Positions 1 to 64,000 of a stretch of DNA of 64,000 bases are shown in pieces. A program made the position numbers and the translations under genes. The stretch comes from Verrucomicrobiota bacterium (lineage in GTDB: Bacteria; Verrucomicrobiota; Kiritimatiellia; CAIQIC01; JAGNIJ01). Each line of letters opens with the position of its first letter. The stretch's first letter is position 1. The notes under the pieces are model-generated. The model was not told where the DNA came from and did no database searches. It saw only the letters and a list, made by a program, of their open reading frames with translations. The DNA is taken from NCBI GenBank assembly GCA_022710725.1, contig JAKLGK010000004.1, positions 310,001 to 374,000 on the forward strand, in the 5' to 3' direction.

Positions 1-2
1 GC

Positions 3-386
3 TCCTATGCGTGCGGCGCCGGCAAGTGGCAGACGATCCGCCGCATCGTCCTGCCGCGCGCGCTGCCGGGCATCCTGACCGGGACGATCCTGGCCATGGC
101 GCGCGGCGCGGGCGAGGTCGCCCCGCTGATGCTCGTGGGCGCGGTCAAGTTGGCGCCCGAGCTGCCGGTGGACGCCGTCGCGCCGTTCCTGCACCCCGAG
201 CGCAGCTTCATGCACCTCGGCTTCCACATCTTCGATCTCGGGTTCCAGAGCCCGAACAGCGAGGCGGCGCGGCCGATGGTCTTCACCGTCACGCTGCTGC
301 TGATCGCGCTGATCTTCCTGCTGAACCTGGTCGCGGTCCTGTTGCGCGCGCGGCTGAAGAAGAAATTCGTCACGGGAGCATTCTGA
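3..386 (+). CDS. pstA: Phosphate ABC transporter permease PstA, C-terminal part
   Basis: This is the 3' end of a gene that enters from the left edge; about 127 residues are visible. It is an inner-membrane permease of the Pst phosphate importer. The visible part carries the EAA-type cytoplasmic loop ([20 protein letters not shown]), which contacts the ATPase. A conserved GAGEVAPL stretch follows, then a last membrane helix ([20 protein letters not shown]) and a basic tail RARLKKK. The stop at 384-386 is two bases before the pstB start, so the genes form one operon (pstA-pstB-phoU). Assignment rests on the EAA loop and on the neighbours. Confidence 0.9.
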
Positions 387-388
387 CC

Positions 389-1270
389 ATGAACACCCTC
401 ACGGCCACCGACACCCTGACCCTCGAGCCCCCCGCGCCCGCCGGCGACGACCGCCTGGCCGCCATTGCCCGGGGCGGGCAATTCGACGCCGTCGTTCATC
501 CGGCGGTCGACCGGGAGGATGCGACGCTTGAGGTCCGCGACTTCTGCCTGTGGTACGGGCCGAAAAAGGCGCTGCACCACATCGGCATGCGCATCCCGCG
601 CGGCAAGGTCACGGCGCTCATCGGGCCGTCGGGCTGCGGCAAGTCCACCCTGCTGCGCTCGGTCAACCGGATCAACGACCTGCTCGATACCGTCCGCATC
701 GAGGGGGACATGCTCCTGAACGGCGACTCCATCTACGCGCCGGGCGTGGACGTGATCGAGCTGCGCAAGCGGATGGGCATGGTTTTCCAGAAGCCGAACC
801 CCTTCCCGATGAGCGTGTACGAGAACGTCGTGTACCCGCGGCGGATCGACGGCGAGCGCAGCCGCGCCGCGCTGGCCGAGGTCTGCGAGCGCAGCCTGCG
901 GCGGGCCGCGCTCTGGGACGAGGTCAAGGACCGGCTGCAGGAGAGCGCCATGAGCCTGTCCGGCGGCCAGCAGCAGCGGCTGTGCATCGCGCGGGCGATC
1001 GCGGCGGAGCCGGAGGTGCTGCTGATGGACGAACCCTGCTCCGCCCTCGATCCCATCGCCACGAACAAGATCGAGAACCTGATCGACGAGCTGCGCGGCC
1101 GCTACACGATCCTGATCGTCACTCACAACATGCAGCAGGCCTCGCGGACCAGCGACTACACGGCGTTCATGTACCTCGGCCACCTGGTCGAGTACGGCCC
1201 AACGGCCGACCTGTTCCGCAAGCCGCGCCTGCGCGAGACGGAGGATTACATCACCGGGAGGTTCGGGTGA
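389..1270 (+). CDS. pstB: Phosphate ABC transporter ATP-binding protein PstB
   Basis: This is the ATPase of the Pst phosphate importer, 293 residues. It has Walker [10 protein letters not shown] at about residue 79, a Q-loop in [17 protein letters not shown], the signature [16 protein letters not shown], Walker [16 protein letters not shown] and the H-loop [17 protein letters not shown] and CSALDPIAT are typical of PstB rather than other ABC ATPases. The N-terminus has about 45 extra residues, rich in Pro/Ala/Asp, before the conserved core; this makes it slightly longer than usual. The ATG at 389 lies two bases after the pstA stop. phoU follows after about 55 bases. Confidence 0.96.
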
Positions 1271-1325
1271 GCGCCGGTTCCGGATTGACCCCGAAGCCCG
1301 CGGGCCCTAACAAGGAGACGCGACC

Positions 1326-2033
1326 ATGATGATTCATCTCCACAAGGAAATCGAAAACCTGAAGAAGCGGCTGCTCTCGCTGTGCGCCGTCGTCGAGGAC
1401 AATCTCCGGCAGTCCGTGCAGGCCATCACGGAGCGCGACGACCGGCGGGCCGAGCAGGTGATCGGCCGCGACCTGGAGATCGACCAGGCCGAGATCGAGG
1501 TCGAGGAGGAGTGCCTGAAGATCCTGGCCCTCTACCAGCCCGTGGCGATCGACCTGCGGTTCCTTGTCGCCGTCCTCAAGATGAACAATGACCTCGAGCG
1601 GATCGGCGACCTGGCCGTGAACATCGCGCAGCGCGCGATCTTCCTGAACCGGGAGCTGCCGATCGAGGTGCCGTTCGACCTGAACGGCCTGTCGGAGAAG
1701 ACCCAGACGATGTTCCGGTTGAGCCTGGACGCGCTGGTCAACCTCGACGCGAGCCTCGCGCGGAAGGTCTGCGCGATGGACGACGAGGTGGACGCGATCA
1801 ACCGGGCGATGTACGACGGGGTGAAGGCGATGATCCGCCGCCAACCCGAGCATCTCGATGCGCTGATCGCGCTGCTCTCGATCTCACGCTACCTCGAGCG
1901 GATCGCGGACCACGCGACGAACATCGCGGAGGACGTGCTCTACACCGTGCAGGGCGCCATCGTCCGCCACGCCCGCGAATTCAAGCGCCTGCCGCCGGAG
2001 GACGCTCCGCCCGCTTCGGTGCGTCGAGATTGA
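1326..2033 (+). CDS. phoU: Phosphate signalling protein PhoU
   Basis: PhoU-family regulator, 235 residues, made of two repeated three-helix PhoU domains. Both repeats show the metal-binding E/D-x-x-x-D signature: LERIGDLAVNIA in the first and LERIADHATNIAEDV in the second. PhoU couples Pst transporter activity to the PhoR/PhoB two-component system and limits phosphate uptake. An AGGAG ribosome-binding site (in AACAAGGAGACG) precedes the ATG. It is the last gene of the pst cluster here; no phoR or phoB is in the window. Length and domain layout are normal. Confidence 0.95.
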   Translation: MMIHLHKEIENLKKRLLSLCAVVEDNLRQSVQAITERDDRRAEQVIGRDLEIDQAEIEVEEECLKILALYQPVAIDLRFLVAVLKMNNDLERIGDLAVNIAQRAIFLNRELPIEVPFDLNGLSEKTQTMFRLSLDALVNLDASLARKVCAMDDEVDAINRAMYDGVKAMIRRQPEHLDALIALLSISRYLERIADHATNIAEDVLYTVQGAIVRHAREFKRLPPEDAPPASVRRD

Positions 2034-2092
2034 CGACCGTCCTGTTCGCGGATACCCTGCCGGTAGTTGCGCGGGGAGACGTGTTCATCTAC

Positions 2093-2102
2093 CCAAATTT
2101 GG
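2093..2102. promoter_or_regulatory. Short palindrome CCAAATTTGG upstream of the giant secreted gene
   Basis: A perfect 10-base palindrome in the sequence ACCCAAATTTGGAA, about 40 bases before the preferred GTG start of the secreted protein. It resembles the core of the TTCCAA-N3-TTGGAA palindromes found elsewhere in the window, but with a two-base centre and a mismatched left flank. It may be a degenerate member of that family; chance cannot be excluded for a site this short. Confidence 0.35.
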
Positions 2103-2143
2103 AATACGCAGGCGCGAGGCGGAGGGAACGACGGCTCGCGTCC

Positions 2144-5100
2144 GTGATCCTCCGGCTGGCCAGCCTTTTTTTCGTCCCGCTTGCCCCGGCCGCCACCCGA
2201 TTCCTTCCCGTCCCCGGGCCGCCGCTGACTCACTTGCGGACGGACTACCAGAGGCCTTTCCTCTACGCCCTGCAAGAGGGCGCCACCAGCACGGATGCCT
2301 GCCGTCTTCTCTTCATCGACACGCGGACCGATGCCATCGCGACCAACTGCCCGGCGGGCCTCAATGCCAGCGACCTGGCGATTGTTTATGGGGACACCCG
2401 CCTGTACGTCGCCAACTGGAAGCAGGCGGCTTGCTGCACGTTCGATCTCGACGCCCAGGCCTCTGCCGGCCCCGTTGCGCTCCCCTCGGAATGCCGGCGC
2501 TTGAGCGGCGGAAGCCAAGGGCGGTTGCTCGCGGAAAAAGAGGGCGTGACCACGAGCTCGGACGTGCTGCTGCTGGAATCCACCAGCGGCACCACCCGGG
2601 CCTCGTGGAGCGGCCGGTTGGGCGACGGCGATATCGAACCCACCCGAACCAATTACTTCCATGCCCAGAACAGGCAGCTTTTCCGCCTCGTCGTGACCAC
2701 GAACGCGATTACGTCCGACGGCGCCTCGGAAGGCTTTCCCGAGGTCGGCGGCTGGGACGACACGGTCGTGCTGTCCGCCGATGGGCAGACCATTTTCTGC
2801 CAAGGCCGCGCGATCGATCGCCGTCTTGAAGTGGTCCGGACGTTTCCCGAACCCATCCGGGCCGTGAGCCTGCACGGCGAGGTCGCGGTGGGCACGCAGC
2901 AGGTGTTCTCTACGGCCACGGGCGATCCGCTTCTTGCACTGCCGGCGCCGTCGTCGGTCTCGGCATTCTCCGGCGACCAGCGAAAATTGTACGTGTATGA
3001 CTCGGTGTCAAACGGTCTGTACGTGGTGGATCTGACCAACGAGATCGCGCTGTCGAATGCCTGGCTCCAGCCCGAACCGGCCGACGGCGCGCTCATGGGC
3101 AGGATGCCGCCTCTGTGTTGGACGCCGACACCCGTCGCGGACGGCTACGACGTGTACGGCGGCGCGATCAGCCAGGAAGTGGCGCTCGCGGGCACAGGGT
3201 CCGTCACTTTTCTTGGCCGGACAACGGCCGGCCGACTGACCCCCACCTCGGCCCTGCCGGTCCAGTCCGAGTATTTCTGGCGGGTGGACGCGCTCACATC
3301 GTCCGGAGCCGTTCAGGGTGCTGTCTGGCGTTTTACGTCCGGGCCCGTGGTCGTCCAGCCGGGTGAGATCAATGCCCTGACGCTGGAGCACGCGCCGACG
3401 CTGGCGACGCAACTCCAGGTTCGGGCCGTGGCGACCAACGTTTGGGCCCTGACGGCGCAAGCGCCCTGGCTGTCCTGCACCCCCACGTCGGGCCTGGGCG
3501 CCTCGCTGGTCAGCGTCGCGCTCCGGCCGGAGGGCCTGTCGCCTGGCCGGCATGAATCCGCGCTCCGGGTGGAATCGGGCGCATTCACGGACACCGTTCC
3601 GGTGGTGCTTCAGGTATTGACCCAGGAGGTCGTGCGGGTCGCGGCCGACCGCAAGCGCGCCCGCGTGTATGCCCTGCACGCGGCGGCTGACCAGCTCAGC
3701 GCCGTGCTGGCTTTCGACAGCGCCTCCGGCGTTATGACCGGCCTGTTGTTTGTCGGACGCGGCGCGTCGGACATGGAACTCGATCCCGCCAGCGACGATT
3801 TGTGGTGTGTCAGCGGGTTCGATTCGTCGCTTTCGCGCATCGCGTTATCCACGTTCGACCACGTGGACACGATTCCATTCAACCTCGGCCTGTCGGGCGC
3901 GCAGGTCTCCATCTACCAGGTGGCGCCTGGCCCCTCGAACTATGTGTACGTTGCGGATCCCTATTACCTGCCCGCCGTGCATATCCTGGAGAAGGGGAGC
4001 GGCCAGGAATTCACCGGGGCCACGGCGAATCGGACCGGCGACCTCACCGTGAACGGGGACGGCGCTTCCATGCTGGCCTGGCGATACGTGTCCGGGACAC
4101 CCGCCGTGTGGCGCCTCGATTGCCGGACCACCAACCTGACTGTTGTGGATACGTTCGACGGGCATATCAGCGGCAACCCGATGGATTACCCGACCCTTGT
4201 ATCTCCAGACGGCGCGTTCGTCATCAAGCACTACACCAAACTGGCCTATTCCAACCTGGCCTCCGGCGCGGTCAGGATCTTCTCCGAGGCCTTATGGTCG
4301 TGGTCGCCGGATGGCCGCCTGCTGGCCGCGGGGTCCAACGTGCTGGAAGAAGCTTCGGGCCAACGCGTGTACGACTTGCCGTTTTACACCGGCCTGCAAG
4401 TCTTCTCGGGCGACGGCAGCGCGCTGGTGCGCATTCATCCGACAACCCGCCAATGGAGCATGGTCTCCGCGGCCCTTTATTCGGCTCCGCCGGCGCCGCC
4501 GGCCGGGCCGATACCGACCGACAACGCGGTCGTCAATCCCGCGCCCGACACACTGCACTGGACGGTCGCGGAGCGCACGGTGCGTTACCACGTGTATTTG
4601 GATACGGATGCCGCGACCGTGGGCGCCGCCGAGCCCGGGGGGACGGCATACCTGGGCGCCACCACCAATGCCGAGTGGAGTCTGACCCATGCCCTGGCCT
4701 GCGCGACCACGTACTACTGGCGGGTGGACAGCGTGGGGGTGTACACCACCACGACCGGCACCGTTTGGACTTTCCACGTGCCGGCCGGGACCCTGTCACC
4801 CATCCTGATCTCGACAAATATCCCCGAAGGATTCTCGCCCGCCCCCGGGATCTTCGACGTCGCCTTGTGCGGGCCGGCGCTGGGCTGGACGGTGGCCTGC
4901 GATTGCGCATGGATGCAAATGGCGCCGACGTCCGGTGCGGGCAACGACACGGTGACGGGAACCTACGACACCGCCACGCTGTCGCCCGGCGTCTATACGG
5001 GCCGTATCAGCCTGGCCATGGGCCGCGACGTCTTGGCCGTACCCTTATCGCTGACCGTCACCACCAATCCCGCGCTTCACCCGATACCAGGCGGGGTCCT

Positions 5101-6691
5101 CTTTCCTTCCTGGGTTCAGGTGTTCGACGGCGAAAGCCACGCGGACGATCGCGGCGCTGCCGCGGCCATGGACCCCTTGGACAACGTGGTGGTGGCGGGG
5201 GAAGTCCGCGGATCCGGCGACGGGGACGACATGCTCCTGCTGAAGCTCGACCCCAATGGCCAGACGCTGTGGGCGACGAACTACGACGGCAGCGGGCACG
5301 GCGATGACGCCGTCAAGGACCTGGGCGCGGACGGCCTGGGCGAAATCTACGCGCTGCTCGACTCCACCGGAACCAACGGCAACATGGACTTGGTGGTTTG
5401 TAAGTACAGCGCAGACGGGCAGTTCCTCTGGGAGTATCGCCGCAACGGGACCGCCAATACCCATGACTACGCGACGGCTCTCGCTGTGCCGGGCACCGGC
5501 GGCGTTGTGGCTGCCGGGATGACCGTCGACGCCGCGACCAGCAATGACGTGTTCCTGGCCCGGTTGAATGCCGACGGCACGCCGGCGTGGGTCACGACCT
5601 ACAACGGGCCCCATGAGACATCGCGCGATGAATGCAATGACATGAGCACGGACGCTGGCGGGTCCATTTATCTCACGGGCACGAGCACGTATCCCGGGCC
5701 GCCCCAGCAATGGCGGGTGTTCAAGTATTCCGCCGGCGGCACCCAGGAGTGGAGCCAGTTCTGGTACGCGCAATCCGGGGCCGCCATTGCCGTAAATGAA
5801 GCGACCAATGTCTGGGTGGTGTCCGGCGGGGGACTGCTTCGCAACCTCGATCCGGCCACCGGCGTTCCCCGCTGGGAGCGGACCCTGACCTTCCCGTACA
5901 TGACGGGGTTTGCAGCCTATGCCCTTCTGCCCGGCCCCCGGACGCAAGTCTACGTGGCGGGTCGCGCTTCGGACGGAAAATACCGCTACGCCGCGGCCTG
6001 GGTCGGTTCGACCGGAGAGGTCCTGGCAACCGCGACGGTGGATCGCGACGAGCACAGCGCGGGCCACAAGTATCTGAACACCGCCATTCTCGATGCCTTC
6101 TGGCAACCCTACCTTACGGGAAAGGGCGGAGGAACCCTGCGCTTGACTCCATCCCTTGGGGAGTTGGGGCGCGTGACGGGCAGCCCGACGGAGGGCATCG
6201 CCCTCGCGGCCGACAGCACGGGGGCCGTGTACATGGTGGGCTCCTCGGACAACTTCACAAACCAGAACGATCTGGTCGTGGTCAAACTGGCGCCCAGTCC
6301 CTCCGGGGATTTTGACGCCGACCAGATTCCCAATGACTGGGAAATCAAGACCGGCGGCAATGCCTATGACGCCGTGCCCGGGCAGGATCCGGACGACGAT
6401 TCGATGACGACCTGGGAAGAGTACCTGGCTGATACGGATCCGACCAACGGGACCTCCGCACTCGCCGCGCCCGCGCTGGTGACGCGGCCGGACGGGTTCT
6501 TATACCGGATCACGGGAACCTCAACGGGCCGGTTATATGATATCTTCTGGAAAACCAACCTGCTCGACGCGGCAACGCCCTGGCAGTTCAGCGGCTACAG
6601 CAGGCTGGGAACCGGCGGTGTCCTGGAGATCGTTACGAACATGCCGACCGTCGATGTTCTATTCCTGCGTTCAGGCGCACGCCTGCCCTGA
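2144..6691 (+). CDS. Giant secreted mosaic protein: BACON domains, beta-propeller repeats, Asp-rich C-terminus
   Basis: About 1515 residues from a GTG at 2144, which gives a clean signal peptide (MILRLASLFFVPLAPAA). The frame is open upstream to 2030, but that extension would begin inside phoU. Visible architecture: a WD/YVTN-like propeller region (1-300); an Fn3-like segment (about 310-400); a BACON-like domain (about 410-490, with ALTAQAPWLSCTPTSG); a second propeller region; a second Fn3-like segment; a second BACON-like domain (about 885-975, with CDCAWMQMAPTSG); SBBP-type propeller repeats (about 985-1385, with LLLKLDPNGQTLWATNY); and an Asp-rich calcium-binding-like stretch (DFDADQIPNDWE, QDPDDDSMTTWEEYLADTDP). 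No catalytic motif is recognised. It is likely an extracellular or surface protein binding carbohydrate or protein; function unknown. Confidence 0.8.
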   Translation: MILRLASLFFVPLAPAATRFLPVPGPPLTHLRTDYQRPFLYALQEGATSTDACRLLFIDTRTDAIATNCPAGLNASDLAIVYGDTRLYVANWKQAACCTFDLDAQASAGPVALPSECRRLSGGSQGRLLAEKEGVTTSSDVLLLESTSGTTRASWSGRLGDGDIEPTRTNYFHAQNRQLFRLVVTTNAITSDGASEGFPEVGGWDDTVVLSADGQTIFCQGRAIDRRLEVVRTFPEPIRAVSLHGEVAVGTQQVFSTATGDPLLALPAPSSVSAFSGDQRKLYVYDSVSNGLYVVDLTNEIALSNAWLQPEPADGALMGRMPPLCWTPTPVADGYDVYGGAISQEVALAGTGSVTFLGRTTAGRLTPTSALPVQSEYFWRVDALTSSGAVQGAVWRFTSGPVVVQPGEINALTLEHAPTLATQLQVRAVATNVWALTAQAPWLSCTPTSGLGASLVSVALRPEGLSPGRHESALRVESGAFTDTVPVVLQVLTQEVVRVAADRKRARVYALHAAADQLSAVLAFDSASGVMTGLLFVGRGASDMELDPASDDLWCVSGFDSSLSRIALSTFDHVDTIPFNLGLSGAQVSIYQVAPGPSNYVYVADPYYLPAVHILEKGSGQEFTGATANRTGDLTVNGDGASMLAWRYVSGTPAVWRLDCRTTNLTVVDTFDGHISGNPMDYPTLVSPDGAFVIKHYTKLAYSNLASGAVRIFSEALWSWSPDGRLLAAGSNVLEEASGQRVYDLPFYTGLQVFSGDGSALVRIHPTTRQWSMVSAALYSAPPAPPAGPIPTDNAVVNPAPDTLHWTVAERTVRYHVYLDTDAATVGAAEPGGTAYLGATTNAEWSLTHALACATTYYWRVDSVGVYTTTTGTVWTFHVPAGTLSPILISTNIPEGFSPAPGIFDVALCGPALGWTVACDCAWMQMAPTSGAGNDTVTGTYDTATLSPGVYTGRISLAMGRDVLAVPLSLTVTTNPALHPIPGGVLFPSWVQVFDGESHADDRGAAAAMDPLDNVVVAGEVRGSGDGDDMLLLKLDPNGQTLWATNYDGSGHGDDAVKDLGADGLGEIYALLDSTGTNGNMDLVVCKYSADGQFLWEYRRNGTANTHDYATALAVPGTGGVVAAGMTVDAATSNDVFLARLNADGTPAWVTTYNGPHETSRDECNDMSTDAGGSIYLTGTSTYPGPPQQWRVFKYSAGGTQEWSQFWYAQSGAAIAVNEATNVWVVSGGGLLRNLDPATGVPRWERTLTFPYMTGFAAYALLPGPRTQVYVAGRASDGKYRYAAAWVGSTGEVLATATVDRDEHSAGHKYLNTAILDAFWQPYLTGKGGGTLRLTPSLGELGRVTGSPTEGIALAADSTGAVYMVGSSDNFTNQNDLVVVKLAPSPSGDFDADQIPNDWEIKTGGNAYDAVPGQDPDDDSMTTWEEYLADTDPTNGTSALAAPALVTRPDGFLYRITGTSTGRLYDIFWKTNLLDAATPWQFSGYSRLGTGGVLEIVTNMPTVDVLFLRSGARLP

Positions 6692-6830
6692 ACAAGGGGA
6701 GGCGGAGTTCGCCATCGTCAGGTCAGAGTAAGAGCCGGCCACCGATCCCCCCAAGGTCCCCGTTGTTGTTCGGTACGTGCAGGAGGAGGGCGCAGCCGGT
6801 CGCGGCAAACGGACGAAGACCCCAAATCCT

Positions 6831-6860
6831 TTGACAGCGCGCGCGGGAGGGTGGTAAGCA
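6831..6860 (+). promoter_or_regulatory. Putative promoter for the orphan ABC ATPase
   Basis: A perfect TTGACA lies at 6831-6836, followed 18 bases later by TAAGCA inside TGGTAAGCA, an extended -10 form. Transcription would start near 6866 and leave a short leader before the ATG at 6923. This placement argues against the in-frame ATG at 6851, which would lie inside the promoter. Confidence 0.45.
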
Positions 6861-6922
6861 TGTCCGGGTTCGTGTTTCGCGGCGGGACCGTCCGGAGGGG
6901 CGCGGCGAAACGGAAAGCATTT

Positions 6923-8020
<1,098 letters not shown>

Positions 8021-8061
8021 GCCCCGGTCGGAAACGGCCGCGGGCCACAAGGCATAAGGAC

Positions 8062-9237
8062 GTGGAAATTCTCACGGGCATAGCGCAGTTTCTGCTGGTG
8101 ACGGCCATCGCCTTCGGGGCGTTCGTGCTAATCGCCAGCCACATGCGCTTCCAGCGGCTGACCCGGGCCGCCGCGGAGCCGGACGCTCCCGATGCTCCCG
8201 CTGCCGATCCCCTGACCGCCGAGGTGGCCCACCGTCTGGGCACCGCGCACCGGGAGCCGGAACCGTTCGCGGTGATCCTCTTCGAGCCGGCGGCGGCCGC
8301 CGGCCAGGCCCTTCCCGACGACCTGGAGCCGCTGCTCCCACCGCTGGAGGCCACGCTCCGGGGATCCATCCGAGCGGGCGATGGAGTCCTGCGCCACGGC
8401 GGCCGGCAGATCGGCGCGCTGCTCTGGATCACCCGGGACCGGGTCGAGTCGGTGGCCCAGCGCCTGCTCGAACGGATCCGCCGCCCCGGCGAACCGGGAG
8501 GACGCTCCCTCCCGCTGGGGATTCACCTGGCGACCGGCCTGGCCACGCACCCCGAGAACGGAAGCCGGACGCACGCCCTTCTCCAGGCGGCCCACGCAGC
8601 GCTGGACAGCGCGCGGGCCGCCGGAGGCTGGGCCGCCCGTCTTGCCGCATCGGACTTGCCCGCCGTCCCGCCCCCTGCGCCCGCCGTCCCGCCCAAGGGG
8701 ATTCTCGACGAACTGACCGGCGTCCTGAAGGAGGATCGACTGATCACCGCGCTGCAGCGCTCGCTGTCGCGCCATCGCAAGGAGGACCGTCCGCTCTCCC
8801 TGCTGCACCTGGACCTCGACCACCTGGATCGTTACAACGAGCACTACGGCCGCGAGACCGGCGACACGTTGCTGAAGGGCATGGCCGCCGTGCTGCAGAA
8901 GCACGCGCGGGAGGCGGACCTCATCGGGCGACTGGAGGGCGACAGTTTCCTCCTCATCATGGATTGTCCGCCGAGCCGCGCCGTGCCGGCCACGCAGCGG
9001 CTGCTGGGCGAACTCCGCAAAACGCCCTTCGCGGTGCCCGGCGGCACGCTCCGCGTCAGCGCGAGCGTCGGCGTGGCCGGGTACCCGGATCACGCCGCCC
9101 ACCCCCGCGACCTCGCCCGGGCCGCCCGGTACGCGCTGCGCGCCGCCAAGCGGCGGGGCGGCGGTCGACCCGTCCTTTTCGAGCCGGCGATGCAGACGAT
9201 CGCAGAGGAGAATCCCCGGGAGGTGGACTCGTTGTGA
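8062..9237 (+). CDS. Membrane-anchored protein with two degenerate GGDEF domains
   Basis: 391 residues from a GTG. One N-terminal transmembrane helix (about 5-28) is followed by two tandem GGDEF-like domains. In the first (about 55-205) the signature is replaced by HGGRQIG. In the second (about 225-385) GGDEF reads EGDSF, so the key fourth-position acidic residue is Ser. An RxxD motif (READ) sits exactly five residues before it, the spacing of the c-di-GMP inhibitory I-site. The core (LLHLDLDHLDRYNEHYG, ASVGVAGYP) is otherwise intact. I infer a c-di-GMP sensor or structural protein rather than an active diguanylate cyclase. pdxJ starts within its stop codon. Confidence 0.82.
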   Translation: MEILTGIAQFLLVTAIAFGAFVLIASHMRFQRLTRAAAEPDAPDAPAADPLTAEVAHRLGTAHREPEPFAVILFEPAAAAGQALPDDLEPLLPPLEATLRGSIRAGDGVLRHGGRQIGALLWITRDRVESVAQRLLERIRRPGEPGGRSLPLGIHLATGLATHPENGSRTHALLQAAHAALDSARAAGGWAARLAASDLPAVPPPAPAVPPKGILDELTGVLKEDRLITALQRSLSRHRKEDRPLSLLHLDLDHLDRYNEHYGRETGDTLLKGMAAVLQKHAREADLIGRLEGDSFLLIMDCPPSRAVPATQRLLGELRKTPFAVPGGTLRVSASVGVAGYPDHAAHPRDLARAARYALRAAKRRGGGRPVLFEPAMQTIAEENPREVDSL

Positions 9238-9992
9238 GCGCCGCCGTTCCTTTCCGCCCGCTGCGGCTGGGCGTCAACCTCGACCACGTGGCCACGTTGA
9301 GGCAGGTCCGGGGCACGGAGTATCCCGACGTCCTCGATGCGGCGCGGCTCTGCCTCGGCGCCGGGGCCCACGGGATCACCGTTCACCTGCGGGAGGACCG
9401 GCGCCACATCCAGGACGCCGACGTCTTCCGGCTCAAGGCTGAACTCGACGCCCCGCTGAACCTCGAGATGGCCAACGCGCCGGGGATCGTGCAGGTCGCG
9501 CTCCAGGTGCGGCCGGCGGAAGTGTGCCTCGTGCCCGAGCGGCGGCAGGAACTGACCACGGAAGGCGGGCTTGACGTCGCGAGACAGGAGACCGCCCTGC
9601 GCCCGACGATCGAGGCGCTGTCCGACGCCGGCATCGAGGTGAGCCTGTTCATCGAGGCCGACGCGCGCCAGCTCGAGGCGGCGGCGCGGCTCGGGGCGCC
9701 CGTGGTCGAATTGCATACCGGGGCGTACTGCGATGCCGCCGGCGAGCGGGAAGCCGCGGCCGAGTTGAAACGCCTGATCGAGGGCGCCCGCCGGGCCCAC
9801 GCGCTGGGCCTGCAGGTCAACGCCGGGCACGGCCTGAACACGGACAACCTGCCCCCGGTCCTCCGCGTCCCGCACCTGGACACGCTGAATATCGGGCACA
9901 GCCTCGTAGCCCGGTCGGTCTTTGTCGGGCTCGACTCCGCCGTCCGCGAAATGCTGGATGCCATGGCGCTGTACGAGGGAGGCGAGCCGTGA
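9234..9992 (+). CDS. pdxJ: Pyridoxine 5'-phosphate synthase PdxJ
   Basis: 252 residues from a GTG that overlaps the preceding stop by four bases. PdxJ condenses 3-amino-1-hydroxyacetone phosphate with deoxyxylulose 5-phosphate to give pyridoxine 5'-phosphate, the last ring-forming step of DXP-dependent vitamin B6 synthesis. Family motifs are GVNLDHVATLRQVRGTEYPD, GITVHLREDRRHIQD, CLVPERRQELTTEGGLD, ELHTGAYCDA and GLQVNAGHGLNTDN. Its length is normal. It overlaps acpS, an arrangement common in bacteria. Confidence 0.96.
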   Translation: MSAAVPFRPLRLGVNLDHVATLRQVRGTEYPDVLDAARLCLGAGAHGITVHLREDRRHIQDADVFRLKAELDAPLNLEMANAPGIVQVALQVRPAEVCLVPERRQELTTEGGLDVARQETALRPTIEALSDAGIEVSLFIEADARQLEAAARLGAPVVELHTGAYCDAAGEREAAAELKRLIEGARRAHALGLQVNAGHGLNTDNLPPVLRVPHLDTLNIGHSLVARSVFVGLDSAVREMLDAMALYEGGEP

Positions 9993-10423
9993 GGCGGACC
10001 ACGGCGCGCGCCGGCGCACCGGTCCTGGGCGTCGGCGTGGACCTCGTGGAAAACGAGCGCATGCAGTCCGCCCTCCGGCGCTGGGGCCGGACGTTCCGGG
10101 AAAAAGTGTTCCGGCCCGCGGAGCAGTCCTACTGCGACGGAAAGGCGGAGCCGTGGCGCCACTACGCGGGACGGTTCGCCATCAAGGAAGCCGTCAGCAA
10201 GGCCTTCGGCACCGGGATCGGCGAGCACCTGGGCTGGCTGGACATCGAGGTCCGGCGCGATCCCGCCAGCGGGGCCCCCTCGGTGCAGTTGAGCGCCAAG
10301 GGCGGCCGCCTGGCCCGGCGGCGCGGGGTCGGCCGGGTGCTCGTCAGCCTTTCGCATACCCGGCACTACGCCGTGGCCCAAGCCCTCCTGGTCGGCGGCG
10401 CCCGGAAGGAGAAGACCCGATGA
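9989..10423 (+). CDS. acpS: Holo-[acyl-carrier-protein] synthase AcpS
   Basis: 144 residues from a GTG overlapping the pdxJ stop. It transfers 4'-phosphopantetheine from CoA to the serine of ACP in fatty-acid synthesis. The Mg-binding Asp sits in GVGVDLVENERM and the second acidic residue in RFAIKEAVSKAFGTG; SLSHTRHYAVAQAL is the conserved C-terminal strand. Slightly longer than E. coli AcpS. Overlaps nnrDE by four bases. Confidence 0.95.
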   Translation: MRRTTARAGAPVLGVGVDLVENERMQSALRRWGRTFREKVFRPAEQSYCDGKAEPWRHYAGRFAIKEAVSKAFGTGIGEHLGWLDIEVRRDPASGAPSVQLSAKGGRLARRRGVGRVLVSLSHTRHYAVAQALLVGGARKEKTR

Positions 10424-11991
10424 AGATCGTGACGGCCGAACAGATGCGCGAACTCGACCGCCGGACCATCGAGGAGGCGGAGACCCCGGGCGAGGTTCTG
10501 ATGGAGCGCGCCGGGCAGGGCGTGGCGGACGCCGTGGCGCGGCTCGCGGAGACCGCCGGGTTCCACCACCCGCTCGTGCACCTCATCGCCGGGCGCGGCA
10601 ACAACGGCGGCGACGCCTTTGCGGCGGCGCGCTTTCTGAAGGAGGACGGCTTTGCCGTCCAGGTCTGGATCGCGGGCGCGGCCAACGAGATCCAGGGCGA
10701 CGCCCTCCGGCACTTCAGCCGGATGAAGGACGCGAAGATCACGGCGCGCGAATTGCCGACGCGGGAGGACTGGGAGGAGTCCCTGGCCTACCCGGCGGCG
10801 GGCGACCTTCTCGTGGACGGCGTCCTCGGCACGGGCGGTTCGGGTCCGGCCCGGGGCCCGGCCGCCGGCGCGATCGAGTATATCAACCAGCAGTCCCGCC
10901 AGGCGCTGGTGGTGGCCATCGACCTTCCGTCGGGGCTGAACGCGGACACCGGGGCCGCGGAAGGCGCGGCCGTTCGGGCCGACCTGACGGTGACCATGGG
11001 GCTGCCCAAGCGCGGCCTCCTGGAGCCGGCGGCCCTGGAGTACGTGGGCGCGCTCGAGGTCGTGGACATCGGGATCCCGGCGGAATACATCACCCAGGCG
11101 GCGCTCGCGGAGGATCGCGAGTTCATTCATCCCAACGACCTGCGGCCGCTGCTGCCGCGCCGCCCGCGGGCCACGCACAAGGGCAGCCAGGGCCATGTCC
11201 TGCTGATCGGCGGGGCGCGCGGGTACGCGGGCGCCATCGCCATGGCCGCGCGCGCCGCGCTGCGGTCAGGCGTCGGCCTGGTCACCGTCCTGACCCCGGC
11301 CGGCGTCGCGCCCATCGTGGCCGGCTCGGTCCTGGAGGCCATGGTCCAGGGCGGGCCGGAGACGGATACGGGTTCGTTGAGCGCGGCGTTCTGGGCCGAC
11401 TGGCGGAACCGCATCGACAAGTTCGGCGCGGTGCTGATCGGGCCCGGGCTGACCCGCAACCCCGAGGGCACGGCGATCATGCGGCACCTGATTCGCGAAT
11501 GCCCGCCTCCCCTGGTGATGGACGCGGACGCCTTGAGCCTGCTCGAGGGGCAGCCCCATTTCATCGCGAAATGCCGCCGCACGGCGCTGATCACGCCGCA
11601 TCCCGGCGAACTGGCCCGGCTGATGGCGCAGGACATCGAGACGATCCAGCAGGACCGCCATGCGGCCGCGCGGGCCGCCGCCGAGAGCACCGGCGCAGTG
11701 GTCGTCCTTAAAGGCGCGGGGACGCTTGTCGCCGAGACTGGGAAGCCGGTCCAGATGAACCTGACGGGGAATCCCGGCATGGCGACAGGCGGCACGGGCG
11801 ATGTCCTGGCCGGCCTGGCCGCCGGACTTCTCGCCCAGGGCCTGACGCCGTACGACGCCGCGCGCCTGGCCGTCTACCTGCATGGCCGCGCGGGGGACAC
11901 GGCCGCGCTGCACAAGTCCCAGGCCGGCCTGACCGCGCTCGACGTGCTGGACGAACTGCCCTACGCCTTCCGGGAGATCAGCATCCGCTGA
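10420..11991 (+). CDS. nnrDE: Bifunctional NAD(P)H-hydrate epimerase / ADP-dependent dehydratase
   Basis: 523 residues, a fusion of two metabolite-repair enzymes. The N-terminal YjeF_N epimerase domain (about 1-215) has [18 protein letters not shown] and [13 protein letters not shown]. The C-terminal carbohydrate-kinase-like dehydratase (about 235-520) has [42 protein letters not shown] and the nucleotide-binding [15 protein letters not shown]. It repairs hydrated NADH/NADPH. The ATG overlaps the acpS stop, so pdxJ-acpS-nnrDE form one transcription unit with the GGDEF-like gene upstream. Confidence 0.96.
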
Positions 11992-12003
11992 ACCCGGGCG
12001 GGA

Positions 12004-12031
12004 TTGACGAGGCGCGATTTGGCCGGATACT
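12004..12031 (+). promoter_or_regulatory. Putative promoter for panD
   Basis: TTGACG at 12004-12009 and GATACT at 12026-12031 are separated by 16 bases. This puts a start site near 12038, about 20 bases before the panD ATG. It is a reasonable sigma70-like match by eye, not tested. Confidence 0.4.
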
Positions 12032-12059
12032 GGGGCCGACACCCACCGAGGACGCCACG

Positions 12060-12416
12060 ATGCAAAGGACGATGCTGAAGTCAAAGATTCACCGGGCGAC
12101 GCTGACCGGCGCCGACCTCCACTACGAGGGCAGCATCGCGATGGATCGCCGGCTGCTCGAGGCCGCCGACATCCTGCCCGGCGAACAGGTGCACGTCCTG
12201 AACCTGAACAATGGCGCCCGCCTGGTCACCTATGCCATCGCGGCCCCGCGGGGCTCGGGCAGGATGCTGCTCAACGGGCCCGCCGCCCGGCTCGGCCTGG
12301 CCGGGGATCCCGTGACGATCCTGGCCTACGCGAACGTGGAGGACGCCGAGGCGCGCCGACGGAAGCCCCGGATCGTGTTCGTGGACGGGAAGAACCGCAT
12401 CCGGAAGCCCCGCTGA
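12060..12416 (+). CDS. panD: Aspartate 1-decarboxylase PanD
   Basis: 118 residues. This pyruvoyl-dependent enzyme makes beta-alanine for pantothenate and CoA. The proenzyme self-cleaves between Gly24 and Ser25, seen here in [10 protein letters not shown] at the same position as in E. coli. [36 protein letters not shown] and DPVTILAYA are family blocks. The start at 12060 gives the usual M[12 protein letters not shown] N-terminus. It is convergent with the gspB-like gene, with only eight bases between stops. Confidence 0.96.
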
Positions 12417-12424
12417 CGATCGGC

Positions 12425-13105
12425 TCAAGGCAGGGACTGGCCGAGGCGAAGGTACTTTTTCTCGCCTTGGAATTCGAGCCGGACGCCCTTGGCGTCGACC
12501 TCAACGAGCCGGACTTCGTCGATCCGGTCGCCCACCTCGACGAACGAGCCGTTCAGAAACGCGGAGCCCTTTGATTTCTCGCCGTGCCCGACCATGACGC
12601 CGGTCAGCTTCAGCGTCGGCCAGCGCTTCGCCTTCGCCTCTTCCTTATCCTTCGGCTTCTCGGCCGGCTTTAGCTCGCTCGGCGGCGCCGCGGGGGCGGC
12701 GGCGGGCGCCTTTTCAGCGACGACCGGCGGCGGCGCCTCCATCGCTGGCTCCTTCTCCACCGGGGCCGGCGCGACGGTTTCAATCGGCGGCGGCGGCGGC
12801 TCGAGCGCCGGCGGCGCGGCGGCTTCGGCCGGGGTCTTCGGAGCGGACGGCGCCGGGGCGGCCTCATCCTGACGCGGCACCGCCGGCGCGAGGGGCGCAG
12901 GTTTCGGACCGGATTCCGGCTTCGAGCGGATGAAAAAGGAGGGATTCAAGTACCACAACGCGACCCCCGACGCCGCGAACAGCAGGATCAGGAGAACTAC
13001 CCACAACGCGGGATGGCCCCGGCCCGGGCGCGGCGGCGGGGCCGGAGGAGGCGGCGGCCCGTCTTCCGACGCTTTTCGATGCAAGGCTTCCTGAATCAGG
13101 CTCAC
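12425..13105 (-). CDS. GspB/ExeB-like membrane protein with Pro/Ala-rich linker
   Basis: 226 residues. The N-terminus MSLIQEALHRKASED is typical of GspB-type proteins, followed by a Pro-rich stretch, one transmembrane helix (about 33-52) and a long Pro/Ala/Glu linker through the periplasm. A small C-terminal domain (about 165-226, LTGVMVGHGEKSKGSAFLNGSFVEVGDRI) resembles the T2SS GspB/PilP-like periplasmic domain. It overlaps the upstream ExeA-like ATPase gene by four bases, the classic exeA-exeB pair. ExeAB deliver the secretin through peptidoglycan in type II secretion, but no other T2SS gene is in the window. Confidence 0.78.
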   Translation of the reverse strand: MSLIQEALHRKASEDGPPPPPAPPPRPGRGHPALWVVLLILLFAASGVALWYLNPSFFIRSKPESGPKPAPLAPAVPRQDEAAPAPSAPKTPAEAAAPPALEPPPPPIETVAPAPVEKEPAMEAPPPVVAEKAPAAAPAAPPSELKPAEKPKDKEEAKAKRWPTLKLTGVMVGHGEKSKGSAFLNGSFVEVGDRIDEVRLVEVDAKGVRLEFQGEKKYLRLGQSLP

Positions 13106-13911
13106 GAGGCTTCCTCCAACTCCGACAGGGCCCTTTTCACTTCTCGGTTTCCAATCTGCCGGACCCCGGCAATGTAACCGGCCAGCATCGCCCGGTCACA
13201 GACCGTGTTCGTGATCCGCGGGATGCCGCCGGCATAGCGGTGCACGCGCCGCACGGCATCGGGCTCGAAGCCCGTCCCCTCGCCCCGCCCGGCCACCGCC
13301 AGCCGGTGCTGAATATACAGGCCGGTCTCCTCCTCGGAAAGCGGAAGGAGATGGCACGAGATCATGATGCGCTGCCGCAACTGGCGGAACTCGGGGCGGG
13401 CGAGGCGGGCCTGGAGTTCCGGTTGGCCGGCGAGCACGATCTGCATCAGCTTGTGCTGGTCGGTTTCCAGGTTCGAAAGCAGGCGGACCTGCTCCATCAC
13501 CTCGGGCAGCAGGTCCTGCGCCTCGTCGATGAACAGGGCGATGTTGAAGCCCTGCCGCGTCTGCTCCAGGAGAAATTCGTTGAGCTGCTCGATGTAGGCC
13601 AGGCGATCGCGCCCTTTCGGAACCAGGCCGAAATCGTGGAGGATGGCCCGGAGCAACTGCGTCTCCGTCAGGCAGGGATTGAGGACCAGGGCGGTGCGGA
13701 CCTGCTTCGAGAGCGCGGCCAGGACGGCCCGGCACACGGTGGTCTTGCCCGAGCCGACCTCGCCGGTCAGGGCAATGAAGCCCTTGCGCTGCTCGATGCC
13801 GTAGAGGAGGTGATCGTAGGCCTCGCGATGCCGGGCGGAGAAGTAAAGGAAGCGCGGATCGGGCGTGATGTTGAAGGGCGCCTCTTTCAATCCATAGAAA
13901 TCAAGATACAT
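13102..13911 (-). CDS. ExeA/MshM-like AAA ATPase
   Basis: 269 residues. It begins MYLDFYGLKEAPFNITPDPRF, the hallmark of ExeA-type ATPases. Walker A is TGEVGSGKTT (about 49-58), Walker B IALFIDEAQDLLPEV, and the sensor region QIVLAGQPELQARL. A peptidoglycan-binding domain found in longer ExeA proteins is absent, so this is the short form. It partners with the overlapping GspB-like gene and follows the ABC-permease/TPR genes by nine bases. Likely role: envelope assembly or secretion energised in the cytoplasm. Confidence 0.88.
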   Translation of the reverse strand: MYLDFYGLKEAPFNITPDPRFLYFSARHREAYDHLLYGIEQRKGFIALTGEVGSGKTTVCRAVLAALSKQVRTALVLNPCLTETQLLRAILHDFGLVPKGRDRLAYIEQLNEFLLEQTRQGFNIALFIDEAQDLLPEVMEQVRLLSNLETDQHKLMQIVLAGQPELQARLARPEFRQLRQRIMISCHLLPLSEEETGLYIQHRLAVAGRGEGTGFEPDAVRRVHRYAGGIPRITNTVCDRAMLAGYIAGVRQIGNREVKRALSELEEAS

Positions 13912-13920
13912 GGCGCCGCG

Positions 13921-14766
13921 CTACTCGTGGGGTTCCTGCTCCTGCTCATGTTCGTGCTCCTGCTCTTCCCGGTCGCAAGCATGCTCGACCGGAAAGAGCC
14001 GGTCCAGGGCATCGCGCGGGAGGGCCGTGTCCGCCGAGCCGGACCGGAGCAGCGCGAGATGATGCCGGACGCCCTCGTTCGCCGGCATGAGTTGGAGGGC
14101 CTCCTCGAAATCCCGGATAGCGGGCGCCCGGGCGCCCCGCAGTTCGCCGAGGATCGCGCGGAAGCTCAAGAGCCGGGCCCGCTCCAGCTTCGACTCCTCG
14201 TCGCCCGCCGGCAGCGGGTTCGGCCATGCGCGGAGCGCGGCGTCGGTCAGGCGCGCCGCCTCGCCGTCCCGGCGCTGCCGGAAGGCAAGGCGGCCGCGCT
14301 CGCCGAGGAGCCGGAAATCGCGGGGATGAAGCCGCTGGGCCTCGCGCAGCACCTGCTCCGCCGCGTCGAGCCGGTCGAGCCGCGTGAGCCAGTAGGCCAT
14401 GGTGAGGAAGGCCTCCACGTTACCCGGGTCGGCGGCGGTGGCCATCCGGAGCCAGGGCAGGATCTCGCTGACGCTGTAGCCCTCGGTATGGATGTGGCCG
14501 GAGGGGCGGACGGCGGCGCTCCATCGCTGGAACAGGCTGTTGATGAATACCACGTCATGCTTGTGGCCGACGCCCCGGTGAAAGTAGTCGTCCGCCCCCA
14601 CGTAGAAGCTCTGGCCGAACGCCACGCGGCTGACGCCGAGCGCGCGGTCGAGCGCCGAGTCTCCCGCCCCGGGATCGGCGGCGCGGCGCGGCGCCAGGCG
14701 GCAGGCCAGGCTGAAGGCCAGGATCCAAAGCAGGACCAGCACCAGGACGAGGCGCCGGGGTCTCAT
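13921..14766 (-). CDS. TPR-repeat membrane-anchored protein
   Basis: 281 residues from the ATG at 14766, which overlaps the permease stop by four bases; the frame is open much further upstream, but that part is antisense-like. The N-terminus MRPRRLVLVLVLLWILAFSLAC is a signal anchor or a possible lipoprotein signal with a weak lipobox. TPR-type repeats follow (NVEAFLTMAYWLTRLDRLDAAEQVLREAQRLHP). The tail is a repetitive Glu/His/Gln run (EEQEHEHEQEQEPHE) that might bind metal. Genes up- and downstream place it with an ABC exporter and the ExeAB-like pair. Confidence 0.8.
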   Translation of the reverse strand: MRPRRLVLVLVLLWILAFSLACRLAPRRAADPGAGDSALDRALGVSRVAFGQSFYVGADDYFHRGVGHKHDVVFINSLFQRWSAAVRPSGHIHTEGYSVSEILPWLRMATAADPGNVEAFLTMAYWLTRLDRLDAAEQVLREAQRLHPRDFRLLGERGRLAFRQRRDGEAARLTDAALRAWPNPLPAGDEESKLERARLLSFRAILGELRGARAPAIRDFEEALQLMPANEGVRHHLALLRSGSADTALPRDALDRLFPVEHACDREEQEHEHEQEQEPHE

Positions 14767-15551
14767 TCGGGCGCCCCCCGGCGGAACCGTTTCGTCCGGT
14801 AGGCCAGCCAGGCCAGCAGGAGGAAGAGGCCCGTCCACACCGCGCCGTAGACCGCGATCCCGACGACATCGGCCCAGGGCGCGGGCCCCCAGTCGTGGAT
14901 CAGCCGCTGCCGGAGATCGAACAGGTCCAGGTGCGGCAGCGCGTAGTAGAGCGCCAGCAGCACGTTGCCGGAGGGCCCGGGCTCGTGGACCAGCAGCTCC
15001 GGCACGGCGGGCGCGACGAAAAAGGCGGCGCCGCACAGGACATAGGTCATGGAGGCCGCCGCGCCGTAGGTCATACGCGCCGACAGCGCCAGGGCGACGG
15101 CGCTGACCAGGGCCAGCGCCATCCCGTGCAGGAGGAACGCCTGGCCCAGGCACGGTCCGTTGACCGCGCCGCCGCGCAGCGCCGTCAGCGCGACAATGAC
15201 CGCGTAGAAGGCCAGCGTGGCGAAAACGGAGGCCGTGGCGCTGCCCAGCCACTTGCCCAGCAGCAGTTCGGCCCGCGTCAGCGGCTTGGCCAGCAGGGGG
15301 AAGATGGTTCCGCGCGACTCCTCCCGCGGAAGCTGCCGCGCGGTCAGGCTGACGACGAGGACCAGCGAAAACAGCCAGGCCATCAGCAGGCCGACGTCCA
15401 AAATATAACGGACCACCGCGCCCAGCCCGAACAGGTTGAGGGACATCAGGACGAACAGCAGGGTCAGCAGCAGGATCGCCATCACGTAGAGATCCTTGCG
15501 GCGCAGCAGGTCCAGCCAGACCACGCGGGCCATGACGAGGATGCGCTTCAT
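14763..15551 (-). CDS. ABC-2 type transporter permease
   Basis: 262 residues with about six hydrophobic segments. It starts MKRILVMARVVWLDLLRRKDLY, the usual cytoplasmic lead-in of ABC-2 exporters. The motif LTARQLPREESRGTIFPLLAKPLTRAELLLGKW is typical of the NosY/DUF3526-like ABC-2 class. It pairs with the ATPase encoded immediately upstream (four-base overlap). The substrate is unknown; this class is often used in cytochrome/copper-centre maturation, gliding or polysaccharide export. Confidence 0.88.
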   Translation of the reverse strand: MKRILVMARVVWLDLLRRKDLYVMAILLLTLLFVLMSLNLFGLGAVVRYILDVGLLMAWLFSLVLVVSLTARQLPREESRGTIFPLLAKPLTRAELLLGKWLGSATASVFATLAFYAVIVALTALRGGAVNGPCLGQAFLLHGMALALVSAVALALSARMTYGAAASMTYVLCGAAFFVAPAVPELLVHEPGPSGNVLLALYYALPHLDLFDLRQRLIHDWGPAPWADVVGIAVYGAVWTGLFLLLAWLAYRTKRFRRGAPE

Positions 15552-16288
15552 GCCGATCCGGCCCCCTGCACCACGCGCAGGAAATAGGCTTCCAGCCGTT
15601 CGCCGGCGCGGACCAATTCGTCCACGCGCCCCTCCGCCACCAGGCGGCCCCGGGCCAGGATGGCCACCCGGTCGCAGACCAACTCCACCTCCGACAGCTC
15701 GTGGGAGGAAAAGAACACCGTCTTCCCCTGCTCGCGCAGCCGGGCGATCAGCCCGCGCATCTCCAGGCGGCCGATCGGGTCCAGGCCCCCCGTCGGCTCG
15801 TCCAGGATCACCAGGTCGGGATCGTTGATCAGCGCCTGGGCCAGGCCGATCCGCTGCATCATGCCGCGGGAATACGCGCCGATCCGCCGCCGCGCCGAGG
15901 CCCCGTCCAGCCCCACCTGCTCCAGCAGGGCGTCCAGCCGGCGGCGCAACTCCGGGCCGCGCAGGCCGAACAGTCCGCCGGCCATCGCGAGCAACTCGCG
16001 GCCGGTCAGGAAGGGGTACAACTGGGGGTGCTCGGGCAGGTACCCGATGCGGCGGCGGGCGATGGACCTACCGACGTCCTCGCCGAACAGGAACGCCGAA
16101 CCCGCGGAGGGCTGGATGAACCCGAGGAGCACGTGCAGGGCGGTTGTCTTGCCCGCGCCGTTGGGGCCGAGAAAGCCCACGACGGTCCCCTGCTCCACCG
16201 ACAGGTTCAGCCCGCCCAGCGCCTCGACGCGCTCGCCCTTGTCGCGATACTCGACGCGCAGATCCCTTATTTCGATGGCCGCGGCCAT
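15548..16288 (-). CDS. ABC transporter ATP-binding protein (ABC-2 exporter)
   Basis: 246 residues from the ATG at 16288 (MAAAIEIRDLRVEY), the normal family start; the frame continues upstream without homology. Walker A GPNGAGKTT (41-49), signature YSRGMMQRIGLAQALI, Walker B LVILDEPTGGLDPIGR, H-loop VFFSSHELSEVELVCDR. SRGM in place of the usual LSGGM is common in ABC-2 ATPases. It is the first gene of a five-gene minus-strand operon. hisF is divergent; the region between carries an 18-base inverted repeat. Confidence 0.93.
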   Translation of the reverse strand: MAAAIEIRDLRVEYRDKGERVEALGGLNLSVEQGTVVGFLGPNGAGKTTALHVLLGFIQPSAGSAFLFGEDVGRSIARRRIGYLPEHPQLYPFLTGRELLAMAGGLFGLRGPELRRRLDALLEQVGLDGASARRRIGAYSRGMMQRIGLAQALINDPDLVILDEPTGGLDPIGRLEMRGLIARLREQGKTVFFSSHELSEVELVCDRVAILARGRLVAEGRVDELVRAGERLEAYFLRVVQGAGSA

Positions 16289-16320
16289 ATGACGCCGCTT
16301 CACTATGGCCCAAAACGCGC

Positions 16321-16338
16321 GGCGGAACAAGTTCCGCC
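16321..16338. repeat. 18-base near-palindrome between ABC operon and hisF
   Basis: GGCGGAAC-AA-GTTCCGCC: two 8-base arms that pair perfectly around two bases. It sits about 33 bases upstream of the ABC ATPase start and could be an operator for that operon or a hairpin in its leader. No cognate regulator is identifiable. Confidence 0.45.
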
Positions 16339-16390
16339 CGACCCGCGGCCGCCAATAAATCCAGTTGACGTCGCGCCTTTCCCAGTCCAC

Positions 16391-16408
16391 GTTTTCCAGA
16401 CTTGGAAC
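16391..16408. promoter_or_regulatory. Single degenerate TTCCA/TGGAA palindrome upstream of hisF
   Basis: GTTTTCCAGACTTGGAAC contains TTCCA-GACT-TGGAA with partly matching flanks. It ends 14 bases before the hisF ATG. It resembles the TTCCAA-N3-TTGGAA palindromes at 31.5, 40.9 and 49.2 kb, but has a two-base centre and one arm mismatch, and is single. Confidence 0.5.
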
Positions 16409-16421
16409 GTCGGGTTCAATC

Positions 16422-17183
16422 ATGCCGGCCAAACGGATCATACCGTGCCTGGACATCAACGCCGGGCGCGTGGTCAAGGGCGTGCGCTTCGTGGTGCTCC
16501 GCGACGCGGGCGACCCGGTGCAGGTCGCGCGCGCCTACGAGGCGCAGGGCGCGGACGAGCTGACCTTTCTCGACATCACCGCCTCGCACGAGGCGCGGGA
16601 CACGATCGTCGAGGTCGTCCGCGCCGTCGCGCAGCAGGTCTTCATGCCGCTGACGGTCGGCGGCGGGGTGCGCACCGCCGCGGACATCCGCCGCATGCTC
16701 CAGGCCGGCGCGGACAAGGTCTCGCTGAACACGGCGGCGCTGCTGAACCCGGGGATCATCGACGAGACGGCGAAATCGTTCGGCAGCCAGTGCATCGTCC
16801 TCGCCATCGACGCGCGGAGGCGGACCGACGGCCCGGGCTGGACGGTCTTCACGCACGGCGGCCGCAAGCCGACGGAGCGCGAGGCGGTCGAGTGGGCGCG
16901 CGAGGGCGTCGGCCGCGGCGCCGGGGAGATCCTGCTGACCAGCATGGACCGCGACGGCACGCAGGACGGCTACGACCTGGACCTGACGCGGGCGGTGGCG
17001 GAGGCCGTCCCGGTGCCCGTGATCGCCTCCGGCGGCGTGGGCGCGCTGGATCATTTCTACGACGGGATCGTGCGGGGCAAGGCCGACGCGGTGCTCGCGG
17101 CCTCGGTCTTCCATTTCGGGACGTTCACCATCCCGCAGGTGAAGGAGCACTTGAAGAACAAGGGCGTGGAGGTGCGGCTGTGA
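16422..17183 (+). CDS. hisF: Imidazole glycerol phosphate synthase subunit HisF
   Basis: 253 residues. The cyclase subunit of IGP synthase converts PRFAR plus ammonia to IGP and AICAR in histidine synthesis. Catalytic Asp11 is in [15 protein letters not shown]; the second Asp is in [14 protein letters not shown]. Further family blocks are [14 protein letters not shown] and [13 protein letters not shown]. The ATG at 16422 is the normal start ([11 protein letters not shown]); an upstream in-frame ATG at 16365 would add unrelated residues and read through the palindrome. hisI overlaps by four bases. The HisH partner is not in the window. Confidence 0.97.
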
Positions 17184-17590
17184 ACGAGAAAGAAGAGGGG
17201 CTGGAGCTGCGGCTGGATTTCAACAAGCTGACGCAGGCGACGGCGGCCAACCCGGGAATCATCCCGGTGGCCGTGCAGCACGCGGACACGAACGAGATGA
17301 TCCTCGTGGCCTACACCAACGAGCAGGCCTTCCGGAAGGCGGTGACCGACCGGTCGCTGGTCCTGTGGAGCACCTCGCGCAAGGAGTTGTGGGAAAAGGG
17401 CAAGACGTCGGGCGAGACGTTCGACCTGATCGAGGTCCGGGTCAACTGCGAGCAGAACTCGCTGCTCTACCGCGTCCGCCCGCGCCGCGGCGGCATCTGC
17501 CACACGAAAAACAGGAGCGGGCAGCCGCGGAACTGCTACTATCGGCGGCTGAACATGGAGACGGGGAAGCTGGAGAACCTGGACCCCTGA
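17180..17590 (+). CDS. hisI: Phosphoribosyl-AMP cyclohydrolase HisI
   Basis: 136 residues from a GTG within the hisF stop. It opens the purine ring of PR-AMP in the third step of histidine synthesis. Zn-binding motif region: [47 protein letters not shown] is the family signature. It lacks the HisE (PRA-PH) domain, so that enzyme must be encoded elsewhere. It is followed by trpE after 47 bases that include a repeat element. Confidence 0.95.
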
Positions 17591-17598
17591 AAAAGAAA

Positions 17599-17627
17599 CC
17601 GCGGATCACGCGGATGTACGCGGATGA
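17599..17627. repeat. CGCGGAT triplicate repeat (common intergenic repeat type)
   Basis: Three copies of CGCGGAT start at 17600, 17609 and 17619, about one helical turn apart, between hisI and trpE. The sequence reads as the widespread intergenic repeat type in which 'CGCGGAT' units alternate with short variable triplets. Read in the trpE frame it encodes a meaningless lead ([10 protein letters not shown]), which argues for a trpE start downstream of it. Confidence 0.6.
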
Positions 17628-17637
17628 GGAATCGAAT

Positions 17638-19167
17638 GTGAGCTGTTTTCCGGACAGGAAGGCGTTCCTGGAGAAGGCAAAGCAGGGCAACCTGGTGCCG
17701 GTCTGGCGCGAGCTGCTGGCCGACCAGGATTCGCCGGTCTCGGCGTACGAGAAAGTGCGCGACCACCTGCGCCGGCAGGGCCACGCGACGCACACGTTCC
17801 TGCTGGAAAGCGTGGAGGGCGGCGAGAACGTCGGCCGCTACTCGTTCATCGGCGGAACGCCGCGCGCGATCCTCCGGGCCTACGGCCGGCGCGTGACGCT
17901 GCAGGAGCCCGGCGGCGCCGAGGAGACGCTGGAAGCCGACGCCGATCCCCTCGACGCGCTCCGCCGTTACATGACGCCCTTCCGCCCGGTCGCGGACCCC
18001 GCCCTGCCCCGCTTCATCGGCGGCGCCGTCGGGTTCCTCGGCTACGACTGCGTCTCGGTCTTCGAGAAGCGCGTCCCCACCCGGACCGACCGGGCCCTCC
18101 GCGCGCCGGACATGGTCTTCCTGGTCACGGAGGCCCTCATCATCTTCGACCGCGTGCGCCACACGATCCGGCTGATCGCCAACGCCTGGATCGGGGACGA
18201 CGCGGCGGAGGCGTACGACCGGGCCGTCGCCACGATCGACGAGCTGACGGGGGCCCTGCGCGCCGCGCGCCCGAGCAGCCTGATCGACCGGCACGCGCCG
18301 GCCGCGGAGATCGAGCCGCGGTCGAACATGACGCGGGGCGGGTTCGCGGACGCCGTGCGCCGCGCCCAGGAGTACATCCGGGCGGGCGACATCATCCAGG
18401 TCGTGCTCTCCCAGCGGTTCGAGACCGACTTCCAGGGCGATTCGCTCGACGTCTACCGGGCGTTGCGCGCGATCAATCCCTCGCCGTACATGTTCTGCCT
18501 GGACCTCGGCGACAGCGCGATGGTGGGCTCCTCGCCGGAGGTCCACGTGCGCTGCGAGGACGGGCGCGCCGAGGTGCGGCCGATCGCGGGCACGCGGCCG
18601 CGCTCGGCGGACCCGGCCGAGGACGCGCGGCTCGCCGCCGAGCTGCTCGCCGACCCCAAGGAGCGGGCGGAGCACATCATGCTGGTGGACCTCGCCCGCA
18701 ACGACCTCGGGCGCGTCTGCCGGTACGGTTCGGTGCACGTGCCGGAGCTGATGGTGATCGAGCGATACAGCCATGTCATGCATATTGTCTCCGACGTGGC
18801 GGGCGAGCTGGCGCCGGGGATGGACCCGTTCCAGCTCATGCGGGCGACCTTCCCGGCCGGGACGGTCAGCGGCGCCCCGAAGATCCGCGCGATGGAAATC
18901 ATCGCCGAGCTGGAGCAGGCCCGGCGCGGGCCCTACGCCGGCGCGGTGGGCTACTTCAGCTTCGGCGGCAACCTCGACAGCTGCATCACGATACGCACGA
19001 TCATCCTCGACCTGGGCAAGGCCTACGTGCAGGCCGGCGCGGGCATCGTCGCGGATTCCGACCCGGACCGCGAGTACGAGGAGACCCGGAACAAGGCGCG
19101 CGGCATGTTCAAGGCGCTGGCGCTGGCCCGGCAGTTCGCGGCCGCGCGGGAGGGCGGCGCGCCATGA
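17638..19167 (+). CDS. trpE: Anthranilate synthase component I TrpE
   Basis: 509 residues from the GTG at 17638, with GAGGA seven bases upstream; an in-frame ATG at 17614 lies in the CGCGGAT repeat and is less likely. It makes anthranilate from chorismate and glutamine-derived ammonia, the first step of tryptophan synthesis. Feedback-site region: [19 protein letters not shown] (the LLES motif binds Trp in TrpE). Catalytic blocks: [63 protein letters not shown] and [18 protein letters not shown]. PabB is an alternative, but LLES and the length favour TrpE. Confidence 0.94.
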
Positions 19168-19739
19168 TCCTGGTGATCGATAACTACGATTCCTTCACCT
19201 ACAACCTCGTCCAGTACCTGGGCGAGCTCGGGGCCGACGTGCGCGTGGTGCGCAACGACGCCGCGACGGTCGACGAGGTCGCGGCGATGGGGGCCGAGCG
19301 CATCGTGATCAGCCCGGGCCCCTGCACGCCGAAGGAGGCGGGCATCTCGTGCGCGGTGATCGAGCGGCTGGGCGGCAAGGCGCCGCTGCTCGGCGTCTGC
19401 CTCGGGCACCAGTGCATCGGCCACGTGTACGGCGGGCGCGTAGTGCGGGCCGGCCGGCTGATGCACGGCAAGACCTCGCCGATCCGCCACCGCGGACAGG
19501 GCGTGCTCGCCGGGATGCCCGAGCCCTTCGAGGCCATCCGCTACCACTCGCTGCTGGTCGAGCGCGCCAGCCTCCCGGCCGACCTGGAGATCACGGCCGA
19601 GACGGACGAGGGGGAGATCATGGGCCTCCAGCACCGGCGTCTGCCGGTGTTCGGCGTGCAGTTCCACCCGGAATCGATCCTGACGCAGAACGGCATGCAG
19701 ATCCTGCGGAATTTCCTGGCCGTCCCGGCCGGCTTGTAA
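19164..19739 (+). CDS. trpG: Anthranilate/aminodeoxychorismate synthase glutamine amidotransferase
   Basis: 191 residues; the ATG overlaps the trpE stop by four bases. Class I glutamine amidotransferase with nucleophile Cys79 in [13 protein letters not shown] and the His-Glu pair in [31 protein letters not shown] is the classic TrpG/PabA start. It supplies ammonia to TrpE and may be shared with folate synthesis as an amphibolic PabA. Confidence 0.96.
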
Positions 19740-19762
19740 GGGCGGGGAAAACCGCGTACAGT
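19734..19762 (+). promoter_or_regulatory. Putative promoter for the TPR-larBC genes
   Basis: TTGTAA (19734-19739, including the trpG stop) and TACAGT (19757-19762) are 17 bases apart, upstream of the TPR protein ATG at 19797. This suggests a transcript separate from trpEG. A visual match only. Confidence 0.4.
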
Positions 19763-19796
19763 GACGGGTGACGCAAGCCGACGGAGCAGGGCGACC

Positions 19797-20906
19797 ATGG
19801 ACGAAAACCGAGACATCTACCAGTCCCGCGGGGAGGCCAATCCGCCGACCGGACCGTCCCGTCCCATGGACATGGGCTTGGACGGGCTCCGACGCCGGAC
19901 GCGGGCCACCACGATCCTGCTGGCCCTTTTCATGCTCGGCCTGTTGAGCGCGGCCATCTGGCTGATCCGCGCGCAGGAGAAGAAACTGGAGCGCGAGGAA
20001 TCGGGCGAGGGCCTCCCGGCCCTCGACGTGAGCCCGGTGCCGCTGCCCGCCGCGAGCCAGCTCGGCCCATCCTCCACGGGCCAGCTGCCCGCCGCGGACT
20101 CCGCGCTGCCCCTGGAGCCGCCCACCCCGCCCGAGCCCCGGACCAACGCCCCGGCGCTGACCCCCGAGCAGGCGGCCCAGGCGATGACGGAACTGCGGAC
20201 GGGCCACGAATACCTGCGGGCGCGCGACCTGGACCGGGCGGAGGAGCACACGCGGCGGGCGCTGGCGATCTGGCCGGAGTGGACATCCGCGCTCCGCGTG
20301 CTCGGCCTGATCTACACGCAGCGCGGGCAGTTCGAGCAGGCCATCTCGGTGCTGGACCAGGCCATCGCGCAGGACCCGATGAGCGCCGAGGCGGTGAACT
20401 CCCTGGCCACGGCCTACATGCAGAAAGGCTGGATGGGCCGGGCGGAGGAACTGCTGCACAAAGTCGAGATCATGAACCCCAACTACTGGCCCACGCACCT
20501 GAACCTCGGCCTGCTGTACATCCTGAAGAAGGAGTACGGGCCGGCCGTGGAATACCTCGAGCGCGCCGTCGAACAGGTGCCGAAGGACGCCGGGCCGCGC
20601 AACAACCTGGGCGTCGCCCAGATGCGCATCGGCCGCTTCGAGGACGCGCGCCGGAATTTCCAGGTCATCATCGAGCAATCCCCGGACAACCCCGCGCCCT
20701 ACTTCAACATCGCCATCAGCTACGTCCTCGAGAAGAAACTGGACGAATCCCTGGAGTGGATCCGCAAGGGGGCAGCGCATTGCTCGCCCATGACGTGCCA
20801 GAGTTACCTGGCCGACCAGGCGTTCAACTCCCTGCGCAATTACGGGCCGTTCCAGCAACTGATGCCCACCCTGTACCCGCAGCTGCCCGCCCCCCCGTCC
20901 CCATGA
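19797..20906 (+). CDS. TPR-repeat protein with N-terminal membrane anchor
   Basis: 369 residues. One transmembrane helix (about 38-58) is followed by a Pro-rich linker and at least five TPR units (for example [60 protein letters not shown]). It is likely an inner-membrane protein with a periplasmic scaffold domain. The ATG at 19797 is preferred over one at 19761 because the latter lies in the proposed promoter. Co-directional with larB after 16 bases, but no known functional link. Function unknown. Confidence 0.82.
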
Positions 20907-20922
20907 GCCGGAGTCCGCACCG

Positions 20923-21618
20923 ATGAATTCTGACGCGCAGCGGGAGAACGCGATCCATGACCTGGGATTCGCCCAGGTGGACCTCGACCGGCCCCGCCGC
21001 CGGGGCATGCCCGAGGTGATCTTCTGCGCCGGCAAGACGCCGGACCAGATCATCGGCATCATCGGGGCCATGAAGCAGGCCGGGCAGAACGTGCTCGGCA
21101 CCCGGATGTCCCCCGAGCAGTTCCAGGCCATCTCCAGGGCCATCCCGGAAGCGGCCTACCACGAAACCGCCCGCTGCCTGACCCTCGAAGTCGCGCCCCG
21201 CCCGCCCGCCGCCGGGCACGTCGCCGTCGTCTGCGCGGGGACGTCGGACCTGCCCGTCGCGGAGGAGGCGGCCCTGACGGCGGAGTGGATGGGCGCCCGG
21301 GTGGAAGTGATCCGCGATGTCGGGGTGGCCGGCCTGCACCGGTTGTTCAAGCATCTCGACACACTGCGCCGGGCGCGCGCCGTCGTGGTCGTCGCCGGCA
21401 TGGAGGGCGCCCTGCCCTCCGTCATCGGCGGCCTGATCGACCGGCCGATCATCGCCGTCCCGACCAGCGTGGGCTACGGCACGCACTTCGCCGGCCTGGC
21501 CCCGTTGCTGGCGATGCTCAACTCGTGCGCGCCCGGGATCACCGTGGTGAACATCGACAACGGCTTCGGCGCCGGGGCCGCGGCCGCGCTCATCAACCGG
21601 ATCGGGGAGCCGGCATGA
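20923..21618 (+). CDS. larB: Nickel-pincer cofactor biosynthesis protein LarB
   Basis: 231 residues. LarB carboxylates nicotinic acid adenine dinucleotide and hydrolyses its phosphoanhydride, making P2CMN, the precursor of the nickel-pincer nucleotide used by lactate racemase and related LarA enzymes. Family blocks seen: [64 protein letters not shown] and [30 protein letters not shown]. These resemble the PurE/AIR-carboxylase fold. larC follows with a four-base overlap. larE and larA are not in the window. Confidence 0.94.
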
Positions 21619-22796
21619 ACCTGCTGCATTTCGACAGCCTCGGCGGGGCTTCCGGCGACATGCTGCTCGGGGCGCTCGTCGACCTCGGGATCGAGGCCGC
21701 GGCGCTCCAGCGCGAACTCGCGACGCTGCCCATCGGGCCTTTCAGCATCGAGGCCCCGAAAGATGCGGAACGCCACATCTCCGGCACGCGGCTTTCGGTC
21801 CATATCCCGGAGCACGACCATGCCGGGCATCACGGGCGGCATCTCGGCGAGATCCGCACGATCATCGAGGAAGCCGCCCTGCCCGATCCCGTGAAGGCCA
21901 TGAGCCTGAAGGCATTCGGACGGCTGGCCGAGGCCGAGGCGCGGGTGCACGGAACGGGCATCGAGGAGGTGCACTTCCACGAGGTCGGCGCCGTCGACGC
22001 CATCGTGGACATCGTCGGCAATTGCCTGGCGCTGCACTGGCTGAAGATCGAGGCCGTTTCGTTCAGCCCGCTGCCGCTCGGACACGGGATGATCCGCTGC
22101 GCGCACGGGACCTTCCCCTCGCCCGCGCCGGCGACGGCGGAACTGCTCAAGGGCTTTCCCGTGGAGTACGTGGACGAGCCGCACGAATTGGTCACGCCGA
22201 CGGGCGCGACGCTCCTGACGGCGTGGCGGTCCGTCGAACGGCCGCCGGCCGGCAGCCGCCTCCTGCGGAACGGGTACGGCTTCGGCCACCGGAAGCTCGA
22301 CGGGCGGCCGAACCTGATCCGGGCAACGCTCCTCGAGGCGCCCGCGGCGGGGGCCGTCGGCGAGACCTGCCTCGTGCTGGAGTGCAACGTGGACGACACC
22401 ACGCCGGAGTTGCTCGGCGCGCTGTCCAGCCGGCTTCTCGAGGCGGGCGCCCTGGACGTTTTCACCGTCGCGGCCCAGATGAAGAAACAGCGGCCGGGCG
22501 TGCTGCTGACGACGCTCTGCCTCCCCGGCGACCGCGAGCGGCTGCTGGACCTGGTCTTCCGCGGCTGCACGACGTTCGGCGTGCGAGAATACCTGGCCGC
22601 CCGCACCATGCTGGAGCGCCGGTTCGTCGAGGCGCAGACGGATTACGGCCCGGTGAAGATCAAGATCGGGCGCTGGCGCGGCGAGGACATCACGTTCGCG
22701 CCGGAGATGGAGGACTGCCTGCGCCTGGCCCGCGAACGGAACGTCTCGGTCCGGACCGTCTACGAGGCCGCCTCCCGGGCGCGGCCCCTGGCCTGA
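21615..22796 (+). CDS. larC: Nickel-pincer cofactor biosynthesis protein LarC (nickel insertase)
   Basis: 393 residues, a single uninterrupted frame, unlike Lactobacillus plantarum where larC1 and larC2 join by programmed frameshift. LarC inserts nickel into the pincer ligand in a CTP-dependent step. Seen: [22 protein letters not shown], the metal-rich [14 protein letters not shown] segment, [44 protein letters not shown] and [16 protein letters not shown]. It is convergent with nadK, two bases between stops. Confidence 0.95.
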
Positions 22797-22798
22797 CG

Positions 22799-23659
22799 TC
22801 AGACGCTGGAGCCGCGCCAGTTCAGCTTGTGGCGGAGCACGGAGAAATAGCTGTAGTCGGGGAGCTGAACCAGCCGCACGTCGCGCGCGCTGCGCCGGAT
22901 TTCCACGCGGTCGCCCGGCTCGACCGACGGCTCCTCCTGCCCGTCCACCGAGAGGATCAGGTTCTTCGCGGTCCGGGTCACCTCGACCTCCAGGCGCTTG
23001 CGGTCCGACAGCACCAGCGGCCGGTTGCTCAACGTGTGCGGGCAGATGGCGCACACGACGAAGCTGGCGCAATCCGGGTGCAGGATGGGCCCGCCGGCGG
23101 ACAGGGCGTGGGCCGTGCTGCCGGTCGGGGTGGCGACGATGAGCCCGTCGCAGTGATAGGTCGCCACCTGCTCGCCGTCGATCCGCAGGTTCAAGGTCAT
23201 CAGCCGCGACGAGGCGCCCCAGCCGATGACGATGTCGTTGAGGGCGCGGTAGCGTCCCAGCGTCCGGCCGCCGCGCACGAGGCGGCACTCGGCCACGGCG
23301 CGCTTCGAAATCGAGTAGCGGCCCGTGACGAGGCTCTTGAGGGCGCGGCCGAGGTCTTTCGCCGCAACGCTGGTCATGAAGCCCAACCGGCCGAGGTTGA
23401 CGCCCAGCACGGGGACGGCGCGCCCCGCGAGCAGGCGCGCCCCGCGCAGGAGCGTGCCGTCGCCGCCAAGGGCGACGAGGGCGTCGATCCGTCCCGCCAG
23501 TTCGCGGGCGGCGACCGCGCAACACCGGGGCAGCATCGGGGCGGTCTCGTCGCAAGCAAGCAGCTTGAGCCCCATCTTGCCGGCAGAGCCCGCCAAGCGC
23601 TTGAGGGCCGCCGCGGCGCCCGGCTTATGGCAGTTGGCCAACACCCCTATGGTCTTCAT
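22799..23659 (-). CDS. nadK: NAD kinase
   Basis: 286 residues. It phosphorylates NAD to NADP. The GGDG motif is at 65-68 (ALGGDGTLLRGAR), followed by PVLGVNLGRLGFMT and the NAD-binding ATPTGSTAHALSAGGPIL. The usual NE/D motif is LNDIVIG. The start at 23659 gives MKTIGVLANCHKPG; the frame extends upstream into tlyA without homology. It overlaps tlyA by four bases and is the last gene of the resB-ccsA-barrel-tlyA-nadK series. Confidence 0.95.
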   Translation of the reverse strand: MKTIGVLANCHKPGAAAALKRLAGSAGKMGLKLLACDETAPMLPRCCAVAARELAGRIDALVALGGDGTLLRGARLLAGRAVPVLGVNLGRLGFMTSVAAKDLGRALKSLVTGRYSISKRAVAECRLVRGGRTLGRYRALNDIVIGWGASSRLMTLNLRIDGEQVATYHCDGLIVATPTGSTAHALSAGGPILHPDCASFVVCAICPHTLSNRPLVLSDRKRLEVEVTRTAKNLILSVDGQEEPSVEPGDRVEIRRSARDVRLVQLPDYSYFSVLRHKLNWRGSSV

Positions 23660-24396
23660 GGGTTTCCCTTCTCCCACAAGGCGAGGAACTCCACGTTCCC
23701 GGCCGGGCCCGTCAACGGGGACGGGATCCAGCCTTTCCATGATAGCCCCAGTTCCCCCGTTCCAAAAGCCCGAATGCGCTCGATCACCTCGGCGTGGACC
23801 GCCGGGTCCCGCACGACCCCGCCCCGCCCCACCTGCTCGCGACCGGCCTCGAACTGCGGCTTGATCAGGGTCACGATCTTCCCGCCGCCGGCCAGGACCC
23901 GGACGATGGCCGGGAGAATCAGCGTCAACGAGATGAACGCCACGTCGGCCGTCGCAAAGGCCGGCGGTTCGGAGAAATTCGCGGGATACAGGAACCGGGC
24001 GTTCGTTCCCTCCATCACGACGACCCGCGGATCCTGCCGCAGCCGCCAGTGCAGCTGGCCGTGGCCGACGTCGACCGCGTACACCTTGGCCGCGCCGCGC
24101 TGGAGCAGGCAGTCCGTGAACCCGCCCGTCGAGGCGCCGACATCCAGGCAGACGAGCCCCCCGACATCCAGCCGGAAGTGCAGAAAGGCGGCCTCCAGTT
24201 TCTCCCCGCCGCGGCTGGCGAACCGCTCCGGCGTCTTCACGGCCACCGCCGCCGCTTCGCCCACCTCGAAAGCGGGCTTGTCGCGGACCTGGCCGTCGAC
24301 GGTGACTTCGCCGGCCAGGATCAGGCGCTGCGCCTTCTCCCGGCTTTCGGCCAGGCCGAGGTCCGTCATCCGCTGGTCGAGCCGGATTTTTTTCAT
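23656..24396 (-). CDS. tlyA: TlyA family rRNA (cytidine-2'-O)-methyltransferase
   Basis: 246 residues. An N-terminal S4 RNA-binding domain (about 1-62, RLDQRMTDLGLAESREKAQRLILAGEVTVDG) is followed by an FtsJ-type methyltransferase. SAM site: CLDVGASTGGFTDCLLQRGA; catalytic Lys in IVTLIKPQFEAGR; VGRGGVVRD is typical. The start at 24396 gives MKKIRLDQRM. TlyA proteins 2'-O-methylate 16S and sometimes 23S rRNA; some are haemolysin-annotated by history only. Confidence 0.93.
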   Translation of the reverse strand: MKKIRLDQRMTDLGLAESREKAQRLILAGEVTVDGQVRDKPAFEVGEAAAVAVKTPERFASRGGEKLEAAFLHFRLDVGGLVCLDVGASTGGFTDCLLQRGAAKVYAVDVGHGQLHWRLRQDPRVVVMEGTNARFLYPANFSEPPAFATADVAFISLTLILPAIVRVLAGGGKIVTLIKPQFEAGREQVGRGGVVRDPAVHAEVIERIRAFGTGELGLSWKGWIPSPLTGPAGNVEFLALWEKGNP

Positions 24397-24409
24397 GCGG
24401 CCGGCACGG

Positions 24410-25159
24410 TCAGAACATCCACACGGGCCCGATGAGGCCCGAGAAATCATCCGAGGTGGAATGCTCCATGTAGTCCACGCGCGCGCTGACGCCCCACGTC
24501 CGGTTGACCATCGCGATCAGCCGGGCGCGGAGCACGTTGAAGTCCTCGTCCGGGTCCAGGTCCTGGCTGTCCTGGTAGTAGTAATTGACGCCCGCCTCCA
24601 GCATCCGCCAGCGCCAGGCCGCGGTCAGCCCGTACAGGAACGAGTCGTTGTCCTGCTCGCCGCCCGGGCTGTCCACCCGTTCCCAACCGTAGCCGAGGTA
24701 GGGATTCAGGAACAGGTGCCACGCCTTCACGCGGAACACGGGGCCGGCCTTGATCATCGGCACGTTCACCTTGATCTCCGCGCCCTCCGGCTTGATCTCG
24801 TGCCACAGGTAGCCGACGCCCGCGTTCCAGGTCACCGCCGATTTCGCGTCGGCGTAGTAGTTGGCGAAGAACAGGTCGCCCCACACGTCGCAGTCGTTGA
24901 CGTCGGAATAGAAGAAGAAGTTGTTGACGACGACATTCGGATGCAGCGCCATGACGACCAGGCCGTACTCGGGCCCGTTGTCGGTCACGGTCACGGGGCC
25001 CATCGGCGTCCGCATCTTGAGCTCGTTCCGGTCCGCGCCGGCCATGGGACTGACCATCCAGCGCCAGCCCGGGGCGTCGGCCATCGGCGCCGTCTCCGCG
25101 GCTGCGGACAAGGCGGTCGCCAACATCGCGGCCATCATCCCGCATTGCCTTCTTCTCAT
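24410..25159 (-). CDS. Secreted/outer-membrane beta-barrel-like protein
   Basis: 249 residues with a signal peptide (MRRRQCGMMAAMLATALSAAAE, predicted cut near 22). A good GGGAGG-type ribosome-binding site precedes the ATG at 25159. The mature part shows alternating aromatic/hydrophobic strands (GLVVMALHPNVVVNNFFFYS, WHLFLNPYLGYGWERV, WRMLEAGVNYYYQDS, ARLIAMVNRTWGVSARVDYMEH), typical of small outer-membrane barrels, and ends in the aromatic residue Phe. I do not recognise the family. It lies between ccsA and tlyA in the same direction. Confidence 0.7.
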   Translation of the reverse strand: MRRRQCGMMAAMLATALSAAAETAPMADAPGWRWMVSPMAGADRNELKMRTPMGPVTVTDNGPEYGLVVMALHPNVVVNNFFFYSDVNDCDVWGDLFFANYYADAKSAVTWNAGVGYLWHEIKPEGAEIKVNVPMIKAGPVFRVKAWHLFLNPYLGYGWERVDSPGGEQDNDSFLYGLTAAWRWRMLEAGVNYYYQDSQDLDPDEDFNVLRARLIAMVNRTWGVSARVDYMEHSTSDDFSGLIGPVWMF

Positions 25160-25184
25160 GGTTCCTCCCGCTCTTCCGCGTTTC

Positions 25185-25967
25185 TCACACGGCATAACTG
25201 TGCAGACCGCCGAACAGCCTCGACAGGTTGACCCACGACAGCGTCAGTATAATGGCGGCAAAGCCCGCCAGGAGCAAGACGGCATAGAGGCGCTCCGAGC
25301 CGCGGCCCAGGACCTTCCGCGCATGGAAATATCCCGCGTACAGCAGCCATGTCGCCAGCGACCACAGCTCCTTGGGGTCCCAGTGCCAATAGTCACCCCA
25401 CGCCAGCTTGCCCCACCACGCCCCCAGCAGCAGGCCGAGGGTCAGCAGCGGAAATCCCCACGAGGCGAGGGCGTGGGCCGAACGGTCCGTTGCGTCGCGC
25501 TGTTCCGGCGAGGCGCCGGCAAACTGGAGGGCCGACACCGCCGCGGCCTTGGCCAGCAGCAGGTATGCGCCCAGGTAGACCAGCACGTGCGGGGCGAAAA
25601 GAGGGCTTTGCAGGGCGGGCGGCAACGGGCGCAGCGTCTCGGCCAATACGAAGCCCGCCGGCCAGAGGACCAGGAACCCCAGCAGGGGATCCAGCCGCGC
25701 GCCCGGCACGGGAAGCCGGCGCGCCGGGAGCGCCAGCGGCCAGACCAGCGCGCCCATGGCGAGAAACACCTCGAAGAGGTTCTGCAGCGGCCAGCGCTCC
25801 GCGGACAGTCCGCGAAACAGGACCGCGCCGAGCGCCACGGCAAAGCCCGCGTTGAACAGGCGTCGGGACCAGCGGCCCCCGCGCCGCCATCCCGCGGCAA
25901 ACGCCGCCGCATAGAGGCCCATGGCGGCGTAGATCAGGAGGCCCAACAGGCTGGTTTTTATGTTCAC
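25185..25967 (-). CDS. ccsA: Cytochrome c assembly protein CcsA (ResC/NrfI-C type)
   Basis: 260 residues from a GTG overlapping the resB stop by four bases. Polytopic heme handling/ligation protein with the Trp-rich WWD motif WGDYWHWDPKELWSLATWLLYAGYFHAR and conserved His residues. With ResB it forms the System II heme lyase that attaches heme to apocytochromes c outside the membrane. It is next to nrfHA, whose NrfA carries an unusual CxxCK heme site, so this pair may correspond to the dedicated NrfI lyase. The frame is open far upstream, antisense-like; GTG at 25967 fits homologues. Confidence 0.9.
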   Translation of the reverse strand: MNIKTSLLGLLIYAAMGLYAAAFAAGWRRGGRWSRRLFNAGFAVALGAVLFRGLSAERWPLQNLFEVFLAMGALVWPLALPARRLPVPGARLDPLLGFLVLWPAGFVLAETLRPLPPALQSPLFAPHVLVYLGAYLLLAKAAAVSALQFAGASPEQRDATDRSAHALASWGFPLLTLGLLLGAWWGKLAWGDYWHWDPKELWSLATWLLYAGYFHARKVLGRGSERLYAVLLLAGFAAIILTLSWVNLSRLFGGLHSYAV

Positions 25968-27010
25968 AGCGCGGCCTCCGCGCGTCGTGGCGGCCGCATC
26001 CAGAAATGCCAGGCCGCGCCGGCGCCCAGCAGCACGAAGCCCATCCATACCGCCGCCCAGCCCCGGTCGCTGGCGATCCGCAGAACCGTGTACGGCTCCG
26101 GCTCCGAGCCCCAGGATTGCTGGTACACGTGATAGCCCGCTACATGCAGCGGATGGTTGACCCGGACCTCCGCCGGCCGGGCCTTCCCGCCCCGCAGGAC
26201 CGTCAGCCGGCTCCGGTATTCCCGGACCGGCGCTTCCGGCCGGGGCAGGATCAGGCTGGCCGACCGATCCAGATTGGTCAGGTCCGGAAACACGGGATAC
26301 AGCGCCAGCCGCGCAAACGGCTCGTCCGGCCGGCACACCAGCGTATGGACACGAGGCCCGCCGTCCGCCGATAACTCCACGGTCAGCGACAGGGGCTCGT
26401 TCTCCGCCGGCCGGGTGAACTCCGTCACGCGCCATTGAATCGGGGCGCCGGCGAGGCGCATGGTCTTTCCCGGTTTCCACTCCAGAACGCGCGTCCGCCA
26501 GTGGAAACGGGGCGTGCCGGGCTCGGGCTCCAGAACCCCGTACAGCAGCGAAGGCGGATCGGACGGCAACGGGTAGCGCTCGATCTCGAACGCGTCCAGC
26601 CGCAGCGCAAACGGCAGAGCGCCCAGAACGCGGCCGGACGCCGGGTCGATCACGTCGGCGGAGGTTTCGCCATCCCGCAACGAAAGGACGCCGCTGCGGA
26701 CGCGCGGCGGGAGCCCGCATTTTTCCGCCAGCCGGTGTCCGGCCCCGGACCCGGTCATGGCGCCCGCGAGGATCAACAGGGAGCCGAGGTGCATGCCGAG
26801 CAGGCCCGGCCGCCGCCACGCGGCCGGATACGCCGCCAGGCCGACGACGAGGGCCAGCGCGAAGGCGATCCAGAACACCACCATGGGCGGGGCGTTGAAC
26901 AGCCTAGTCGCCGCCTCGGCACCGAGGAAGGCTCCGAAAATGCTCAAGCCTGCCCCGCCGAAAAGGAGGGCCAGCGCGAACCACTGGAGCAAGCGGCGGA
27001 ACTCGCTCAT
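25964..27010 (-). CDS. resB: ResB-like cytochrome c biogenesis protein
   Basis: 348 residues from the ATG at 27010. Two or three N-terminal transmembrane helices (within 1-95) precede a large periplasmic ResB region (about 100-310, with GVLSLRDGETSADVIDP, PIQWRVTEFTRPAENEPLSLTVEL, VRVNHPLHVAGYHVYQQSWG) and one C-terminal helix. HPLHVAGYHVYQQSWG is the conserved ResB signature. It forms System II with the overlapping ccsA. Divergent from nrfH, with 75 bases between starts, so both sides may share regulation. Confidence 0.88.
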   Translation of the reverse strand: MSEFRRLLQWFALALLFGGAGLSIFGAFLGAEAATRLFNAPPMVVFWIAFALALVVGLAAYPAAWRRPGLLGMHLGSLLILAGAMTGSGAGHRLAEKCGLPPRVRSGVLSLRDGETSADVIDPASGRVLGALPFALRLDAFEIERYPLPSDPPSLLYGVLEPEPGTPRFHWRTRVLEWKPGKTMRLAGAPIQWRVTEFTRPAENEPLSLTVELSADGGPRVHTLVCRPDEPFARLALYPVFPDLTNLDRSASLILPRPEAPVREYRSRLTVLRGGKARPAEVRVNHPLHVAGYHVYQQSWGSEPEPYTVLRIASDRGWAAVWMGFVLLGAGAAWHFWMRPPRRAEAAL

Positions 27011-27085
27011 GGACAATGAATACAGCATTTCGGCCGTATCGGAAAGTCCTTTACACTCACCCGACCCGCGCGCCATACTGACGTC

Positions 27086-27661
27086 GTGGCGATGATCCCT
27101 TGGAGACAATGCCTGCTGCTCGAGGGGCTGCACCCGGGTTGGCGCCTCGCGGTCTTCCTGATGGGCGGGGTATTGGCCGGCGCGGTCATCCTGGTCACCC
27201 ACATCTCGCGCGCGGCTTCGTACTTGAGCGACGAGCCGGAAGTCTGCATCAACTGCCACGTCATGAACAACGCGTACGCCACCTGGCGGCACGGCAGCCA
27301 CGGCCACGTCGCGGCGTGCGTGGACTGTCACCTGCCCCACCAGAACCCCGTCGCCAAGCTGGCATTCAAGGGCATGGACGGCATGCGCCACTCCTATGTC
27401 TTCACCTTCCGCCTCGAGCCGCAGGTGCTGGAGCTGTCGCACGGGGCCATCCCGGTGATCCAGGAGAACTGCCTGCGCTGCCACCATGACCAACTGCAGA
27501 TGGTCCGGTTGGCGGCGGTCACGGAGCGGCGCTGCTGGAACTGCCACGACAGCGTGCACGGCTCGGTCGTCAGCCTTTCCGCCTCGCCGGACGCCCGTCG
27601 GCCGGCGTTGCCGTCCGCCGGGCTCGAATGGTTCAAGAAGCAAACGGGAGACAAGCCATGA
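27086..27661 (+). CDS. nrfH: Cytochrome c nitrite reductase small subunit NrfH
   Basis: 191 residues from a GTG. Membrane-anchored tetraheme quinol dehydrogenase that passes electrons to NrfA. One N-terminal helix (about 18-40), then four heme sites: CINCH, CVDCH, CLRCH and CWNCH. The first site is followed by VMNNAYATW; family members use this Met (CxxCHxM type) as heme ligand. It lies directly upstream of nrfA with a four-base overlap. Confidence 0.95.
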   Translation: MAMIPWRQCLLLEGLHPGWRLAVFLMGGVLAGAVILVTHISRAASYLSDEPEVCINCHVMNNAYATWRHGSHGHVAACVDCHLPHQNPVAKLAFKGMDGMRHSYVFTFRLEPQVLELSHGAIPVIQENCLRCHHDQLQMVRLAAVTERRCWNCHDSVHGSVVSLSASPDARRPALPSAGLEWFKKQTGDKP

Positions 27662-29058
27662 ACAGCGAATCCGCGAAATCCCGACTGCCGCTCTGGGTCG
27701 GCCCGGCGCTATTCCTGCTGACGACGGGCGTCGTCGTGCTGCTCGGGCTGCTGGCCTTCTCCATCACGGAGCGGCGCTGGGAGACCCAGCGGCCGGCGAT
27801 CGCGATCCAGCCCATCGCCGAGTGGGAGCCCGACAACGCCGCCTGGGGCGCCAACTACCCGCGCGAATATGAGCGCTACCTCCTCACGCGCGACGATACC
27901 ACGCGCACGATGTTCGGCGGCTCGTTCCCGCGCGACTACCTCGAGGACGATCCGCGCCAGGTCCTGCTCTTCGCCGGCTACCCGTTCAGCAAGGAGTACC
28001 GTCAGGCGCGGGGCCATTACCATTCCGTGACCGACGTGACCCAGACCAAGCGCATCAGCGCGAAGAACATGTCGAGCTGCTGGACCTGCAAAAGCACGGA
28101 CGTGCCGAAGCGCATGGCCGAAATGGGCGTCGCGGAGTTTTACGCGACGCCCTTCTCCGAGTTCGTCGGGAAAATCACCCACCCCATCGGCTGCCAGGAT
28201 TGCCACGATCCGAAGACCATGAACCTGCGCATTACCCGGCCGGCCCTGCGCGAGGCCTTCGCGGCAATGGGCAAGGACATCGACCAGGCCACCCACCAGG
28301 AGATGCGCTCCCTGGTCTGCGCCCAGTGCCACGTGGAATACTACTTCAAGGACGGCTCGTACGTGACGCTGCCGTGGGCCGGCGGCCTCGGGGTGGAGCA
28401 GATCATCGCGTACTACGACGCGTTGTCCTTCACCGACTGGACGCACGCCATTTCCAAAACGTCCATCATCAAGTCCCAGCACCCGGATTACGAGCTCTAC
28501 TCCGCCGGCATCCACGCCTACGGGGGCGTCGCGTGCGCCGACTGCCACATGCCCTACCGGACCGAGGGCGGGGTGAAGTTCACCGATCACCATGTCCAGA
28601 GCCCGCTGCTCAACATCGCCAATAGCTGCGCCGTCTGCCACCGCTGGGGCGAGGAAGAAATACGGAGCCGCGTCGAGGCCATCCAGACCAAGGTGGCGAA
28701 CGCCAAGCTCGCGGCCGAGGACGTCCTGGTGAGGGCCCACTTCGATATCGCGGCCGCGATGCAGGCGGGCGCGACGGACGAGGAGTTGGCGGCCGCGCGG
28801 AAGCTCGTCCGGCACGCGCAGTACCGCTGGGATTTCGTGTCCTCGCACAACGGCGTCGGCTTCCACGCGCCCCAGGAATGCACGCGCATCCTCGGCGACT
28901 CGGCGCGGGAGGCCCAGGAGGCGCGCCTGCTCGTCGCCCGCCTGCTGGCCGCGAAGGGCATCAGCGCGGAACCGAAATACCCGGACCTCTCCACCCGGGA
29001 CCGCGCCGTGGAGGTGAAGAACGCCTTCGAGTCCGGGCAGCCGACAAATCTGCTGTAG
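27658..29058 (+). CDS. nrfA: Ammonia-forming cytochrome c nitrite reductase NrfA
   Basis: 466 residues. Periplasmic pentaheme enzyme that reduces nitrite to ammonia with six electrons. The active-site heme is bound by the special Lys motif CWTCK (in SSCWTCKSTDVP), and four CxxCH sites follow: CQDCH, CAQCH, CADCH and CAVCH. SQHPDYELYSAGIHAYGGVACADCHMPY carries the catalytic His region; the Tyr of YYFKDG and Gln of KSQHP lie near the Ca site. An N-terminal signal anchor is present (about 14-36). This indicates anaerobic respiratory or detoxifying nitrite ammonification. Confidence 0.97.
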   Translation: MNSESAKSRLPLWVGPALFLLTTGVVVLLGLLAFSITERRWETQRPAIAIQPIAEWEPDNAAWGANYPREYERYLLTRDDTTRTMFGGSFPRDYLEDDPRQVLLFAGYPFSKEYRQARGHYHSVTDVTQTKRISAKNMSSCWTCKSTDVPKRMAEMGVAEFYATPFSEFVGKITHPIGCQDCHDPKTMNLRITRPALREAFAAMGKDIDQATHQEMRSLVCAQCHVEYYFKDGSYVTLPWAGGLGVEQIIAYYDALSFTDWTHAISKTSIIKSQHPDYELYSAGIHAYGGVACADCHMPYRTEGGVKFTDHHVQSPLLNIANSCAVCHRWGEEEIRSRVEAIQTKVANAKLAAEDVLVRAHFDIAAAMQAGATDEELAAARKLVRHAQYRWDFVSSHNGVGFHAPQECTRILGDSAREAQEARLLVARLLAAKGISAEPKYPDLSTRDRAVEVKNAFESGQPTNLL

Positions 29059-29078
29059 GCGGCCGCCGCCGGGGCGGA

Positions 29079-29798
29079 CTACCGGACCGCGACCACGACT
29101 TTGAACCACCGGAAGGCGCGCAGGTCGTGGATCGTCACGCGGCGGAAGCCCGCCCGAAGGCACAGCGCCCTCCACTGCCCGGCGCTGACGCAGTACTCGC
29201 CGAGGTTGAGGATGTGTTTTTTGCCGTTGTCGTACATCCGGCTGAAGGCCGGCACGCCGCCCTCCTTCAGGGCCTCGACGATTTCATCCTTAAGGAAATC
29301 CAGGATCCGCGCCAGCCGTTTCGGATCGGCGTGATCGCCCGTCGTATCCACGTCCACTTCCCCGATGACCAGTCGGCCGCCGGGCTTGAGGATCGAGCGC
29401 ATGGTTTTCAGCATGGGCCGCTTGTTCTCGACGTGGTGGAGCGCGACGGTGGCGGCGATGATGTCGAACGAGGACTTTCCGAACCGCAGCTTCGCCGCGT
29501 CCTGCCGCGCGCAACGGACCCGGTCCCGCAGGCCCAGCGCGTCGATTTTGGCCTGGAACAACCGCCGCATGTCCGGCGAGTTGTCGACGGCCGTAACCCG
29601 GCAGTCCGCGCGCTTCAGGAACTTGAGCGACAGCAGGCCCGTACCGCAGCCGACGTCCAGGACGCGGTCGCCGTCCGTCACCCCCGACAAGCGGGCGGCC
29701 AGGTCCAGCAGTTGGTGATGGCGCCGAACCTTGCCCAGCGTGGCATCGTATTCGTTCGCCCAGTCGCCGAACCAGCGCGTGGTGACGTGATTTTTCAT
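29079..29798 (-). CDS. Class I SAM-dependent methyltransferase
   Basis: 239 residues from the ATG at 29798. SAM-binding motif I is [15 protein letters not shown], followed by [26 protein letters not shown] (a Methyltransf_11-type motif) and [15 protein letters not shown]. It resembles UbiE-like small-molecule methyltransferases, but the substrate is unclear. The C-terminal KVVVAVR is a typical last strand. Convergent with nrfA, divergent from guaA. Confidence 0.87.
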
Positions 29799-29822
29799 CA
29801 GCCGGCCATTGAATGCGCGGGC

Positions 29823-29851
29823 GCTTTCCTTGTCAAGCGCCGCAGGAAAGC
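29823..29851. repeat. 8-base inverted repeat upstream of guaA
   Basis: GCTTTCCT at 29823-29830 and AGGAAAGC at 29844-29851 form perfect arms around 13 bases, between the divergent methyltransferase and guaA starts. It could be an operator; it may also be chance. Confidence 0.3.
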
Positions 29852-29894
29852 CTCCGCGAATCCGCGCTTGCTGCCGCGCCCCTCCCTGTGGTAT

Positions 29895-29913
29895 CCGTAC
29901 GCGACTCGTACGG
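29895..29913 (+). promoter_or_regulatory. Hairpin in the guaA leader
   Basis: CCGTACG-CGACT-CGTACGG: a 7-base perfect stem with a five-base loop ending 18 bases before the guaA ATG. It could influence guaA expression as an operator or RNA hairpin. No run of T follows, so it is not a terminator. Confidence 0.4.
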
Positions 29914-29931
29914 CCGGCCCGTGGAGCCGCC

Positions 29932-31470
29932 ATGCACGACCGGATCACCATATTGGATTTCGGGTCGCAGTATACCCAGCTGATCGCCCGCCGGATCCGC
30001 GAGCAGCAGGTATTCTGCGAGATCCGGCGTTTCGACACGCCGGCCGCCGACCTCGCCGCGCGGGAACCCCAGGGGATCATCCTCTCGGGCGGCCCGGCCA
30101 GCGTCCTCGTCCCCGGCGCGCCGGCCGCCGACCCCGCGATCTTCGGCCTGGGCATCCCCCTGCTCGGGATCTGCTACGGCATGCAGCTCATGGGCCGCGA
30201 CCTCGGCGGACAGGTCCGGCCCGGCCGGGCCCGGGAGTACGGAAGCGCCGTGGTCCGGGTGCTTCAGCCGGACGCCCTCTTTCGCGAACTGCCCCCTACC
30301 CTCGACGTCTGGATGAGCCACGGGGACCAGGTGGAGCAATTGCCGCCGGGCTTCGTCGCGCTGGCGGCCACGGACACCTGCCCCATCGCCGCCATGGCCG
30401 ACCCGGCCCGCGAGCTGTACGCGCTGCAGTTCCATCCCGAGGTCGCCCACACGCCGCGCGGCGCGGACGTCCTGCGGCATTTCCTCTTCGACGTCTGCGC
30501 CTGCCGCGGCGACTGGAAGATGGCGGATTTCGCGGAGGAGAGCGTCGCCCGCCTCCGCGCGCAGGTCGGGAGCGGCCAGGTGTTATGCGGCTTGAGCGGC
30601 GGCGTGGACTCGTCCGTCGCCGCCGCCCTGCTCCACCGCGCCATCGGCAAACAGCTCCATTGCGTGTTCGTGGACAACGGTCTTCTCCGCGCGGGCGAGG
30701 CGGAGCAGGTCGAGGAGACCTTCGGCCGCGCCTTCGGCATGGACCTGCGCGTCGCTCGCGCGGGCGACCTGTTCCTGGAGCGGCTGGCGGGCGTCACCGA
30801 CCCGGAGCGGAAGCGGAAGATCATCGGCGCGACGTTCATCGACGTGTTTTCCGAGGAGGCGCGCAAGCTGGATCCCGTGCGGTTTCTCGCCCAGGGCACG
30901 CTCTATCCCGACGTGATCGAGAGCGTCTCGGCGTTCGGCGGGCCCTCGGCGACGATCAAGAGCCACCACAACGTCGGCGGGTTGCCGGCGGACCTGAAGT
31001 TCGAGCTGATCGAGCCGCTGCGGGACCTGTTCAAGGACGAGGTGCGCCAGCTCGGCCGGGAGCTGGGCCTGCCGGATTCCATCGTCGAGCGCCAGCCGTT
31101 CCCCGGACCCGGCCTCGCCGTGCGGATCCTCGGCGCGGTCTCCGCGGAGCGCGTCGCCCTCCTCCAGCAGGCCGAGATCCGGCTCCAGGAGGAACTCCGC
31201 AGGTTGCCCAATTACCGGGAGATCTGGCAGTCGTTCTGCGTCCTGCTGCCCGTCCAGACGGTGGGCGTGATGGGCGACGAGCGGACCTACGAAAACGTCG
31301 TCGCCGTCCGCGCCGTGCAGAGCCTGGACGGCATGACGGCCGACTGGTTCCGGCTGCCGCACGAGACGCTCGACCGGGTCGCCTCGCGGATCATCAACGA
31401 GGTTCGCGGCGTCAACAGGGTGGTATATGATATAAGTTCGAAACCGCCGGCTACGATCGAATGGGAATAA
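29932..31470 (+). CDS. guaA: GMP synthase (glutamine-hydrolysing)
   Basis: 512 residues. It converts XMP to GMP. The N-terminal class I amidotransferase has its nucleophile in [12 protein letters not shown] and the His-Glu pair in [11 protein letters not shown]. The ATP-pyrophosphatase domain has the P-loop [14 protein letters not shown], and the C-terminal dimerisation domain has [15 protein letters not shown], ending KPPATIEWE. Length and ending are canonical. It is separated from carB by a repeat-containing spacer. Confidence 0.97.
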
Positions 31471-31479
31471 GAAGTTGAA

Positions 31480-31622
31480 CCACAGAGGACACAGAGGGAT
31501 TTTATTCAACCATAGGGAAACGGGGATTATCATGTTTCCTATCATTGGAAAAATGGCGGTGACTTTTTCCACACATTGGAAAATTCCCGGCTTTCCTCTG
31601 CGTTCCTCTGTGCCCTCTGTGG
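31480..31622. repeat. Inverted-repeat element enclosing a palindrome pair, guaA-carB spacer
   Basis: The left arm CCACAGAGGACACAGAGG (31480-31497) is complementary, with one mismatch, to the right arm CCTCTGTGCCCTCTGTGG (31605-31622). The arms belong to the 'CACAGAGG' class of intergenic repeats seen in many genomes. Between them lie two TTCCAA-N3-TTGGAA-like palindromes, so the block looks like a composite, possibly mobile, intergenic element of about 143 bases. The right arm ends 12 bases before the carB ATG. Confidence 0.7.
31536..31581. promoter_or_regulatory. Two phased TTCC/GGAA palindromes upstream of carB
   Basis: Copy 1 (31536-31550) is TTCCTATCATTGGAA and copy 2 (31567-31581) is TTCCACACATTGGAA. 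Their starts are 31 bases apart, and the interval begins AAA and ends TTT. Both are imperfect in the left half relative to the 49.2 kb copies. The spacing matches the other two clusters. Confidence 0.7.
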
Positions 31623-31634
31623 TGGATAATTGAA

Positions 31635-34868
<3,234 letters not shown>

Positions 34869-34886
34869 CGTCGCGGGGAAGCGCCG

Positions 34887-35645
34887 CTACCGGGGCAGCG
34901 GCGCGGGCTCGTCTTCCTTCTCTTCCTCGTAGGCCACCAGCATGGCGTGACGGCGGTTGAAGAAGGGGCTCAAGAAGGCGAAGTAGAATCCGAAGGCATT
35001 CAGCGTGAAGGCCGCGGCCACGGCCCAGCGGGAGTTGAAGAACAGCGCGGTGATCAGCAACACGGCCGGCGCCATGCCCCGGAGCCCCTTGGTCGGCTTG
35101 TTGTAGTGGACGTGCGACACCTGGAGCAGGACCATCGCCAGCACGCAGCCCCAGATGAAGGTCGCCGTCGGCCCGTGGCTCAGGGAGAACACGTCGTCGC
35201 TGATGTAGCCCGATTCCGCGATCAGGACCGAGAGCGCGATCCAGCCCGCGCAGGTCGTGATCGGCAGGCCGAGGTAGCCGCGCTGGCCGCGGAAGGGATC
35301 CACCACGCGGAACCGGGAAAGCCGCGAGACGCCGGAGACCACGATCGCGCAGGTGATCACGAGCCCCCAGATCCCGGCGTCCTTCAGGACCAACTGGTGC
35401 GCCAGGAACGCGGGGGCCAGGCCGAAGCTGGTCATATCTACGTACGTGTCCAGCTCGCCGCCGAATTTCGTAGTGGCGTGGAGCATCCGGGCCAGCGTGC
35501 CGTCCAGTCCGTCGAGCAGCATGGAGAGCATGATGAGCTGGGCGGCCTGGTAGTAGTTGCCCGCGGCGGTCATCATCAGGCTGAAGAAGCCCGCCAGCAT
35601 CGCCATGAAGGTGAACGTGATGGGAACCGCCGGACGCCAGTTCAT
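34887..35645 (-). CDS. pssA: CDP-diacylglycerol--serine O-phosphatidyltransferase
   Basis: 252 residues, about eight hydrophobic segments. CDP-alcohol phosphatidyltransferase motif D-G-x2-A-R-x8-G-x3-D-x3-D is intact in LDGLDGTLARMLHATTKFGGELDTYVDMTSFG. It makes phosphatidylserine, which the overlapping psd gene converts to phosphatidylethanolamine. The charged tail EEEKEDEPAPLPR is unremarkable. The ATG at 35645 overlaps the psd stop by four bases. Confidence 0.92.
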   Translation of the reverse strand: MNWRPAVPITFTFMAMLAGFFSLMMTAAGNYYQAAQLIMLSMLLDGLDGTLARMLHATTKFGGELDTYVDMTSFGLAPAFLAHQLVLKDAGIWGLVITCAIVVSGVSRLSRFRVVDPFRGQRGYLGLPITTCAGWIALSVLIAESGYISDDVFSLSHGPTATFIWGCVLAMVLLQVSHVHYNKPTKGLRGMAPAVLLITALFFNSRWAVAAAFTLNAFGFYFAFLSPFFNRRHAMLVAYEEEKEDEPAPLPR

Positions 35646-36325
35646 CGTTGGTCCTTGGTTATGACCGCCACCACGGTCTCGCCCGCCCGAACCTTGTCGC
35701 CCTTTTTCACCCGGATTTCCACGTCGGCCGCGGGAAAATACATGTCGAGCCGCGACCCGAATTTCATCAGCCCGATCCGGTCGCCTTTCGCCAGGCCCTG
35801 CTCCGGCTTCAGCCAGTAGATCACGCGCCGCACGATCGGGCCGACGATCTGCCGCACCAGGCAGCGCGTTCCCTGCCCTTCGACCAGGATGGAGCTGTGC
35901 TCGTTGAACTCGGACGCCTTGTTGCTGATGGTCAGCAGGTGCCGGCCGGGCGTATAGGCCAAGGCCGTGACCTGCCCGCCGATCGGCGTCCGGTTGATAT
36001 GCACGTTGAACGGGCTCAAGAAGATGCTGACGCGCACGGCCTCGGTCTTCAGGAATCGATCCTCGGGCATCACCTCGATCGCCCGGATCAGGCCGTCCGC
36101 GCCCGCCACCAGCGCCCTCGGATCCTCGGGGATGGCCCGGTCCGGATCGCGGAAGAAGAACAGCATGAACCCCGAGCCCACAACCGCCAGCGCGCCGAAG
36201 CCCATGGCCAGACCATTGAGCCCCCTGGCCAGACAGAACCCGGCTATCGCCCCGGGAATGATCAGGGCGCCGACCATGTGCCACCATCCGTCTTTGACGA
36301 TCGGGATACGCATTACCTTATCCAT
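35642..36325 (-). CDS. psd: Phosphatidylserine decarboxylase proenzyme (short type)
   Basis: 227 residues from the ATG at 36325 (MDKVMRIPIVKDG). Two N-terminal helices, then the catalytic domain with FFFRDPDRAIP, SPFNVHINRTPIGG and the self-cleavage region LMKFGSRLDMY, where Ser of Gly-Ser becomes the pyruvoyl group. The short form is like those of many Bacteroidetes, Verrucomicrobia and archaea. Together with pssA it supplies phosphatidylethanolamine. A TTG-initiated extension to 36340 is possible. Confidence 0.93.
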   Translation of the reverse strand: MDKVMRIPIVKDGWWHMVGALIIPGAIAGFCLARGLNGLAMGFGALAVVGSGFMLFFFRDPDRAIPEDPRALVAGADGLIRAIEVMPEDRFLKTEAVRVSIFLSPFNVHINRTPIGGQVTALAYTPGRHLLTISNKASEFNEHSSILVEGQGTRCLVRQIVGPIVRRVIYWLKPEQGLAKGDRIGLMKFGSRLDMYFPAADVEIRVKKGDKVRAGETVVAVITKDQR

Positions 36326-36397
36326 CAGCCCGTTGCGCAAGCCTTGTTGTTGGGGATTGCGCAGAGGAAGCTATAGACGATCTCGTACGCTGGAAAA

Positions 36398-36426
36398 ACT
36401 ATATAACGGTTTCCCCGCTTGTACAA
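36398..36426 (-). promoter_or_regulatory. Putative psd-pssA promoter
   Basis: On the minus strand TTGTAC (36421-36426) is followed after 17 bases by TATAGT (36398-36403), a strong -10 match. The start site would be near 36391, giving a leader of about 65 bases. Confidence 0.45.
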
Positions 36427-36441
36427 AACTTTTTCCCGGCT

Positions 36442-36474
36442 GTTAAACAAAGGGGCGGCGATCAAGCCGCCCCC
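36442..36474 (-). terminator. Rho-independent terminator of fba
   Basis: Minus-strand reading: GGGGCGGC-TTGATC-GCCGCCCC followed by TTTGTTT. An 8-base perfect GC stem (36452-36459 with 36466-36473) and a T-rich tail, 24 bases after the fba stop. Confidence 0.8.
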
Positions 36475-36497
36475 TTGCTTGCCCACGGATAGCTTTT

Positions 36498-37448
36498 TTA
36501 CTTCTTGACCAGCGCGCGCACGGCGTCGAGTTGCCCCGCGCTGCCGAGCTTGACGTTCTTGTGCGCGATGAACTTCGCGTATTCCTTCATGAAGACCTTC
36601 CCGGGCGGCCGGAGGTCGAAGTTTTTCGGGTCGTCGCGGAACGCCTCGCGGTGCACGCGGCACCAGACCAGCCGGCCGTCCGTGTCGATGTTGACCTTGG
36701 TCACGCCCAGCGTCGCCGCCTTGGCGAACTGGTTTTCGTCCACGCCCTTCGCCCCGCCGAGCTGCCCGCCGGCGGCGTTGATGCGCGCGACCTCGTCCTG
36801 CGGCACGGAGCTCGACCCGTGCATGACCAGCGGGAAGCCGGGCAGGCGCTTCTGGATTTCCACCAGCACCTCGAAATGAAGGCCCTGGCTGCCCGCGAAC
36901 TTGTAGGCGCCGTGGCTGGTGCCGATGGCGCACGCCAGGCTGTCGCAGCCGCTGCGCCGCACGAATTCCTTCGCCTGCTCCGGGTCCGTCAGCTTGGCGT
37001 CGGCCTCCTTGACGGAGACGTGCTCCTCCACGCCGCCCAGCTTGCCGAGCTCGGCCTCGACCACGATCCCCTTGGCGTGCGCGGCGTCCACGACGCGGCG
37101 CGTGATCTCGATGTTCTTGTCGAACGGCTCACCGCTGGCGTCGATCATGACGGAGCTGTAGAAGCCGCTGTTGATGCAGTCCATGCAGGTGGCCTCGTCC
37201 CCGTGGTCCAAGTGGACGGCGAAGACGGCGTCCGGGAAGATCTCGTCAGCCGCCCGGATGAGCGCCTCGACCATCTTCTTGTGCGTGTAGGACCGCGCGC
37301 CCTTGGACAACTGGACGATGAACGGCGCCTTGCTGTCCAGGTTGCCCTGGAACAGGCCCATGGTCTGCTCGAGGTTGTTGATGTTGTACGCCCCGACGGC
37401 GTATTTCCCGTACGCGTGCTTGAACAGTTCTTTCGTTGTAACGATCAT
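36498..37448 (-). CDS. fba: Class II fructose-bisphosphate aldolase
   Basis: 316 residues. Zn-dependent aldolase that cleaves or forms fructose 1,6-bisphosphate in glycolysis/gluconeogenesis. Zn ligands are in FAVHLDHGDEATCM, EAELGKLGGVEEHV, IGTSHGAYKF and LVMHGSSSVP; VNIDTDGRL is the phosphate-binding loop. KELFKHAYGKYAVGAYNINNLEQ is a typical start. Flanked by its own promoter and terminator, so likely monocistronic. Confidence 0.96.
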   Translation of the reverse strand: MIVTTKELFKHAYGKYAVGAYNINNLEQTMGLFQGNLDSKAPFIVQLSKGARSYTHKKMVEALIRAADEIFPDAVFAVHLDHGDEATCMDCINSGFYSSVMIDASGEPFDKNIEITRRVVDAAHAKGIVVEAELGKLGGVEEHVSVKEADAKLTDPEQAKEFVRRSGCDSLACAIGTSHGAYKFAGSQGLHFEVLVEIQKRLPGFPLVMHGSSSVPQDEVARINAAGGQLGGAKGVDENQFAKAATLGVTKVNIDTDGRLVWCRVHREAFRDDPKNFDLRPPGKVFMKEYAKFIAHKNVKLGSAGQLDAVRALVKK

Positions 37449-37486
37449 GGAGTGCTCCCTTGGGTTGATCCCGCAAAGCGCGATAC

Positions 37487-37514
37487 ACCATACGCGATGG
37501 TTCCCGGTTGTAAA
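37487..37514 (-). promoter_or_regulatory. Putative fba promoter
   Basis: Minus strand: TTTACA (37509-37514), 16 bases, TATGGT (37487-37492). Upstream of the fba ATG at 37448 with a leader of about 30 bases. Confidence 0.45.
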
Positions 37515-37581
37515 GGGTAAAACGCAATACCGGGACGCAAGGCGGCTTGATGCCGGAAGTCGCCCCGGGCATAGTGCCGAC

Positions 37582-40248
37582 ATGTCCGCCAAACCCAATG
37601 CCCCGAGCGGCATCCCGGCGCTGGACGAAATCGTCCAGGGGCTGCGCTTGGGCGACAACGTGGTGTTCCAGGTCGACCGGCTGGAGGATTACCTGTTCTT
37701 CGTCCGCCCCTTCGCCCGGCGCGCGGTCCAGGACGGGCGGCGTTGCGTCTACCTCCGCTTCGCCCCCCACCCGCCGGTGCTCGGGCCCGACGACGGCTTC
37801 GAGATCGTGCCGGTGGACCCGGGCGCCGGGTTCGACTCGTTCAGCGGGGAGGTGCACCGCATCATCGAGACCCGCGGGCACGGGGTGTTCTACGTCTTCG
37901 ACAACCTCTCCGCGCTCGTCGCTGAGTGGGCCACGGACGAGTCGCTGGCGAATTTCTTCCAGGTCACCTGCCCGTACCTCTTCGAGCTGGACACGATCAC
38001 CTACTTCGCCCTGACCCGCGGCCACCAGGCCCACGCCACCGTGGCGCGCATCCGCGACACGACCCAGCTGCTGCTCGACGTCTACCACGTCCAGCAGCGC
38101 ACCTATCTCCACCCGCTCAAGGTCTGGGACCGCTACACGCCGCGGATGTTCCTGCCGCACGCGATGGACGGCGACGCGTGGACGCCGGTCTTCCAGAGCG
38201 GCGACGCCGCTGCCGTCGTGTCCGTCGCGCGCCAGTCCCCGCTCCGCGCGCCGGCCGAATCCATCGCGCCGTGGGACAGCGTCTTCCGCCGGCTCCTTCA
38301 GTACCGCGAAAGCGGCATGCCGCTGGATGAATCGATCCCGGAGATCGCGGCCCTGAAGCAGGAGCTGACGCGTATGCTGATCGGGGACCACCCGGACTTC
38401 AGCCGGCTGGCGGACCGGCACCTGACGCTGGACGACCTGGTGGCGATCCGGGGCCGGCTGATCGGGTCGGGCCGGGTCGGCGGCAAGGCCGCCGGCATGC
38501 TCGTCGCCCGGCGCGTGCTGGCCTCCGTTCCGGATCCGGAATTCACCGCCGCCCTGGAGAGCCATGACTCGTTTTACGTCGGCTCGGACGTGTTCTTCAC
38601 CTTCCTGGTCAACAACGACCTCTTCCGCCTGCGCCTCAAGCTGTCCCGCAGCTCGCACATCTCGCGCGAGGAGTTTGCCGACGTGGAGAGCCGGTTCCTC
38701 GCGGGCCGCTTCCCGGCGGACATCCTGGAGCAGTTCCGGACGATGCTGGATTACTTCGGCCAGGCGCCGATCATCGTGCGGTCCAGCAGCCTGCTGGAGG
38801 ACAGCTACGGCAACGCGTTCGCGGGCAAGTATCGCAGCGAGTTCTGCGCCAACCAGGGCAGCCCGGAGGCGCGGTTGGAAGCCTTCCTGCGCGCGGTCAA
38901 GCTGGTGTACGCCAGCGCGCTCAACCCGGACGCGCTGACCTACCGCCGGCGGCGCGGGCTCGGGGAGAGCGAGGAGCAGATGGCCATCCTCGTCATGCGC
39001 GTGTCCGGCATGCCGCACGGCTCGACCTTCTTCCCCACCCTGGCCGGCGTCGCCTTCTCGCGCAATCTCTACGCGTGGAGCGACCGCATCGACGCCAGGC
39101 AGGGCGTCATCCGGCTGGTCTTCGGGCTCGGCACGCACGCGGTCAACCGGGTGGGCGGCGACTACCCGCACATGATCGCGGTCAGCCACCCGAAGCTCCG
39201 CCCCGAGATCGGCCTCAAGATCGCCAAGTACTCGCAGCACGAGATGGACCTGCTCGACCTGCAGGCCAACGAGCTGGTCACGCGCCCCGTCGCCGACGCC
39301 GTCGCGGACAAGCAGTTCCCCCACCTTCACCTTCTCGTCTCGGTGATGCAGGAAGGCCACCTCTTCGATCCCTTCAGCCGCGAGGTGCCCGGCGCGCCGT
39401 CGCAGATGGTCTTCACCTTCAACAACCTGATCGCGCGTACCCCCTTCGTCCCCCTCGTCGGCCGGGCGCTGGCCGCGCTGGAAAAGGCCTACGGGCACCC
39501 CGTGGACACCGAGTTCACCGCCCACGTGGACGCGAAGGGCCAGGTTCGGATCAACCTGCTGCAGTGCCGCCCGCTCTGGCTGCCGGGCGCGATGGGCCCC
39601 GTAATCTGGCCGGAGCCGGTCCGGCCGGAGCAGGTCATCTTCCGGTCCGACCGCTTCATCAGCGGCGGCGAGGTGGACCGCATCCGCTTCATCCTCTATA
39701 TCGACCCTCGCCGCTACGCCGCGATGACCGACCTGTCGCTGAAGAAGAGCATCGGCCGCGTAGTGGGCCGGATCAACGAGCTGCCCTCCGTCGTGGAAGG
39801 CCGCGTCCTCGTGCTCGGGCCCGGCCGCTGGGGCAGCAGCAACATCGAGCTGGGCGTCAACGTCGGCTACGCGGACATCGACAACGCCGCGGTCCTCGTC
39901 GAGCTGGCGCGGGAGGAGGCGGGCCACGTCCCCGAGGTCTCGTACGGCACGCATTTCTTCCAGGATCTCGTCGAGCAGCGGATCATCTATCTCCCCGTCT
40001 ACCCCGACGACCCGGAGTCGTCCTTCAACGAGCGCTTCTTCGAAAGCGCGCCCAACGCGCTGCGGGATATCCTGCCCGACGCCGCGCCCTTCGAGCAGGT
40101 CGTCAAAGTGATCGACGTGCCGTCCTTCGCGAGGGGGTCGTTCGTCCGCGTGATCGCCGATCCGGATCGGCGCCGAGCCCTGTGCTACCTGCCGGACCTG
40201 GAAGCGCCGCGCGCCACCGCCGCCATTTCGGATCCGTCGAATTTCTAG
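37582..40248 (+). CDS. PEP/pyruvate-binding-domain protein with degenerate KaiC-like N-terminus
   Basis: 888 residues. The N-terminus (about 1-240) looks like a RecA/KaiC ATPase fold (GIPALDEIVQGLRLGDNVVFQVD) but the Walker A lysine motif is missing (RLEDYLFF). Residues about 290-665 form a PPDK/PEP-synthase ATP-binding domain: GRVGGKAAGM, PIIVRSSSLLEDSYGNAFAGKY, VFSRN-type AFSRNLY and NLLQCRPLW. The phosphohistidine swivel domain and PEP/pyruvate barrel of real PPDK/PpsA are absent; instead a C-terminal domain (about 670-888) has GRVLVLGPGRWGSSNIELGVNVGYADI. It therefore cannot be a complete PEP synthase; it may phosphorylate a separate partner. Divergent from fba. Confidence 0.85.
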   Translation: MSAKPNAPSGIPALDEIVQGLRLGDNVVFQVDRLEDYLFFVRPFARRAVQDGRRCVYLRFAPHPPVLGPDDGFEIVPVDPGAGFDSFSGEVHRIIETRGHGVFYVFDNLSALVAEWATDESLANFFQVTCPYLFELDTITYFALTRGHQAHATVARIRDTTQLLLDVYHVQQRTYLHPLKVWDRYTPRMFLPHAMDGDAWTPVFQSGDAAAVVSVARQSPLRAPAESIAPWDSVFRRLLQYRESGMPLDESIPEIAALKQELTRMLIGDHPDFSRLADRHLTLDDLVAIRGRLIGSGRVGGKAAGMLVARRVLASVPDPEFTAALESHDSFYVGSDVFFTFLVNNDLFRLRLKLSRSSHISREEFADVESRFLAGRFPADILEQFRTMLDYFGQAPIIVRSSSLLEDSYGNAFAGKYRSEFCANQGSPEARLEAFLRAVKLVYASALNPDALTYRRRRGLGESEEQMAILVMRVSGMPHGSTFFPTLAGVAFSRNLYAWSDRIDARQGVIRLVFGLGTHAVNRVGGDYPHMIAVSHPKLRPEIGLKIAKYSQHEMDLLDLQANELVTRPVADAVADKQFPHLHLLVSVMQEGHLFDPFSREVPGAPSQMVFTFNNLIARTPFVPLVGRALAALEKAYGHPVDTEFTAHVDAKGQVRINLLQCRPLWLPGAMGPVIWPEPVRPEQVIFRSDRFISGGEVDRIRFILYIDPRRYAAMTDLSLKKSIGRVVGRINELPSVVEGRVLVLGPGRWGSSNIELGVNVGYADIDNAAVLVELAREEAGHVPEVSYGTHFFQDLVEQRIIYLPVYPDDPESSFNERFFESAPNALRDILPDAAPFEQVVKVIDVPSFARGSFVRVIADPDRRRALCYLPDLEAPRATAAISDPSNF

Positions 40249-40901
40249 CGGCCCGGTCCCGCCAGGGCCCGGGCCAGGTCGGGCGACAGGGGGAAGAACC
40301 AGCGGCCCCGCCGGTACACGGCGCGCGCCTCGTCCGCGCGGCCCTCGCCCTCCAGCACGCGGCCCCAGTCCAGCGCCTGCTTCGCCGCCAACGGCCAACG
40401 GGCCCGCCGGGCCATGACATCCTTCACCGCGTCCACGGCCTCGGGCGGGGCGCAGACGCGCAGCAGTTCGTGGACGACCTGGTAGTCCGGGTACCGTCGG
40501 TGCAGCTCCCACAGCGCCGGCCAGAGACGCGGGAACTCGTTGACGCAGGCCAGGCTGTACAGTTCGTACACGAGCTGGTCGGCCGCGACCTGTCGGCGCC
40601 AGAACGGCAGGCGCTGCAGTCCGACCGCCCGGTGCAGGCCGTAGAACACCACCTCCGACAGCCAGTGATGGTTGATGAACGGGTAGTCCGGCCATGTGTA
40701 CGTCAGCAGGTTGGTATCCGGCACGCTCCCCCGATCGAGGATGAGCCGGCCCAACAGGAGATGCCGCCCCAGATCCTCCATGAAGCCGATGCCCGGCGTG
40801 AAGGCCAGGAGGAACACGAGCAGCAGGATCGGGAGCCACGCGAGGGCGTTTCCAAACATTGGAAAAAAGCATCGCACATTTTTCCAAACATTGGAAAACA
40901 T
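40245..40901 (-). CDS. Short membrane protein, probable internally deleted glycosyltransferase-like remnant
   Basis: 218 residues if read from 40901, or 204 from the in-frame ATG at 40859. The first residues (MFSNVWKN...FFPMFGN) are simply the translation of the two palindromes, so 40859 or a later site is the likelier start. A signal-like helix (WLPILLLVFLLAF) is followed by DLGRHLLLGRLILDRGSVPDTN and YPFINHHWLSEVVFYGLHRAVGL, the usual N-terminal block of 500-600-residue polytopic glycosyltransferases. The sequence then jumps to a soluble TPR-like C-terminal part (EGRADEARAVYRRGRWFFP). The middle membrane helices are missing. It could be a pseudogene formed by in-frame deletion. Confidence 0.6.
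   Translation of the reverse strand: MFSNVWKNVRCFFPMFGNALAWLPILLLVFLLAFTPGIGFMEDLGRHLLLGRLILDRGSVPDTNLLTYTWPDYPFINHHWLSEVVFYGLHRAVGLQRLPFWRRQVAADQLVYELYSLACVNEFPRLWPALWELHRRYPDYQVVHELLRVCAPPEAVDAVKDVMARRARWPLAAKQALDWGRVLEGEGRADEARAVYRRGRWFFPLSPDLARALAGPGR
40849..40898. repeat. Two phased TTCCAAACATTGGAA palindromes at 40.9 kb
   Basis: Cores TTCCAAACATTGGAA at 40850-40864 and 40882-40896, 32 bases start to start. The 17-base interval begins AAA and ends TTT. The flanking T and A runs extend each palindrome to 17-19 bases. They overlap the 5' end of the glycosyltransferase-like gene and follow the CPBP gene stop. Confidence 0.9.
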
Positions 40902-40917
40902 TCCGCGCGTCCGACGG

Positions 40918-41616
40918 TCACGGCGCCGCCGGCCCGAACAGCAGCCACGCGCCGAGCCCGAAGACGCACAGGTCCACGATCGCGTGGCTCACGTAGCCCG
41001 GCCAGATGGACCGGTACCTCGTGTACATCCATGACCAGATCGCGCCGCCCGTGAAGATGCCCAGCGAGCAGAGCAGCGTCGGAATCGGTCCCATATAAAC
41101 CCGCAACGCCACGACATGGTGCACGGTGAAGAACAGCCCCGAGAGGATCACCGCCGGCCCGCGCGGGAGCAGTTGTTCGCATTGGCGGACGCAAAACCAG
41201 CGCCAGACGCACTCCTCCAGCACGGAGTTCACCAGTATCCAGTAGGCCGCGCCGCCGGCGTACGCGGCCGGCGAGCCCAGGCCGACGGCCGTCAGCTTAT
41301 CGACGAAGAATCCCCGGTCGATCAACCGCGCGCCCGCGACGAGATAGGCCGCCCAGATGACCAGCGAGATCGCCAGCCCCGACATCGCCGCCACCGCGAA
41401 GCCGCCGTGCCGCGGCGGCGAGAGGCTGATCGGTTGGCGTTCGACGAGCAGCCTCCAGGCCAGCGGCAGGCCGAACAGCCAGGCTTTCGCGGCGCCGAAA
41501 ATGACGGGGCCCAGCCACGTGCCGGGGAAGAAGATCATCGCGGACGCCACACCCAGACTCGCCGCGGGCACGAGCAGCAGCAGGGCCAGGATGGCTGTGC
41601 CCCGGCTTGCGCTCAT
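40918..41616 (-). CDS. CPBP family intramembrane metalloprotease-like protein
   Basis: 232 residues, about six hydrophobic helices. CPBP/Abi motifs are present: motif 1 EECVWRWF (EExxxR), motif 2 FFTVHHVV (FxxxH) and motif 3 SHAIVD. In Rce1/CPBP proteins these Glu and His residues form the active site for cleavage near prenylated or peptide substrates. It overlaps the next upstream gene by four bases. Bacterial members act in bacteriocin immunity, sorting or unknown roles; the substrate is unknown here. Confidence 0.85.
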   Translation of the reverse strand: MSASRGTAILALLLLVPAASLGVASAMIFFPGTWLGPVIFGAAKAWLFGLPLAWRLLVERQPISLSPPRHGGFAVAAMSGLAISLVIWAAYLVAGARLIDRGFFVDKLTAVGLGSPAAYAGGAAYWILVNSVLEECVWRWFCVRQCEQLLPRGPAVILSGLFFTVHHVVALRVYMGPIPTLLCSLGIFTGGAIWSWMYTRYRSIWPGYVSHAIVDLCVFGLGAWLLFGPAAP

Positions 41617-42245
41617 GAAGCCATGTACAGGCCGCCGGTCTGCTCGAGCCAGTCGGCGATGCGCTCGCAGGCGGCGGGCACGCTGTTGCCGGACACGTCG
41701 AGTTCCAGGCGCGGCAGGATGGATTCCGAGGCCAGCCGGCGCAGCAGTTCCTGCTCGCGGACGAAGGCGTCCAGGTCGTCATACTGCGACGGCTTCCCGG
41801 ACACCTTCAGGCGCTCCGCGCGCGCCGCCCGGAACGAATCGGGCGAGCGCGTGCACAGGACCAGCCGGAACCCGAGCGGCAGCAACCGCTGCTCCAGCCA
41901 GCGGAAGTCGTAGTCCTTGCGGCGCTCCTGCAGTTGGCAGGCCCGCGTGGACAGGTGGAACCGGTCGACGATCCACGAGTAGTAGCGCAGCAGTTCGAAG
42001 AGCCGCGCCCAGGTCCCGTACGTCTCCATGGCCTTGGCCTCTTCCTCGGGCGCGAAATTGATCAAGCCCCGACCCCACGGGTAGTTCGTAAACGCGCACC
42101 ATTCGCCCGAGACCAGCGGCGAGTGATAGCGGTACTTGCGCGGCCCGACGATGCGGGGATGCTCGTTGAGCGCAAAGGCAATGTCCGTCTTGAAGGTCAG
42201 CCGGGTGCCTTCCAGGATGATTTTAGGACAGAGTTTTTGGCCCAT
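41613..42245 (-). CDS. Kinase-like P-loop protein with a degenerate Walker A
   Basis: 210 residues from the ATG at 42245; a TTG at 42272 would add nine. KIILEGTRLTFKTDIAFAL aligns in shape with ILEGxDGxGKTT of thymidylate/deoxynucleoside kinases, but the glycines are lost (EGTRLTFKTD). IVDRFHLSTRACQ resembles the DR-x-HLS block of that fold, and RLVLCTRSPDSF looks like the strand before the lid region. I infer a P-loop NTPase of thymidylate-kinase-like fold, perhaps inactive or binding another nucleotide. Operon with CPBP downstream and AlkD upstream. Confidence 0.6.
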   Translation of the reverse strand: MGQKLCPKIILEGTRLTFKTDIAFALNEHPRIVGPRKYRYHSPLVSGEWCAFTNYPWGRGLINFAPEEEAKAMETYGTWARLFELLRYYSWIVDRFHLSTRACQLQERRKDYDFRWLEQRLLPLGFRLVLCTRSPDSFRAARAERLKVSGKPSQYDDLDAFVREQELLRRLASESILPRLELDVSGNSVPAACERIADWLEQTGGLYMAS

Positions 42246-42268
42246 ATAGAGTGCGGAGGGTTCAGGGT

Positions 42269-42988
42269 TCAAGTCGACATTCGCGTCTTAGTCCGGCTCG
42301 GTCCTCGCGTCCTTTGCGCCTTCTGTTTCGCCGGCCTGCGTGACGTCAGTTCCCGGATTGCGTCGGCGGCGATCCAGCGGGCGCTTCGCGAATCCAGGCG
42401 TTGTATGGATTTGCCCGTTTGGACAGCGGCCCGGCGCAGGCGTTCATTGCGCTTGCCGATCTGCCGCAGCGCCCAGTTGACGGCCTTCTTCACGAAGTTC
42501 CGTTCGTCGCGGGCCTCGCGCCGAATCAGGGGCATGAATTTCATGAAGGCGGAGTCCGGCGCGGCCTTGTCGTGGACCGACAGGGCGGCCATGAGGACGA
42601 AGCCTGCCCGCTTGACGAATTCCTCGTCGCGGCCGGCCCATTCCACGGCCTTCCGCCAGGCCGAAGGAGTCTTGTCGAACAGGTTCGAGCAGACCTGGTC
42701 GCAGACGTCCCACGAATCGAAGTCGCGGGCCCATCGTTCCATCTCGCGCTCGGTCAGCGCGGCGGGATCGGCGACCAGTCCGGCCAGGATGCGGGCCTCG
42801 TGAACCCCCGACGCCCACAGGTCGAGGGCCAGTTGATGATCCTGCCCGATTTCCTTCGCCATCGCGCGGAGCGCGGGGATGGACACGCCGAGCGCGCCCC
42901 GGGTGCGGATGCCATAGCGGGCCATTCCGGCCACGTTGGCGGGATGGGCCTGACGCTTCAGGGCGCGAAGAACGGACGGGGCGGTCAT
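42269..42988 (-). CDS. DNA alkylation repair protein (AlkD-like)
   Basis: 239 residues of HEAT-like helical repeats. MARYGIRTRGALGVSIPALRAMAKEIG, HEARILAGLVADP, WDVCDQVCSNLFDKTP and FVKRAGFVLMAALSVHDK match the AlkD/AlkC-type glycosylase family that excises cationic alkylated bases. The C-terminal basic tail (RRPAKQKAQRTRGPSRTKTRM) is encoded partly by a decayed 'CGTCCTTTGCGCCTTCTG' intergenic repeat, so the original stop may have been earlier. It overlaps DUF6429 by four bases. Confidence 0.85.
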   Translation of the reverse strand: MTAPSVLRALKRQAHPANVAGMARYGIRTRGALGVSIPALRAMAKEIGQDHQLALDLWASGVHEARILAGLVADPAALTEREMERWARDFDSWDVCDQVCSNLFDKTPSAWRKAVEWAGRDEEFVKRAGFVLMAALSVHDKAAPDSAFMKFMPLIRREARDERNFVKKAVNWALRQIGKRNERLRRAAVQTGKSIQRLDSRSARWIAADAIRELTSRRPAKQKAQRTRGPSRTKTRMST

Positions 42989-43215
42989 TGGAAGTGCTTT
43001 TTGAACAATTCCCCGGCCTTCTTCAAGCCTTCCGCCGTGACGGCGACCGAGATCTCCTTGACCTTGGGCTCGGAGATCCAGCCCTTCCGGTGAAGGCGAA
43101 CCAGCGTATTCCAGTCGAAGGTCTTCCAGGCCCGCCCGCCCCCCGCCCCCGGCGACATGACCAGGCACATGAGCGCCAGGGTCATTTCGTCGACTTTGTC
43201 CTTGTCGTAGTCCAT
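42985..43215 (-). CDS. DUF6429 family protein
   Basis: 76 residues from the ATG at 43215 (MDYDKDKVDEM). DKVDEMTLALMCL, RAWKTFDWNTLVRLHRKGWIS and VTAEGLKKAGELFKKHF match the DUF6429 pattern: a small winged-helix-like protein of unknown role. It lies upstream of, and overlaps, the AlkD-like gene. Confidence 0.8.
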   Translation of the reverse strand: MDYDKDKVDEMTLALMCLVMSPGAGGGRAWKTFDWNTLVRLHRKGWISEPKVKEISVAVTAEGLKKAGELFKKHFQ

Positions 43216-43397
43216 GGTCCCGCCCCCATCTTCACGCACCCATCAGCATGGTAGCAGATGTCCGTCGCGGGAAAAGACCAGATCAGGCAAAATGGCAGGG
43301 AAGCGCGAGACGGAATCGAAGGTGTTCTCCGTGCGACTGCCCGTCTCGCCAAGCCCACGGCGGGCATCTTTCGCCTCCGCGTTGCTGCGGCGAAGGC

Positions 43398-43473
43398 TGG
43401 TGGAGCGGAAGGGAGTTGAACCCTCGGCCTCCAGAGTGCGATTCTGGCGCTCTCCCAACTGAGCTACCGCCCC
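43398..43473 (-). tRNA. tRNA-Ala (anticodon CGC)
   Basis: Minus strand cloverleaf with acceptor GGGGCGG/CCGCTCC containing the G3:U70 pair that identifies alanine tRNA. D-arm GCTC-AGTTGGGA-GAGC; anticodon stem CCAGA/TCTGG with loop ATCGCAC, giving anticodon CGC (reads GCG); T-arm GAGGG-TTCAACT-CCCTT. The discriminator A is followed by an encoded CCA (43398-43400). All stems pair. Small open frames across it are artefacts. Confidence 0.97.
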
Positions 43474-43542
43474 ATCTTCCGTGAAGACCCGCACAATCTA
43501 CGTGCTCCCCTATCCCTTCGCAAGCGTTTTCTCCCGAGGCGC

Positions 43543-44748
43543 TCACGGTGCGGCGCGCAGGGCCTCGACCACGGAATCGCAGAGGTAGTCCAGGTTACGG
43601 GTCGTAATGCCGGCCACGTTGATCCGGCCGCCGCCGACCATGTAGATGGCCTTCTTCTCCCGCAGGAACGCGACCTGCGCGTCGGAGAGCCCGCTGAAGG
43701 AGAACATGCCCCGCTGGGCGTGAATGAAGGAGAAATCCACCGGGGCGCCGCGCGCGCGCAACCCGTTCACCAGCGCGTCGCGGATGGACACCATCCGCCC
43801 GCGCATGGCGTCCACTTCCCGCTCCCAGTCGGCCCGCGCGAGCGGGTCGCCGAGAATCCTCGCCGCAATCGCAGCGCCGTGCGCGGGGGGATTGGAATAA
43901 AGGACGCGGACGAGGACCTGGACATGGGACAGCCACGCCGCCGCTTCCGCCGCGTCCGGCGCGACCAGCGCCAGGGCGCCCGTGCGTTCGTTGTAAAGCC
44001 CGAAGTTCTTGGAGAACGAGGCCGCGACCAGGACCGGCAGGCCGGCCTGGAGGAACGGCAGCAGGCCCGCGCGGTCGGCCTCGAGGCCCGCGCCGAAACC
44101 CTGGTAGGCAAAATCGAAGAACGGGATCCAGCGCCGCCGCGCCGCGATCGCCGCCGCCTCGCGCCACTGGTCCGCGGACAGGTCCGCCCCCGTGGGGTTA
44201 TGACAGCAGACGTGCAGGACCACGACGTCGTTTTCCGGCACGCTGTCCAGCGCCTCGGCCATCTTCCCGAACGCCAGGCTGCGGGAGGCGGGATCGTAAT
44301 AGGGGTAATCGGCCACGGGGAGCCCGGCCGCGGAAAAAACGCCCTTGTGATTGGGCCACGTCGGCGCACTCAACCAGGCCTTTGACGAAGGCAGGAATTT
44401 CCGCAGGAATTCCGCGCCGATGCGGAGCGCGCCCGTCCCGCCGGGCGACTGGGCCATGCGCACGCGGCCGGACCGGACGACCTCGTGCCCGGCCCCGAAG
44501 ACCAGGTCCGCCACGCGTTCGCCAAAGGCCGGCAGGCCGGCGATGGGCAGGTAGGACTTGGAGGTCTCCTCGCGCGCCAGGTCTTCCTCGGCCTGCTTGA
44601 CGGTGGGGAGCACCGGCGTGCGGCCGGTGTCGTCCATGAACACCCCGACGCCCAGGTTGATCTTCTCCGGGCGGGGATCTTTTTTGAACGCCTCCGTCAG
44701 GCCGAGAATGGCATCCGGCGGCGCCGGCGGGACCCGGTTCAAGTTCAT
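43543..44748 (-). CDS. Aspartate/aromatic aminotransferase (class I, AspC/TyrB type)
   Basis: 401 residues. PLP enzyme exchanging amino groups between aspartate or aromatic amino acids and 2-oxoglutarate. NLGVGVFMDDTGRTPVL is the AspC/TyrB (subgroup I-alpha) signature; VLHVCCHNPTGADLS is the PLP-binding Asn region; the Schiff-base Lys is in ASFSKNFGLYNERTGAL; the substrate Arg is near VGGGRINVAGI. The ATG at 44748 shares one base with the ndk stop. Aspartate versus aromatic preference cannot be told by eye. Confidence 0.92.
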   Translation of the reverse strand: MNLNRVPPAPPDAILGLTEAFKKDPRPEKINLGVGVFMDDTGRTPVLPTVKQAEEDLAREETSKSYLPIAGLPAFGERVADLVFGAGHEVVRSGRVRMAQSPGGTGALRIGAEFLRKFLPSSKAWLSAPTWPNHKGVFSAAGLPVADYPYYDPASRSLAFGKMAEALDSVPENDVVVLHVCCHNPTGADLSADQWREAAAIAARRRWIPFFDFAYQGFGAGLEADRAGLLPFLQAGLPVLVAASFSKNFGLYNERTGALALVAPDAAEAAAWLSHVQVLVRVLYSNPPAHGAAIAARILGDPLARADWEREVDAMRGRMVSIRDALVNGLRARGAPVDFSFIHAQRGMFSFSGLSDAQVAFLREKKAIYMVGGGRINVAGITTRNLDYLCDSVVEALRAAP

Positions 44749-45926
44749 CAGGCGCCTTTCGCGGGATAGTAGCGGTCCACCCACTCGCGGATCATACTGT
44801 CCTCGACGCGGATGATCTTCATTTCCCGCGCGGCGTTCTCGGGCGAGTCGGAGGCGTGGGCCGCGTTGACCATGATATCCTGCCCGAACTCCTTGCGGAC
44901 CGAGCCGGGCTGGGCCTTGCTGGGATCCGTGGGCCCGAGGATCCCGCGGATCTTCTCCACCGCGTTCAGCCCGGCGTACACGAGGGCCAGGCAGCGTTCC
45001 TTGCCCTTCTTCTGTTTCTCCTCCAGCGTGCAGGCGGGGCCCCACTGGCCGGTCATGAACTGGATGATCTTGTAAAACTGGTCGTCGCCGTACATCGGGC
45101 CGAGGGTCTCGCCCAACTGCGCCACGGTATCCGGCGGCAGCTCGAAGCCCAGTTCCTTGGCGAGGGCCGCCGCCGCGCGCTGCCCGACCGAACCCTTGAG
45201 CTTGGCCCGGAGCACCTGGCGGACGGGCCCGTAGAATTCCTCGGCCTCCGCGACCGTCATGCGGTGGACCTTCGCGCCGATGATGCGCAGGCCGGAGCCG
45301 GAGAAGATGTCGATGATGTTGCCCGGCCGCGCGCTGGGGAAGCGGAAATTATCCGGCTTGATGAGCACCAGCGTGCGCTGGTAATGGTCCGCGCCCGTAT
45401 ACACGTCCACGGCCGCCTCGACCAGGCCGCCGTCCCGCTCGCTGTAGTCGGCCCAGAGCCGCAGCGCGGCGCCCGCTGAATCGTGCGTCCAACCCACCAT
45501 CACGGCCGGCTCGACATGGCGCACCTGGCCGTGCTCGTCGCGGATGAAGTCCCCGTAGGTGCCGCGCACGGTGTCGGAGGCCTCCGTGCTGTGCCGCACC
45601 TTGCCGGTGGCCTTCGCGATCTTGACGATGGCGTCCTCGCCCTCGAACAGCAGCATCAGCACGCGCCGCGGTTTGCCGGTCTTCGTGTCGGGCGCGTAGC
45701 AGCGCTGCACGTAGTCCGCCAGCAGTTGCCGCTCCTCCTCTTCCGTCGCCGGGTCGCCCCGCAGCAGGGCGGCGTACTTCTCCGCCAGCTCCTGGCTGGG
45801 CCCGAACATGCGCGCGGCGACCAGTTCCAGGCCGGTGCGGGTCAAGAGCCGGCCGATGACGCCGCCGGTGCGGGACTTCGAGATCGTGTACGGGTTGATC
45901 AATGCAAAGGCTAATTCTGTCGCCAT
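44748..45926 (-). CDS. Tandem nucleoside diphosphate kinase (two NDK domains)
   Basis: 392 residues, two NDK folds in one chain. The N-terminal copy (about 1-165) has FALINPYTISKSRTGGVIGRLL but its phosphohistidine motif is lost (EPAVMVGWTHDSAGA). The C-terminal copy (about 180-385) has TLVLIKPDNFRFPSARPGNIIDIF and an intact active-site-type motif MVNAAHASDSPENAAREM. It presumably transfers phosphate between nucleoside tri- and diphosphates via the C-terminal His, with the first domain structural. Normal NDKs are about 140 residues and single-domain. Operon with the aminotransferase. Confidence 0.85.
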   Translation of the reverse strand: MATELAFALINPYTISKSRTGGVIGRLLTRTGLELVAARMFGPSQELAEKYAALLRGDPATEEEERQLLADYVQRCYAPDTKTGKPRRVLMLLFEGEDAIVKIAKATGKVRHSTEASDTVRGTYGDFIRDEHGQVRHVEPAVMVGWTHDSAGAALRLWADYSERDGGLVEAAVDVYTGADHYQRTLVLIKPDNFRFPSARPGNIIDIFSGSGLRIIGAKVHRMTVAEAEEFYGPVRQVLRAKLKGSVGQRAAAALAKELGFELPPDTVAQLGETLGPMYGDDQFYKIIQFMTGQWGPACTLEEKQKKGKERCLALVYAGLNAVEKIRGILGPTDPSKAQPGSVRKEFGQDIMVNAAHASDSPENAAREMKIIRVEDSMIREWVDRYYPAKGA

Positions 45927-45951
45927 GGCGTTCTCCTGCTGTTCCCGTGGG

Positions 45952-45979
45952 ATGTTATGGAGATGCCGCCCGGAATCAA
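45952..45979 (-). promoter_or_regulatory. Putative promoter of ndk-aspC operon
   Basis: Minus strand TTGATT (45974-45979), 16 bases, TAACAT (45952-45957), upstream of the ATG at 45926. Moderate match. Confidence 0.35.
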
Positions 45980-46020
45980 GCCCGAAGGAAGCGCGCGGGG
46001 CTGCAAGTCCGGGCCGGATA

Positions 46021-46029
46021 TATTATAGT
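46021..46029. promoter_or_regulatory. AT-rich -10-like element next to the RsmB-type gene start
   Basis: TATTATAGT stands out in GC-rich surroundings nine bases before the ATG at 46038; TATAGT (46024-46029) on the plus strand and TATAAT (complement of 46022-46027) on the minus strand are both good -10 hexamers. If used on the plus strand, transcription would begin at or near the start codon, implying a leaderless mRNA. Confidence 0.4.
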
Positions 46030-46037
46030 CGGTGCGG

Positions 46038-47291
46038 ATGAATCCAAGCCCCCACCCCGGCCCGCGCCCGGATGTAGCGGCCCGGCAAGCCGCGCTCGCG
46101 GCCGCGCTAGCAGCGCGGATCGCCGATGCCGTGGCGGAGGGCCGGCCGGCCGACGCCGCGCTCCAGGAATATTTCCGCGCGCACCCGGAATGCGGCTCGC
46201 GCGACCGGCGATTCCTGGGCGACCTCGTCTTCTCTTTCTTCCGATGGCGGGGCTGGTTGCCCGGAACGGTGCAATGCAAGGCTTGCGCCCTCGCCTGGGC
46301 GCTCGACGCGGAGGCGCCGCACCCCGCGGGCGCGGCGCTGGCGGGTGACGGCACGCTGTTCCCGGCCGGTCGGCTCACCCTGTCGGAAAAGGCCGCCCTG
46401 GCGACGCGCTGGCTGAATCGGGCCGATCCGCTCCGGCCCGAAAACCTGGTCCCCGCGTGGGTCCCGGGCTGCCTGGCCTGCGAGGCCGATCGGTTTCTCG
46501 ACGCCATTCAACGCCGGCCGCCGACCTGGCTGCGCGTGCGGCGGGGCCGGGAAGGTGTCGCGAGGGCCGCGCTGGAACGGGAGGCGATAACTGTCTCCGC
46601 CCATCCCACCGTGCCCTCGGCCCTGGCCGTGCCGGGTTCGTCGCCTCTGCCGCGACTCGCCGCGGACATCCGCGCGCTGTTCGAGGTACAGGACCTCGCC
46701 TCGCAGGTCGTCGGGCTGCTGGCCGCACCCCGGCCGGGCGACCACTGGGGCGACGCGTGCGCGGGTTCGGGCGGAAAGGCCCTCCATCTCGCGGACCTCA
46801 TGGACGACCGGGGCCGGATTTCCGTATCGGACGTCCGGGCCGACGCGCTCCGCGCGCTGGCCCGCCGCGCGGCGCGGGCAGGATTTTCGATCCTTCATCC
46901 GGCGGACCCGAAACGGGCCGGGGGCCCGCTCCTGGACGGCGTCGTCGTGGACGCCCCCTGCTCCGGGCTGGGCACGTGGTCGCGGAATCCCGACGCGCGC
47001 TGGCGCACGGCGTGGGCCGATGTCCAGCGGCTGGCCGCCCGGCAACTGGACATCCTCTCGCGGGCCGCGATGGAATTGAAGGCCGGCGGACGCCTGGTCT
47101 ATTCGGTCTGCACCCTGACCCGGATCGAGACCCTGGACGTCACCGGCCAGTTCCTCCGCGCCCATCCCGGATTCCGCCTGGAGCCGGGTCCGCACCCGCT
47201 GAACGGGGCGGACACGGACGGCCGGTTCTGGGTGTGGCCGTGGGACGGCCCCTGCGACGGGATGTACATCGCCCGCTTCCGGCGGGGTTGA
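46038..47291 (+). CDS. RsmB/NOP2-family RNA (cytosine-5)-methyltransferase
   Basis: 417 residues from the ATG at 46038 (a GTG at 46032 is also in frame). A helical NusB-like N-terminal region carries SRDRRFLGDLVFSFFRW. The SAM methyltransferase core has DACAGSGGKALHLADLM and the catalytic Cys pair in VVDAPCSGLGTW and YSVCTLTRIE. C-terminal block: RFWVWPWDGPCDGMYIARFRR. It methylates cytosine in rRNA; the target (position 967-like or other) cannot be decided. Confidence 0.92.
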   Translation: MNPSPHPGPRPDVAARQAALAAALAARIADAVAEGRPADAALQEYFRAHPECGSRDRRFLGDLVFSFFRWRGWLPGTVQCKACALAWALDAEAPHPAGAALAGDGTLFPAGRLTLSEKAALATRWLNRADPLRPENLVPAWVPGCLACEADRFLDAIQRRPPTWLRVRRGREGVARAALEREAITVSAHPTVPSALAVPGSSPLPRLAADIRALFEVQDLASQVVGLLAAPRPGDHWGDACAGSGGKALHLADLMDDRGRISVSDVRADALRALARRAARAGFSILHPADPKRAGGPLLDGVVVDAPCSGLGTWSRNPDARWRTAWADVQRLAARQLDILSRAAMELKAGGRLVYSVCTLTRIETLDVTGQFLRAHPGFRLEPGPHPLNGADTDGRFWVWPWDGPCDGMYIARFRRG

Positions 47292-47374
47292 GTTCCGCCC
47301 CTTCGCTCTTGCCGCCGCCGGGCTTTGTGCTAACGTTCCCCTGTCCGGCATGTTCCGGTGGGAGACGCACTCGC

Positions 47375-49093
47375 ATGCTCGCATTACTCTTCCTGGCCTG
47401 TTGCGCCGCGCTGGCGGCCGGCTATTTCATCTACGGGCGGTTCATGGAGCGGAACCTGGACGTCCGGGCCGACCGTGTCGCCCCGTCGGTCACGTTGCAG
47501 GACGGGGTGGACTATGTTCCGACGAAGACGGCCGTGCTCTTCGGCCATCACTTCAGTTCCATCGCCGGCGCCGGCCCGATCGTCGGGCCCATCATCGCCG
47601 GTCTCGCCTTCGGCTGGTTCCCCGCGCTGCTCTGGATCCTGGTCGGTTCCATTTTCATCGGGGGCGTGCACGACTTTACCGCGCTCATCGCCAGCCTGCG
47701 CCACCGGGCGCGTTCGATCGGCGAAATGTGCCGCGACCTGCTCAATCCCGCGGCCTACTACGTGTTCCTGATCTTCATCTGGCTGACGCTGATGTACGTC
47801 CAGATCGTCTTCATGGACCTCACGGCGTCCACGTTCGTGCCGGTGACGCAGCCGGAGACGGCCGACCTCCAGCTGCACCAGGGCGGTGTCGTGGCCACGG
47901 CCTCCATGCTCTACATCGGCCTCGCCGTGCTCTTCGGGCTTTCGCTCTACCGGTTCAACGTGCCGGTGGGCAAGGCCACGCTGATCTTCGTGCCGCTGGT
48001 GTTTCTGGCCCTCTGGGTCAGCCACCTGCTGCCACTCCGGGCGGACCGGATTCCGGAGGCGCTGCTCCTGGGCAACGCCAAGAACACGTGGCTGGCGGTG
48101 CTCATCGTCTACTGCTTCCTCGCCTCGATCCTGCCCGTGTGGATCCTTCTCCAGCCGCGCGACTACCTTTCCTCCTTCCTCCTGTACGCCTGCGTCGGCG
48201 GCGGGGTCGTCGGCCTGCTGACGTCCGCGGCGCAGGGCACGGTCGCGATACGGTACAATCCCTTCTCGGGCTGGACCCATCCCGAGTTGAAGGGGATGTT
48301 CCCCGCCCTCTTCATCACCATCGCCTGCGGCGCGGTCAGCGGGTTCCATTCCATCGTCGCGTCCGGGACCACGTCCAAGCAGCTCTCGAACGAGAAGTCC
48401 GCGCGCACGGTGGCCTACGGGGGCATGCTGGTCGAGGCCGTCCTCGGCCTGGTGGCCCTGGCGACGGTCATGGTCCTGGCCGACAAGCCCGCGGGCAAGA
48501 CGCCGGTGGCCATCTTCGCGGGCGGGCTGGGCGATTTCCTGGCCGCGCTGCATATCCCCCGCCAGGCGGCCGTCACGTTCGGGCTGATGGCGGTCAGTTC
48601 GTTCCTGCTGACGACGCTGGACACCTGCACGCGGCTGGCCCGGTTCATCTTCGAGGAGATCTTCGGCTTGAGCGGGCGCCTGGCCCGCTACGCCGGGACG
48701 GCGGCCAGCCTGCTGCTGCCCGCGCTCGTGGTCTTCCGCCAGATCCCGGGGCCCGGCGGGAAGCTCATGCCCGCGTGGCAGGCGGTATGGCCGGCCTTCG
48801 GGGCCACCAACCAGCTCCTCGCGGCGCTCGCGCTGCTGGTGGTGTACGCGTGGCTGCGTCGCAGCGGCAAGCGCAGCGGGTACGTCCTGCTGCCCATGCT
48901 GTTCATGTGCGTCACGACGGTCACGGCTCTCACGCAACTCGCCATCCTGAACCTCTTCCACAAGGGCAGCTTGCTCGTCGGCGCGATCTGCCTGGTGCTG
49001 GACCTGCTGGCCGTCGCGCTGATCATAAGCACCGCCTGGAACCTCCTGCGCCGCCGGCCCGCCCCCGTCGGGTTCACGCCGGCTCCGAATTGA
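47375..49093 (+). CDS. cstA: Carbon starvation CstA family transporter
   Basis: 572 residues, about 16 hydrophobic segments. CstA proteins import pyruvate or peptides. Family blocks: YVPTKTAVLFGHHFSSIAGAGPIVGP, GGVHDFTALIASLRHRARSIGEM, LLQPRDYLSSFLLY, CGAVSGFHSIVASGTTSKQL and WPAFGATNQLLAALALL. GHHFSSIAGAGPI is diagnostic. A GGTGGGAG site upstream supports the ATG at 47375. It is the shorter form (like YjiY/BtsT-related proteins without the long C-terminus). Followed by the triple palindrome array. Confidence 0.94.
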   Translation: MLALLFLACCAALAAGYFIYGRFMERNLDVRADRVAPSVTLQDGVDYVPTKTAVLFGHHFSSIAGAGPIVGPIIAGLAFGWFPALLWILVGSIFIGGVHDFTALIASLRHRARSIGEMCRDLLNPAAYYVFLIFIWLTLMYVQIVFMDLTASTFVPVTQPETADLQLHQGGVVATASMLYIGLAVLFGLSLYRFNVPVGKATLIFVPLVFLALWVSHLLPLRADRIPEALLLGNAKNTWLAVLIVYCFLASILPVWILLQPRDYLSSFLLYACVGGGVVGLLTSAAQGTVAIRYNPFSGWTHPELKGMFPALFITIACGAVSGFHSIVASGTTSKQLSNEKSARTVAYGGMLVEAVLGLVALATVMVLADKPAGKTPVAIFAGGLGDFLAALHIPRQAAVTFGLMAVSSFLLTTLDTCTRLARFIFEEIFGLSGRLARYAGTAASLLLPALVVFRQIPGPGGKLMPAWQAVWPAFGATNQLLAALALLVVYAWLRRSGKRSGYVLLPMLFMCVTTVTALTQLAILNLFHKGSLLVGAICLVLDLLAVALIISTAWNLLRRRPAPVGFTPAPN

Positions 49094-49146
49094 ACCGAAG
49101 GCGCGAAGGGCGCCAGGAGGGCCTCGAAAATAGGGCTGGAGATTTC

Positions 49147-49224
49147 TTCCAAACATTGGAAAAATCGGCCCATGGTTTTTCCAAACATTGGAAAAAACCG
49201 CGGCTTTTTTTCCAAACATTGGAA
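49147..49224. repeat. Array of three phased TTCCAAACATTGGAA palindromes upstream of kdsD
   Basis: Identical cores TTCCAAACATTGGAA at 49147-49161, 49179-49193 and 49210-49224; starts 32 and 31 bases apart. Intervals of 17 and 16 bases begin AAA and end TTT and are otherwise GC-rich and unrelated. The last copy ends 18 bases before the kdsD TTG start. The pattern is repeat-spacer, but much shorter than CRISPR. Confidence 0.95.
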
Positions 49225-49242
49225 AAAGCGGAAGGAGAGCGT

Positions 49243-50220
49243 TTGTTGAATATCATCCAACGCGCCCGCGAGGTCCTGGATACCGAGAGCGCCGCCCTGG
49301 CCAAGGTCCGCGACGGGCTGGGCCCGGCCTTCGAGCAGGCCGTCCGATGCCTGCTGGACCGGCTCGGTCGCGGCGGCAAGATCGTCGTTACCGGCGTGGG
49401 CAAGAACCAGCCGATCGGCCAGAAGATCGCCGCGACGCTCACGAGCACCGGGGCGCCGTCCCTCTTCCTGCATCCCTCCGACGCCATGCACGGGGACCTG
49501 GGCCTGCTGCAGGCGAACGACGCCCTGGTCGTCTTGAGCTATAGCGGCGCCTCCGAGGAACTGCTGGCCCTGCTGCCCGCCGTCAAGCGCACCGGCATGC
49601 CGGCCATCGCGCTGACCGGCGACCCGGAAAGCGCCCTGTCCAAGCTGTGCGACATCGTCGTGCCGGTCCAGGTGGACCGCGAAGCCTGCCCGTTCAACAT
49701 GGCGCCCACGGCCAGCACGACCGCCACGCTCGCCGTCGGCGACGCCCTGGCCATGGTCCTCCTCGAGGCCCGCGGCTTCCAGCTGGAGGACTACGCCAAG
49801 CTCCACCCCGGCGGCGCCATCGGGCGCACGCTGCTGATGCGCGTGGAGGACATCATGCGGACCGGCGAGCGCGTGGCGAAGGTCCGGCCCGACACCCGCG
49901 TGCAGGACGCCGTGCTGGCGATGACCGCCGCCCGCTCCGGCTCGGCCGTGGTGGTGGACGACCGCGACGCGGTGGTCGGCATCTGCACCGACGGCGACCT
50001 GCGGCGGCATATCGTCGACAACTCCCGCAACGTGGCGTCGCTGAACATGGCGGACGTGATGACCCGCGAGCCGATACGGCTGACCCGCGGGCACCTGGCC
50101 GTGGATGTGCTGGCCATCTTCGAGCAGCACAACATCGACGATCTCATCATCGTGGACGAGGGCGGGCGCCTGATGGGCATGATCGACATCCAGGACCTGC
50201 CCAAGTTCAAGATCTTCTGA
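49243..50220 (+). CDS. kdsD: Arabinose-5-phosphate isomerase (KdsD/KpsF/GutQ family)
   Basis: 325 residues from a TTG start at 49243 (AAGGAGAG seven bases upstream; the next TTG at 49246 is an alternative). An SIS sugar-isomerase domain (about 1-200: VVTGVGKNQPIGQKIAATLTSTGAPSLFLHPSDAMHGDLG, LSYSGASEEL, MAPTASTTATLAVGDALA) is followed by two CBS domains (about 205-325). It makes arabinose 5-phosphate for Kdo of lipopolysaccharide, so the cell has an LPS outer membrane. The conserved GKSG motif reads GKNQ here, a mild deviation. Confidence 0.93.
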   Translation: MLNIIQRAREVLDTESAALAKVRDGLGPAFEQAVRCLLDRLGRGGKIVVTGVGKNQPIGQKIAATLTSTGAPSLFLHPSDAMHGDLGLLQANDALVVLSYSGASEELLALLPAVKRTGMPAIALTGDPESALSKLCDIVVPVQVDREACPFNMAPTASTTATLAVGDALAMVLLEARGFQLEDYAKLHPGGAIGRTLLMRVEDIMRTGERVAKVRPDTRVQDAVLAMTAARSGSAVVVDDRDAVVGICTDGDLRRHIVDNSRNVASLNMADVMTREPIRLTRGHLAVDVLAIFEQHNIDDLIIVDEGGRLMGMIDIQDLPKFKIF

Positions 50221-50231
50221 CCGCGGGTCCG

Positions 50232-51704
50232 ATGGCGCGACTCCCGGCATTTCCCGCAGGGGCGCTCCTGGAAATCAGGGCCGCCGGTCTCTTCGGCGCG
50301 GCCGGGTTCCCGCTCGCGTTGCGCACGCTGGACGCCGCCGGGCCGCCGGGGGCGCCTTGCCGGGCGCTCGTGCTGCCGCCCGGCGCCCCGGAACAGGGGC
50401 TTCCCGAGGGCCACATCGTCCTGCTGCGAATCCGGCGCGGCCATCTTCAGGAGGCGCGGCAGGCCCGGCAGGCCGCGCTGTTCCGCAAGCTGGCGCGGCG
50501 CGCCGCCGGGATCGAACTGGGGACGGAATCCGCCCTTGCCGACGCGTGGGCCACGTTTTTCGATCCCGGGCGCGGCTGGATCGGAATCGTGGAGGAATGG
50601 ATCGACGGCCGCTACTGGAAAATGGAGACGGACGACCGTTTGTGGGATCGCCCCGTCCCCTCCGACCATCCCGAGCGGGACGATCCGGCCGCCTTCCGAA
50701 CCGAATACGATGCCAAGCGCCTCTTCATGGCGCGGCTGGAGCGCCTGTTCCAGCGCCTCGGCGCCGCCGACCTGGCCCGACAATATCGGTGGTCCACGTG
50801 GATCAGCCAGCGGAATGCGCTCAAGCGAATCGACGCGGCCGCCTCTCCGCACGCGGGCTGGACCGCCGTGGATTTCCCGGGGACCGCGTTATACCTGCCC
50901 GCCCTTCGCCAGTACGTCGAGAGCCGGGCCGACCATTTCGTGGACCTGCTGCCGCTCCTGCGGGACATGGAGGCCGGGCGACTCCCCGCGCCGGGTACGG
51001 TCCGGGTGGGGCTTCCCGAGGACAGGCCCGCGCCAGTTCCAGAGCGACGCGCGGGGCTTGTTCACGCCGCGCTTCGCAAGCTGGCGTTTTCCTGGCACAT
51101 GCTCTTCCGCCCCGAGATGCGCAACGCCCGGCTGATGGAAGAAGTCCAGGAGGGACTGGCCCAGGGCATGCTGACGCCGGCCGAGGCGGAGCGGATACGC
51201 GGGCAGGTCCACGATCCGATGCTCCAGACCTACCTGACCTGCCTGGCCGTTCATCTGGCGATGCTCCCGCTCACGAATCTCACCGTGCTCGCCGGGGCCG
51301 CCTGGTACTCTCTGACGCGGGACTTGAGCTGGGCCGAGGGCGCGCGTCTGGCGGCCTACGGCCTGGCGTTCTTCGCGGTCTTCCCGATGTCGCCGGGCTC
51401 GCTCGCGCGCGGGCTCTTCGTCGTGGCCGTCGCCCTGAAGCGCCGCTCCGCCCGGAGGCTCCGGATCGCGCTGGCCCTCTCCTTCTGGCGCTACGTCGGC
51501 TACATGGCTTTCCCGCTGCAGATGGTCAGCGCGTTCCCAGCGCTCGCGCGCTACCTGGCCGCCCGCTGGGCCACCCGCGCCGTCCGCGCGATCCCCGTGT
51601 ACGGCCAGCCCGGTGCCCTGCTGGAACACCGGATGTTCGACCTGGCCTTCAACTGGCCGCTGACCCTGGCAAGGGGGTGGAGAAGTCGTCGGCCGGTTTC
51701 TTGA
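50232..51704 (+). CDS. Unknown membrane protein with possible degenerate kinase-like N-terminus
   Basis: 490 residues from the ATG at 50232, 12 bases after kdsD. The soluble N-terminal part (about 1-320) has GWIGIVEEWIDGRYWKMETD, which reads like the hinge of a protein/sugar kinase, but no HxD or DFG motif is visible. Three to four hydrophobic segments occupy about 330-450 (LTCLAVHLAMLPLTNLTVLAGAAW; FFAVFPMSPGSLARGLFVVAVAL). I do not recognise the family. Position beside kdsD hints at an envelope or LPS role, but that is only context. Confidence 0.65.
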   Translation: MARLPAFPAGALLEIRAAGLFGAAGFPLALRTLDAAGPPGAPCRALVLPPGAPEQGLPEGHIVLLRIRRGHLQEARQARQAALFRKLARRAAGIELGTESALADAWATFFDPGRGWIGIVEEWIDGRYWKMETDDRLWDRPVPSDHPERDDPAAFRTEYDAKRLFMARLERLFQRLGAADLARQYRWSTWISQRNALKRIDAAASPHAGWTAVDFPGTALYLPALRQYVESRADHFVDLLPLLRDMEAGRLPAPGTVRVGLPEDRPAPVPERRAGLVHAALRKLAFSWHMLFRPEMRNARLMEEVQEGLAQGMLTPAEAERIRGQVHDPMLQTYLTCLAVHLAMLPLTNLTVLAGAAWYSLTRDLSWAEGARLAAYGLAFFAVFPMSPGSLARGLFVVAVALKRRSARRLRIALALSFWRYVGYMAFPLQMVSAFPALARYLAARWATRAVRAIPVYGQPGALLEHRMFDLAFNWPLTLARGWRSRRPVS

Positions 51705-51729
51705 AATGGCGGACCAAGCCTGCTATTCT
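51701..51729 (+). promoter_or_regulatory. Promoter of the small secreted protein gene
   Basis: TTGAAA (51701-51706, overlapping the preceding stop) and TATTCT (51724-51729) with exactly 17 bases between. Followed by an AAAGGAG ribosome-binding site and the ATG at 51782. Confidence 0.6.
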
Positions 51730-51781
51730 TCCAGTCGTTCATCCGTCGCCGTTGCCGGCGATGCGTAGTAAAGGAGTATGC

Positions 51782-52381
51782 ATGAAGACGTTGCGAGGGG
51801 TGCAGGGCGCCTTTGGATTCGGCCTGCTGCTCGGAGTTTTCTCCGCGGCCGCGGTGGAGGTGGACTGGGCTTTTCATTCGGCCAGCGGGGAGGACAACCG
51901 GGCCATCCAATTCGTCCCCGGCCAGGCGTTCACGTTCCTGGGCAACGGCAAGACGGAAGTTCCCGACGATGACGGGGTCACGATCTACGTGATGACCGCC
52001 AACCAGTTTGCCGGTGACGCGGAGGAGCAGGTCTTCGTGCGCTGGTGGAATGGCGAGCGCGAGTTCTGGGTCATCGCGGATTGGTTTGCCAACGCGATCC
52101 TGGACGTGACGGGGGAGAACGCGGGCGTGTTCCGCGGCAAGCCGGAATTCGGCAGCGTGATGGTGGACATCTGGAAGGTCTACATCCCCCCGGAATACAC
52201 CCGGCGCGGCGACAACTTCTACGTGGTGCAGCTCAAGGCCTTCAGCCCGCAGGGCTCCATCGAGAACTACCTGCTGCACGACGCGGACCTCGAGGGCGCC
52301 CGCGTCAACAACCTGGGCCAGGCCTGGACCGGGAACCCGGATTACCACGATCACGACTGGAAGGTCGTGATCATGGAATAA
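51782..52381 (+). CDS. Small secreted protein, unknown family
   Basis: 199 residues with a signal peptide (MKTLRGVQGAFGFGLLLGVFSAAA). AAAGGAG lies just upstream. The mature part is acidic and aromatic (VRWWNGEREFWVIADWF, VYIPPEYTRRGDNFYVVQLKAF, PDYHDHDWKVVIME), suggesting a single beta-sandwich domain. No catalytic motif or known family is evident. It has its own promoter, and it is convergent with ahcY across two GC hairpins. Confidence 0.75.
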   Translation: MKTLRGVQGAFGFGLLLGVFSAAAVEVDWAFHSASGEDNRAIQFVPGQAFTFLGNGKTEVPDDDGVTIYVMTANQFAGDAEEQVFVRWWNGEREFWVIADWFANAILDVTGENAGVFRGKPEFGSVMVDIWKVYIPPEYTRRGDNFYVVQLKAFSPQGSIENYLLHDADLEGARVNNLGQAWTGNPDYHDHDWKVVIME

Positions 52382-52387
52382 GTCCGG

Positions 52388-52442
52388 CCGCACACCATGG
52401 TGCGGCGCCGCTGGTTCGGTAGCGCGCCACGGCGTGGCGCGC
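52388..52442. terminator. Paired hairpins between convergent genes, probable bidirectional terminator
   Basis: Hairpin 1: CCGCAC-ACCATG-GTGCGG (52388-52405). Hairpin 2: GCGCGCCAC-GGC-GTGGCGCGC (52422-52442), a 9-base perfect stem. They lie between the small secreted gene and the ahcY stop. No T-run follows either, so termination may be Rho-assisted or hairpin-only. Confidence 0.5.
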
Positions 52443-52447
52443 GGGGA

Positions 52448-53854
52448 TCAGTACCGGTAGTGTCCCGGCTTGTAAGGGCCGTTCACCGGCACGCCGAGGT
52501 AGGCGGCCTGCTTCCTGGAGAGCTTCTCCAGCTTGACCCCGATCTTGCCGATATGCAGCCGCGCGACCTTCTCGTCAAGGTGCTTCGGCAGCACGTACAC
52601 GCCCACCGGGTACTTGCCCGGGTTGGAGTAGAGTTCGATCTGGGCCATGGTCTGGTTGGTGAAGCTGTTGGACATCACGAAGCTGGGGTGGCCCGTGGCG
52701 CAGCCCAGGTTGACCAGCCGGCCCTCGGCCAGCAGGATGATGCTCCGGCCGCTGGGCATGTGGATCCGGTGCACCTGCGGCTTGATCTCCTCCCAGCGGT
52801 ACTTGCGCATGGGCTCGACCTGGATCTCGTGGTCAAAATGGCCGATGTTGCAGACGATGGCCAGGTTCTTCATCCGGCGCATGTGCTGCTCGGTGATCAC
52901 GTCGCAGCAGCCCGTGGCCGTGACGAAGATGTCGCCGAGGCGGCAGGCCTCGTCCATGGTCATGACCTCGTAGCCTTCCATCGCGGCCTGCAGGGCGCAG
53001 ATCGGGTCGATCTCGGTCACGATCACGCGGGCGCACTGGCCCTTGAGGGCCTGGCAGCTCCCCTTCCCCACGTCCCCGTAGCCGGCGACGACGGCGACCT
53101 TGCCGGAGACCATGACGTCCGTGGCGCGCATGATGCCGTCGACGAGCGAATGCCGGCAGCCGTAGATGTTGTCGAATTTCGACTTGGTGACCGAGTCGTT
53201 TACGTTGAAGGCCGGGAACAGCAGCTCGCCCTTCTCGTGCATCTTATACAGGCGATGAACGCCCGTAGTGGTCTCCTCGCTGACGCCCCGGATGCCCTTG
53301 ACGATCCGGTGGAAGCGGCCGGGATTCCGGCGGATCGCCTTCTTCAACTGGGCCAGCAGGATTTTCTCCTCGTGGCTTCCCGGCTTGCGGTCGAGGATCT
53401 TCGGGTTGTCCTCGGCCTGGCAACCGAGGTGCACGTACAAGGTGGCGTCGCCGCCGTCGTCGAGGATCATGTTCGGGCCCTGGCCGTTCCCCCAGTCGAG
53501 GATGCGGTCCGTGTATTCCCAGTATTCCTCCAGCGTTTCGCCCTTGACGGCGAAGACGGGGGTGCCGCGCGTGACGAGCGCGGCGGCGGCATGATCCTGG
53601 GTGGAGAAGATGTTGCAGCTGGCCCAGCGCACGCGGGCGCCGAGGTGCTGGAGGGTCTCAATCAGGACCGCGGTCTGGATGGTCATGTGCAGCGAGCCGG
53701 TGATCCGGGCGCCACGCAGGGGCTGTTTTTTCCCGAACTCCTCGCGCAGGGCCATGAGGCCCGGCATTTCGTGCTCGGCCAGTTCGATCTCCTTGCGGCC
53801 GAAATCGGCAAGCCGGAGGTCCTTTACGCGGAAATCGCTGAACTTCTTCGCCAT
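52448..53854 (-). CDS. ahcY: Adenosylhomocysteinase
   Basis: 468 residues. NAD-dependent enzyme that splits S-adenosylhomocysteine to adenosine and homocysteine, clearing product of methyltransferases. Motifs: [45 protein letters not shown] (catalytic Lys/Asp/Asn), the NAD-binding [16 protein letters not shown] and C-terminal [10 protein letters not shown]. Long-insert form of normal length. Its upstream region carries a 26-base perfect palindrome. Not overlapping the VWA gene upstream. Confidence 0.97.
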
Positions 53855-53940
53855 GGTTTACCCTTCCGTTTTGTGGTCTGAAGGGCGGCATTGTGCATGA
53901 ATCCACGCGTATTTCCAGTCTTTTTAGAGCCCCCGCGCCA

Positions 53941-53966
53941 GTGACATGTTTTATAAAACATGTCAC
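53941..53966. promoter_or_regulatory. 26-base perfect palindrome upstream of ahcY
   Basis: Half-site GTGACATGTTTTA followed directly by its exact complement TAAAACATGTCAC. It ends 87 bases before the ahcY start and follows the VWA gene stop by 44 bases on the same strand. No T-run follows, so it is more likely an operator than a terminator. It is unlike the TTCCAA palindromes. Confidence 0.75.
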
Positions 53967-54010
53967 CGCAAAGGGAGGACTGACCCGGCCGAGAGAAGCG
54001 GCGAGGGGAA

Positions 54011-55048
54011 TCAATCGTCGATGACCTTCATCCGCCCGCCGGTGGTGCGGGCTACGGTCTGGTAAAACGTCTTGGCCTTTTCGCCCCGCTCGTTCTTGAA
54101 GGGCTTGTACAGGATCGGGTTGATTTTCGTGGGGCGTCCCGTATTGCTTTCGATCGACCTCACGAACGCCAGAATCTGGTCCTGGTGGTCCGGGATTTCC
54201 ACGCCGGTCTCCATGTTGCCGGTCTTCAAGTATGGAGGATCATCGGAGAGGACGAACATCGTGTCGCAGCCCATCTCGGCCGCCAGCCGGATGGCCTCGG
54301 AGGACGTGCTGCCGGAATAGCCCGGCCGGTTCCCCTCGCGGTGCGAGTCGAATCCCTTCTGGAGCCACGCCAGGGCCTTCTGCTTGTTTTCCTGCGTGGC
54401 GAACACCATCTGCGGCGCGAACGCCAGCGCCCCATCCACGAACACGATGAGGTTGAAGCGGGTGCCGGGGTGCATGGCTTCCATCATCGTGACAGTCTGC
54501 TGCGTCACATCCTGGACGACCCCCTTGTTGACCATGCTGGGGCTGATGTCCATGCAGATGATGATGGCGCGTGTGCGCACGTTTTCGCCGAAGAACTTGG
54601 TATCCGAATAGCCCGTGCCGCCCGTCAGCCCGCGGCCCGCCCCGCCGCCCGAACCGCCCAACCCGCCCAGCGAGCCGGCCCGAGCGCCCATCAGGGGCGT
54701 GTCACGCATATTCTTGATGTCCGGCGTTTTCATGTCGGGCATCTGGGGCAACGCCACCTTCGACGGCGCCTCGGTCACGAGCCGCTGCATGACCTGCGGC
54801 TTGCGCACCTGCTTCTGCATCTGCTTGACCCGTATGCTGTGCTCCAGCTTCTTGGCCGGGATGGACGGATTCTTCTTGCCTTCGAACATCATCTTCTGCC
54901 GTGACTGCACGACAATGATCGTCAGGTAGGCCGCGCCCAGGACAAAGAGCACGTGCAGGACGACGCTGACCACCACGGCCTGCGCCGTCATCTTGCGCGT
55001 CTGCCGCGTCGTCGCGGCCGGGACGGGGACGGAAGGCTCGGGGTTCAC
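54011..55048 (-). CDS. TonB-like N-terminus fused to von Willebrand factor A domain
   Basis: 345 residues. N-terminal helix AQAVVVSVVLHVLFVLGAAYL (about 22-42), resembling the anchor of TonB/TolA, then a basic/Gln stretch (KQMQKQVRKPQV) and a Gly-rich linker (about 122-145). The VWA domain carries the MIDAS motif DISPSM at 167-172; other MIDAS parts are GSTSSEAI and SDDPPY. It overlaps ExbD-2 by four bases. I infer that it replaces TonB/TolA as the force-transmitting partner, binding a metal-dependent ligand in the periplasm. Confidence 0.82.
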   Translation of the reverse strand: MNPEPSVPVPAATTRQTRKMTAQAVVVSVVLHVLFVLGAAYLTIIVVQSRQKMMFEGKKNPSIPAKKLEHSIRVKQMQKQVRKPQVMQRLVTEAPSKVALPQMPDMKTPDIKNMRDTPLMGARAGSLGGLGGSGGGAGRGLTGGTGYSDTKFFGENVRTRAIIICMDISPSMVNKGVVQDVTQQTVTMMEAMHPGTRFNLIVFVDGALAFAPQMVFATQENKQKALAWLQKGFDSHREGNRPGYSGSTSSEAIRLAAEMGCDTMFVLSDDPPYLKTGNMETGVEIPDHQDQILAFVRSIESNTGRPTKINPILYKPFKNERGEKAKTFYQTVARTTGGRMKVIDD

Positions 55049-55488
55049 ATTTCCTCCTCCCCGACGGTGAAGGTCACATTCTGAATCTTAGCCGCCGCGC
55101 AGGCGTTGAGCACATCCACGACGCGCTGGTGCTTGACCTTGTTGTCCGGCGCGATCGTCAAGAGGGCCGGCACCTTGTTGGCGTCGGCGGACTGCTTGAA
55201 ACGGATCAGCGTCTTGAGCAACTCGGGCAGGTTGGCGTCCTCCGGGCTGTCGTACTGCAGGCTGTTCAGAAAGACCCCGCCGTCCGCCGTGATCTCAATG
55301 ATCTGCTCGTCCGGGATCTCCACGGCCTCGGACTGGTCCGCGACGCCGGGCAGCGCGAATCCGATGTCCGCTTCCTGCCGGTAGAACGTGCTGGAGACCA
55401 TGAAGAAGATGAGCAACAGGAAAACGCAGTCGATCATCGGCGTCATCTGGATTTCCAGCTTCTCTTCCGGGTGTCGGCGGAGCTTCAT
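55045..55488 (-). CDS. ExbD/TolR family protein (second copy)
   Basis: 147 residues. Single transmembrane helix with the proton-path Asp in MTPMIDCVFLLLIFFM, then a periplasmic ExbD domain (LTIAPDNKVKHQRVVDVLNACAAAKIQNVTFTV). It works with ExbB as a proton-driven motor. Overlaps both its upstream ExbD paralogue and the VWA gene by four bases. Confidence 0.93.
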   Translation of the reverse strand: MKLRRHPEEKLEIQMTPMIDCVFLLLIFFMVSSTFYRQEADIGFALPGVADQSEAVEIPDEQIIEITADGGVFLNSLQYDSPEDANLPELLKTLIRFKQSADANKVPALLTIAPDNKVKHQRVVDVLNACAAAKIQNVTFTVGEEEM

Positions 55489-55946
55489 GATTCGCTCCCC
55501 GGCTTGCTCTGGAACGTGCCGAAAATGATGTCCATGACCCCGGCGGCCGCGCAGGCCTTGATGGCCCGGCCCACGAGCGCGAACTCGGCGTTGCGGTCGA
55601 TCCGCATGTATATCCGCAGTTCCGGATCGGCGGAACGCAACGCCGCAATTTCCTTCTGCAGGCCCGCATCATCCACCAGCTCCTTGTACACCATGAACGG
55701 GCGTTGCTGGGTCACCTCGCCGGAGGAACTCAAGGTCCCGACGGGAAGGATATTCACGACGCCCCGGCCGCGCAGGTCCTCGGGCACGGCCGCCTTGGGC
55801 GCGATGGGCAGACGTACTTCAGGCGTGAGGTCCACCCGCGACATCGTCGCCGCGCACATGAAGAAGATGAGCAGCAGGAACACGCAGTCGATCATGGGGG
55901 TCATGTCGATCCCGCATTCCGGCTCGGGCTGTTTTCGGAGCTTCAT
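55485..55946 (-). CDS. ExbD/TolR family protein (first copy)
   Basis: 153 residues. The same MTPMIDCVFLLLIFFM helix with the essential Asp, followed by a diverged periplasmic domain (RIYMRIDRNAEFALVGRAIKACAAAGVMDIIFG). The near-identical N-terminal 30 residues of the two ExbD copies, against divergent C-termini, point to old duplication with constraint on the motor helix. Ten bases after exbB. Confidence 0.93.
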   Translation of the reverse strand: MKLRKQPEPECGIDMTPMIDCVFLLLIFFMCAATMSRVDLTPEVRLPIAPKAAVPEDLRGRGVVNILPVGTLSSSGEVTQQRPFMVYKELVDDAGLQKEIAALRSADPELRIYMRIDRNAEFALVGRAIKACAAAGVMDIIFGTFQSKPGSES

Positions 55947-55956
55947 GGGAACCCCG

Positions 55957-56763
55957 TCACGCCGGCGGCGCCTCCTCGACGATGAAGGTGGAACCGGTCA
56001 GGTCGTCCAGCAGCAGGGAATAGGTCAACTCCGCCTGCTGGATGATCCGGTTCAGCAGGTTGCGGAAGAGGAAGTAGAAAAACATGGACGGAATGGCGAT
56101 GATCAGCCCGGCTGCCGTGGTGATCAGGGCCTCGCCGATGTTGGCGGCGAGCAGTTCCGGCTTGCCCATGCCGCCGGACCCGATCTTCTGGAACGCGCCG
56201 ATCATGCCGCTTACTGTGCCGATCAGCCCCCACATGGGCGACATGGCCGTCACAAGCGACAGGAAGTTGATCCAGAAACTCGCCTGCGACTCCTCGCGGC
56301 CGACCGCCTCCGCAATGGCGGATTCCACGTTGGGTTTGCAACCCATAGGATCTTCCGTGTTGAACTTGCGCAAACCGGCCATCAGGCCGTTGGTGAACAG
56401 GGTGGATGTGCTGGCCGCCAGGTTCACCATGGTCTCGAGGTTCTGTTCCTTGGCGGCGACCCGCAACTGGGCGATGATGGCCTCCGGCAGCATCCGCTTG
56501 CGGTTGATCTGGCGGAAGTTAAGCACGGCCAGCCCGACCATGGCCAGGGAACAAGCCCCGAGCGGCCACATGGCCCAGCCGCCCACCACGATCAGGTTCC
56601 ACAGCGTCATCTTCTTGGCTGCCGGAGCCGGGGCAGCGGCCACATCCGGGGCGGCAGCCGGGGCCGGCGCGGGCGCGGCGGGCTCCTGGGCCCAGACCAC
56701 GGTCATGGCCACCGCCTGAAGCAGCATCAATATTGTCAATCCGCGCAGCGTTCTCTTGCTCAT
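55957..56763 (-). CDS. ExbB/TolQ/MotA family proton channel protein
   Basis: 268 residues from the ATG at 56763. A signal peptide (MSKRTLRGLTILMLLQAVAMTVVWAQ) and Ala/Pro-rich linker precede the first channel helix (about 55-80). The conserved LSLVTAMSPMWGLIGTVSGMIGAFQKI and ALITTAAGLIIAIPSMFFYFLF helices line the pore. The cleavable signal plus Ala-Pro extension is typical of Bacteroidetes/PVC-type ExbB proteins. It forms the motor with the two ExbD proteins. Confidence 0.94.
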   Translation of the reverse strand: MSKRTLRGLTILMLLQAVAMTVVWAQEPAAPAPAPAAAPDVAAAPAPAAKKMTLWNLIVVGGWAMWPLGACSLAMVGLAVLNFRQINRKRMLPEAIIAQLRVAAKEQNLETMVNLAASTSTLFTNGLMAGLRKFNTEDPMGCKPNVESAIAEAVGREESQASFWINFLSLVTAMSPMWGLIGTVSGMIGAFQKIGSGGMGKPELLAANIGEALITTAAGLIIAIPSMFFYFLFRNLLNRIIQQAELTYSLLLDDLTGSTFIVEEAPPA

Positions 56764-56801
56764 GGGATATCCGCTCCTTTTCCTGGTTCGAAAATCTTCC
56801 T

Positions 56802-57797
56802 TCAATCCGCCTGGATCGTCTCCGTATCCGCCCGGACGGGCGGCGCGCTGGTGGATGCGGCGGCAGCGGAGGGCTCTCCCTCCGGCTCCACGGTCGCCCC
56901 CTCGTCCAGCACCGTCCCGGCCGCTTCCATCTCCGCGCGGTGCTCCGCCTCCACCTCCGCGGCATGCTTGCTCTCGCGGGTTCCCGGGTAGTCCTGCTGC
57001 AGGACTGCCACCGTCTTGTGCAGGGACTCCCAATCCTTGAGCTGCGCGTAGCAGCCGACGGCCGCCTCGAGCCCGCGCAGTTCATTGTTCTGCATGTACG
57101 GGTGGAAGACGACGAGGCGCAGGTAATCCAGCAAGGCATCCTGCGGCCGGCCGTCGGCGGCCAGCGCATTGGCGCGGGAGAACAACGCCGTGGAAAGCAA
57201 CTCCTCGTCGTCCTCGGGCAGCACGACATTCTCGAAGTACGTCAGGGCCGCCTTGGCGTCGCCCGCGAGTTCGCTGGCAATGCCGGCGCGCAGCCGCGCG
57301 GCGGTCTTCTGCTCGCACTCGTAGGGCTGCTTGAGAATGTCCTCGTACTGCCGGATCGCCTCGCGCCACAGGCCCTGCCGCGCGTAGAGCTGGCCCTTGC
57401 GCAGGATCGCCTCGTCCATCGGTACGCCGGGCAGGCCGCGGAACGGCTTGAGCGACTGGATCAGCCGGTCGAGCGCATCATGGACGGCGCGGAATTGCTC
57501 GTCGTTGGCCGCTACGTCCGCGGCGGCGAATACGCGGGGCGAGGGCATCCGGATCTTCTGGATGTCGGCCAGCGGGATGCCGGCCTCGAAGGCGCTGCCG
57601 TCCTCCGTGCTCTTGCTGACCCAGAGCATCTCCTGGTCCCGCCGCAGCAGGCGCGCCGGGAACTGGCCGTCCTTGGTCAGCACCAGGGCCGGACCCACGC
57701 CCGGCTCGGCCGGGGTCTGCGCGAAGGCGCCCAGCGCCGCGCCCAGCAGGATCGCGGTCCCCGCGATCGCATGTCTTGCTCTCATGCCGTTTTTCAT
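56802..57797 (-). CDS. Secreted TPR protein of the ExbBD operon
   Basis: 331 residues with a signal peptide (MKNGMRARHAIAGTAILLGAALGAFAQ). A short beta domain (about 38-85, LVLTKDGQFPARLLRRDQEMLWVSK) precedes TPR repeats (AILRKGQLYARQGLWREAIRQYEDIL). The C-terminus is Ala/Glu/Pro-rich. Probably a periplasmic scaffold for the ExbBD motor; 38 bases before exbB. Confidence 0.8.
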   Translation of the reverse strand: MKNGMRARHAIAGTAILLGAALGAFAQTPAEPGVGPALVLTKDGQFPARLLRRDQEMLWVSKSTEDGSAFEAGIPLADIQKIRMPSPRVFAAADVAANDEQFRAVHDALDRLIQSLKPFRGLPGVPMDEAILRKGQLYARQGLWREAIRQYEDILKQPYECEQKTAARLRAGIASELAGDAKAALTYFENVVLPEDDEELLSTALFSRANALAADGRPQDALLDYLRLVVFHPYMQNNELRGLEAAVGCYAQLKDWESLHKTVAVLQQDYPGTRESKHAAEVEAEHRAEMEAAGTVLDEGATVEPEGEPSAAAASTSAPPVRADTETIQAD

Positions 57798-57807
57798 CGC
57801 CGCCGTC

Positions 57808-60060
57808 CTAGACGCCCAACCGCTCGAGCCGTTGCCGCGCCTCGACGGCTTCCTTCGTGCCGGACATCGAATCCAGCTCCAGCATTTCTCGATAGGTCTT
57901 CGCCGCCGACTCGAAATCCTTGATCTCCTCGAAGGCCGCGCCGCTCTTCAGGTAGGCCTGCGCGACGGCGCCCGTGTACGCTCCGTACAGCACGTAAATG
58001 CGCTGGTAATACGGGATCGCCTGCCGCGGCCGGTCCTGCGCCTCGAGACACGCCGCGGTGGCCAGCAGGGACTCGGGCTTGAGCGCCCGGGGACTCGAGC
58101 GGTTCGCCAGCACGGTGGCGTAGTCCGCGATCGCCTCGCTGTACCGCTCGGCGGCCTGGAGGCTTTTCGCGCGCGCGAACGTCGCCTCCATGACCAGCGT
58201 CGGCTCGGCAGGGTTGGCCAGGGCGGCATCCGCATGGACCAGCGCCTCCTCGGCGCGGCCCGCCTTGACCAATTGCTCCGCCAACCTCGTATGGGCCAGG
58301 GCGGCGTTCATCGATTCCGGCCCGATCTTCAACAGTTGTTCGAAACAGATCGAGGCCTCGTTCGTCTTCCCCTGCTGGACCAGCTGATCGCCGAGCCACG
58401 CCAGGGTCTCGAGGCCCAGTTGCTCCGGCTTGAAACTCGAGGCCAGGATGAGGGCCGCGCGGCCCTGCTCCTCGGGCGGGCGGATCTGGACGTCTGCCAT
58501 GTTCAGGCGGGCGGCGAGGGTCATCCGCTTGTCGTCGAGGGCCTTCTGCTTCTTCTCCGCCAGGACGGCAGGGAAGCCGCCGGGCTCGTCGCCGTACATC
58601 CCCGCCAGGTCCTGGAGCATCAGGTCGAACCCGTCCCAGCCCACGGTGTTGCCGTGCAGTTCGATCATGCTCCAGTAGAGCCGCCGCGCCTCGTCCAGGC
58701 GGCGGTTCTGGCGGAGGGCCCAGCCGGCCTGGTACGCCGCGTCGATGATGTTGTCGTTGTCAGGATTCTCGCGGATAAACGCCGCGAAGGCCTCGGCCAT
58801 GTCCCTGAAATCGTCCGGCGTGCCGAGCGCCTTGAAGACCTTCGCGCATTGCGTCAGGGCCATGTACTGGAAGGCGCCGCCGGCCTTCTCGACGCGCAGG
58901 TAGGCGCCCTTGGCGCGGTCCAGTTCGCCGATCGCGGCCAGGGCGTCGCCCAGCGTGACCAGCGCCTCCCAGTGGAAATAGTGGTCCGGGTTGGCCTGCA
59001 CCCATGCCTCCAGCGACTCGGCGGCCCCCTCGAAATCCTCGACGGCATACTGGCACAGCGCGGCGCGGTAGAGCGCCTCGGGCGCGTATATGCTCATGCC
59101 GTTCTTCGCGGCGTACTCCTCGAAGAGCGGCCGCGCCTCGCCGTACTGGCCCCCGTAGAAAAGGGCGATCGGCAGCCAGTATTGCACCTCGGTGGCCATG
59201 AGATGGGTGGGATACTTGGACAGCCAGCTGCGGAGGATGGTCACCGCCTCCTCGAACCGCTCCTGCATGGCGAGCGAAAGACCCAGGTAGAACTCGATGC
59301 GCGGCTTCTGGACGTGCTCCGGGAAGCGGCGCAGCAGCGCGCGCATCGCCACCTCGGCCTCCTCGAACCGCTCCGTGTTGACGTAGGCCTCCGCGCGCAG
59401 GAACGCGACGATGGGCACGTTGGGCCACTGGACCGGCGGGGGCGGCGCCTGGTCCGCCGCGGGCGTGACCGAGAGGGCCGCGCCGGGCTCGGGCGGCTCC
59501 GCGATCCCCCAGGCGCCCGCCTTCCGATGCTTCGCCCTGGACTCGGCCTGGCGGAGGCGGTGGGTGAAATCCTCGAGGCTGGTTCCATCGGGCGGCGGCG
59601 TGCTGGCCCCGTGAATCCGGGCGAGACCCTGCTCCACCAGTAGTTCCGCCAGGTCGTCCTCCCCGACCTGCACCATCGCGAAGTGCACGGGCGATTCCGC
59701 GGTGCCGCCGGCCTTCTCCCATTGCGTCAGCACCGCGAATCCGGGCTGCAGCGTCTTCTCGACGAATTCGCTGGCCTCGCGCCCCACCCGGACCACGTGC
59801 ATGTCCGGGATGTCCCAGTAGGTCGCCTGGTTCACCAGGAAAGCGGCGTTCTCGCGGTTGGTTTCGGCGGCGTCCACGAAATAGAGCCGGAAAACATAGT
59901 CCTGGCCCGCGTGGGTCACGCTCAACGTGTCGCCGTCGTGCGGCCGGCCGGCGGCCAACTGGCAGTTGCTCAACTTCTGCCACCGCGCGGCCCGGGCATC
60001 CGGCGAAAGCGCCAGGATCCCGATCGCCAGCAGGGACAGCATGACCCGCGCGCGGCTCAT
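57808..60060 (-). CDS. SNase-like domain fused to a TPR array
   Basis: 750 residues with a signal peptide (MSRARVMLSLLAIGILALSPDARA). Residues about 28-160 look like a staphylococcal nuclease fold: HDGDTLSVTHAGQDYVFRLYFVDAAETN keeps the Asp, Arg, Asp, Glu set, and LAELLVEQGLARIHG the final helix. The second catalytic Arg segment (DKYGR in SNase) is not seen, so activity is doubtful. The rest is a long TPR array (about 195-750). Lies one base after the preceding TPR gene stop, within the ExbBD operon. Confidence 0.82.
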   Translation of the reverse strand: MSRARVMLSLLAIGILALSPDARAARWQKLSNCQLAAGRPHDGDTLSVTHAGQDYVFRLYFVDAAETNRENAAFLVNQATYWDIPDMHVVRVGREASEFVEKTLQPGFAVLTQWEKAGGTAESPVHFAMVQVGEDDLAELLVEQGLARIHGASTPPPDGTSLEDFTHRLRQAESRAKHRKAGAWGIAEPPEPGAALSVTPAADQAPPPPVQWPNVPIVAFLRAEAYVNTERFEEAEVAMRALLRRFPEHVQKPRIEFYLGLSLAMQERFEEAVTILRSWLSKYPTHLMATEVQYWLPIALFYGGQYGEARPLFEEYAAKNGMSIYAPEALYRAALCQYAVEDFEGAAESLEAWVQANPDHYFHWEALVTLGDALAAIGELDRAKGAYLRVEKAGGAFQYMALTQCAKVFKALGTPDDFRDMAEAFAAFIRENPDNDNIIDAAYQAGWALRQNRRLDEARRLYWSMIELHGNTVGWDGFDLMLQDLAGMYGDEPGGFPAVLAEKKQKALDDKRMTLAARLNMADVQIRPPEEQGRAALILASSFKPEQLGLETLAWLGDQLVQQGKTNEASICFEQLLKIGPESMNAALAHTRLAEQLVKAGRAEEALVHADAALANPAEPTLVMEATFARAKSLQAAERYSEAIADYATVLANRSSPRALKPESLLATAACLEAQDRPRQAIPYYQRIYVLYGAYTGAVAQAYLKSGAAFEEIKDFESAAKTYREMLELDSMSGTKEAVEARQRLERLGV

Positions 60061-60061
60061 T

Positions 60062-61234
60062 TCAATTTCGTGTCCATTCCGGGTCGTAGCGATCCAGGTA
60101 ACGGTCGGCCTCGTCGATCAGCTCATCAAAGCGTCGCAAGCGCGAAAGGCAGAGCACCAGGTCGAAGTGGCCTGCCTCCCGGATCTTGTCCTCCGAGGCG
60201 ATCTCGACCACCCGCATGAACGCCACGCGGGCTTCCCAGAAGCGGTCCAGGTTGAAGAAGCAGCGCCCGATCCGGTGGTAGAGGTTGGCATCGTAATCCG
60301 GCAGGGACTCCAGCTTCTTGAACAATTCCTCCGCCTGGGCCAGCGATCCCTGCAGGCGGCGCTCCTGCATGAAGCGGGCCTGGACCTTTTCCGGCGCAGC
60401 CTTGGCCCGCCGGAAGCGCTCCAGTTCGGCCCGGAGGGTCTCAACGGTCTCCCCCTGCCTCCGCAGCAGGATAGCGCGCGGCTTCACCCGGCGATAGGCC
60501 TTGAGGGCCAGTTCGTATTCTGTCTCGTCGAAGGCGGCGTCGCCGATTTCGAAGGCCAGGAAATTGCAGTAGGTGATCACGCTCCAGCTCCGGGGCCGTT
60601 GCTCGAGTTTCTGAAGCATGGCAATGGCCTCGACGACCTTGTCCTGGTCGAAAAGCGCCCGGGCGATGAACGCCCCCGCCTGGCCCCAGTACTCCGACGC
60701 GGGGAAAGCGGTCATGAAATCCGCGAAGGCCTGCACGCCCTCCGGCAGCTTGTCCTGCAACATGAAGACCATGCCGAGTTGGTAGGCGGTGTCCTCCGCA
60801 TACGCGGAACGCGGGTACTGGGCCAGCAGGTCCTTGTAGGCGGCGACGGCGGCTTCCCACGCCTCGAGGATCTGGTGCGCGACGGCGATGCGGTAGAGCG
60901 CCTCATCGCGGTAGCGAGCCTCGGGGTACTTCGCGGCGTATGACTTGAAGGCCTCGATCGCGTCCGCGTGCTGGCCCTGGTTATACAGGCAGCAGCCGTA
61001 GGCGTAGAAGGCGCCTTCCATCTGCGCGGCCAACGAGGGCTCGTTGCCGAAGTTGGTGATCAGTTCCTTGAACGCGGTGGCGGCTTCCGCGTAATTGCCG
61101 GCGGCGAACTCACCGACGCCGCGCCGGTAGAGCTCCTCAGGACCCTCGGCCTGGGCTTGGGCGCCTGCCGTGGAGGCAAGGAATACGCAGGCTGCCGCAG
61201 CCACCGATCTCCATACTGGCCACGCGTTCGTCAT
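60062..61234 (-). CDS. Secreted TPR-repeat protein, first gene of the ExbBD operon
   Basis: 390 residues with a signal peptide (WRSVAAAACVFLASTAGAQAQ). TPR/YbgF-like repeats throughout (ELYRRGVGEFAAGNYAEAATAFKELITNF; AIEAFKSYAAKYPEARYRDEALYRIAVAH), similar in style to CpoB/BamD-type periplasmic repeats. It is the first gene after a good promoter. With the following two TPR proteins it likely forms the periplasmic or outer-membrane-facing part of the machine. Confidence 0.82.
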   Translation of the reverse strand: MTNAWPVWRSVAAAACVFLASTAGAQAQAEGPEELYRRGVGEFAAGNYAEAATAFKELITNFGNEPSLAAQMEGAFYAYGCCLYNQGQHADAIEAFKSYAAKYPEARYRDEALYRIAVAHQILEAWEAAVAAYKDLLAQYPRSAYAEDTAYQLGMVFMLQDKLPEGVQAFADFMTAFPASEYWGQAGAFIARALFDQDKVVEAIAMLQKLEQRPRSWSVITYCNFLAFEIGDAAFDETEYELALKAYRRVKPRAILLRRQGETVETLRAELERFRRAKAAPEKVQARFMQERRLQGSLAQAEELFKKLESLPDYDANLYHRIGRCFFNLDRFWEARVAFMRVVEIASEDKIREAGHFDLVLCLSRLRRFDELIDEADRYLDRYDPEWTRN

Positions 61235-61239
61235 TCGGA

Positions 61240-61251
61240 GGGTCTAGACCC
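61240..61251. promoter_or_regulatory. Palindrome GGGTCTAGACCC at the operon start
   Basis: A 12-base perfect palindrome between the -10 (61260-61265) and the ATG (61234) of the TPR-ExbBD operon, covering the expected transcription start. A plausible operator site. Confidence 0.45.
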
Positions 61252-61259
61252 AGACCTTA

Positions 61260-61288
61260 TCATTACCCTTTTGATTCCTTCCGTTCAA
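61260..61288 (-). promoter_or_regulatory. Promoter of the TPR-ExbBD-VWA operon
   Basis: Minus strand TTGAAC (61283-61288) and TAATGA (61260-61265), 17 bases apart, with the start site near 61252 and the ATG at 61234. This promoter overlaps the C-terminal codons of the neighbouring DUF457-type gene on the same strand. Confidence 0.55.
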
Positions 61289-61892
61289 TACTTCTTCTCC
61301 GATTTGTGCGCTCCCCCGATCCGGGTTGAGGGGGGGGGTCGGGTCGCCGCCTCCCGCGATTCATGAAAGACCGCAAGGACGCCAGGCGGGCTCCGAGCCC
61401 GCGCACCACCGCCCGGTCCAGCGCCGGCGAAACCAATTCCAGCGGGGTGCGTCGGCAAACAAAGCAGAGCATCAGCGCCACGGCGGCCAGTACGGCTCCC
61501 AGCCACTGGTTGACCGGATGCCACAAATGGAAGGCGTGCGCGCTTAGAAACGGGCGGGGCGAAAAGGGATAGAGGAAACACAGCGGCCACGTGGTGAAGA
61601 AGTAGTCGCCGAAGTAGTGGGCATAGAACGCTAGCTGGGTAAGCAGAAGGATGCGCATTTTCATGTTCGGGCAATACAGCATGGCCGCCAGTGATAGCGC
61701 CCAGGAGAAGAGCAGGTTATGCGTCCAAACATGATGCTGATCGAGCGAGATGGAAAGACCGAGCAGATAGGCCATCGCATCGAAGTCCGGCGCGATAGCC
61801 GAGAGAAAGACGGCGCGGCGAAAGCGCGCATCGCCCCGGCCCACCACCTGCGCCAGGATCCAGCCGAAAGCAGCATGGGCATGAATGTACAC
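61263..61892 (-). CDS. DUF457/YdjM-like membrane-bound metal-dependent hydrolase
   Basis: 209 residues from a GTG (an in-frame stop lies just upstream). About four hydrophobic helices with His/Asp motifs typical of the family: MYIHAHAAFGWILA, SAIAPDFDAMAYLL, HHVWTHNLLFSW and HYFGDYFFTTWPL. The C-terminal basic, Pro-rich tail (RRRPDPPPQPGSGERTNRRR) lies over the next operon's promoter and may not be conserved. Role unknown. Confidence 0.75.
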   Translation of the reverse strand: MYIHAHAAFGWILAQVVGRGDARFRRAVFLSAIAPDFDAMAYLLGLSISLDQHHVWTHNLLFSWALSLAAMLYCPNMKMRILLLTQLAFYAHYFGDYFFTTWPLCFLYPFSPRPFLSAHAFHLWHPVNQWLGAVLAAVALMLCFVCRRTPLELVSPALDRAVVRGLGARLASLRSFMNRGRRRPDPPPQPGSGERTNRRRSIERKESKG

Positions 61893-62091
61893 GACGCGCG
61901 GCCATCATAAACACGAGGCCCTTCTCGTTCGACCAAAAAGTCCGGTCCTCCCACACGAACGGACACCGGCCGCCGGCGCAGGGCGGCGGGTCGCAGTTCC
62001 CCGCGCGGCGCCACACGAACTGCGTGCCGGGATCCGTCAACGCTCCTTTTTCTACCCCGAGATTCGCGCCATTGCCGGCCGCCAGGATAGC
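61893..62091. other. Spacer without a convincing gene
   Basis: About 200 bases between divergent genes. Open frames here on the minus strand extend from the DUF457-type gene region, but start codons and composition give no support. No tRNA, repeat or terminator is seen until the TTGACA at 62092. Confidence 0.5.
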
Positions 62092-62130
62092 TTGACACCC
62101 ATGGCCACACTTTGCAAAGTGTGGCCATGG
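62092..62130 (+). promoter_or_regulatory. Promoter-like TTGACA with 32-base perfect palindrome over the regulator start
   Basis: TTGACA at 62092-62097 and a perfect palindrome at 62099-62130 whose half is CCATGGCCACACTTTG. The palindrome covers where the -10 would be and contains the ATG (62127) of the regulator. A start site at the usual distance falls at the ATG, suggesting a leaderless message. Expected behaviour: autorepression by the encoded winged-helix protein. Confidence 0.7.
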
Positions 62131-62702
62131 TGGAATCCGCTCCAGCACCGGCTGCCCCGACCCTGTGGCGCACCTGCCGCGCGCTGGCCAATCGTCAACG
62201 GCTCCTCTTGCTTCGCTACTTGGTGTTCCATCCCTATCGGCATGTGTCCGAGGTCGCCCAGGGCGTGCGCCTGCCCGTGGCCGTGGCGAGTCAATACCTG
62301 CGGATATTGAACGCCCGAGGCATGCTCCAACCGACGCGCGTTGGGCCCCGTGTTTTTTATCGCGCTGCCCCGGACCCGTCGATGCCGCAGGCCGCCACTT
62401 TATTATCCTGCATGATAAATAGTTATAAAAGCGGCAAGGCGTCCATAGAGGACATCCGCTTCGCCCTAACCGGCTTCACTCACTCGCGCCGCGTTCAACT
62501 TGTCCAGGCACTTTCCAGGGGCCACGGGACGATTCGTTCGTTGTCCCACAAGACCGGAATTTCCAGGCGAGCGGCCTTACGGCACATGGACAAACTGCGG
62601 AGGCGGGGGTACGTCGAGCGGCGCGGCAACACGTACAGGATTCGCCGCCCTCTTTCATCGGTGCGGGCCACTCTCGTGAGATTGGCTTGGCGTCAATCCT
62701 GA
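62127..62702 (+). CDS. Tandem winged-helix (ArsR-like) transcription regulator
   Basis: 191 residues from the ATG inside the palindrome; a TTG at 62112 would be an alternative. Two winged-helix units: domain 1 about 8-82 (TCRALANRQRLLLLRYLVFHP, VASQYLRILNARGMLQPTRVG) and domain 2 about 105-180 (HSRRVQLVQALSRGHGTIRSLSHKTGISRRAALRHMDKLRRRGYVERRG). No metal-binding Cys cluster is obvious. Copies of the same palindrome core lie at its start and just after its stop, so it is probably the cognate DNA-binding protein for CCACACTTTGCAAAGTGTGG. Confidence 0.82.
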   Translation: MVESAPAPAAPTLWRTCRALANRQRLLLLRYLVFHPYRHVSEVAQGVRLPVAVASQYLRILNARGMLQPTRVGPRVFYRAAPDPSMPQAATLLSCMINSYKSGKASIEDIRFALTGFTHSRRVQLVQALSRGHGTIRSLSHKTGISRRAALRHMDKLRRRGYVERRGNTYRIRRPLSSVRATLVRLAWRQS

Positions 62703-62706
62703 TCAC

Positions 62707-62738
62707 CCCGCGCCACACTTTGCAAAGTATGGCGCGGG
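62707..62738. promoter_or_regulatory. Second copy of the CCACACTTTGCAAAGTGTGG palindrome
   Basis: 32 bases with half CCCGCGCCACACTTTG and complementary half differing at one base (GTATGG for GTGTGG). The core matches the 62099-62130 palindrome, but the outer arms are different sequences that still pair, so the symmetry itself is maintained. It lies four bases after the regulator stop and 37 bases before the DUF4832-type gene. Confidence 0.75.
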
Positions 62739-62775
62739 CCCGGGAGGGAGGCACAACGAATACCGGGACCACAGC

Positions 62776-64000
62776 GTGAGTAAAACGGCTGTCTCGCGAT
62801 CGGGAATAGGCCGGTTTCTCCAGCAAGGACTGATTCTTCTGCTGTTCTGTGGCCGCGCACACCCGGCGGATATGCGGCCGGACCGTGCCGAACTCGACCT
62901 CGACAATCCGCACAAGGGATTCATCCTCTGGGGCACGGACTACGCGGCTGGCGAACCCGACAATTATTACGGGGCGACCGTCTACCATGTCTACATGCCC
63001 TGGCGCGAGGTCGAGACAGCAGACCAGGTCTTTGCCTGGGGTTCATTCGAAACCAACCACCTCAAGCCGATCCTCGACGACCATCCCCTGGCCACCTTCA
63101 TCCTGCGCCCGGTAGCGGACTACCCGGACGGCGAAAGCAGCGGCATGACGGGCTTCTACACCGGCGGCGAACTGCAGCGCGACTTTCCCCGCTTCCTGAT
63201 CGAGGCGCCGCTGAACATCCCCTACTGGACCTACACAAGCTGCGCGGGCGACGGGCCGGGCTGGACGCCCGATTGGAATCACGCGGCCATGATCGCCCAG
63301 ATGACCCAGTACGTCGCCGCCATCCGCGCCCGCTACGACGGCGATCCACGCATCACCGCGGTCCAGGCCGGGATGCTCGGCCTCTGGGGCGAGTGGCACC
63401 AGTCGGGGTGCGAGGATCATGCCCCGAGCAACGCGGCGAAGATCGCTGTGCGCGACGCCTACCGGCTGTTCACCAACACCCCCGTGCAGATACGCTACGC
63501 CCGCGATCCGGATTCCATGGGCGTGCCGTTCGGCTTCCACGAGGACTTCTTCCCCTCCTTCACCGGGCCCTGCCTCTACGGGTTTCCCGACTGCGAGGAT
63601 TCCGGCGATTGGAACCTCCACTACGGCTTCACGCACGTGAACACCGCGGCCGTGCACAACTGGAAATCCAACCCGGTCACCGGCGAGAGCCCGAACGACG
63701 ACCAGAAGCAATGCTGGTCGAACGATTTCAACGACGTGATGACGGTGATCCGCGATTACCACTTCACCGGCCTCGGCCCGGCCGGCGGGCACGAGTGGAA
63801 CGGCAACCAGGCCAGGCTGCAGGCCATGAAACGCGTGCTGGGGTACAACCTGCACCTCGACCGCGTCGCATGGCCTGACCGCGTGTGGAAGGACTGGCCC
63901 TTCCACGTCACACTCGCGTTCACGAACTCGGGCTCCGCCCCCTGCTATCACCGATTCCCCGTGCAGTTGGCCCTGTGCCAGGCCGACGGCACGCCCGCCT
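62776..64000 (+). CDS. Secreted DUF4832-type protein, 5' part (runs off the window)
   Basis: At least 408 codons, open to the right edge, from a GTG at 62776. A signal peptide is present (RFLQQGLILLLFCGRAHPA). The segments NPHKGFILWG, VYHVYMPWREVE, VQAGMLGLWGEWHQSG, FGFHEDFF and NDFNDVMTVIRDYHF match the pattern of DUF4874/DUF4832 proteins: a TIM-barrel-like putative glycoside hydrolase fold followed by a beta-sandwich. GLWGEWH supplies a candidate catalytic Glu. It follows the second CCACACTTTGCAAAGTGTGG palindrome, so it may be controlled by the adjacent regulator. Confidence 0.8.
   Translation, partial: MSKTAVSRSGIGRFLQQGLILLLFCGRAHPADMRPDRAELDLDNPHKGFILWGTDYAAGEPDNYYGATVYHVYMPWREVETADQVFAWGSFETNHLKPILDDHPLATFILRPVADYPDGESSGMTGFYTGGELQRDFPRFLIEAPLNIPYWTYTSCAGDGPGWTPDWNHAAMIAQMTQYVAAIRARYDGDPRITAVQAGMLGLWGEWHQSGCEDHAPSNAAKIAVRDAYRLFTNTPVQIRYARDPDSMGVPFGFHEDFFPSFTGPCLYGFPDCEDSGDWNLHYGFTHVNTAAVHNWKSNPVTGESPNDDQKQCWSNDFNDVMTVIRDYHFTGLGPAGGHEWNGNQARLQAMKRVLGYNLHLDRVAWPDRVWKDWPFHVTLAFTNSGSAPCYHRFPVQLALCQADGTPA

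Follow-up and report, generated by a model that had tools for sequence, protein, structure and literature searches.

Upstream of a kdsD-type gene in the window (the whole stretch of 64,000 nucleotides that was analysed), three identical palindromes form one of many arrays that are helically phased, conserved at orthologous places, spread clade-wide with variants of the motif, independent of gene starts and strand-neutral at their centres. The palindromes are probably cooperative sites of a putative dimeric protein that oligomerises along a single side of the helix and whose role would be architectural instead of gene-specific; the binding of a protein, its dimeric and cooperative nature and its architectural role are what we infer from the arrays. 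No description of such phased palindrome arrays was found in the literature searched.

The kdsD array and its copies in the window and genome

The exact 15-base core TTCCAAACATTGGAA occurs at 49147..49161, 49179..49193 and 49210..49224 (no strand), with steps of 32 and 31 bp, in agreement with the original prediction. The intervals, AAATCGGCCCATGGTTT (49162..49178, 17 bp, no strand) and AAAACCGCGGCTTTTT (49194..49209, 16 bp, no strand), are unrelated except for their A/T ends, as had been claimed, and these ends are part of an extended consensus, TTTCCA-N5-TGGAAA. The array begins 53 bp past the stop of a cstA-type carbon starvation gene (47375..49093, plus strand), and its last core lies 18 bases ahead of the start codon of a kdsD-type arabinose-5-phosphate isomerase gene on the same strand (49243..50220), a distance that was confirmed. 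The assignment of this downstream gene was also borne out, as its product carries the SIS plus two CBS domains expected for KdsD. Its apparent start is a TTG, either at 49243 or at 49246, preceded by a ribosome-binding-like GGAAGGAG (49230..49237, plus strand) that was read directly between the array and the gene.

With up to two mismatches allowed, 10 core matches were found in the window (0.62 expected), a number reached by none of 100 shuffles. A second array (40850..40896, no strand) consists of two exact sites starting at 40850 and 40882, 32 bp apart; it is flanked by two minus-strand genes and overlaps the called start of one of them by about 10 bp. A third, slightly degenerate array (31536..31581, no strand) occupies the guaA-carB gap, 53 bp before carB, with two sites starting at 31536 and 31567, 31 bp apart and with one mismatch each. 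This carB-upstream array sits inside a 19-nt inverted repeat, ACCACAGAGGACACAGAGG (window 31479-31623, 107 nt between the arms), that seems to be a distinct element of MITE type. The genome scan proposed originally returned 69 exact TTCCAA-N3-TTGGAA sites in the genome itself (3.89 Mb, 14 contigs) and none for the reversed control.

Helical phasing and conservation of the arrays

When the neighbour distances of several genomes were combined, 323 of 324 lay at most 1.5 bp off a 10.5-bp multiple. The resultant was maximal (R 0.94) at a period of 10.50 bp with zero phase offset. This pooled value is dominated by the 31/32 class, and some of the distances above 40 may be made up of several shorter steps; outside the 30-33 class, 28 of 29 distances were still in phase. 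Steps of 31/32 predominated and 21/22 were also seen, the observed classes being 21/22, 31/32, 41/42, 53 and 63/64. Three sets were gathered without any condition on spacing, namely the own genome, the sister species G001 and one G004 contig of 83 kb; in these, neighbours were 30-32 bp apart, except for three at 62 or 63 (a double step). The 115 public loci, which came from a pair search allowing start-to-start distances of 21-51 bp, gave distances of 21/22, 30-33, 41, 42 and 44, and longer ones of 53, 63/64, 75 and 94 (and 284). The sharp genome-wide peak at 31/32 bp anticipated by the original prediction was thus present, with nearly all distances on the 10.5-bp period. Within arrays, the alternation of 31 and 32 did not go beyond independence (p 0.27), and therefore a rigid cumulative register is not supported. 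Paired sites were also seen in 13 IMG/VR viral contig stretches (L131-L143), at spacings of 28, 31, 36, 42 and 45 that are more mixed than those of the bacterial loci.

Fourteen syntenic arrays are common to the genome and G001 (about 75% protein identity), a count that is biased because the G001 regions were chosen for holding arrays. At these places, the palindromes were kept, the intervals had mostly diverged, and the number of units shifted in 31/32-bp steps. The complete contig C9 provided a less biased check: a site stood at the same place for four of the six sister arrays with an orthologue there, against a chance of about 1% each (p about 2e-7). No true empty site was found on C9, and the two apparent losses were places with a different gene order. 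Sites therefore persist in relatives while intervals diverge, which, together with the 10.5-bp period, supports the suggestion that the sites and their helical phasing are both under selection, as would be the case with a cooperative oligomer or a protein of nucleoid type. The other suggestion, a short repeat-spacer element, found no support, given the helical period, the unconserved intervals and the shifts of array size in 31/32-bp steps. A CRISPR-like array was also rejected on its repeat structure: such arrays have longer repeats and spacers of near-constant length, whereas here 15-17 bp palindromes stand on a 10.5-bp distance ladder.

Upstream of kdsD, arrays were found in two families, with three sites in G000, two in G001, two in G002 and four in G004 (spacing 31, 31 and 32 in the last three genomes, respectively). 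Site 3 of the kdsD array is absent at that place in G001. One weak site stands upstream of kdsD in G007, and no array was found there in G005, G009, G011, G013, G015 or the sampled f4 genomes. Another array lies inside trpF, at the same loop in three families (f1, f2 and f3); it is decayed in G009 and G013 and, in the TrpF alignment, absent from G002 and outgroup sequences. At the array loop, these array-less TrpF proteins lack from several to about 18 residues.

Intervals of the own genome and of G001 were on average hardly more similar than random, those of the public loci more so, and some adjacent intervals were near-identical. The unit number changing in 31/32-bp steps and the near-identical neighbouring intervals indicate that arrays likely grow by tandem duplication, followed by interval drift with the palindromes retained.

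Gene context, motif variants and taxonomic range

Based on gene calls from a self-trained gene caller written for this analysis, arrays of at least two sites in all sets examined were located in tandem gaps (106), convergent gaps (31), divergent gaps (34) and genes (35). Relative to the available intergenic room, convergent gaps held more arrays than expected (31 against 17.5) and divergent gaps slightly fewer (34 against 43.2; p 0.002). In tandem gaps, the median distance from the array was 28 bp to the stop of the upstream gene and 41 bp to the next start. The genes downstream of arrays have mixed functions, with no regulator family among the commonest families, and no recurrent regulator gene was found adjoining the arrays in their neighbourhoods. 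Neither the proposed link of a regulatory array to gene starts nor the link to an LPS gene gained support from these results, since arrays occupy tandem, convergent, divergent and in-frame intragenic positions, and the genes that follow them are functionally mixed.

In-frame arrays were found within genes for TrpF, a nucleotidyltransferase, an OppB-like permease and a UvrD/AddA-like helicase (L210:9921-9997, L212:10230-10276, L211:10014-10153 and own contig C9:385936-386012, respectively), TrpF and the helicase being named from a reading of the sequence. As neither 31 nor 32 is divisible by three, successive units of one array can be read in different frames. These arrays encode peptides of the FSNDWK, FPMIGK and FQTLEK types, through which protein searches match unrelated arrays of other genomes; annotators should be warned of the false similarity between unrelated proteins that results. 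On the coding strand, neither G nor C was favoured as the centre base (137:148 for tandem gaps and 44:42 inside genes). As the centres have no strand bias relative to transcription, recognition probably takes place at the DNA level, not the RNA level.

All 28 genomes sampled from the order contained the general motif TTTCCA-N5-TGGAAA, at 7-1363 copies. Across 289 genomes of the phylum, high copy numbers were confined to the same class, where they were unevenly distributed, and genomes of other classes stayed at background (0-5). Genomes without TTCCAA-N3-TTGGAA carry TTTCCAC...GTGGAAA, phased at 22 and 31 bp. Within genus g27 of family f17 alone (G069, G084, G115, G149, G182, G247 and G266), copies of the general motif ranged from 4 to 592, which offers a natural contrast for tracing the binder. 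FR_21, a relative on few large contigs, had only 8 sites of the extended form. Additionally, the array centres are genome-specific: AACAT/ATCAT in the own genus, AGCCT in G004, and variable, often C...G-flanked centres in f4. That the centres follow each genome's own preference even at the orthologous trpF place fits a trans-acting reader.

Public array-bearing records were mostly labelled as Kiritimatiellae, Kiritimatiellales, Lentisphaerae or Verrucomicrobia MAGs, labels that make Kiritimatiellia the probable class. Two public contigs with arrays at 22 or 44 bp (L037 and L043) bear the label Prevotellaceae MAG RUG11506, possibly as a result of mis-binning or mislabelling.

Proposed reading and its alternatives

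The phasing with the helix, the symmetry of the arm changes and the centres, which are neutral to strand and particular to each genome, together point to a symmetric protein with lateral contacts on double-stranded DNA. The kdsD palindromes would be one of many arrays in the genome read by a single putative dimeric protein, with one dimer on each palindrome of the general form. Adjacent dimers, two or three helical turns apart on the same DNA face, would touch each other, and two to five of them would make a short nucleoprotein patch of about 50-150 bp, able to bend or wrap the DNA. Because arrays occupy every gap type and also lie within intact genes, they probably have a mainly architectural or chromosome-wide, nucleoid-associated role rather than one in controlling only kdsD; transcription may also be affected locally. 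Several observations count against this explanation: none of the Lrp/AsnC proteins, ParB-type proteins and Y1 transposases tracks the arrays, part of the array growth is plain tandem duplication, copy number varies strongly among close relatives, and REP elements share the slight 3'-end and convergent bias.

Strong copy-number variation among close relatives also fits a multiplying repeat. REP- or RPE-like palindromic repeats, multiplied by a transposase or by copying, mainly intergenic, sometimes in frame in genes and without a host function, are a possible though rather unlikely source of the arrays. Such repeats would account for the high and very variable copy number, for the tandem duplication in some arrays and for the mainly intergenic distribution, whose slight 3'-end and convergent bias is also seen in REP elements. 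They would likewise accommodate the copies in frame within intact genes, a presence also known for Rickettsia palindromic elements, and the extra residues of the trpF loop relative to array-less TrpF. Against them stand the strict 10.5-bp phasing with two alternative steps and palindromes that stay exact over family-level distances while their intervals diverge. Moreover, GTAG or CGTC tags were not above background within 14 bp of the sites, and the Y1_Tnp count was unrelated to the site count (rho 0.05; genome-level counts in 38 genomes). The arrays resemble REP/BIME and Rickettsia palindromic elements as short palindromes of high, variable copy number, mainly intergenic with some in genes (PMC3733652), but differ in lacking the GTAG/CGTC tag and, at the level of genome counts, any transposase association, and in being strictly helical and long conserved at orthologous sites with diverged intervals.

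The best mechanistic analogue is provided by Lrp-type proteins. The Sulfolobus protein Ss-LrpB recognises a 15-bp palindrome, TTGCAAAATTTGCAA, binds cooperatively at three sites within its own control region, wrapping the DNA, and has intragenic sites (PMC4046817); centre spacings of two or three helical turns are described for sites of the Lrp family (PMC2995911). The arrays follow the same spacing rule, at 21/22 and 31/32 bp, and share the 15-bp palindrome, the multiple sites and the intragenic copies (PMC2995911, PMC4046817); possible wrapping would involve about 100 bp over three sites. It is nevertheless unlikely that the binder is the resident Lrp/AsnC-type protein, acting as an octamer that wraps DNA at two- or three-turn spacing as Ss-LrpB does. 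Such a protein is encoded in 37 of 38 genomes, but array-free genomes have it equally, its count is uncorrelated with array copy number, and in G037, which is free of arrays, its DNA-binding region is similar to the one in the own genome. In five proteins compared, no position switched with the TTCCAA/TTCCAC variants. The arrays also differ from Lrp/AsnC sites in half-site sequence, in a centre that is nearly always G or C, and in their number, dozens to 1363 per genome. The resident Lrp as binder is not specifically supported.

Other dispersed palindromes were considered. Noc, SlmA and MatP sites serve nucleoid occlusion or terminus organisation, do not need gene starts and are present in genes, and Noc sites have TTTCC/GGAAA ends; the arrays share the dispersal, the independence of gene starts, the presence in genes and, with Noc sites, these ends. 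To our knowledge, Noc, SlmA and MatP sites have not been described as phased arrays. A Noc/ParB-type system was not supported: most genomes, with or without arrays, had one strong ParB_N match, and no extra ParB-family protein was present to track the arrays. NrdR boxes are paired palindromes about three turns apart that are known only from ribonucleotide reductase promoters; the arrays have a similar spacing but are not confined to those promoters.

Cooperative phased operators are well known, and a transcription factor acting cooperatively from start-proximal sites could repress or activate kdsD and other genes. The 18 bp to the kdsD start and the retention upstream of kdsD in four genomes agree with an operator array, but we consider it improbable in view of the convergent enrichment and slight divergent depletion, the intragenic copies, the mixed downstream functions with no common regulator family, and the position of tandem-gap arrays nearer to the upstream stop than to the next start. 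An RNA-level element, with the palindromes transcribed as hairpins (terminators or stabilisers), is very improbable: the kdsD leader transcript gives a better fold than shuffled sequences (z -3.5), as any palindrome would, but the array has no terminator-like site (a GC-rich stem followed by a T run), the asymmetry of the centres shows no preference for either direction of transcription, a 10.5-bp period would mean nothing for an RNA, and no Rfam family reached its gathering score.

Short repeated palindromes are usually read as promoter operators or selfish repeats, whereas here they are helically phased, stand at the same places across families and are kept in genes such as trpF, where they add residues when translated. 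Their spread over genes and gaps in a group of uncultured bacteria, from dozens to more than 1000 copies, points to a putative DNA-binding protein assembling on one face of the chromosome. Tentatively, the arrays may belong to a previously undescribed chromosome-organising system of one class, probably Kiritimatiellia, in which a dimeric protein of a kind unrelated to any known nucleoid protein would act on phased arrays maintained chromosome-wide, even inside coding sequences, while the recognition word drifts between genera by co-evolution of protein and sites. They would then provide a natural system for DNA-phased cooperative assembly and for the co-evolution of a binding word and its reader.

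Follow-up and report, generated by a model that had tools for sequence, protein, structure and literature searches.

In the window (here, the whole stretch of 64,000 nucleotides of Verrucomicrobiota DNA that was analysed), the gene for a winged-helix regulator lies between two palindromes, and the locus raises the question of what the encoded protein does with such sequences, at its own gene and elsewhere in the chromosome. The preliminary description had regarded the gene and its palindromes as a 'self-contained' module. This view had to be given up: the palindrome core recurs more than 30 times across this genome, for the most part well away from any homologue of the regulator. On balance we favour a reading in which the protein would repress its own gene and also sit at many gene ends, perhaps as a roadblock to transcription or an organiser of the chromosome.

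The regulator locus and its protein

The features of the locus are collected in Table 1. The upstream palindrome, CCATGGCCACACTTTGCAAAGTGTGGCCATGG, is perfect over 32 bp and covers the -10 region and the start codon, as originally described. It is centred 12 bp 5' of the regulator ATG (62127-62129), as in many diverged homologues, and holds this ATG within its right arm. The -10 position, CAAAGT, is a weak hexamer, the letters of which are set by the palindrome. Transcription is predicted to begin at or close to the ATG, which fits the leaderless transcript proposed before. The downstream palindrome, CCCGCGCCACACTTTGCAAAGTATGGCGCGGG, follows the regulator stop (TGA, 62700-62702). It had been described as self-complementary with the same core; the palindrome is real, but one of its pairs is mismatched (CACAC facing GTATG), so that the two cores are identical at 19/20 and not 20/20 positions. 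The 20-mer core (≤3 mismatches) was found twice in the window and in none of 100 dinucleotide shuffles; both palindromes are real, far beyond chance.

Table 1. Coordinates of the regulator gene, its promoter elements and the flanking palindromes (window numbering)
Feature	Position	Strand	Basis or remark
-35 hexamer TTGACA of the regulator's own promoter	62092..62097	+	read from sequence
Perfect 32-bp palindrome CCATGGCCACACTTTGCAAAGTGTGGCCATGG, proposed auto-operator	62099..62130	.	spans -10 region, expected transcription start and ATG
-10 position CAAAGT, inside palindrome CCATGGCCACACTTTGCAAAGTGTGGCCATGG	62115..62120	+	inferred from 17-bp spacing off the -35
191-aa single-chain double-ArsR (tandem winged-helix) regulator, paralogue A	62127..62702	+	Pfam HTH_5, NCBIfam HTH_metalloreg, AlphaFold, fold alignment of both halves
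Second 32-bp palindrome CCCGCGCCACACTTTGCAAAGTATGGCGCGGG, one mismatched pair	62707..62738	.	centre 20 bp past regulator stop

The window protein gave matches to Pfam HTH_5 and related winged-helix models, and NCBIfam HTH_metalloreg matched 92/92 family members. Its AlphaFold model, for which an alignment of 92 homologues was used as input, reached a pLDDT of 95.8 and showed, within a single chain, the helix pattern of two full ArsR units. The N half superposes on CadC/CzrA (VIA, Z about 13, up to 13.5) and the C half on BigR/SmtB/SqrR (VIA, Z about 12-13, up to 12.9), in agreement with the two-winged-helix architecture assigned at the outset. The best PDB profile matches were single-domain ArsR entries only; no dedicated NCBIfam or Pfam model for a double-ArsR protein was found, nor was a description of the family or its palindromes found in the literature. 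The sequence has no CxC-type metal motif in alpha-3 of either half, on which ground a role as metal sensor was rejected; a single Cys, C17, is conserved in at least 90% of family members. A phage or plasmid origin was also rejected, as a search of viral contigs, phages and plasmids returned no relative.

Family spread and matching of proteins to palindromes

Homologues are present in 73 of the 288 genomes of the class. Named relatives belong mostly to Kiritimatiellae/Lentisphaerae, with some in other Verrucomicrobiota (Spartobacteria, Limisphaerales and Pedosphaera) and one labelled Planctomycetota. A palindrome stands at the gene start in 59/97 homologues (1/94 and 2/93 in control windows) and 3' of the stop in 26/96 (2/91 and 4/88 in controls); a strong start palindrome is absent in about 40% of homologues. 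Over 98 loci, with near-empty controls, the upstream palindromes cluster just 5' of the start, many of them with their centre 11-15 bp ahead of the ATG, and the downstream ones concentrate 0-75 bp past the stop. Loci with palindromes on both sides carry matching copies in 25/26 cases, and the agreement of the two copies within loci is 16.65/18, compared to 12.93 after shuffling between loci. Where the palindrome overlaps the ATG, a TTGAC -35 often lies 23 bp 5' of the palindrome centre (TTGA at exactly -23 in 12/54 homologues, and at -22 to -24 in 18/54), so that a bound protein would cover both the promoter and the start codon.

In addition to the window paralogue A, this genome encodes four good paralogues (B, C, D and E). 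Paralogue B (C8) is bracketed by the core of A, but with TTTC arms. Paralogue C (C2) carries TCATGCTCACACTTCTAGAAGTGTGAGCATGA over its ATG and another copy 100 bp upstream, paralogue E (C14) carries TGTATCACAGTTTATAAACTGTGATACA(TG) over its ATG and a further copy 78 bp upstream, and for paralogue D (C1) the stop is followed by a palindrome of another sequence. A cobalamin riboswitch (Rfam RF00174) is located near the paralogue E locus, at L078:6166-6287.

Paired with their palindromes, 78 regulators (an effective 75 at 70% identity) showed a correlation between protein distance and palindrome distance (Mantel rho 0.40, 0/500 permutations, 78 pairs). Residues 53, 56 and 57 of the N recognition helix associate with the base at the palindrome centre; in the C helix, positions 10-11 are linked to residue 148 and G at position 5 to K156, and residue 74 of the N wing associates with position 7. 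The recognition helices hold 12 of the top 25 residue-base associations, against 4.2 expected. No single residue-base pair exceeds the best shuffled score (max Z 6.8, 60 shuffles), and only the block-level tests hold: 0/60 shuffles and 7/182 circular shifts for the N helix with the centre and, more weakly, 3/60 and 10/182 for the C helix with the outer positions. In a blind check in one genome (G064), a palindrome class without a called gene proved to bracket a third, previously unlisted homologue.

Among the 288 genomes, regulator and site are both present in 43, the site only in 14, the regulator only in 30 and neither in 201 (OR 21, Fisher P about 1e-19); the 14/57 site-bearing genomes without a regulator are those with no match at 1e-10 when a part of the candidates, 11 per genome, was scored. 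The abundance of the core far from homologues, which had been named as grounds for refuting the proposal, is literally what was found, yet the sites follow the regulator-carrying genomes, which speaks for a network and not a false motif. The matching is best explained if each family member recognises its own private palindrome. G089 and G157 contain 28 and 9 CACASTT-type palindromes, respectively, many of them GTAC-centred, with no regulator match at 1e-10 among the 11 candidates scored; these belong either to a more diverged regulator or to orphan sites.

From the covariation, we suggest that two chains probably bind one palindrome, in which the N-terminal recognition helix would read the centre and the C-terminal helix the outer half and arms. 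Bound at the start-codon palindrome, the protein would cover the -10 region, the transcription start and the ATG of a near-leaderless promoter, and hence repress its own gene. Selection on the palindrome and autoregulation, both postulated earlier, are supported in that the start-codon geometry recurs in diverged homologues bearing different palindromes and that residues co-vary with palindrome bases. Binding of the palindromes is strongly supported in silico, autorepression is well supported by the promoter geometry, and we are highly confident that cognate binding and autorepression would be found together.

Dispersed sites, their placement and turnover

The sites of this genome form 44 clusters, every one of them intergenic. 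The core of paralogue E is found at 24 places, and another genome (G078) contains 116 CACASTT-type sites. An unbiased scan of the complete 311-kb contig C13 of this genome, in which palindromes with a score of at least 10 counted as long, gave 21 long palindromes, of which 14 belong to regulator classes, compared to 1-3 in Markov simulations. A-class and B-class sites have a common core and different arms (GC-type and TTTC-type, respectively). The covariation of arms noted earlier is true of the two window copies; genome-wide, it amounts mostly to these two arm classes plus weak covariation within sites, which is clearest at position 14 of the A class (P=0.009) and position 15 of the B class (P=0.0025) and fainter or absent elsewhere.

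In four genome sets, the median distance from the site edge is 50 bp to a stop and 129 bp to a start. With genes called by a simple codon-usage script trained on known genes, not a standard caller, convergent gaps are over-represented at sites, both in the fetched loci (24/67 vs 35/306, OR 4.3, P=8e-6) and relative to the whole contig C13 (24/67 vs 33/209, OR 3.0, P=0.0008). The genes next to the sites have housekeeping roles without relation to one another (threonine synthase, NadA, Pta, KsgA, RuvB and carbamoyltransferase), and no functional theme was found among them. Many sites are paired, at 77-79, 85-90 or 100 bp in this genome and 59-60 bp in G064 and G163. Within this genome, the distances between paired palindromes follow a helical phase of about 10.5-11 bp (R=0.83, P=0.001), and the distinct spacings of all genomes likewise peak at 10.5; the DNA inside the pairs is rich in AT and for the most part not alike, though the spacing is kept. 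In the E pairs L064, L065, L071, L074, L076 and L078, a weak, roughly central motif (ATATTYCTTAAG-like; ATWTYCTTAA-like) was seen by eye, possibly a third protein site or a bend.

Comparison with a genome of the same genus (G002), the sites of which match its own regulators, showed positions shared with this genome (G000) that have the same core (L013/L152, with the arms changed symmetrically, and L018/L157), positions occupied by another palindrome class (L006/L171, L070/L155 and L075/L142), and about a dozen syntenic gaps without the site in the same-genus genome. At L075:3540, this genome has one E-class palindrome where L142 (G002:C42) holds a whole regulator cassette with palindromes; the lone palindrome could be a scar from recombination between the flanking palindromes of such a cassette. 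A second comparison, of G050 with G070, showed regulators of 63% identity with the same cores and different arms, and dispersed sites that mostly carry the arms of their own genome. The regulator locus was the only site neighbourhood shared, and orthologous places included one decayed and one class-switched site.

The dispersed sites are likely to be bound by the same proteins. Paralogue A, together with paralogue B, which shares its core but not its arms, would then occupy dozens of palindromes at gene 3' ends and in convergent gaps, often as pairs that keep to one helical face, and may act there as a roadblock or insulator, halting RNA polymerase or bridging DNA. The gene-end and convergent placement, the symmetric sites and the phased pairs fit a bidirectional roadblock, an insulator or DNA bridging. 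The effect of occupancy at these sites is the least certain step, and a roadblock or insulator action analogous to the operator and stoperators of mycobacteriophage L5 is put forward only tentatively.

Alternative readings and relation to known systems

The fast site turnover fits a mobile element as well, in which the palindrome-gene-palindrome unit would be a selfish, autonomous cassette. The single palindromes and the 60-100 bp pairs would then be scars left by excision or copies that are not autonomous, with the protein serving mainly the spread of the element or its own control. The invariance of palindromes (identical 20-bp core in 24/25 E-class sites) at positions that differ between same-genus species, the adherence of dispersed sites to the arms of their own genome in G050 and G070, the lone E palindrome at the place of the G002 cassette, and the preference for gene ends and convergent gaps, as would be seen for insertions that are tolerated, all agree with this reading. 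The bracketed protein, however, has winged-helix matches only and no transposase domain, the pair interiors are mostly unlike although their spacing is preserved, several positions are common to species, some with a different palindrome class, and the residue-base covariation and promoter geometry speak for regulatory DNA binding. No target-site duplication was seen in the intergenic DNA of G000/G002 and G050/G070, which is too diverged to show one. We consider a mobile element somewhat unlikely. A nucleoid-organising or division-timing system, with SlmA/Noc-like addresses and the paralogues as interchangeable architectural proteins, would account for the tens of palindromic sites per genome (up to the 116 of G078), their gene-independent intergenic placement, which resembles that of SlmA/Noc (PMC4726725), the presence of different classes at the same positions in relatives, and the site-rich contigs such as C13 (9 clusters vs 3.4 expected); the phased pairs would suggest bridging. 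It is nonetheless unlikely, given that the several fast-diversifying sets found per genome do not resemble SlmA or Noc and that the protein family differs from both. In the draft contigs, where the skew is too weak to place origin and terminus, no clear relation of the sites to either could be shown.

An ordinary transcription factor with a regulon, for which the dispersed palindromes would be promoter operators, including the one before the DUF4832 gene, has in its favour the classical autorepressor geometry at the regulator gene and the sites 5' of some genes, divergent gaps included. We regard it as improbable: the sites are closer to stops than to starts and enriched between convergent genes, and their neighbours lack a theme. 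The downstream copy at the window locus, which precedes the DUF4832 gene, is a trait of the regulator gene whatever its neighbour (the next gene of paralogue B is convergent), and DUF4832 was therefore rejected as the regulated target. The remaining alternative, that the palindromes act as RNA hairpins or intrinsic terminators and not as protein sites, is scarcely credible. Perfect dyads near gene ends could form hairpins, but of the outward flanks only 3/136 are T-rich and no Rfam family was found at the sites, which led us to reject an RNA element. Intrinsic-terminator-like sequences do not seem rarer at gene ends with a site than without, which would weigh against the favoured reading; on this apparent lack of difference, intrinsic terminators were also rejected. 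Class-protein matching, promoter geometry and helical phasing are likewise not expected of hairpins.

In loci L001-L024 and L064-L081, intrinsic-terminator-like sequences are rare (5/119 gene ends without a site), which suggests other modes of termination in this lineage. A repeated inverted repeat of REP-like appearance (GGCACGCGAATTGC-short loop-AATTCGCGTGCC), outside the regulator classes, was observed at L027:2822 and near 6246 of G000:C13 (L327).

Returning to the autorepressor with many gene-end sites, the bracketing, the promoter overlap and the genome-wide matched sites are read directly from the sequence, and the many relatives with several self-matched protein-site sets point to an undescribed chromosome-wide binding system. 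We hypothesize, as a serious possibility if short of an even chance, a lineage-wide addressing system, in which several orthogonal, autorepressed double-ArsR proteins per genome would use private palindromes, in phased pairs at gene-end and convergent positions, to stop transcription or fold the chromosome, as an undescribed bacterial counterpart of the stoperators. The 78 regulators with matched palindromes form a large natural set for learning how winged-helix specificity changes. The genome-wide, non-promoter site set in uncultured Verrucomicrobiota may mark gene ends, where intrinsic terminators seem rare, and if the roadblock or architectural reading is true, this would be a new bacterial way to separate transcription units or fold chromosomes.

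Among known proteins, the ArsR/SmtB family (CadC, CzrA, BigR, SqrR and NolR) shares with each half of the window protein its winged-helix fold and sequence profile, and with the locus an inverted-repeat operator over its own promoter. ArsR/SmtB proteins are homodimers of single-domain subunits of about 100 aa with a metal- or thiol-sensing cysteine pair, whereas here two units are fused in 191 aa, CxC is absent from both alpha-3 helices, and each half-site is apparently read by both units. SlmA with SBS and Noc with NBS also involve a sequence-specific protein and tens of dispersed palindromic chromosomal sites (PMC4726725), comparable to the 44 clusters here, but they are of the TetR or ParB family, with one system per genome and Ter-depleted sites (PMC4726725). 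REP/BIME elements with RAYT resemble the present sites in being short palindromes outside genes that stand alone or in pairs close to gene ends, and in the flanking of a gene by its own palindromes (PMC3733652). REP sequences carry a GTAG or CGTC tag (PMC3733652), of which there is no consistent counterpart at the listed sites, where the dyads are perfect and loop-free; RAYT is a Y1 tyrosine transposase, unlike the DNA-binding winged-helix protein bracketed here. The nearest worked-out parallel for the use of promoter and intergenic sites by a two-domain chain is, by analogy, the immunity repressor of mycobacteriophage L5/TipsytheTRex, which has one site type in its promoter (operator) and in more than 20 short intergenic spaces (PMC9283540). 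It too is one chain with two DNA-binding domains, has own-promoter and many intergenic sites, and diversifies in specificity between relatives (PMC9283540). It differs in acting on a phage genome through asymmetric 13-bp sites oriented with transcription and in its unrelated fold (PMC9283540), whereas the sites described here are symmetric palindromes on a bacterial chromosome, with several sets per genome.
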